A DNA stretch of 22,571 nucleotides from Candidatus Omnitrophota bacterium (GCA_016190205.1 JACPQZ010000073.1:1-22571); one strand, 5' to 3'; positions 1 through 22,571 are shown, counted from the first letter of the stretch. Program-made: numbers and translations. The notes: generated by a model from the letters alone, not told the origin.

Positions 1-15
1 CCAAACATACAACGG

Positions 16-91
16 GCGGGAATAGCTCAGTTGGCAGAGCGCAACCTTGCCAAGGTTGAGGTCGGGGGTTCGAAACCCCTCTCTCGCTCCA
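16..91 (+). tRNA. tRNA-Gly (anticodon GCC)
   Basis: A full cloverleaf can be drawn. The D stem is GCTC/GAGC, the anticodon stem is CAACC/GGTTG around loop TTGCCAA with anticodon GCC at 49-51, the T loop is TTCGAAA, and an encoded CCA lies at 89-91. It decodes glycine GGC/GGU codons. The acceptor stem is imperfect: GCGGGAA against CTCTCGC leaves a G-U pair and an A-C mismatch at the innermost position, and the T stem also ends in a G-U pair. The 3' half is repeated just downstream, so this end may have been altered by recombination or gene conversion. Confidence 0.93.
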
Positions 92-287
92 GTTCAGTAT
101 TGACATAATGCGAGAGAGGGGTTTCGAAGGGAGCGAGGGCCCCCAAAATAAAGTCGCGCGACCGAATAGGGAGCGCGACCTTCCACGCCCGAGCGGATGG
201 CCCACTTTGGGCGAGCAAGATGAAACGCTTTGATGACTCTCATTCAACCTTGCGAGCCCAAAGGGCCGAAACCCCTCTCTCGCTCCA
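71..287. repeat. Direct and inverted copies of the tRNA-Gly 3' end
   Basis: The last 21 nt of the tRNA gene (71-91) recur exactly at 267-287. An inverted copy of about 17 nt (gcgagagaggggtttcg) lies at 110-126. The downstream direct copy is preceded at 245-253 by caaccttgc, which matches tRNA positions 42-50, so 245-287 looks like a shortened 3'-half tRNA copy. The 175 nt between the direct copies contain a 7-bp inverted repeat (gtcgcgc at 153-159, gcgcgac at 173-179) and no convincing gene. The arrangement could be the scar of a tRNA-targeted integration or a local duplication. No integrase is visible in the window. Confidence 0.8.
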
Positions 288-310
288 TTTTGCGAAATAA
301 ACAGTCTTGT

Positions 311-372
311 CGTGAGTGGTGAGTGTAAAGTGATGAGTTCTGCTCACCACGCATCACGCACCCCTCATTACG
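311..372. repeat. Heptad inverted array upstream of tig
   Basis: The left arm (311-339) reads as 7-nt units gtgagtg, gtgagtg, taaagtg, atgagtt. The right arm (343-372) reads ctcacca, cgcatca, cgcaccc, ctcatta and is roughly the reverse complement of the left. A small loop (tgag/ctca around ttctg) closes the hairpin. It occupies the whole 5' region of tig, ends 12 nt before its start codon, and leaves no recognisable ribosome binding site. This is the first of six such loci in the window. Confidence 0.7.
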
Positions 373-384
373 TACAAATGGTTT

Positions 385-1653
385 ATGAACATTTCCATTA
401 AAAACGAAGGTCCCTGCCGCAGGCGCATCCGGGTGGAAATCTCCTTGGAGGAAGTATCCGCCCGTTTTGAGCGTTTCTGGGGTGAGTTTGGGAAAAAGGC
501 CCGTGTACCGGGATTCCGGGTGGGCAAGGCTCCGCGCGCAGTGCTTGAGAAGCAGTTCCAGGAGCGCGCCCGGCAGGACGTGGTTGAGGATCTGATTGCG
601 ACGAGCTATTGGGGGGTGGTGCGGGATAAGAAGATGCGTCCCGTTCAGCACCCTTCAATCTCTGACGTAAAATTCGCAGATGGAAAGCCGCTTGTCTATG
701 AGGCCCAGGTGGAAGTCTGGCCGGAGTTCAGACTTTCCGATTACAAGGGGTTGCCTCTCAAACGAAGGCCTGCCGAGGTGAGCGACGAAGAGGTGAATCA
801 AGCCCTGGAAGGACTTCGAAAGAGAAACGCCCAGTACGTGGACGCCGGCGCCCGGCCGCTTACCCTTGCAGATTTTGCAGTCATCGACTATCGTTGTACG
901 GTAGAGGGCCAGGAACCGGAGGAGAGAAAGAATTTTGGCGTCGAAGTAGGGGGTGAGCGCATCCTTCCGGTCTTGCGGACGGGTCTCGTGGGCATGAGTT
1001 CAGGTGAGACGAAAAAAATAGAGACCACTTTTCCTGCGGACCATGAGCGCAAGTCATGGGCCGGCAAAAAAGGCGTGTTCGAGGTTACGGTGAAAGAAGC
1101 CAAGGAGCCGCGCCTGCCCGCTTTGGACGACGAGCTTGCCAAGGACGCGGGTTGTGATTCGCTCGAAACCTTGCGCGCGAAGATACGCGAGGGTATCCAG
1201 AGACGGAAAGACGAGATCCAAAAGGAAAGCGACCGCGCGCAAGTGATTGACGTCCTGCTTTCCAAGCACCTTTTCGAGGTACCGGAATCGGTGCGCGGGC
1301 ATCAGGAAGAGCATCTTTGGGAAGCGACTGAAAACCGCCTGATGATGAGCGGCTGGCCGAAGGAGCGCATTGAAGAAGAAAAGCCGAAGCTTAAGGAGAA
1401 GATCAGGGAGGAATCCGTGCGGCAGGTGAGGCTCGCCTATCTCATCGAGGCCATCGCTCAAAAGGAGGGCATCGCCGCGAAGGAAGAGGAGATTACCTCC
1501 TGGCTGGGTGAGATCGCGCGCGAGGCCCGCACCTCCGTCGAGGCGTTGAAAAAGCGGGGACAGAACGGCCGGCTTGAGGAGGACATCCGGGACCGCATCG
1601 TGCGCGAAAAGGTCTTTCAGTTGTTGGTGGAACAGGCGGCTGTGGAAGTGTAA
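385..1653 (+). CDS. tig: Trigger factor, ribosome-associated chaperone/prolyl isomerase
   Basis: Trigger factor binds the ribosome near the exit tunnel and shelters nascent chains. The 422-residue length is normal for the family. Residues 1-115 form the ribosome-binding domain, with the signature loop VPGFRVGKAP at 41-50, where the usual FRK is FRV. Residues of about 155-245 match the FKBP-like isomerase domain (GLVGMSSGETK, then the FEVTVKEAKEP strand). The rest is the charged helical C-terminal arm domain. The ATG at 385 gives the standard family N-terminus (MNISIKNEGPCRR). An ATG at 378 is out of frame, and there is no clear Shine-Dalgarno sequence because a heptad hairpin fills the leader. 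clpP follows after 40 nt, a common tig-clpP pairing. Confidence 0.96.
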   Translation: MNISIKNEGPCRRRIRVEISLEEVSARFERFWGEFGKKARVPGFRVGKAPRAVLEKQFQERARQDVVEDLIATSYWGVVRDKKMRPVQHPSISDVKFADGKPLVYEAQVEVWPEFRLSDYKGLPLKRRPAEVSDEEVNQALEGLRKRNAQYVDAGARPLTLADFAVIDYRCTVEGQEPEERKNFGVEVGGERILPVLRTGLVGMSSGETKKIETTFPADHERKSWAGKKGVFEVTVKEAKEPRLPALDDELAKDAGCDSLETLRAKIREGIQRRKDEIQKESDRAQVIDVLLSKHLFEVPESVRGHQEEHLWEATENRLMMSGWPKERIEEEKPKLKEKIREESVRQVRLAYLIEAIAQKEGIAAKEEEITSWLGEIAREARTSVEALKKRGQNGRLEEDIRDRIVREKVFQLLVEQAAVEV

Positions 1654-1693
1654 ATCCGGGCGGCATAACATTAAATCTTGAGGAGGACTAAGC

Positions 1694-2329
1694 GTGGGCC
1701 AGACAAATAATCAGATTTTGGTACCTATGGTGGTGGAGCAGACGGGGCGTGGAGAGCGCGCCTACGACATCTATTCGCGCCTCCTCAAAGATCGCATCGT
1801 GTTTGTGGGAACTCCCATCGACGACAATGTCTCCAATTTGGTCATCGCCCAGATGCTCTTTCTGCAGATGGAAGACCCCGGCAAGGACATCAATATGTAC
1901 ATCAACTCCCCGGGCGGTTCGGTCACTTCGGGCTTGGCCATTTATGACACCATACAGTTCGTAAAATGCGACGTGAACACCTATTGCATGGGACAGGCGA
2001 GCTCCATGGGGGCAGTCCTTCTCGCCGCAGGGACGAAGGGAAAGCGCTATGCCCTTCCGCACGCGCGCATCATGATTCACCAGCCCTGGGGAGGCGTGCA
2101 GGGGGCCGCGACCGACATCAGCATTCAGGCCAAGGAGATCTTGAGGCTTAAGGACCGTCTCAATCAGATCATCGCCCATCATACCGGTCAGACCCTGGAA
2201 AAGGTTGAACGGGACACAGACCGGGACTTTTTTATGGATTCCCAAGAGGCCAAGACCTATGGGCTTGTAGACGACGTCATCGTGCATACAAAGACAATTG
2301 GCAGAGATGGCGGAAAGGATAAAAAGTAA
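1694..2329 (+). CDS. clpP: ATP-dependent Clp protease proteolytic subunit
   Basis: ClpP is the barrel-forming serine protease that degrades proteins fed in by Clp/Hsp100 unfoldases. The product is 211 residues, the usual size. The catalytic triad is visible: Ser104 in GQASSMG, His129 in MIHQP and Asp178 in RDTDRD. The oxyanion-region motif NSPGGSV is at about 71-77. The start is a GTG at 1694, chosen because a perfect AGGAGG lies at 1681-1686, 7 nt upstream; an internal ATG (residue 12) has no such site. clpX, the usual next gene, is absent here, and the next ORF starts immediately after the stop. Confidence 0.97.
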
Positions 2330-3478
2330 ATGCGAGAAGAGCCTATACTTCTAACCCCCGGCCCCACCCCTGTACCACCGGACGTATTGAAAACAATGGG
2401 CGAGCCCATGATTCACCACCGGACGCCCCAGTATCAAAAAATATTTCGCGAGACACTCGAGGAACTTCGTTACGTCTACCAAACCAAGGGGGATGTGATT
2501 ATTTTTGCGTCCAGCGGCACGGGCGCCATGGAATCTGCGGTCGCGAACACCCTTTCGCCGGGCGAGCGCGTGCTGGTGCTGGAGGCGGGGGTGTTTGGAG
2601 AGCGCTTCACCAAAATTACCCAGCGCTATGGGCAGAAGGTGGAACGCATCAGCGTTCCCTATGGTCAGCCTATGGACACGGACCGGGTGCTTGAGTATCT
2701 CAAGAGTCAAGGCAGGGGGCTTGCGGCGGTATTCTGCCAGTTGTCAGACACCTCTACGGGAATCCGGATGGAGGTGGAGCAGTTTGCACGCGCGCTTGCG
2801 AAGACCGAGACCCTCCTCATCGTCGATGCCGTGAGCGGGCTCGCGGTGGATCCCCTCAAGTTTGACGAATGGGGAGTAGACGTGGCCCTCTCCGGTTCAC
2901 AGAAGGCGCTCATGGCGCCACCGGGGCTCTCGTTCGCGGCCGTGAGCGAGAAGGCGTGGAGAAAGATCAAGCTGGCGAGGAATCCGCGATTTTACTTTGA
3001 TTATCTCCTGGCGAAGGAGTGTTACGCTCAATGGGACACGCCGTTCACGCCAGCCATATCCATCGTGCGGGCGCTCGCGCTGTCTCTCGCGCGTATTCAA
3101 AAAGAAGGGCTGGAGGCCTTTATGGCGCGCGAGGCGCGCCTGGCGGAGGCCGTCCGCGAGGCCCTGGGCGCACTGGGGCTTGAGCTCTTTACCAAGGAGT
3201 CGCAGACCGCAGGGCTCACCGCCGTCCAAATTCCGAAGGGCGTGGACGGGGCCAAGCTCCTCTCCCGGCTCATGAACGAATTCAACATCTGGATGGCCGG
3301 AGGGCAAGGGTCGATGAAGGGCAAGATCATGCGCATCGCCCACATGGGCTATATCGGCAAGGATGATCTCATCGCCGGCTTTGACGCCCTGGAGACCGTC
3401 TTGGGTGATTTGGGGTACAAGTTGAAGAAGGGAGTTTCGAAAGAGATCTTGGAGCAGCAACAGGGTGTAAGCCGATGA
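2330..3478 (+). CDS. Class V PLP aminotransferase, probable phosphoserine or serine/alanine-glyoxylate type
   Basis: This is a 382-residue fold-type I PLP enzyme of the alanine-glyoxylate/serine-pyruvate family. The N-terminal LLTPGPTPVPPDVL and HHRTPQY motifs are typical. SSGTGAMESA at 61-70 contributes to phosphate binding, VDAVSG supplies the PLP-contacting Asp166, and SGSQKALMAPPG carries the Schiff-base Lys192. The gene abuts clpP (ATG directly after TAA) and overlaps serA by 4 nt (ATGA). That coupling suggests it transaminates 3-phosphohydroxypyruvate, doing the job of SerC in serine synthesis, as proposed for similar aminotransferase-serA pairs elsewhere. Alanine-glyoxylate or serine-glyoxylate activity cannot be excluded from sequence. 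Confidence 0.88.
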   Translation: MREEPILLTPGPTPVPPDVLKTMGEPMIHHRTPQYQKIFRETLEELRYVYQTKGDVIIFASSGTGAMESAVANTLSPGERVLVLEAGVFGERFTKITQRYGQKVERISVPYGQPMDTDRVLEYLKSQGRGLAAVFCQLSDTSTGIRMEVEQFARALAKTETLLIVDAVSGLAVDPLKFDEWGVDVALSGSQKALMAPPGLSFAAVSEKAWRKIKLARNPRFYFDYLLAKECYAQWDTPFTPAISIVRALALSLARIQKEGLEAFMAREARLAEAVREALGALGLELFTKESQTAGLTAVQIPKGVDGAKLLSRLMNEFNIWMAGGQGSMKGKIMRIAHMGYIGKDDLIAGFDALETVLGDLGYKLKKGVSKEILEQQQGVSR

Positions 3479-5067
3479 CGCAGAAGTACCGTGTGCTGGT
3501 GATGGACGGGCTCAATCGTACGGGCATCGAAATCTTGAGGAAGGAACCCGCGATCCGGGTCGACGAGCGGGAACGGATCTCTCCGCCCGAGCTTAAGAAA
3601 ATCGCCTCGCGTTATGATGCCATCGTGGTGCGCAGTCAGACCGAGATCACGCGCGACATCCTGGAGCGCGCCAAAAGGCTTAAAGTCGTCGGGCGCGCCG
3701 GAGTGGGGATGGACAACATCGACGTCAAGGCAGCTACCAAGCGCGGGGTGGTGGTCATGAATTCCCCCGGAGGGAATACCATCTCGACCGCCGAGCATAC
3801 CTTGAGCATGCTTTTGGCCCTCTCGCGCAACATCCCGCAGGCCAATGCCTCTTTGCACGAATCGAAGTGGAACCGCTCGCAGTTTACGGGCGTGGAGCTT
3901 TACGGAAAGGTGCTGGGGGTGGTGGGCCTGGGCCGCATCGGCCGTGAGGTGGCGCATCGCGCCCGCGCGTTCGGCATGAAGGTCATTGCGTCAGATCCTT
4001 TTATCTCCAAGGAGAAGGCGCGGCAGCTCGAGATTGAGCTCGTGGACTTAAAAACCGTGCTCGCGCGCTCGGACTATATTTCTTTGCACGTTCCGCTCAC
4101 TCCGGAGACCCGGCACATGCTCGGCGCGGCGGAGCTCAAACGCGTCAAAACGGGCGTGCGTATCATCAATTGCGCCCGGGGGGGCCTGATCGACGAACAG
4201 GCGCTCGTTAAGGCCCTTAAGGCAAAACGCGTGGGCGGGGCCGCGGTGGATGTCTTTGAAGAAGAGCCCCCCCATAATCACCCGCTTTTAAAGTTCGACA
4301 ACGTCATCGCAACCCCGCATCTGGGGGCGGCGACGAGCGAGGCCCAGGTGCATGTAGCCCAGGACATTGCCCAGCAGGTTGCGGACTGCCTTTTGGGGCG
4401 CGGGGTTCGGAACGCCATCAACATGCCCTGGGTCGACCCCTCTGTGGCGAAGAGCGTCGAGCCCTACGTGGGCCTGGCCGAGAAGATCGGCCATTTAGAG
4501 GGCCAGCTGGTGGGCGAGCGCTTCCAGCGGGTTGAAATCCGCTACAGCGGGGAGGTGACGGCGTACGATCTGGCCCCCATGACCCTGGCTGTCTTAAAGG
4601 GTCTCATGACCCCGCTTTTTGAGCAGGAGGTCAATTTTGTGAATGCCCCACTACTCGCGAAGGAGCGCGGCATTCGCGTGACCGAGACCAAGTCTTCGCA
4701 GGTGGAGGATTACGCCAATCTCATTACGGTGGAAATCAGGGTGGACCACAAGGTCCGCCTTGTGGCCGGCACGCTCTTCGGCCGCAGGGTCCCGAGGATT
4801 GTGCGCATAGACGAGTATCATGTGGACGCTGTTCCCTCCGGTCATATGCTCTTTATCCAGAACCGCGACCGGCCCGGGATGATCGGCATGATCGGGACTC
4901 TCCTCGGGAGAAACAAGATCAACATCGCGGATATGACCCTGGGAAGGGGTTCGCGCGGCGGGATTGCGCTCACCGTGCTCAATGTGGATAACGTCGTGCC
5001 GCCCCGCGTGCTGGCCCGTATCCGCAGACACCCGCACATCGTGGCCGCGCGCCTCGTCAAGCTGTAG
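3475..5067 (+). CDS. serA: D-3-phosphoglycerate dehydrogenase
   Basis: SerA oxidises 3-phosphoglycerate to 3-phosphohydroxypyruvate with NAD+, the first step of serine synthesis. The 530-residue length fits the long bacterial form. The Rossmann motif GLGRIGREVA is at 151-160. Catalytic elements are Arg235 in NCARGGLID, Glu264 in DVFEEEPP and His282 in TPHLGA. An allosteric substrate-binding-type domain follows (about 325-455), then a C-terminal ACT domain (from about 458, MLFIQNRDRPGMIGMIGTLL), the usual site of serine feedback inhibition. It is translationally coupled to the aminotransferase by ATGA overlap and ends 3 nt before purA. Confidence 0.96.
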   Translation: MTQKYRVLVMDGLNRTGIEILRKEPAIRVDERERISPPELKKIASRYDAIVVRSQTEITRDILERAKRLKVVGRAGVGMDNIDVKAATKRGVVVMNSPGGNTISTAEHTLSMLLALSRNIPQANASLHESKWNRSQFTGVELYGKVLGVVGLGRIGREVAHRARAFGMKVIASDPFISKEKARQLEIELVDLKTVLARSDYISLHVPLTPETRHMLGAAELKRVKTGVRIINCARGGLIDEQALVKALKAKRVGGAAVDVFEEEPPHNHPLLKFDNVIATPHLGAATSEAQVHVAQDIAQQVADCLLGRGVRNAINMPWVDPSVAKSVEPYVGLAEKIGHLEGQLVGERFQRVEIRYSGEVTAYDLAPMTLAVLKGLMTPLFEQEVNFVNAPLLAKERGIRVTETKSSQVEDYANLITVEIRVDHKVRLVAGTLFGRRVPRIVRIDEYHVDAVPSGHMLFIQNRDRPGMIGMIGTLLGRNKINIADMTLGRGSRGGIALTVLNVDNVVPPRVLARIRRHPHIVAARLVKL

Positions 5068-5070
5068 TCC

Positions 5071-6348
5071 ATGTCCGCGGTCGTTGTCGTCGGGGCGCAG
5101 TGGGGGGACGAGGGTAAAGGGAAGGTCATCGATTTTCTGGCGGGCGAGGCGGATTACATCGTCCGCTACCAGGGGGGCAACAACGCCGGGCACACGGTGA
5201 GTTTCGACGGGGGCGAGTTTGTGCTTCACCTCTTGCCCTCGGGAATCTTCCGAAAGGGGAAGATCTGCGTCATTGGAAACGGGGTGGTGGTCGACCCCAA
5301 GGCCCTGGTGGATGAGATCGAAGCCCTGCGCAAGGCCGGTATCGAGGTAGGAGAGAACCTCCTCGTGAGCGATCAGGCCCATCTCATCTTTCCTTATCAC
5401 AAGGTGCTGGACCGCCACCGGGAACGCAGCATCGGGCACAGGAAGATCGGAACGACCGGCCGCGGTATCGGCCCCTGTTACACCGACAAGGCCGCGCGTA
5501 TGGGTATTCGCGTGGCGGATCTCGTGGAGGATGAGATCTTCCGGGAAGTCCTGCGCGAGAACATCGAAGAAAAAAACACCCTCTTTGAAAAACTTTACCA
5601 CGAAGTACCCCTGTCGTTCGAGGGGGTCTACGACGAGTACCGGGGGTACCAAGAGTTTTTCGCCCGCCATGCGTGTAGTTCCGCCCGGTTATTAAACCAG
5701 GCCCTGGATGAAGGAAAATCCGTTCTTTTTGAAGGTGCCCAGGGCACATTTCTGGATATCGATCACGGCACCTACCCCTTTGTGACGAGCTCCAGCGCCA
5801 CGAGCGGGGGGGCCTGCACCGGCACCGGCGTGGCCCCCAGCCGGATCGACAAGGTCATCGGCGTCGCCAAGGCTTATACCACGCGGGTCGGCGAGGGCCC
5901 CTTTCCCACTGAATTTGGATCCGAGCTCATGGTGAAGATGCGCGAGGCCGGAAACGAGTACGGCGCTACGACCGGCCGGCCCCGCCGCTGCGGGTGGTTC
6001 GACGCGGTGCTCGTGCGTCAGGCGGTCATCCTGAACGGTTTGAGCGAAGTCGTGCTCACCAAGCTGGATGTCCTCGACCGCCTGGATGAAATTCAAATTT
6101 GCGTGGGCTACCGTGTGAACGGCAAGGTCCACCCGGAATTTCCGGCCAGCCAAAAGATTTTGAGGGAGGGGAGCCCCGTGTACGAGACGGTCAAGGGCTG
6201 GAAGAAGGACACTTCCCGCCTTCAGCACCTTAAAGAGCTTCCCGCTGCGGCGCGGCGCTACATCGACCGGTTGAGCGAGATTCTGAAAATCCGTATCTCC
6301 GTGGTGTCCGTCGGCGCGCAGAGGCATCAGACTATCTTATGCGATTAA
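5071..6348 (+). CDS. purA: Adenylosuccinate synthetase
   Basis: PurA condenses IMP and aspartate using GTP to give adenylosuccinate, the committed step to AMP. The 425-residue product begins MSAVVVVGAQWGDEGKGK. The P-loop-like GDEGKGK contains catalytic Asp13, and NNAGHTV contains His41, both at the same positions as in the classic enzyme. Further signatures are GTTGRGIGP near 128-136, FEGAQG, and the C-terminal GTP/IMP-binding TTGRPRRCGWFD. The start lies 3 nt after the serA stop, so it is probably co-transcribed. Its position before uppS, where pyrH-frr often sit, is a lineage-specific arrangement. Confidence 0.97.
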   Translation: MSAVVVVGAQWGDEGKGKVIDFLAGEADYIVRYQGGNNAGHTVSFDGGEFVLHLLPSGIFRKGKICVIGNGVVVDPKALVDEIEALRKAGIEVGENLLVSDQAHLIFPYHKVLDRHRERSIGHRKIGTTGRGIGPCYTDKAARMGIRVADLVEDEIFREVLRENIEEKNTLFEKLYHEVPLSFEGVYDEYRGYQEFFARHACSSARLLNQALDEGKSVLFEGAQGTFLDIDHGTYPFVTSSSATSGGACTGTGVAPSRIDKVIGVAKAYTTRVGEGPFPTEFGSELMVKMREAGNEYGATTGRPRRCGWFDAVLVRQAVILNGLSEVVLTKLDVLDRLDEIQICVGYRVNGKVHPEFPASQKILREGSPVYETVKGWKKDTSRLQHLKELPAAARRYIDRLSEILKIRISVVSVGAQRHQTILCD

Positions 6349-6359
6349 AGAATTTGTCC

Positions 6360-6525
6360 GTGCATCGTGCTTCGTGCATCGTGCATCGTGAAACGTGCGG
6401 CGTGCATCGTGCATCGTGCATCGTTCTTCGTGGTGGCTACGGGCGGCTTGAGAAGGTGTGGAATGACTGACTCGGTATCAAACGCGGATCGAAGCACGAA
6501 GCACGAAGCACGAAGCACGAACGGT
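6360..6525. repeat. Heptad inverted array between purA and uppS, running into uppS
   Basis: The left arm (6360-6433) contains ten 7-nt units of the type gtgcatc with variants gtgcttc, gtgaaac, gtgcggc and gttcttc. The right arm (6491-6518) has four exact gaagcac units, followed by gaacggt. The two arms are complementary in type (gaagcac is the reverse complement of gtgcttc). About 57 nt of different sequence, including the likely uppS ribosome binding site and start codon, sits in the loop. The right arm is therefore translated as part of UppS. Confidence 0.88.
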
Positions 6526-7236
6526 CTGCCCACGCATATAGCGATCATCATGGACGGCAACGGCCGCTGGGCGCGGCGGCGGGGGCTCCCGCGCGTGGCT
6601 GGTCACCGGGCCGGGATACAATCGGTTCGTGCCGTGGTGCGGAAATCCCGGGAGGTGGGTGTGCGGGTGCTCACCCTGTATGCCTTCAGCATTGAAAACT
6701 GGAGGCGGCCGCCTGCCGAGGTGGACCAGCTCATGTCGTTCTTGATCGAATTTCTTCATAAAGAGCTTAATGAAATGAATCAGAACGGCATCCGTCTCAT
6801 GGCCATAGGCCGTATCGAAGGTCTGCCCGGGCGGGTTCAGACGGCGCTTAAGGAGACGATCGAGGCCACGCAGCAAAACCGCGACATGATCTTAAATCTC
6901 GCGCTCAATTACGGCGGCCGGAGCGAGATCGTGGACGCCGTCAGGCGCATCGCGGCCGACATCCGCGGCGACAAGGTTCAACCGGAGGAAATTGATGAGG
7001 ATGTCTTTCAAAAGTATCTTTACACATCCGGCCTGCCGGATCCCGACCTTTTGATCCGGACGAGCGGCGAACAGCGCTTGAGCAATTTTCTGCTTTGGCA
7101 GGTTTCTTACGCCGAGCTCTACGTGACCGACACCTTGTGGCCGGACTTTGGCGCCGAGGGACTTGTGCGGGCGATCGAATCCTACCAGACGCGCGAGCGG
7201 CGCTTCGGCGGGGTGGGGACGGCCGGCGCGTGCTGA
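6463..7236 (+). CDS. uppS: Undecaprenyl (polyprenyl) diphosphate synthase
   Basis: UppS is the cytosolic cis-prenyltransferase that extends farnesyl diphosphate with isopentenyl diphosphate to make the C55 lipid carrier for cell-wall synthesis. The active-site motif IAIIMDGNGRWA (catalytic Asp31) and the C-terminal RTSGEQRLSNFLLWQ and YAELYVTDTLWPDF motifs are clear. The ATG at 6463 is chosen because agaagg at 6451-6456 lies 6 nt upstream. It gives 257 residues. An upstream ATG at 6367 would translate only heptad array sequence. Residues 10-20 (RSTKHEARSTN) are encoded by the right arm of the array, a non-family N-terminal extension. The gene overlaps cdsA by 7 nt. Confidence 0.93.
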   Translation: MTDSVSNADRSTKHEARSTNGLPTHIAIIMDGNGRWARRRGLPRVAGHRAGIQSVRAVVRKSREVGVRVLTLYAFSIENWRRPPAEVDQLMSFLIEFLHKELNEMNQNGIRLMAIGRIEGLPGRVQTALKETIEATQQNRDMILNLALNYGGRSEIVDAVRRIAADIRGDKVQPEEIDEDVFQKYLYTSGLPDPDLLIRTSGEQRLSNFLLWQVSYAELYVTDTLWPDFGAEGLVRAIESYQTRERRFGGVGTAGAC

Positions 7237-8048
7237 AGCATTTCGCACGGCTTTCCAATGGGCCTGTCCGCATCCTGACGACTGCGGTGCTCGTGGCGTC
7301 CATCCTCGTGGTCATTTGGAAACTGCCCTACGGGGTGTTTACGGCGGTGGTGGGCGTGTTTGCCGCGCTAGGCCTCATGGAGTTTTTCAATATGGCGGGG
7401 CGCGCGGCGGTCCCTTTCATTCGTCCTGCGGCCGTTCTTTGGGGAGCGCTCCTCGCGCTTTCTCCGAATTTTGTTTGGGACGAGGCGATTCTCGGGAGCG
7501 GACTCTTTGCACTATTCATCTATTTGATGACCAGGCGGGAAGAGCGGGTCGCCGCACTGGCGCCGATGGCGGTCATCACCTTAGGGTGGTTGTACGTCGG
7601 CTGGTGCTTGAGTTTCTTTAATAAGATACGTTTACTGCCCGACGGCAACATGTGGCTTTGCTATGTCCTTTTCACAGCCAAATTGTGCGATATGGGCGCT
7701 TACGTGGTAGGAAACCGATGGGGCAGAACCCCGCTCGCTCGTACGGTCAGTCCCCGGAAATCAGTGGAAGGTGCGGCCGGTGGAATTTTAGCCGCTCTCT
7801 TATTTACCGTTATTTTTACACTCTTCGTGCGTGAGGCCCCCTTCTGGCATACATTCGTTTTGGGACTTGTGATCGGGGGGGTGGCACAGGCGGGCGACCT
7901 GGCGGAGTCACTTTTGAAACGCGAGGCGGGATTTAAGGATTCCAGCGGCTGGGTGCCGGGGTTGGGGGGCGTTTTGGATTTGGTTGACAGCCTCATTTTC
8001 ACTGCCCCCGTGGCCTATGTGTATCTCACGTGGGTCATCGGCGTATAG
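7230..8048 (+). CDS. cdsA: Phosphatidate cytidylyltransferase (CDP-diglyceride synthase)
   Basis: CdsA is an integral membrane enzyme that joins CTP and phosphatidic acid to give CDP-diacylglycerol, the branch point of phospholipid synthesis. The 272-residue product has several hydrophobic segments in its N-terminal two thirds. The family signature is recognisable: SPRKSVEGAAGG, then GDLAESLLKREAGFKDSS and PGLGGVLDLVDSL. The usual PGHGGxLDRxDS is changed, with His replaced by Leu and Arg by Leu. The GTG at 7230 is chosen because it overlaps the uppS stop (GTGCTGA) and gives a normal N-terminus. Longer in-frame readings run inside uppS and look artificial. Confidence 0.92.
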   Translation: MLKHFARLSNGPVRILTTAVLVASILVVIWKLPYGVFTAVVGVFAALGLMEFFNMAGRAAVPFIRPAAVLWGALLALSPNFVWDEAILGSGLFALFIYLMTRREERVAALAPMAVITLGWLYVGWCLSFFNKIRLLPDGNMWLCYVLFTAKLCDMGAYVVGNRWGRTPLARTVSPRKSVEGAAGGILAALLFTVIFTLFVREAPFWHTFVLGLVIGGVAQAGDLAESLLKREAGFKDSSGWVPGLGGVLDLVDSLIFTAPVAYVYLTWVIGV

Positions 8049-8059
8049 ATACGACGTTG

Positions 8060-8129
8060 GTGGATCGTGATTCGCGATTCGTGAGTCATAGTGCTTTGTG
8101 CGATCCACGATTCACTATCCACGAACCAC
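8060..8129. repeat. Heptad inverted array between cdsA and dxr
   Basis: Ten consecutive 7-nt steps can be read without a phase break from 8060 to 8129. The left arm is gtggatc, gtgattc, gcgattc, gtgagtc; two turn units are atagtgc and tttgtgc; the right arm is gatccac, gattcac, tatccac, gaaccac. The right units are reverse complements of the left type. The strand switch happens in phase with the 7-nt register. The array fills the gap and ends 18 nt before the dxr start codon. Confidence 0.88.
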
Positions 8130-8147
8130 GAAGAGAGCTATCTATTA

Positions 8148-9299
8148 ATGAAAGATTTGGTAATCCTGGGCTCGACGGGGTCGGTCGGTCAGAACGCGCT
8201 CAAAGTGGTAGAAGCGATGAATGGCCGGTTCCGTGTGGTGGGGCTCGCCTGTAACCGCAATATTGCGCGTCTTATCCAGCAGGTGCGGCGCTTTAGGGTG
8301 AGACGCGTTGCCGTGCGCGACCCGCAGGCCGCGCACGGGCTTACGCGTGTCAGGGACTTGGGCCCGCTTAAGGTTTATTCGGGTCCCGATGCCGCTGCGG
8401 AGCTCGTGCGCGACACCCCGTCCGACCGCGTCTTGAGTTCGGTAGTCGGGGCGGAAGGGCTCATCCCGATTATCGAGGCCATTCGCAAGGGGTTGGCGAT
8501 CGCCATCGCCAACAAAGAACCGCTCGTGATGGCCGGAGAGCTTATCTCGAGGCTTGCCCGGCGCTACGGGTCGCGGATTTACCCTGTGGATTCGGAGCAC
8601 AGCGCGATCTTTCAGTGTCTGAACGGGTCGGCGGGGACGCGAGACGTCAGGCGGCTTATTTTAACGGGCACCGGCGGTCCTTTTTTAAGAACGTCCAAGC
8701 AGGGTCTCAATCGCGTCCTTCCCCGGGATGCGATTCGGCACCCCAAGTGGAACATGGGTAAAAAGATCTCCGTGGATTCTTCCACCCTCATGAACAAGGG
8801 ACTTGAGATCATCGAGGCCCAGTGGCTCTTTCATGTGCCTTCGGAACGTATCGAGGTCGTTATCCATCCGGAGGCCGTCATCCATTCCATGGTCGAGTTC
8901 GTAGACGGATCCATCCTGGCGCAATTGGGGATCACGGACATGCGCATCCCCATTCAATATGCCCTGACCCATCCTGACAGGTTTCCCTCCCGCCTGCCCA
9001 GACTCGATCTGGCCCGCATTCGTACCTTTTCATTCGAAAAGCCGGATCTCAACCGTTTTCCCTGCTTGAGGCTCGCGCGCGAGGCAGCGCGCGAGGGTAA
9101 GACGATGCCCGCTGTTTTGAATGCGGCCAACGAAGTGGCCGTGGAGGCATTTCTTAAACACAAGATCAGCTTGCCGCGTATCGCGCGCGTGATCGAGCAG
9201 GTGATGTCGCGCCATCGCGCGGTGCCGGCGTTAGAGCTAAAAACCATACTTGAAACCGACGGCTGGGCCCGTGAGGAGGCGTTTCGACTTGTCAACTGA
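8148..9299 (+). CDS. dxr: 1-deoxy-D-xylulose-5-phosphate reductoisomerase
   Basis: DXR converts DXP to 2-C-methyl-D-erythritol 4-phosphate with NADPH and a divalent metal, the first committed MEP-pathway step. The 383-residue length is typical. The NADPH motif GSTGSVGQNAL is at residues 8-18. Other motifs are ANKEPLVMAGE, metal/substrate-binding VDSEHSAIFQCL, and SVDSSTLMNKGLEIIEAQWLF. The common ANKESLV reads ANKEPLV here. The ATG at 8148 gives the canonical MKDLVILGSTGSVG start with a weak gagag sequence upstream. A longer reading from 8091 would only add heptad-array residues. It overlaps the probable rseP start. Confidence 0.96.
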   Translation: MKDLVILGSTGSVGQNALKVVEAMNGRFRVVGLACNRNIARLIQQVRRFRVRRVAVRDPQAAHGLTRVRDLGPLKVYSGPDAAAELVRDTPSDRVLSSVVGAEGLIPIIEAIRKGLAIAIANKEPLVMAGELISRLARRYGSRIYPVDSEHSAIFQCLNGSAGTRDVRRLILTGTGGPFLRTSKQGLNRVLPRDAIRHPKWNMGKKISVDSSTLMNKGLEIIEAQWLFHVPSERIEVVIHPEAVIHSMVEFVDGSILAQLGITDMRIPIQYALTHPDRFPSRLPRLDLARIRTFSFEKPDLNRFPCLRLAREAAREGKTMPAVLNAANEVAVEAFLKHKISLPRIARVIEQVMSRHRAVPALELKTILETDGWAREEAFRLVN

Positions 9300-10401
9300 C
9301 TGGCTTGTGAATCTCCTGTACACAGTCATCCCGTTCACCGTAGTCTTAAGCGTGCTCATATTTGTGCATGAATTCGGCCACTTTTGGGTGGCCCGGCGGT
9401 GCGGTGTGCGGGTGGAGAAGTTTTCTTTAGGGTTTGGCAAAGAGCTTTTCGGGTGGTCGCGGGGTGAAACGCGCTATTCATTGAGCGCGGTGCCTTTTGG
9501 CGGGTACGTCAAAATGGCGGGCGAGAACCCCGGAGAAGATCACGGAGAGCCCTGGCACTTCTTCACGCAGCCCATTTGGAAGCGGTTCCTCATCGTGGGG
9601 GCCGGACCGGGTGTAAATTACGTTTTAGGTCTCGTGCTGATCATCACCCTTTACCTTATTGGAAATCCCAAGGTGCCGCCTACTATTGGAGTGTTGAGCG
9701 AGGGGTATCCGGCTCAAGGAGCCGGGCTTCAAGTGGGTGACCGCATCACTGCTGTTAACGGACGAACGGTGCATTCCTTTTCGGACGTCATCTTTGGGAT
9801 CCAGGGCCAAGTCGAAGGGGTGTGTGCGATTAAAGTCGAGCGGGGCGGAGAGACCCTAGAGTACGCCGTCCAACCCAAGGTCGAGGAGGGGATAGACCGT
9901 TACGGGCGCAAGGCCCCGGTCGCCAGGGTGGGGATAGGCCCTGTGCAAACGGTCGAGCGGGAACGCCTGCCTTTCTTCGGCGCCGTCGGACGGGGTCTTA
10001 AGGACACCTGGTTTTTCACGCAGACGACTTATCAGGGGCTGTGGTACCTCGTCACGGGCCAGGTGGGCTTCCGCAAGTCCGTAACGGGACCGATTGGGAT
10101 CCTGGTCATTACCGGGGAAACCGCGCGCTTGGGGTTACCCTACCTCCTGCAGTTTATGTCCATTATCAGCGTGGCGCTGGCCATATTTAACTTTTTACCT
10201 ATACCGGTGCTGGATGGGGGCCATCTCCTGTTTCTCGTGCTGGAGAAGCTAAGAGGCAGGCCAGTGAGTGCAAAGATACAAGACGGCGTCCAGCAGGTGG
10301 CGTTTGCCCTGCTTCTTACGCTCATGTTCGTGGTGACCATCAATGATGTGGTCAATTTCCGGATTCTGGAGAGGTTTGTGGAGTGGTGGCCGCTGAAGTA
10401 G
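9289..10401 (+). CDS. rseP: RseP/RasP-type intramembrane zinc metalloprotease (site-2 protease)
   Basis: This is a membrane-embedded protease that cleaves transmembrane segments, classically of anti-sigma factors and leftover signal peptides. The zinc-binding HEFGH motif lies in the first membrane helix. The C-terminal NFLPIPVLDGGHLLF motif supplies the third metal ligand. A single PDZ-like domain is seen in the middle (from about VPPTIGVLSEGYPAQGAGLQVGDRI). About 370 residues with one PDZ is nearer RasP than the two-PDZ E. coli RseP. The TTG at 9289 is chosen because AGGAGG lies at 9274-9279, 9 nt upstream. It overlaps the end of dxr. An ECF sigma/anti-sigma pair further downstream is a possible but unproven regulatory partner. 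Confidence 0.92.
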   Translation: MSTDWLVNLLYTVIPFTVVLSVLIFVHEFGHFWVARRCGVRVEKFSLGFGKELFGWSRGETRYSLSAVPFGGYVKMAGENPGEDHGEPWHFFTQPIWKRFLIVGAGPGVNYVLGLVLIITLYLIGNPKVPPTIGVLSEGYPAQGAGLQVGDRITAVNGRTVHSFSDVIFGIQGQVEGVCAIKVERGGETLEYAVQPKVEEGIDRYGRKAPVARVGIGPVQTVERERLPFFGAVGRGLKDTWFFTQTTYQGLWYLVTGQVGFRKSVTGPIGILVITGETARLGLPYLLQFMSIISVALAIFNFLPIPVLDGGHLLFLVLEKLRGRPVSAKIQDGVQQVAFALLLTLMFVVTINDVVNFRILERFVEWWPLK

Positions 10402-10403
10402 TG

Positions 10404-10652
10404 GGGTAGCGTGTTCGGGAATCGTGAATCGTGGATCGTGAATCGCAAGAAAAAAATTAAAAACAGGCAGCGCCATGCAAATAGTCGGGTAGCCTGTTCG
10501 GGAATCGTGGAGCGTGGAGCGTGGAGCGGATAGCGTTTAGCGTATAGGGAGTTAGAACCATCTCCTATCCGCTGTACGCTATGCGCTATACGCTGTACGT
10601 AGCGGGAATCGGGAATCGCAAAAAAATCCAGATCATAAAATGCAAATAGCCA
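10404..10652. repeat. Duplicated heptad-array module ending in the ispG start
   Basis: Two modules are present. Both begin with a 23-nt near-identical sequence (10404-10426 and 10487-10509, one mismatch: gggtagc then g or c then tgttcggg). Both end with atgcaaatag (10475-10484 and 10640-10649), and the second copy is the ispG start. Module 1 has units gggaatc, gtgaatc, gtggatc, gtgaatc. Module 2 has gtggagc three times, ggatagc, gtttagc and gtatagg (10507-10548), then the opposite arm ctatccg, ctgtacg, ctatgcg, ctatacg, ctgtacg (10565-10599), then gggaatc twice. Module 1 appears to be a duplicated ispG leader including its first codons, which are closed by a stop after five codons. Confidence 0.85.
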
Positions 10653-11587
10653 GGCGAAAGACTCGAGAGATAAAGATCGGCAAGGTTACGATCGGCGGCG
10701 AGCATCCGATCGCGGTCCAGTCCATGACCAAGACCCGCACGAGCGACGTGGAGGCGACCGTGGCCCAAATCCACCGCCTGGAGGAGGCGGGCTGTGACAT
10801 CGTACGGGTGGCGGTTCCTGACCGCGCTGCCGCGCGCGCCCTGGGCGCCATCAAGAAGCGGATTCGTATTCCCCTCGTGGCCGACATCCATTTCTTTTGG
10901 GAGCTGGCCATGGAGGCCATGGACGCGGGTGCTGATAAGATCCGGCTCAATCCCGGTAATCTCCAGCGTAAAGAGCATATCTTCAAAATCGTAGATAAGG
11001 CCAAGTCGTATCGGGTGCCCATGCGGATCGGGGTGAACGCGGGAAGCGTCTTCGACAAGCTCGACTACGTGGACTTTCTAAAATCTAACCCCATGGAACG
11101 GTCGGATTCGGTCATTCAGAGGATGGTGGGACGGGGGCGGGTCTATCTGGACATATTTGAACAGGCCGGCTTTCACGACATTGTCGTAAGTTTGAAGACC
11201 TCCGACGTGCGGAATACCCTGGAGGCCTATTCCACTATGGCCCCGCTCTGTGATTATCCCTTTCATCTTGGGATTACAGAGGCGGGCTTCGCGGAGGCCG
11301 CCATCATCAAATCCAGCATCGGGATCGGGTTTCTCCTTCTAAACGGCATCGGCGACACGATTCGCGTGTCCCTTACGGAAGACCCTGTGCACGAAGTCCA
11401 TGTGGCCAAGAAGATCTTGAGGGCCGTGGGCCTGGCGGAGGGGACGGACATCATCTCCTGCCCCAGCTGCGGCCGCTGTGACATCGACCTTTTCGGCCTC
11501 GTCCGGGAGATCGAGGAGAAGGTGAGCGCCCGCGACAAGGCACGCAGTACGCAGTACGCAGTACGCAGTACGAACCAGAGTTTGTAA
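10640..11587 (+). CDS. ispG: 4-hydroxy-3-methylbut-2-enyl diphosphate synthase, major part, ending at an in-frame TAA
   Basis: IspG (GcpE) reduces methylerythritol cyclodiphosphate to HMBPP using a [4Fe-4S] cluster, the penultimate MEP-pathway step. Residues 1-260 form the TIM-barrel domain (RRKTREIKIGKVTIGG, VQSMTKTRT, ADIHF, IRLNPGN). SCPSCGRCDIDL at 273-284 holds the first two cluster cysteines (Cys274, Cys277). Four acgcagt heptads then encode ARSTQYAVRST, and a TAA at 11585-11587 closes the frame. The same frame continues at once with LAIMGCEVNGPGE, the remaining cluster Cys and Glu. The gene is thus interrupted by a single stop without a frameshift. There is no clear Shine-Dalgarno site. 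Whether it is functional, split or a sequence error is unresolved. Confidence 0.88.
   Translation: MQIARRKTREIKIGKVTIGGEHPIAVQSMTKTRTSDVEATVAQIHRLEEAGCDIVRVAVPDRAAARALGAIKKRIRIPLVADIHFFWELAMEAMDAGADKIRLNPGNLQRKEHIFKIVDKAKSYRVPMRIGVNAGSVFDKLDYVDFLKSNPMERSDSVIQRMVGRGRVYLDIFEQAGFHDIVVSLKTSDVRNTLEAYSTMAPLCDYPFHLGITEAGFAEAAIIKSSIGIGFLLLNGIGDTIRVSLTEDPVHEVHVAKKILRAVGLAEGTDIISCPSCGRCDIDLFGLVREIEEKVSARDKARSTQYAVRSTNQSL
11542..11576. repeat. Heptad array inside ispG
   Basis: Four exact acgcagt units (11542-11569) are followed by one acgaacc variant. They lie within the ispG reading frame, between the CPSC cluster motif and the NGPGE segment. The protein carries about 13 more residues between these motifs than I would expect of IspG, which agrees with the array length. 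No opposite arm was found nearby. Confidence 0.85.
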
Positions 11588-11596
11588 CTTGCCATT

Positions 11597-11797
11597 ATGG
11601 GCTGCGAGGTGAACGGCCCGGGAGAGAGCAGGCAGGCGGATCTCGGCCTCGCGGCGGGCCGCGACAGCGCCGTCATCTTCCGCAAAGGCCAGGTCGTGCG
11701 CCAGGTCAAAGGCCAGGAGCAGTTCGTGGAAGCCTTCATGGAAGAGTTGGAAAAACTAGATGGAGAAACCAGAAACCAGAAACCAGTTACCAGATAG
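11597..11797 (+). CDS. ispG: IspG C-terminal fragment after the in-frame stop
   Basis: This is a 66-residue reading, MGCEVNGPGESRQADLGLA and onward, that matches the end of IspG. It contains the third cluster cysteine (Cys3) and the glutamate of NGPGE, followed by the usual GLAAGRDSAVIFRKGQVVRQV and a short helix. It is in the same frame as the upstream ispG segment, separated by TAA at 11585 and the codons for LAI. The ATG is simply the conserved methionine of MGC. No ribosome binding site precedes it, so independent translation is doubtful. The last residues (GETRNQKPVTR) and the TAG stop come from the following heptad array. Confidence 0.6.
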   Translation: MGCEVNGPGESRQADLGLAAGRDSAVIFRKGQVVRQVKGQEQFVEAFMEELEKLDGETRNQKPVTR

Positions 11798-12079
11798 ATT
11801 CCAGAAACCAGATACCAGGTCCGTACTTCGAACTTCGAACATCGACCTTCGCCCCGCAAATTCCCCTTCGGGGATCGCGGGTCGCCTCGCGGCCGCCGGA
11901 GGCTGCTGTGCGAGGTGTATGACGTCAGACACGCGCTCGTTTCAGCCGGACACGACAGAGCGTCTGCGACGGTGTGCGAAGTCCGAAGTTCGAGGTTCGA
12001 TGTCCGATCGTCGGTTTCGTCTGGTTTCTGGTATCTGGTATCTTCTGGTTTCTGGTTACTGGTATCTGGTTACTTGTTA
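11765..12079. repeat. Nested double-family heptad inverted array between ispG and proS
   Basis: The outer left arm (11765-11817) has units gaaacca, gttacca, gattcca, gatacca. The outer right arm (12021-12079) has ctggttt, ctggtat, ctggtta, cttgtta. Inside these are a second family on the left (acttcga, acttcga, acatcga, 11825-11845) and its opposite arm on the right (gtgcgaa, gtccgaa, gttcgag, gttcgat, gtccgat, 11974-12008). The left arm keeps one 7-nt phase across the change of family (11804 to 11845). The GC-rich centre has its own hairpins: CCCGC/GCGGG (11853-11881) enclosing CCCC-TTC-GGGG, and CCTCGC/GCGAGG (11885-11915). The array supplies the ispG stop and reaches to 2 nt before the proS start. 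No gene is apparent within it. Confidence 0.9.
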
Positions 12080-12081
12080 AC

Positions 12082-13803
12082 ATGCGCTGGTCTCAACTCA
12101 TCATCCCCACCTTAAAAGAAGTCCCGGCCGAGGCTGAGGTTCCAAGCCACGTCCTGCTTCTGCGCGCGGGCTTTATCCGCAAGCTTTTCTCCGGCGCCTA
12201 TTCCTATCTCCCCCTGGGTCTTAGGGTCCTCAAAAAGATTGAGCGCATCATCCGCGAGGAGATGGACCGCGCGGGCGGGCAGGAGGTGCTCATGCCGGCT
12301 GTTCAACCGGCCGAGCTCTGGGAAGAATCGGGGCGCTTTGCCCAGCTTGGAGAAGATGTCTTTGTCATCAAAGACCGCAAGGGCCGCAAGGTGGTCCTGG
12401 GTCCCACCCATGAAGAGGTCATCACCGACATTATCCGTAATACCGTGCGGTCATATAAGGACCTGCCGCTATTGGTCTACCAGATTCAGACGAAATTTCG
12501 CGATGAGGCGCGCCCGCGCTTTGGGGTGATCCGCAGTAAAGAGTTCATCATGAAGGACGCCTATAGTTTTGACGCGGACACGCAAGGTTTGGAGCGGGTC
12601 TACGATCGGGTTCACCAGGCCTATCTCACTATTTTCTCGCGCTTAGGTATTAAACCGCTGGTTGTGGAGGCGGACCCGGGGATGATGGGGGGAAAAAGTT
12701 CTCATGAATTCATGATCCTGTCCAAAAGCGGGGAAGGCGAGATTGCCGTATGCAAGGCCTGCGGCTATGCGGCGGGCCTCGAGGTGGCTGCCTGCGAGGC
12801 ACCTGCGCTCGGGCGCGCGGCTAAAGAGGCGGGAACCCCGGCGCGTCTTGAGGAGGTCAAGACCCCGGGGGCCAAGACCATCGAAGAGGTCGGCAAGCTC
12901 TTAAAGATCACGCCCCAACAAATGGTCAAGACCCTCCTTTATGATACGGACTTAGGTCCTGCGGCAGCCCTTGTTCGGGGCGACCATGAACTCAATGAAA
13001 TAAAGTTTGCCCGTAGAGGCGGGTTTAAGAAGCTCGTCATGGCCTCGCCGGAACAAATCCTCAAGTGGACGGGCGGGCCTTTGGGCTTCAGCGGCCCCGT
13101 GAAGCTCAAGGGCGTGCGCGTCATACAGGACTTCGCCGTTTCTGCTATGGCGAATTTCGTGACTGGCGCAAACCTCGCGGATTGTCATCTTAAAGGCGTC
13201 AACGCCCCGCGCGACTATAAGCCTGATCTCGTGGCGGATATCCGCGCGATCCAGGCCCAGGACCCCTGCCCCCGCTGCAAGAAGCCTGTCTCGCTCGAGG
13301 CGGCGCTCGAACTCGGCCACATCTTTAAGCTCATGACCAAATACACGGAATCCATGAAAGCCCACTACCTGGACGCCCAGGGGAAGGAGCATCCCATTAT
13401 CATGGGCTGTTACGGCTTAGGGATTAACCGGATCCTCGCGGCAATCGTCGAGCTTTATCACGACAAGGACGGCATCCGCTGGCCTCCGTCTGTAAGCCCT
13501 TTCCAGGTAGAAGTTCTACCGGTCAATCTGGAAGACCCTGCGGTTCGCGCGACCGCCGAGGAGATTTACCAGGCGCTTCTTAAGCGCGGAGTGGAGGTTT
13601 TGATCGATGACCGCAGCGAGCGCGCGGGAGCCAAGTTTAAGGACGCGGATCTTGTGGGGATTACGACCCAGATCGTCGTGGGCCCCTCGGCCCTCAAAGA
13701 AGGCAAGGTCGAGATCAAGAGCCGCCTGGGCGGCGGGGTCAAACGCCTGGCCAAGGATGAGCTTTTGGAAGGGCTCGGAAAAAATGAGGGGATTTTTTCA
13801 TGA
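12082..13803 (+). CDS. proS: Prolyl-tRNA synthetase, bacterial type with editing insertion
   Basis: ProS charges tRNA-Pro with proline in the cytoplasm. The 573-residue product matches the bacterial (ProS1-like) form. The N-terminal LLLRAGFIRKLFSGAYSYLPLG and the class II motifs are clear: motif 1 region REEMDRAGGQEVLMP, motif 2 FRDEARPRFGVIRSKEF, and motif 3 GCYGLGINR. The central part, about residues 225-385, is the YbaK-like editing domain. The C-terminal anticodon-binding domain follows (DDRSERAGAKFKDADLVGI). The ATG at 12082 gives the usual MRWSQLIIPTLKE start. It lies 2 nt after the heptad array and has no Shine-Dalgarno sequence. An upstream in-frame reading from 11974 only adds hydrophobic array-derived residues. 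Confidence 0.97.
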   Translation: MRWSQLIIPTLKEVPAEAEVPSHVLLLRAGFIRKLFSGAYSYLPLGLRVLKKIERIIREEMDRAGGQEVLMPAVQPAELWEESGRFAQLGEDVFVIKDRKGRKVVLGPTHEEVITDIIRNTVRSYKDLPLLVYQIQTKFRDEARPRFGVIRSKEFIMKDAYSFDADTQGLERVYDRVHQAYLTIFSRLGIKPLVVEADPGMMGGKSSHEFMILSKSGEGEIAVCKACGYAAGLEVAACEAPALGRAAKEAGTPARLEEVKTPGAKTIEEVGKLLKITPQQMVKTLLYDTDLGPAAALVRGDHELNEIKFARRGGFKKLVMASPEQILKWTGGPLGFSGPVKLKGVRVIQDFAVSAMANFVTGANLADCHLKGVNAPRDYKPDLVADIRAIQAQDPCPRCKKPVSLEAALELGHIFKLMTKYTESMKAHYLDAQGKEHPIIMGCYGLGINRILAAIVELYHDKDGIRWPPSVSPFQVEVLPVNLEDPAVRATAEEIYQALLKRGVEVLIDDRSERAGAKFKDADLVGITTQIVVGPSALKEGKVEIKSRLGGGVKRLAKDELLEGLGKNEGIFS

Positions 13804-13886
13804 ATTTCATGATAAATTTGATAAGACGTACAAGCGTGTGGGAAGCGGTTATTGAAATCGCTTAAAACTGTAACCACTTATCTCTA

Positions 13887-13915
13887 TTGACAATAGAACT
13901 TTCTCCAGGTAATAT
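13887..13915 (+). promoter_or_regulatory. Sigma70-type promoter upstream of the small secreted protein gene
   Basis: A perfect -35 TTGACA (13887-13892), a 17-nt spacer and a near-perfect -10 TAATAT (13910-13915) are present. Transcription would start near 13922 and give a leader of about 125 nt before the ATG at 14049. The surrounding 13804-14048 stretch is AT-rich compared with the genes and contains no other feature I can support. Confidence 0.82.
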
Positions 13916-14048
13916 TTACGTAGATGTCGGGTTCATTTTTTTATGCCTAAAAGTTTAAACATTTAAAAAGAAAATAGTTTGGTCAGCCGGAGAACTTGGT
14001 CATGCACATTAAATCTCGTGAGAGCGATAAAAAAAGAGGGGGCTTTCA

Positions 14049-14342
14049 ATGAAAAACTTTATCGTCTGCATGTCCATATTTGCGGCGGCCCTCTTGTTGC
14101 TAGTCTGGCCTGGTCAGGATGCACTGGCGGACGCAATGCGAGCCCCCATAGGTCTTGTGTCAGCGTGTCGGGACACGAGCTGTACTGTGCCAGATGGAGT
14201 AAATGCTCATGAAGAGTTCAGAGGGTATGGCCTGAATGTGCAGGCGGCTGTGGAAAGTCAATCTCGCCAGGGTGTGGGGATGGTCGCAGTGAACGATGCG
14301 GACACCAGATCGGATTACGAAGCTCCGGTAGAGGGGCCGTAG
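14049..14342 (+). CDS. Small secreted protein of unknown function
   Basis: This 97-residue protein is not recognised. Residues 1-27 look like a Sec signal peptide: Lys2, a hydrophobic core (FIVCMSIFAAALLLLVW), and an Ala-Leu-Ala box at 25-27 with likely cleavage before DAMRAP. The mature part is about 70 residues, polar and acidic, with two cysteines close together (SACRDTSCT) and no known domain that I can name. A purine-rich site (agaggggg) lies just upstream of the ATG. A near-consensus promoter precedes it and a terminator hairpin follows downstream, so it is probably made as its own transcript. The signal peptide, ribosome binding site and promoter make it more credible than a chance ORF. 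Confidence 0.65.
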   Translation: MKNFIVCMSIFAAALLLLVWPGQDALADAMRAPIGLVSACRDTSCTVPDGVNAHEEFRGYGLNVQAAVESQSRQGVGMVAVNDADTRSDYEAPVEGP

Positions 14343-14356
14343 CACTTATTCCCGCC

Positions 14357-14385
14357 TTGACAAAGGGTTTTTAGGCGAGTAGACT
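14357..14385 (+). promoter_or_regulatory. Probable sigma70 promoter for rimP-nusA-infB
   Basis: TTGACA (14357-14362), a 17-nt spacer and TAGACT (14380-14385, four of six consensus bases) are present. Transcription would begin near 14391, giving a leader of about 45 nt made mostly of the terminator-like hairpin that precedes rimP. The -35 overlaps a weak CGCCT/AGGCG inverted repeat (14354-14376). Confidence 0.6.
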
Positions 14386-14406
14386 AAGCGGCAGTTAGTA
14401 GAGACC

Positions 14407-14434
14407 AAAGTGGGTCAGCAGCCCACTTTTTTTT
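14407..14434 (+). terminator. Intrinsic terminator or attenuator directly before rimP
   Basis: The stem AAAGTGGG (14407-14414) pairs with CCCACTTT (14422-14429) around a 7-nt loop and runs into a T tract ending at 14434. It can terminate the small-secreted-protein transcript. Because the rimP start is at 14439, it would also lie in the leader of any rimP transcript from the 14357 promoter, so it may act as an attenuator. Confidence 0.8.
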
Positions 14435-14438
14435 ATCG

Positions 14439-14900
14439 ATGGAACCCGTTGTTTTAGAAAGAGTTAGGGAGTTTGTCCTACCCCACTTGGTAGACCGGGG
14501 GGTAGAGCTCGTGGAGCTTGTCCTCGGCCGTACGGGAAGCCGGCTCGTGCTGCGCTTTTTGGTTGATAAAAGAGGGGGGATCACGTTGGACGAGGTGAGC
14601 GCCTTAAACCGCCTGATTGGCGACGGGCTCGAGTCCCTCGACATCGTGCCGGAGCCCTACATCATCGAGGTCTCCTCGCCGGGGCTCGACCGGCCGCTTA
14701 AAACGCCGGAGGATTTCAGGCGCGCGCGGGGTGAGCGGGTGCGGATAACGACCCGCGAAGCAGTTGGAGGCCGGGTTGATTTTGTGGGTGAAGTCGGCGA
14801 GGTCAACGAGGGTGAGGTCACGATTTTCCAAAGAGAGGGTTCGCGCTTTACGGTGTCGTTCGACAAGATTGCAAAGGCTGTAAGGATGATCGAGATATGA
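14439..14900 (+). CDS. rimP: Ribosome maturation factor RimP
   Basis: RimP assists maturation of the 30S ribosomal subunit. The 153-residue product has the family layout: an N-terminal alpha/beta domain with the signature YIIEVSSPGLDRPLKTPEDFRR, and a C-terminal SH3-like beta domain (VGEVNEGEVTIFQREGSRFTVSFDKIAKAVRMIEI). It lies immediately before nusA with a 4-nt ATGA overlap, the standard rimP-nusA-infB order. The ATG at 14439 comes only 4 nt after the T tract of a hairpin and has no visible Shine-Dalgarno sequence, which suggests structured control of translation or a leader-poor transcript. Confidence 0.94.
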   Translation: MEPVVLERVREFVLPHLVDRGVELVELVLGRTGSRLVLRFLVDKRGGITLDEVSALNRLIGDGLESLDIVPEPYIIEVSSPGLDRPLKTPEDFRRARGERVRITTREAVGGRVDFVGEVGEVNEGEVTIFQREGSRFTVSFDKIAKAVRMIEI

Positions 14901-16171
14901 ACGGGGAACTGTTAAATATACTGGAAAATATTGAGCGCGAAAAGGGCATCAACCGCGAGGTTCTATTGCAGGCGGTCGAATCCGCTCTTCTTTCGGCAAC
15001 GCGCAAGACCTACGGGCAGACGGAAAATATCGAGGTCGTGATCGACCGCTCGAGCGGGGCCATCAAGATCGTTCAGGACGGCAAGGAGATCAAGAAAGGC
15101 GAATTTGGCAGGATCGCCGCCCAGACCGCCAAGCAGGTCATCATCCAGAAGATTCGTGAGGCGGAGCGCGAGTCCATTTTCGGCGAATATCAGAAGCGGA
15201 CCGGGGAGCTTGTGAGCGGGACGGTGCACCGTTTCGAAAAGAGGAGTCTTATTGTGGATTTGGGCAGGACCGAAGCCATTGTGCCCCCGCAGGAGCAGTC
15301 TCCCCGCGAGCGCTACAGCCAGGGGGACCGCATCCGGGCCTGCGTCTTGGAAGTGAGCATGACGAACCGGGGTCCGCAGATCGTGCTTTCCCGTACCAAT
15401 CCCATGCTTGTTAAAAAGCTCTTTGAGATGGAGGTGCCGGAAATCACCGAAGGCATTGTGCACATCAAGGCGGTGAGCCGCGATGCGGGGGACCGCGCCA
15501 AGATCGCGGTTATTTCTACGGATGAAAAGGTGGATGCCGTGGGGGCCTGTGTCGGCATGCGCGGACAGAGGGTGAAAAACGTGGTGCGGGAACTCCGCGG
15601 CGAGCGGATAGACATCGTGCGCTTTTCCGACGACTTAAGGACCTTCGTGACCAATTCCTTAAGCCCCGCGGAGGTGAGCGACATCCGCATTGACCGCGAG
15701 GGCAAGCGGGTGACGGTGCAGGTGAAGGATGATCAGCTTGCGGGTGTTATCGGCAAAAAAGGCCAGAACGTCCGGCTTGCCTCCCGTCTCGTGGGCTGGG
15801 AGATCGATGTATATGGCAGTAAGCCTAAGCTGGACATTCCTCTTACGGACCTGGAGGGTGTAGGTCCCAAGACGGCTGCGGCGCTTGAGGCCGCGGGTTT
15901 TAAGAGTGTTGTGGACATCGCCGACTCGTCGGCCGAGGCTTTATCCAAAGTAAAGGGGATCAGCGGGAAGGGGGCAGAAAAGATGTTGAAGGCTGCCCAG
16001 AAGGCTGTGCAAGAGGCAGGCGAAAAGGCGCGCACAGCCCTCTTTGAGGCGGCGATGGAGAAGGCCTCCAAGGAAAGGGCGCGGGAGGAAAAGAAGGACC
16101 AGGGCGAGAAAGCAGAAACCGCGCCGGAAACGTCTCCGCCCACCGCGGAACCACAGGGGGAAGGTTCATAA
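14897..16171 (+). CDS. nusA: Transcription termination/antitermination factor NusA
   Basis: NusA binds RNA polymerase and nascent RNA to modulate pausing, termination and antitermination. The 424 residues comprise an N-terminal polymerase-binding domain (1-100), an S1 domain (about 103-168), KH1 with GMRGQRVKNVV near 220, KH2 with GVIGKKGQNVRLA near 283, and a helix-hairpin-helix segment (DLEGVGPKTAAALEAAGF and VKGISGKGAEKML, 318-364). The tail (380-424) is rich in Lys, Glu and Ala and probably disordered. It lacks the two acidic repeats of E. coli NusA. The stop TAA is directly followed by the infB ATG, so the genes are co-translated. NusA autoregulation through the leader hairpin is plausible. 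Confidence 0.96.
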   Translation: MNGELLNILENIEREKGINREVLLQAVESALLSATRKTYGQTENIEVVIDRSSGAIKIVQDGKEIKKGEFGRIAAQTAKQVIIQKIREAERESIFGEYQKRTGELVSGTVHRFEKRSLIVDLGRTEAIVPPQEQSPRERYSQGDRIRACVLEVSMTNRGPQIVLSRTNPMLVKKLFEMEVPEITEGIVHIKAVSRDAGDRAKIAVISTDEKVDAVGACVGMRGQRVKNVVRELRGERIDIVRFSDDLRTFVTNSLSPAEVSDIRIDREGKRVTVQVKDDQLAGVIGKKGQNVRLASRLVGWEIDVYGSKPKLDIPLTDLEGVGPKTAAALEAAGFKSVVDIADSSAEALSKVKGISGKGAEKMLKAAQKAVQEAGEKARTALFEAAMEKASKERAREEKKDQGEKAETAPETSPPTAEPQGEGS

Positions 16172-18307
16172 ATGGCAGTGCGGGTTCACGAACTGGCCAA
16201 GAAACTGGGGAAGTCGAGTAAAGATCTCATAGAAGAGCTCGCCCGTCTAAAAATTTCCGTCAAGGGTCATATGAGCTCGCTAGATGACAAGACGGCGCAC
16301 TTGGTCGAGGCAGAGCTCGTCAAACCCGCCCCGGCAAAGCCCGCGGCCCCCCGGGCCTACGGCCCGAAGGGGCCGGAGGCCGCGGTGAAGGCCCCCACGA
16401 AGCCGGCAACCGTCAAGCCTCATCCCGCGCCCCCTGCCGAATCCAAAAAGGCCCAGCCCGCGCCCCTTAAGGCCAGCGCCCAGCCGGTTTCCCCGCCAGT
16501 CCCTCAAGCCCAAGTCGAGCCAGTCCCGGCACAGGCTCCTCAAAAACCCAGTGCCCCCAGTCAAACCATCGGACTGGAACTTCCCATTACGGTATCGTCT
16601 CTAGCGTCCAAGATGGGTATGGGGGTGGGAGAATTTATCAAGCATCTTATGAAGCTCAATATCTGGCTCAACATGAACCAGCTGGTCGAGGCGGATGTCC
16701 TTGTCCGGCTGGGGACCGCTCTCAACGTCAAGTTCGATGTCCAGCAGGTCAGTCATGAGGATCTGGTCGAAAAGGTCGACGACAAGGCTGAAGACCGGTG
16801 CCAGCGGCCCCCGGTCGTGACCCTCATGGGCCATGTGGACCATGGCAAGACCTCGCTCCTCGATGCGATACGGAAAACCCGCGTGGTCGAGGGAGAGGCG
16901 GGCGCCATCACCCAGCATATCGGGGCGTATAGCGTGGCCCTTAAAAATGGACGCGTAACTTTCCTGGATACACCGGGCCATGAGGCGTTTACGGCCATGC
17001 GCGCGCGGGGGGCCAATGTCACAGATGTGGTGGTGCTCGTCGTAGCGGCGAATGACGGCCTCATGCCGCAGACCCTCGAGGCGATTGACCACGCCCGGGC
17101 GGCGGAGGTGACGATTGTCGTTGCCCTCAACAAGATGGATCTCCCTAACATCGATCTCAATCGGGTTAAAAAGCAGCTTGCCGAAGTGGGTCTTATGGTG
17201 GAGGAGTGGGGCGGGAAGACCATCGCGGTGCCTGTCAGCGCCAAGACCGGGAAAGGCATTGACCAACTGCTGGAAATGCTGCTTCTTGAAGCGGAGTTAC
17301 TGGAACTTAAAGCCAACCCCAAGGTGCCCGCCCGCGGGGCCGTTATTGAGGGACGCCTCTCAAAAGGCCGGGGGCCTGTGGCGACCGTGCTCGTGCAAAA
17401 CGGAACGTTAAGGGCCGGCGATGTGGTGTTGAGCGGCATGCATTACGGGCGCGTGCGTGCCATGCATGATGACAAGGGCAGCCGCTTGAAAGAGGCGGGG
17501 CCTTCGGATCCCGTTGAGATCTGGGGGCTCTCCGGGGTGCCGGAGGCGGGCGACGATTTTCAGGTGGTGGCGGAAGAGCGCCAGGCGCGTGAACTGGCCC
17601 TTTCCAGGCAGGACAAATCCCGTATGAGGTCTCTGCGGCCGCGCGCCCGTGTATCGCTGGAGCATCTCTATGAGAGCATCCAGGCGGGGCGGATCAAGGA
17701 GCTCAAGATTATTCTCAAGGCAGATGTGCAGGGCTCGGTCGAGGCCATCACCCACGCTTTTGAAAAAATCCCAGCTGACAAAATCAAGCCCGTCATCATC
17801 CATTCCGGGGTGGGCGGAATCAACGAATCCGATGTCAACCTGGCGCTCGCTTCCACGGCCATCGTCATCGGCTTTCATGTCGTCCCCACGCCGGAGGCCG
17901 AAGCGATCGCGGAAAAAGAGGGCATTGAGCTAAGGCTTTACGACATCATCTACGACTGCCTCAACGAAATCAAATCCGCGATGGAAGGTATGCTGGAGCC
18001 GACGGAGAAGCGTGTCTCCCTTGGGCTTTGCAAGGTCTTGCGCACGTTTAAGGTATCGAAGGTGGGCACCATTTCAGGATGCCGGGTGGAAAAAGGGTTG
18101 ATCGTGCGTAACGCCCAGGCGCACTTGATCCGTGACAGCGTGGTCGTATTTGACGGGTCGATACGCTCTCTGAAGAGATTCAAGGATGATGCCAAAGAGG
18201 TCAACGAGGGTATGGAATGCGGGATCGTGCTCGCGGACTTTAATGATGTTAAGGAAGGGGATGTGATTGAGGCGTACAAGGTCGAGAAGGTGGCTGGCAA
18301 ACTGTAA
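16172..18307 (+). CDS. infB: Translation initiation factor IF-2
   Basis: IF-2 is the GTPase that brings fMet-tRNA to the 30S subunit and promotes subunit joining. The 711-residue product starts with an IF2-N domain ([20 protein letters not shown]), has a Pro/Ala/Lys-rich linker (about 51-130), then a second IF2-N-like domain (about 134-190). The G domain shows G1 GHVDHGKT at 220-227, G3 DTPGH at 266-270, G4 NKMD at 320-323 and G5 SAK near 356. The switch motif reads [10 protein letters not shown] instead of the common [10 protein letters not shown]. Beta-barrel and C-terminal fMet-tRNA-binding domains complete it. The ATG follows the nusA stop with ggggaagg just upstream inside nusA. Confidence 0.97.
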
Positions 18308-18369
18308 AAAGGCAAAATGCAATGGGTGGTATGGAACTTTTTATTTGTATACTTACTTAGCACTTATTA

Positions 18370-18398
18370 TTGACTTTGTAATATTGTTATGCTATATT
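18370..18398 (+). promoter_or_regulatory. Sigma70-type promoter for the PilT-like ATPase gene
   Basis: TTGACT (18370-18375), a 17-nt spacer and TATATT (18393-18398) are present in an AT-rich stretch between infB and the ATPase gene. Predicted transcription starts near 18405, about 65 nt before the ATG. No convincing terminator was seen for infB in 18308-18369. Confidence 0.72.
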
Positions 18399-18470
18399 TA
18401 ACTGGTGTTTCTGTACAAATAAATATCATAAAGAGATAGCACCGCCCGGAGTATTTTGGGGGACGCGAAA

Positions 18471-20129
18471 ATGGCTCACGAAAACGGTCGGAAGCCCAAG
18501 GATGATACCCCGCTAGGCGAGAGCTTGATCAAGAAGAACCTCATCACGCGCCCGCAGCTCCGGCAGGCCTTAAGCGCCCAGGAAAAATACCGTCAGCCGA
18601 TAGGCAAAGTCATGATCCAGCTCGGTCTGATTAGCGAAAAAGATCTTACGGCATTACTGTCGGAGCAGCTGGGCATCCCGCACATCTCGCTGGACGAGGT
18701 TCACGTGGATCAGGAAGTCCTCAAACTCGTTCCCCGGCATTTCGCCAAGAGGTTTATGCTGGTGCCTGTGAAGAAGGAGGGAAAGGTGCTGACCATCGTC
18801 ATGGAAAATCCCAGGGATCTCATGGCGATCGATACGGTACAGCTCACCACGGGCTGTGAGGTTAAAACTGTGTTGGGGCGCTCGACCGAAATCAAGAAGG
18901 CGATTCGAAAGTACTACCCGCAGGGAAGCGAAGATGAGGAAGACGACGGGACGGTGTTGGGGAAGGGAGTAGTCACCGCAAAAGAGGAAGAGGTGAGCGA
19001 AAAGGAAACCGTCCCTGCGCGCGTCACCTACCTGGACCGGGAGCCCACGATCAACACGGGGCTTCCCAAAAAGGATTACAGTCAAATGCAGCTGCAGGAT
19101 CTTCTGGAGGAGATGACTGCGCGCAATGCGAGCGATATTTACCTGTCGGCCGGCAAACCCCCTTATCTTCGGGTAAACGGGATCCTGGTGATGCTGAATC
19201 TGCCGCCCCTCAAGGGGACGGATATTGAACGGCTGATGGGGCGTCTCATTACAGAGAGGGAACGCGAGATTTTTGATAAGAGAAAGTCCTACGACATCTC
19301 ATTTGAATCGGGAGACCTGGGAAGGTTTCGGATGAACATCGCCCAGCAGACGGGGACCTTGGCCTGTGCGATCCGGCATGTGACAAGGGATATCCCGGAT
19401 CTCGATGAGCTGGGTGTGCCGCCGGTGGCCAAGGAGCTCATTTCGCATCCGAACGGGCTTGTGATCATTACGGGCCCGAATGGGTCCGGCAAGTCCACCA
19501 CGATTGCTTCCCTTATCGAGTATGTCAACGGACGAACGCGCTGCCGCATTATTACGATTGAAGATCCCATCGAGTATATTCACCAGAGCCGGAAGGCGAT
19601 TGTCCAACAGCGCGAGTTTGGCTACGATACCCTGACTTTTGCGGAGGCCGTCAAGCAGGTGGCGCGGCAGGACCCGGACATCGTCATGGTAGGCGAGATG
19701 CGGGACCTGGCGACCATGAAGGCCAGTATGACACTTGCGGAAGCCGGTTATCTCGTACTTTCCACGCTCCATACGGGGGATGCCACCCACGCGGTGAGCC
19801 GGATCGTCGACAGCTTTCCGTCGGAGCAGCAGGTCAACGTGAGGATCCAGCTTTCCCGTATCTTGGTGGGGGTCGTTGCCCAGAAACTCTTGCCCAAAGC
19901 CGACGGCACCGGCCGAGTCCTTGCGACGGAGGTCATGAGCATCAATCCTGCCATCCAGACCCTCATCCGCTGGAATAATCTGCATCAACTCAGAATGGTG
20001 ATCGAAACCAGCCGGGAGGCGGGGATGCACACAATGGATCAAGCACTTTTGGAGCTCTTTAAATCAGGCGAGATTTCGAAGCAGGTACTCTTGGAAAACG
20101 TGACAGATCGCGGGGTGCTTAACGCTTAA
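18471..20129 (+). CDS. PilT-type twitching/retraction ATPase with N-terminal MshEN/GspE-N-like domain
   Basis: This is a 552-residue hexameric-type secretion/pilus ATPase. Residues 12-150 resemble the GspE/PilB N-terminal (MshEN) domain, with LGESLIKKNLITRPQLRQAL and IGKVMIQLGLISEKDLTALL repeats; in some relatives such domains bind c-di-GMP. An acidic linker (150-185) leads to a PilT core: SDIYLSAGKPP at about 221, Walker A GPNGSGKSTT (335-344), the Asp box IEDPIE, Walker B VGEMRDLATM (407-416), and the His box STLHTGDATH. AIQTLIR at 494-500 resembles the PilT AIRNLI motif. The ATG at 18471 has ggggga 7 nt upstream; a TTG at 18456 is less likely. The unit is flanked by its own promoter and terminator. 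No other pilus genes are in the window. Confidence 0.9.
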   Translation: MAHENGRKPKDDTPLGESLIKKNLITRPQLRQALSAQEKYRQPIGKVMIQLGLISEKDLTALLSEQLGIPHISLDEVHVDQEVLKLVPRHFAKRFMLVPVKKEGKVLTIVMENPRDLMAIDTVQLTTGCEVKTVLGRSTEIKKAIRKYYPQGSEDEEDDGTVLGKGVVTAKEEEVSEKETVPARVTYLDREPTINTGLPKKDYSQMQLQDLLEEMTARNASDIYLSAGKPPYLRVNGILVMLNLPPLKGTDIERLMGRLITEREREIFDKRKSYDISFESGDLGRFRMNIAQQTGTLACAIRHVTRDIPDLDELGVPPVAKELISHPNGLVIITGPNGSGKSTTIASLIEYVNGRTRCRIITIEDPIEYIHQSRKAIVQQREFGYDTLTFAEAVKQVARQDPDIVMVGEMRDLATMKASMTLAEAGYLVLSTLHTGDATHAVSRIVDSFPSEQQVNVRIQLSRILVGVVAQKLLPKADGTGRVLATEVMSINPAIQTLIRWNNLHQLRMVIETSREAGMHTMDQALLELFKSGEISKQVLLENVTDRGVLNA

Positions 20130-20157
20130 GCCAACAGGAGGGAGTAAGGCACCCCGG

Positions 20158-20193
20158 GGCCTTGGGGGAACGGACCCCCCAAGGCCTTTTTTT
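20158..20193 (+). terminator. Strong intrinsic terminator after the ATPase gene
   Basis: An 11-bp perfect stem, GGCCTTGGGGG (20158-20168) with CCCCCAAGGCC (20176-20186), encloses a 7-nt loop and is followed by seven T residues (20187-20193). It ends the ATPase transcript and separates it from the sigma factor gene. An unused-looking aggaggg sequence lies upstream near 20136. Confidence 0.93.
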
Positions 20194-20242
20194 ATATTTT
20201 ATAAATATGGTAGACTTTAAAGTGACCAATAAAAGGGACAAA

Positions 20243-20896
20243 ATGCACCCTGCGTCAGATCCTGCGGAACAAAATGACCCCTCGCGGGTTATACCTGATG
20301 AGGAGACCCAGCACATCGAGGTCTGCCTTCAGAAGGCACGGGAGGGCGATCTGGAGGCCTTCGAAAGGTTTTATCTTACTTATAAGGGCAGGATTTTCAA
20401 TTACTTGTACCGATTTCTCGGAGATTACCATGCCAGTGAGGAGCTGACGCAGGAAGTGTTTATTAAGGCGTACAAGAATTTGAAACGGTATGAGGCCCGG
20501 ATGACACCGCTTGCGTGGATTTACACGATTGCCCGCAATTCCTGTAAAAACTGGTTCCGGGCAAGGGCCTTGCGAAGTCATATCTCCCTCGATGCCCCCG
20601 CACCACAGGAGGGGGGGTCTTTGGGCGAACTCCTGCCCGCGCAAGGGGAATCACCGGAAGAGGAGGCGACTCGCCAGGAGGAAGAGGGTTTGCTCAAGGC
20701 ATCTATCTTGTCGCTTCCCGCCCCTTTTAGAGAAGTGGTGATCTTATGCGACATTCAGGGGTGCGATTACCGGCAGGCAGCGGTTATCTTGGGCACCACA
20801 ACGGGCACGATAGGTTCCAGGCTCTTTCGGGCACGAACCCTCCTCGCCGAGCAATTAAGAAAAGTGGCTGACAGAGAGAGAAGGAAAAAACCATGA
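20243..20896 (+). CDS. ECF-family RNA polymerase sigma factor (sigma-E/RpoE-like)
   Basis: This is a 217-residue alternative sigma factor that directs RNA polymerase to stress-type promoters. Region 2 is residues 35-110 (LEAFERFYLTYKGRIFNYLYRFLGD, EELTQEVFIKAYKNL, TPLAWIYTIARNSCKNWFR). Region 4 is 153-205 (LPAPFREVVILCDIQGCDYRQAAVILGTTTGTIGSRLFRAR), a helix-turn-helix for the -35 element. An acidic Glu-rich linker joins them. The ATG at 20243 is preceded by aaaaggga at a suitable distance; an ATG at 20207 is possible but lacks a ribosome binding site. The stop overlaps the next gene (ATGA), the standard sigma/anti-sigma coupling. Its target regulon cannot be told from this window. Confidence 0.93.
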   Translation: MHPASDPAEQNDPSRVIPDEETQHIEVCLQKAREGDLEAFERFYLTYKGRIFNYLYRFLGDYHASEELTQEVFIKAYKNLKRYEARMTPLAWIYTIARNSCKNWFRARALRSHISLDAPAPQEGGSLGELLPAQGESPEEEATRQEEEGLLKASILSLPAPFREVVILCDIQGCDYRQAAVILGTTTGTIGSRLFRARTLLAEQLRKVADRERRKKP

Positions 20897-22305
20897 AGCG
20901 GCATCCCTCGCCGGAAGAAATATCGCGCTGGCTGGACCAAGAGGTGCCTCGGGAGACGGGTCTTTCGATGGAAAGCCACATGGGGGAGTGCGCGCGCTGT
21001 CTCATGGAGGCCGAGAAACTCAACGCGGTCAGGAAGCATTTGCGTCGCGCCGGCGCTGTCGTGGATTCCCTCCGCTTTGAGGAAATACGCGCGACACTGG
21101 AAAAGGTGAAGGGAAGATCCTGGCTCGGCTCCCCAGCTTGGGCGCTCCCCATACCGCGCTTTGTGTGGATTCCTCTCGCGTCGGCGGCCGTCCTAGCGCT
21201 CTTCTTTCTCTTCACCCCCATGCCCGGAATGGAACCCCGGGTGGCGATGGTTCACGGAAACGCCTGGATCGCGAAGGCGGAGCAGTCTACGTGGGAGCGG
21301 GTATCCGGGGGAGAGACCCTTCGCGCAGGATCCCGTATCCGCATCGTGGAGGGGAGCGAGGTCGACGTTGCCGTCAAAAACCGCTATGAGCTGCGCCTGA
21401 AGGGCGGGACGCTCTTCACCGTCAAGTCCTTGAAAAGGAGGGGGCCGGCGGGCCACATGGTTTATGAGCTCAACCGGGGCACTCTCCTCGTCAAGACCGA
21501 AAAGGAGTTTAAGGGATCCACCCTCTTGGTCGAGACCCCCTCCGCCAAGGCAAAGGCCCTGGGGACTGCGTTTGCGGTGCAGGTTTCGGAGGCAGTGGTC
21601 CCGGTCACATGGCTGGGCGTCTTGCAGGGAAGGGTGGAGGTTGAAGGGTTTCAGCCCTCCGCCGGGCTCAAGCGGGAGGGCCGCGTGCTCGTGGGAGAGG
21701 GCCAGTCCACCCATGTGCGCCTAAACGGCATGCCGACGCAGCCGGAAACGATATTGGAAGAGGACTGGGCCCTCCTCACCGAACTTTATCACCTGGGCAG
21801 TTATCCGCAGGTGGCCATTTTGGTAAGTCCCACGGCGCGGCGGGTGCGCGAGCTCCTAAGGCCCGCAGGTATCTATATCACGGACCGTGAGCCGCACGCC
21901 TTCCCGGATGCGCTGAAGGAGGCCGTCTCATGGGCTGAAAAGGGCATTGCGACCCGGGATCCTGCGGCACACGAGAAGGCGGTCTCCATGCTTAAGGAGA
22001 TCGCTGACAAAGATCCAGAGTCGGATTATCAAAGCAGCTTGCTGCTTTTTATAGGGGCCTATGCCTATTACCTGGATAACCTTCCTGATGCTGTGGAAAG
22101 CTTCGGCAAGGTAGTTTCACGAGAGGGTCCGTCGGGACTTTCCAGCCTCGCCCTGTGCGCGGTGGGACTTATAGAGGAGGAGCAGGGGGATTATGACGGG
22201 GCGCGCGAGACGTTCTGGAAGATCCTGGAGGAGTACCCGGGTTCGCTGGAACAGGAAGAGGCCCGAAGGGGCATCGAACGTTTGGATGAACGACTGAAAA
22301 AGTAG
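20893..22305 (+). CDS. Membrane anti-sigma factor with zinc-finger motif, FecR-like domain and TPR-like repeats
   Basis: This is a 470-residue single-pass membrane protein coupled to the sigma gene. The cytosolic N-terminus has a ZAS-type zinc motif, His29-X3-Cys33-X2-Cys36, as in RsrA/RskA-like anti-sigma factors. One membrane helix lies at about 90-107 (FVWIPLASAAVLALFFLF). The external part contains a FecR-like beta domain (about 115-275: GETLRAGSRIRI, GTLFTVKSL, VETPSAKAKALGTAFAVQV, GVLQGRVEV). The C-terminus, about 345-467, is helical with TPR-like repeats (GAYAYYLDNLPDAVESFGKVV; GLIEEEQGDYDGARETFWKILEEYPG). It probably holds the sigma factor inactive until an envelope signal is sensed. 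The signal is unknown. Confidence 0.88.
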   Translation: MKRHPSPEEISRWLDQEVPRETGLSMESHMGECARCLMEAEKLNAVRKHLRRAGAVVDSLRFEEIRATLEKVKGRSWLGSPAWALPIPRFVWIPLASAAVLALFFLFTPMPGMEPRVAMVHGNAWIAKAEQSTWERVSGGETLRAGSRIRIVEGSEVDVAVKNRYELRLKGGTLFTVKSLKRRGPAGHMVYELNRGTLLVKTEKEFKGSTLLVETPSAKAKALGTAFAVQVSEAVVPVTWLGVLQGRVEVEGFQPSAGLKREGRVLVGEGQSTHVRLNGMPTQPETILEEDWALLTELYHLGSYPQVAILVSPTARRVRELLRPAGIYITDREPHAFPDALKEAVSWAEKGIATRDPAAHEKAVSMLKEIADKDPESDYQSSLLLFIGAYAYYLDNLPDAVESFGKVVSREGPSGLSSLALCAVGLIEEEQGDYDGARETFWKILEEYPGSLEQEEARRGIERLDERLKK

Positions 22306-22339
22306 TATTTGGCATTCTATAAAACTGGGAATAAAACGT

Positions 22340-22388
22340 CCGTTTGCGGGTTTTGAGTACGGATTTAAGAACCGCAGACGGATTTTTT
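22340..22388 (+). terminator. Intrinsic terminator after the anti-sigma gene
   Basis: CCGTTTGCGG (22340-22349) pairs with CCGCAGACGG (22372-22381) with one G-U pair, followed by attttttat. It lies 35 nt after the anti-sigma stop and most likely ends the sigma/anti-sigma transcript. Confidence 0.8.
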
Positions 22389-22393
22389 ATTCC

Positions 22394-22491
22394 ACCCATG
22401 TGATTCCGCTGACTTGAGTCTGGGGCGGTCTCAGGCAGCGTTTGTACGGCCAAAAGCCGCAAACGAAGGGTCATATGGGTGGTTTCTTTTT
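22394..22491 (+). ncRNA. Candidate structured RNA (three-way junction) of unknown type
   Basis: An outer stem ccacccatgtga (22394-22405) pairs with tcatatgggtgg (22472-22483), 11 of 12 positions. Inside are two hairpins: CTG..TGAG with CTCA..CAG, and CGTTTG-ta-CGGC with GCCG-CAAACG around loop caaaa. A T-rich run (tttcttttt) follows on the + strand. It does not match any riboswitch or ribozyme consensus that I can recall. It could be a leader RNA of a gene beyond the window, a small RNA, or an elaborate terminator. The remaining sequence to 22571 is AT-rich with no gene seen. Confidence 0.45.
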
Positions 22492-22571
22492 AAAATTGCC
22501 ACTTTTACCCTTTTGTACCCCTCGAATCTCATTCCATTTGTCACTTCTCCCATTGCGTTATATGCTTCGAG

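Follow-up and report, generated by a model that had tools for sequence, protein, structure and literature searches.

The analysed window, the whole stretch of 22,571 nucleotides, is a contig (C67) of the metagenome-type source genome G000 (1.65 Mb in 76 contigs, 92.8% complete). It carries tRNA-Gly, tig, clpP, a class-V aminotransferase gene, serA, purA, uppS, cdsA, dxr, rseP, ispG, proS, rimP, nusA and infB, among others. The assignments of tig, the aminotransferase gene, uppS, cdsA, dxr, ispG and proS are supported by Pfam, and the remaining names come from reading frames. Within and between these genes lie arrays of 7-nt units, none of which has a match in Rfam, the tRNA being the sole hit. 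The array loci and associated features are as follows.

Locus A, 307-374, + strand: copy of a 66-70 nt hairpin family with 3-4 heptads per arm.
Locus B left arm, 6359-6431, + strand: CGTG-N3 heptads reading inward (lag-7 run score 33; Tandem Repeats Finder, 10.6 copies of period 7).
Locus B right arm, 6490-6521, + strand: CGAAGCA heptads complementary to the left arm.
Locus C, 8058-8132, + strand: degraded CGTG/CACG heptad hairpin in the cdsA-dxr gap (lag-7 identity 0.65; z = -3.3).
Locus D, 10404-10620, + strand: nested CGTGAAT, CGTGGAG, GCGTATA and CGGGAAT heptads in the rseP-ispG gap (z = -4.1).
Locus E, 11542-11572, + strand: (ACGCAGT)4ACG, exactly 31 nt, inside ispG and with no inverted arm.
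In-frame TAA in ispG, 11585-11587, + strand: just past the locus E array; the downstream block resumes in the same frame.
Locus F, 11764-12076, + strand: CCAG-family hairpin element in the ispG-proS gap, with outer ACCAG heptads and inner TTCGAAC heptads (z = -9.5).
Locus F central insertion, 11847-11976, + strand: about 125 nt, unrelated, missing from the L034 copy.

Identity at a lag of 7 nt is 0.54-0.89 at all six loci, compared with about 0.25 at most other lags, which confirms the original prediction that these loci are built of 7-nt units. Among lags below 14, long runs in the window occur at lag 7 only, and Tandem Repeats Finder reports a period of 7 for five of the six loci. The same prediction placed inverted arms at five of them, and loci A, B, C, D and F indeed fold 3.3-9.5 SD beyond dinucleotide shuffles (4.3 SD for locus A and z = -4.8 for the hairpin of locus B). 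The right arm of locus B may lie within the N-terminal coding region of uppS; the UppS Pfam match starts at residue 29 of the frame that begins at 6463, past the right array.

Three of the loci, A, C and F, belong to hairpin families whose copies are dispersed over the genome. The family of locus A has the consensus CTGTCGTGAGTGNTGAGTGGTGAGTGATGAG-loop-CTCACCACACATCACACACCACTCACGACAGG with conserved ends, CTGTCGTGAGTG...CACTCACGACAGG, and about 15 further copies at unrelated genome positions (about 16 in all). It is the one family tested for covariation, of which it shows little, a single compensatory pair that is uninformative. Sequence related to locus C is found at many other CGTG-family places in the genome. 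The CCAG hairpin element of locus F has at least 19 dispersed related copies, and intact ones, about 175-195 bp long, lie at L034:13227-13422, L062:5416-5592, L067:7215-7396 and L091:10459-10636. Parts 25-112 and 238-336 of the locus F query run contiguously in L034:13228-13419, and the insert of about 125 nt that separates them in the window is itself not a high-copy sequence in this genome. Gaps between five aligned CCAG copies measure exactly 7 nt, which is direct evidence for the gain and loss of units. No target duplication was seen by eye at the ends of the CCAG element.

To place these loci in the context of the genome, 1.59 Mb of it was scanned, including 17.8 kb of N-masked sequence and leaving about 1.58 Mb unmasked; runs were called at a score of at least 14, and seven runs due to N-masking were subtracted. 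The lag autocorrelation proposed with the original prediction yielded about 260 runs at lag 7 and only 0-5 at each of the other lags from 4 to 23 that are not multiples of seven; the outcome named there as refuting did not occur. Lags 24 and 31 are likewise elevated genome-wide, because arrays of three to four units are linked by a 10-nt step. In total, 343 runs, representing about 100 different canonical units, form 234 clusters and make up 0.81% of the 1.58 Mb of unmasked DNA. Campylobacter-type IspG loci, taken as a control, show no lag-7 excess. The 7-nt arrays are thus real and occur throughout the genome.

The units fall into families, including ACGCWGT (more than 50 arrays), CCAGNNA, CGTGNNT, CGGGAAG, AGCGACC, ACCGATN and ACGTCCC, and the same unit is found at tens of sites with unrelated flanks. 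The earlier view that unit sequence is unconserved and unique to each locus therefore holds inside the window only. Units of the large families consist of a fixed core of about 4 nt and about 3 variable nt, the changes being mostly A/T exchanges; such fixed cores with toggling positions could, judging from the sequences, reflect sequence-specific recognition. Array lengths are quantised, with a peak at 30-31 nt that usually corresponds to four units plus 2-4 nt. Counted per family and without length bias, the arrays of three, four and five units are distributed as follows.

ACGC.GT: 9, 34 and 7
CGGGAA: 5, 16 and 6
AGCGACC: 6, 11 and 1
ACCGAT: 14, 17 and 1
CCAG: 83, 92 and 11
CGTG: 25, 38 and 21

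Four is the commonest count in most large families, and the peak is equally strong in the units ACGCAGT, AGCGACC and ACCGATA, which have no G tract.

The inverted layout also extends to the genome scale, as had been proposed: 56% of arrays of standard length (26-36 nt) have an inverted partner of at least 65% identity within 300 bp, compared with 1.5% for a null of random regions. At the same time many arrays are unpaired, 151 of the 234 clusters being solitary. Strand polarity is fixed in each family and reads inward (CCAG 16:0, GCGT 17:0, CGTG 11:0). Hairpins may be nested, for example with CGTG arms outermost, followed by CCAG arms and, innermost, CGAAATT arms. Units drift within a single array, and single arrays contain no internal palindrome. 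As for target duplications, matches of 2-12 nt between the flanks of arrays are not above chance. A flank motif, GCTCGCTA, is weakly enriched about 6 nt outside some arrays. Many arrays are located at gene junctions; others lie within leader peptides or in loops on the surface of conserved proteins.

Arrays inside genes mostly comprise a single arm, 29-38 nt long. In-frame arrays were identified in CarA (directly before the RFKVVAIDCGIKYN block), dihydrolipoamide dehydrogenase (Lpd), KdsB and PolA, as well as in frames that, from a reading of the sequence, are FtsK-like, GlmM-like, FolK-like and MurI-like. Alignment with PDB structures reveals extra residues at the array site in CarA and Lpd and an altered loop in KdsB, and the array of PolA lies between two aligned segments. 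Prepilin leaders carry arrays ahead of GFTLIE-type motifs. That the arrays are translated in frame, as parts of loops and leaders of proteins, fits the heptad-like peptide repeats that the original prediction mentioned for proteins predicted from uncultured bacteria.

In the window this type is represented by locus E, which sits between blocks 1-283 and 289-343 of the IspG profile. The spacer to the MGC block comprises 46 residues, compared with 34-42 in 12 homologues from the phylum. The two pieces of ispG match GcpE separately and no second copy of the gene was found in the genome; given the in-frame TAA after the array, ispG is interrupted in this assembly. Unrelated heptads, AGGGTCC (L189), CTGTCAA (L210) and CAAGCTT (L203), occupy the same IspG loop in three other genomes of the phylum.

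The comparison with relatives covered genomes of the same phylum. The pattern CGTGNNT matched 34 of 384 phylum genomes, from many families, and matches of the reversed control pattern in other genomes proved to be heptad arrays of another unit. At loci from these genomes, arrays are mostly 29-34 nt long, about 31 nt, with unrelated units. Twenty unbiased 20-kb stretches from relatives with good assemblies (two of the stretches are masked for the most part) contain just four lag-7 runs; array density is therefore very uneven within the phylum.

Several known kinds of repeats resemble these arrays in part. Bacterial MITEs such as RUP, NEMIS and ERIC are small dispersed inverted-repeat elements without genes; in most of them the ends are TA, the target is duplicated and a partner transposase exists. 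The elements described here are likewise small, dispersed, inverted-repeat and gene-free, and family A and the CCAG family have the MITE-like combination of terminal inverted repeats, dispersed copies and no gene; TA ends, target duplications and a partner transposase, however, were not seen here. The original prediction had set the arrays apart from REP/BIME, CRISPR, MITE and microsatellite patterns, and of these contrasts the one with MITEs is weakened, since the families act like small palindromic mobile repeats. Cyanobacterial STRR heptanucleotides, reportedly described by Mazel and colleagues in 1990 as both dispersed and tandem, share with our arrays the dispersal of tandem heptanucleotides; to our knowledge, neither an inverted hairpin architecture nor in-frame protein insertions have been described for them. 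Among the traits of heptanucleotide SSRs and STRRs, the arrays display head-to-tail 7-nt units and whole-unit change, but not local origin without dispersal.

The closest anatomical counterparts are the heptamers GGGAATC of Xanthomonas and GGGGA(T/C)T of Nostoc (Rehm et al. 2015, PMC4692102). Arrays of the Xanthomonas type are mostly intergenic, mostly of four units, form 70-75 convergent inverted pairs per genome and lie at different genes in sister species (PMC4692102). The original prediction knew of no description of such a DNA element, yet these published arrays with convergent inverted pairs are similar: the 7-nt period, the four-unit mode and the convergent inverted pairs are common to both. 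In contrast, Xanthomonas and Nostoc each have one G-rich unit per genome, whereas about 100 units, mostly without G tracts, are present here, together with nested hairpins, in-frame insertions into enzymes and a distribution over many genomes of one phylum. Direct repeats of TAACTGA in Beggiatoaceae, Cyanobacteria and Bacteroidetes (MacGregor 2015, PMC4679880) are also heptamer arrays that rarely exceed four units (in Beggiatoaceae, sets of 2 to 6 units number 68, 40, 19, 1 and 1), and they lie upstream of genes. Unlike our arrays, they consist of a single unit and have almost no inverted pairs and no hairpin. Finally, Rickettsia palindromic elements (RPEs) are non-autonomous palindromes found between genes and in frame within conserved proteins (Ogata et al. 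2000; reviewed in PMC2229807). In-frame insertion into conserved genes is thus shared, but RPEs are 105-146 bp long and are described neither as built of 7-nt units nor as changing sequence from family to family at a constant period. In the published work on heptamers and palindromes we found no account of a single genome in which many unrelated units share one geometry.

How such arrays arise can be judged against the above observations and against candidate trans factors, for which 21 array-rich genomes were compared with 36 (Y1) or 20 (other factors) array-poor ones, array richness being a pattern proxy. That ordinary heptanucleotide microsatellites are born in place by slippage, the polymerase footprint favouring a step of 7 nt, agrees with the exact 7-nt indels between copies, the failure to find MutS1 in the source genome and the heptamer excess known from several bacteria, for which the footprint idea was proposed (PMC4692102). 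We nevertheless consider this origin unlikely: one unit turns up at tens of sites that are unrelated to one another, counts peak at four with no steady fall, inverted pairs have fixed polarity and entire hairpins are dispersed. For families with tens of copies it is largely refuted, and it could still hold for single-copy units. Loss of MutS as a cause was rejected, there being no association with array richness (MutS is present in about 7-8 of 21 array-rich and 5 of 20 array-poor genomes). SbcD is above the cut-off in none of 41 phylum genomes, array-poor ones included, so that its loss is rejected as sole cause and would be permissive at most. A dedicated enzyme that adds or inserts four 7-nt units at breaks, in a telomerase-like manner or by filler synthesis, with the two break ends giving rise to convergent arrays, would account for the sharp quantum of four units and 30-31 nt over unrelated units and genomes, for the fixed convergent polarity and for the failure to find target duplications. 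Even so, it appears quite unlikely, as the drift of units inside one array clashes with a fixed template, and neither RVT_1 nor Cas1 was found in the source genome, each being present in just 2 of the 21 array-rich genomes. Copying from a fixed short template, one of the mechanisms originally suggested, is accordingly not supported in its reverse-transcriptase (telomerase-like) form. The lack of a detectable Cas1 in the source genome also led us to reject a CRISPR array.

Mobilisation of REP/REPIN-like elements by Y1 (RAYT/IS200-type) transposases is brought to mind by the four Y1_Tnp genes of the source genome, by paired inverted arms with a loop and, again, by the missing target duplications. 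Y1_Tnp, however, has no match in 5 of the 21 array-rich genomes and is present alike in array-poor ones, arrays of the source genome are not concentrated at its Y1 genes, and single arrays contain no palindrome, all of which makes this route very improbable. We give as little credence to a regulatory role, whether as sites for a repeat-recognising protein or as RNA hairpins affecting neighbouring genes. In its favour are the 4-nt cores, which are conserved and separated by variable positions, the many arrays at gene junctions and the proposal that Beggiatoaceae TAACTGA heptamers are regulator sites (PMC4679880); about 100 unit types, insertions within unrelated enzymes, the scant covariation of the single family tested and the absence of Rfam matches speak against it. 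In Xanthomonas, the four-unit count of GGGAATC was linked to quadruplexes (PMC4692102), and CGGGAAG arrays do hold four GGG tracts. Yet this link cannot hold for ACGCAGT and AGCGACC, because both have a four-unit peak without any G tract, and the peak of ACCGATA is just as strong. With most families lacking GGG, G-quadruplex formation is refuted as a general cause, and that it sets the unit count here is extremely improbable.

On balance, the most probable explanation is that the arrays are dispersed, non-coding selfish repeat families, mostly hairpins, with bodies of 7-nt units: selfish palindromic repeats that behave like RPEs and are built like Xanthomonas heptamers. This explanation draws on the observed family structure, the fixed inward polarity, the indels of whole 7-nt units, the preference for four units, the insertions in frame and the recurrence of the geometry with other units across the phylum. 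Judging from copy number and flanks, copies would reach new sites either by transposition or by copying of a template, in both cases with no duplication of the target; no transposase for them and no empty site at the DNA level was found. Units would then be gained and lost in place when replication slips in steps of 7 nt. Part of the tolerance for hairpins and slippage may come from the lack of the hairpin nuclease SbcCD in the lineage and of MutS in this genome, and insertions would persist only at harmless sites, with no host function required. Of the mechanisms originally suggested, slippage by 7 nt at a time draws direct support from the exact 7-nt indels between homologous copies; slippage alone accounts for neither dispersal nor the four-unit peak. 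A purely selfish model, in turn, does not predict a 7 by 4 geometry common to unrelated families. It is conceivable, though rather doubtful, that an as yet unknown host enzyme, indifferent to sequence and strict in geometry, makes or inserts four-unit blocks (about 30 bp) of fixed polarity throughout the phylum and perhaps also in Xanthomonas and Nostoc.

Repeat families are usually recognised by shared sequence, whereas here what the families have in common is numerical: steps of 7 nt, most often four of them, and convergent arms, on sequences that are unrelated between families and between genomes. The over-representation of heptamers in some bacteria, an old remark, thereby becomes directly testable and separable from the quadruplex explanation. 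In metagenome genomes, array insertions can mislead both gene calling and assembly. For the organisms themselves, insertions in the loops of essential enzymes constitute a natural source of new peptide segments.

Heptad arrays, i.e. runs of usually four 7-nt units, are unevenly distributed along the source genome: a single array is present in ~133 kb, made up of stretches L029 and L087-L089 of contig C27 together with L027, L085 and L086 of contig C25, whereas other contigs with similar G+C content carry one array per 2-6 kb. Elsewhere in this genome, arrays of the ACGC family (unit ACGCWGT) form part of a longer repeat:

46-238 and 3312-3423 of stretch L038, also in stretches L020, L111 and L112: 81-nt tandem repeat, in which a start codon context is joined to an ACGC heptad array

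The repeat precedes apparent GspK or prepilin genes, and its arrays encode the leader peptide.

At 71-290 of the window, a different set of repeats lies beside the tRNA-Gly gene. About 24 nt from the 3′ end of this gene are found again downstream, at ~267-290, and an inverted copy is located near 110-128. Between the 3′ end and its downstream copy there is another dispersed repeat of ~155 nt, which has relatives in stretches L109, L088 and L074 of the source genome.

Among the 41 sampled genomes of the phylum, both array-rich and array-poor, SbcD (TIGR00619) was above the cut-off in none, and MutS1 is missing in most. In stretch L113, a gene for a Y1-type (IS200/RAYT-like) transposase is encoded on the opposite strand amid RHS-like repeat protein reading frames, which it partly overlaps.

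At 11542-11587 of the window, ispG is broken by an in-frame TAA directly after the 31-nt array. Beyond this codon the same frame continues into the conserved C-terminal block, and an ATG is located 9 nt 3′ of the TAA.

The phylum includes three further genomes (loci L189, L203 and L210) whose IspG has this same inter-block loop encoded by unrelated heptad arrays. Given these unrelated arrays at one position, the loop is a recurrent landing place for heptad arrays.
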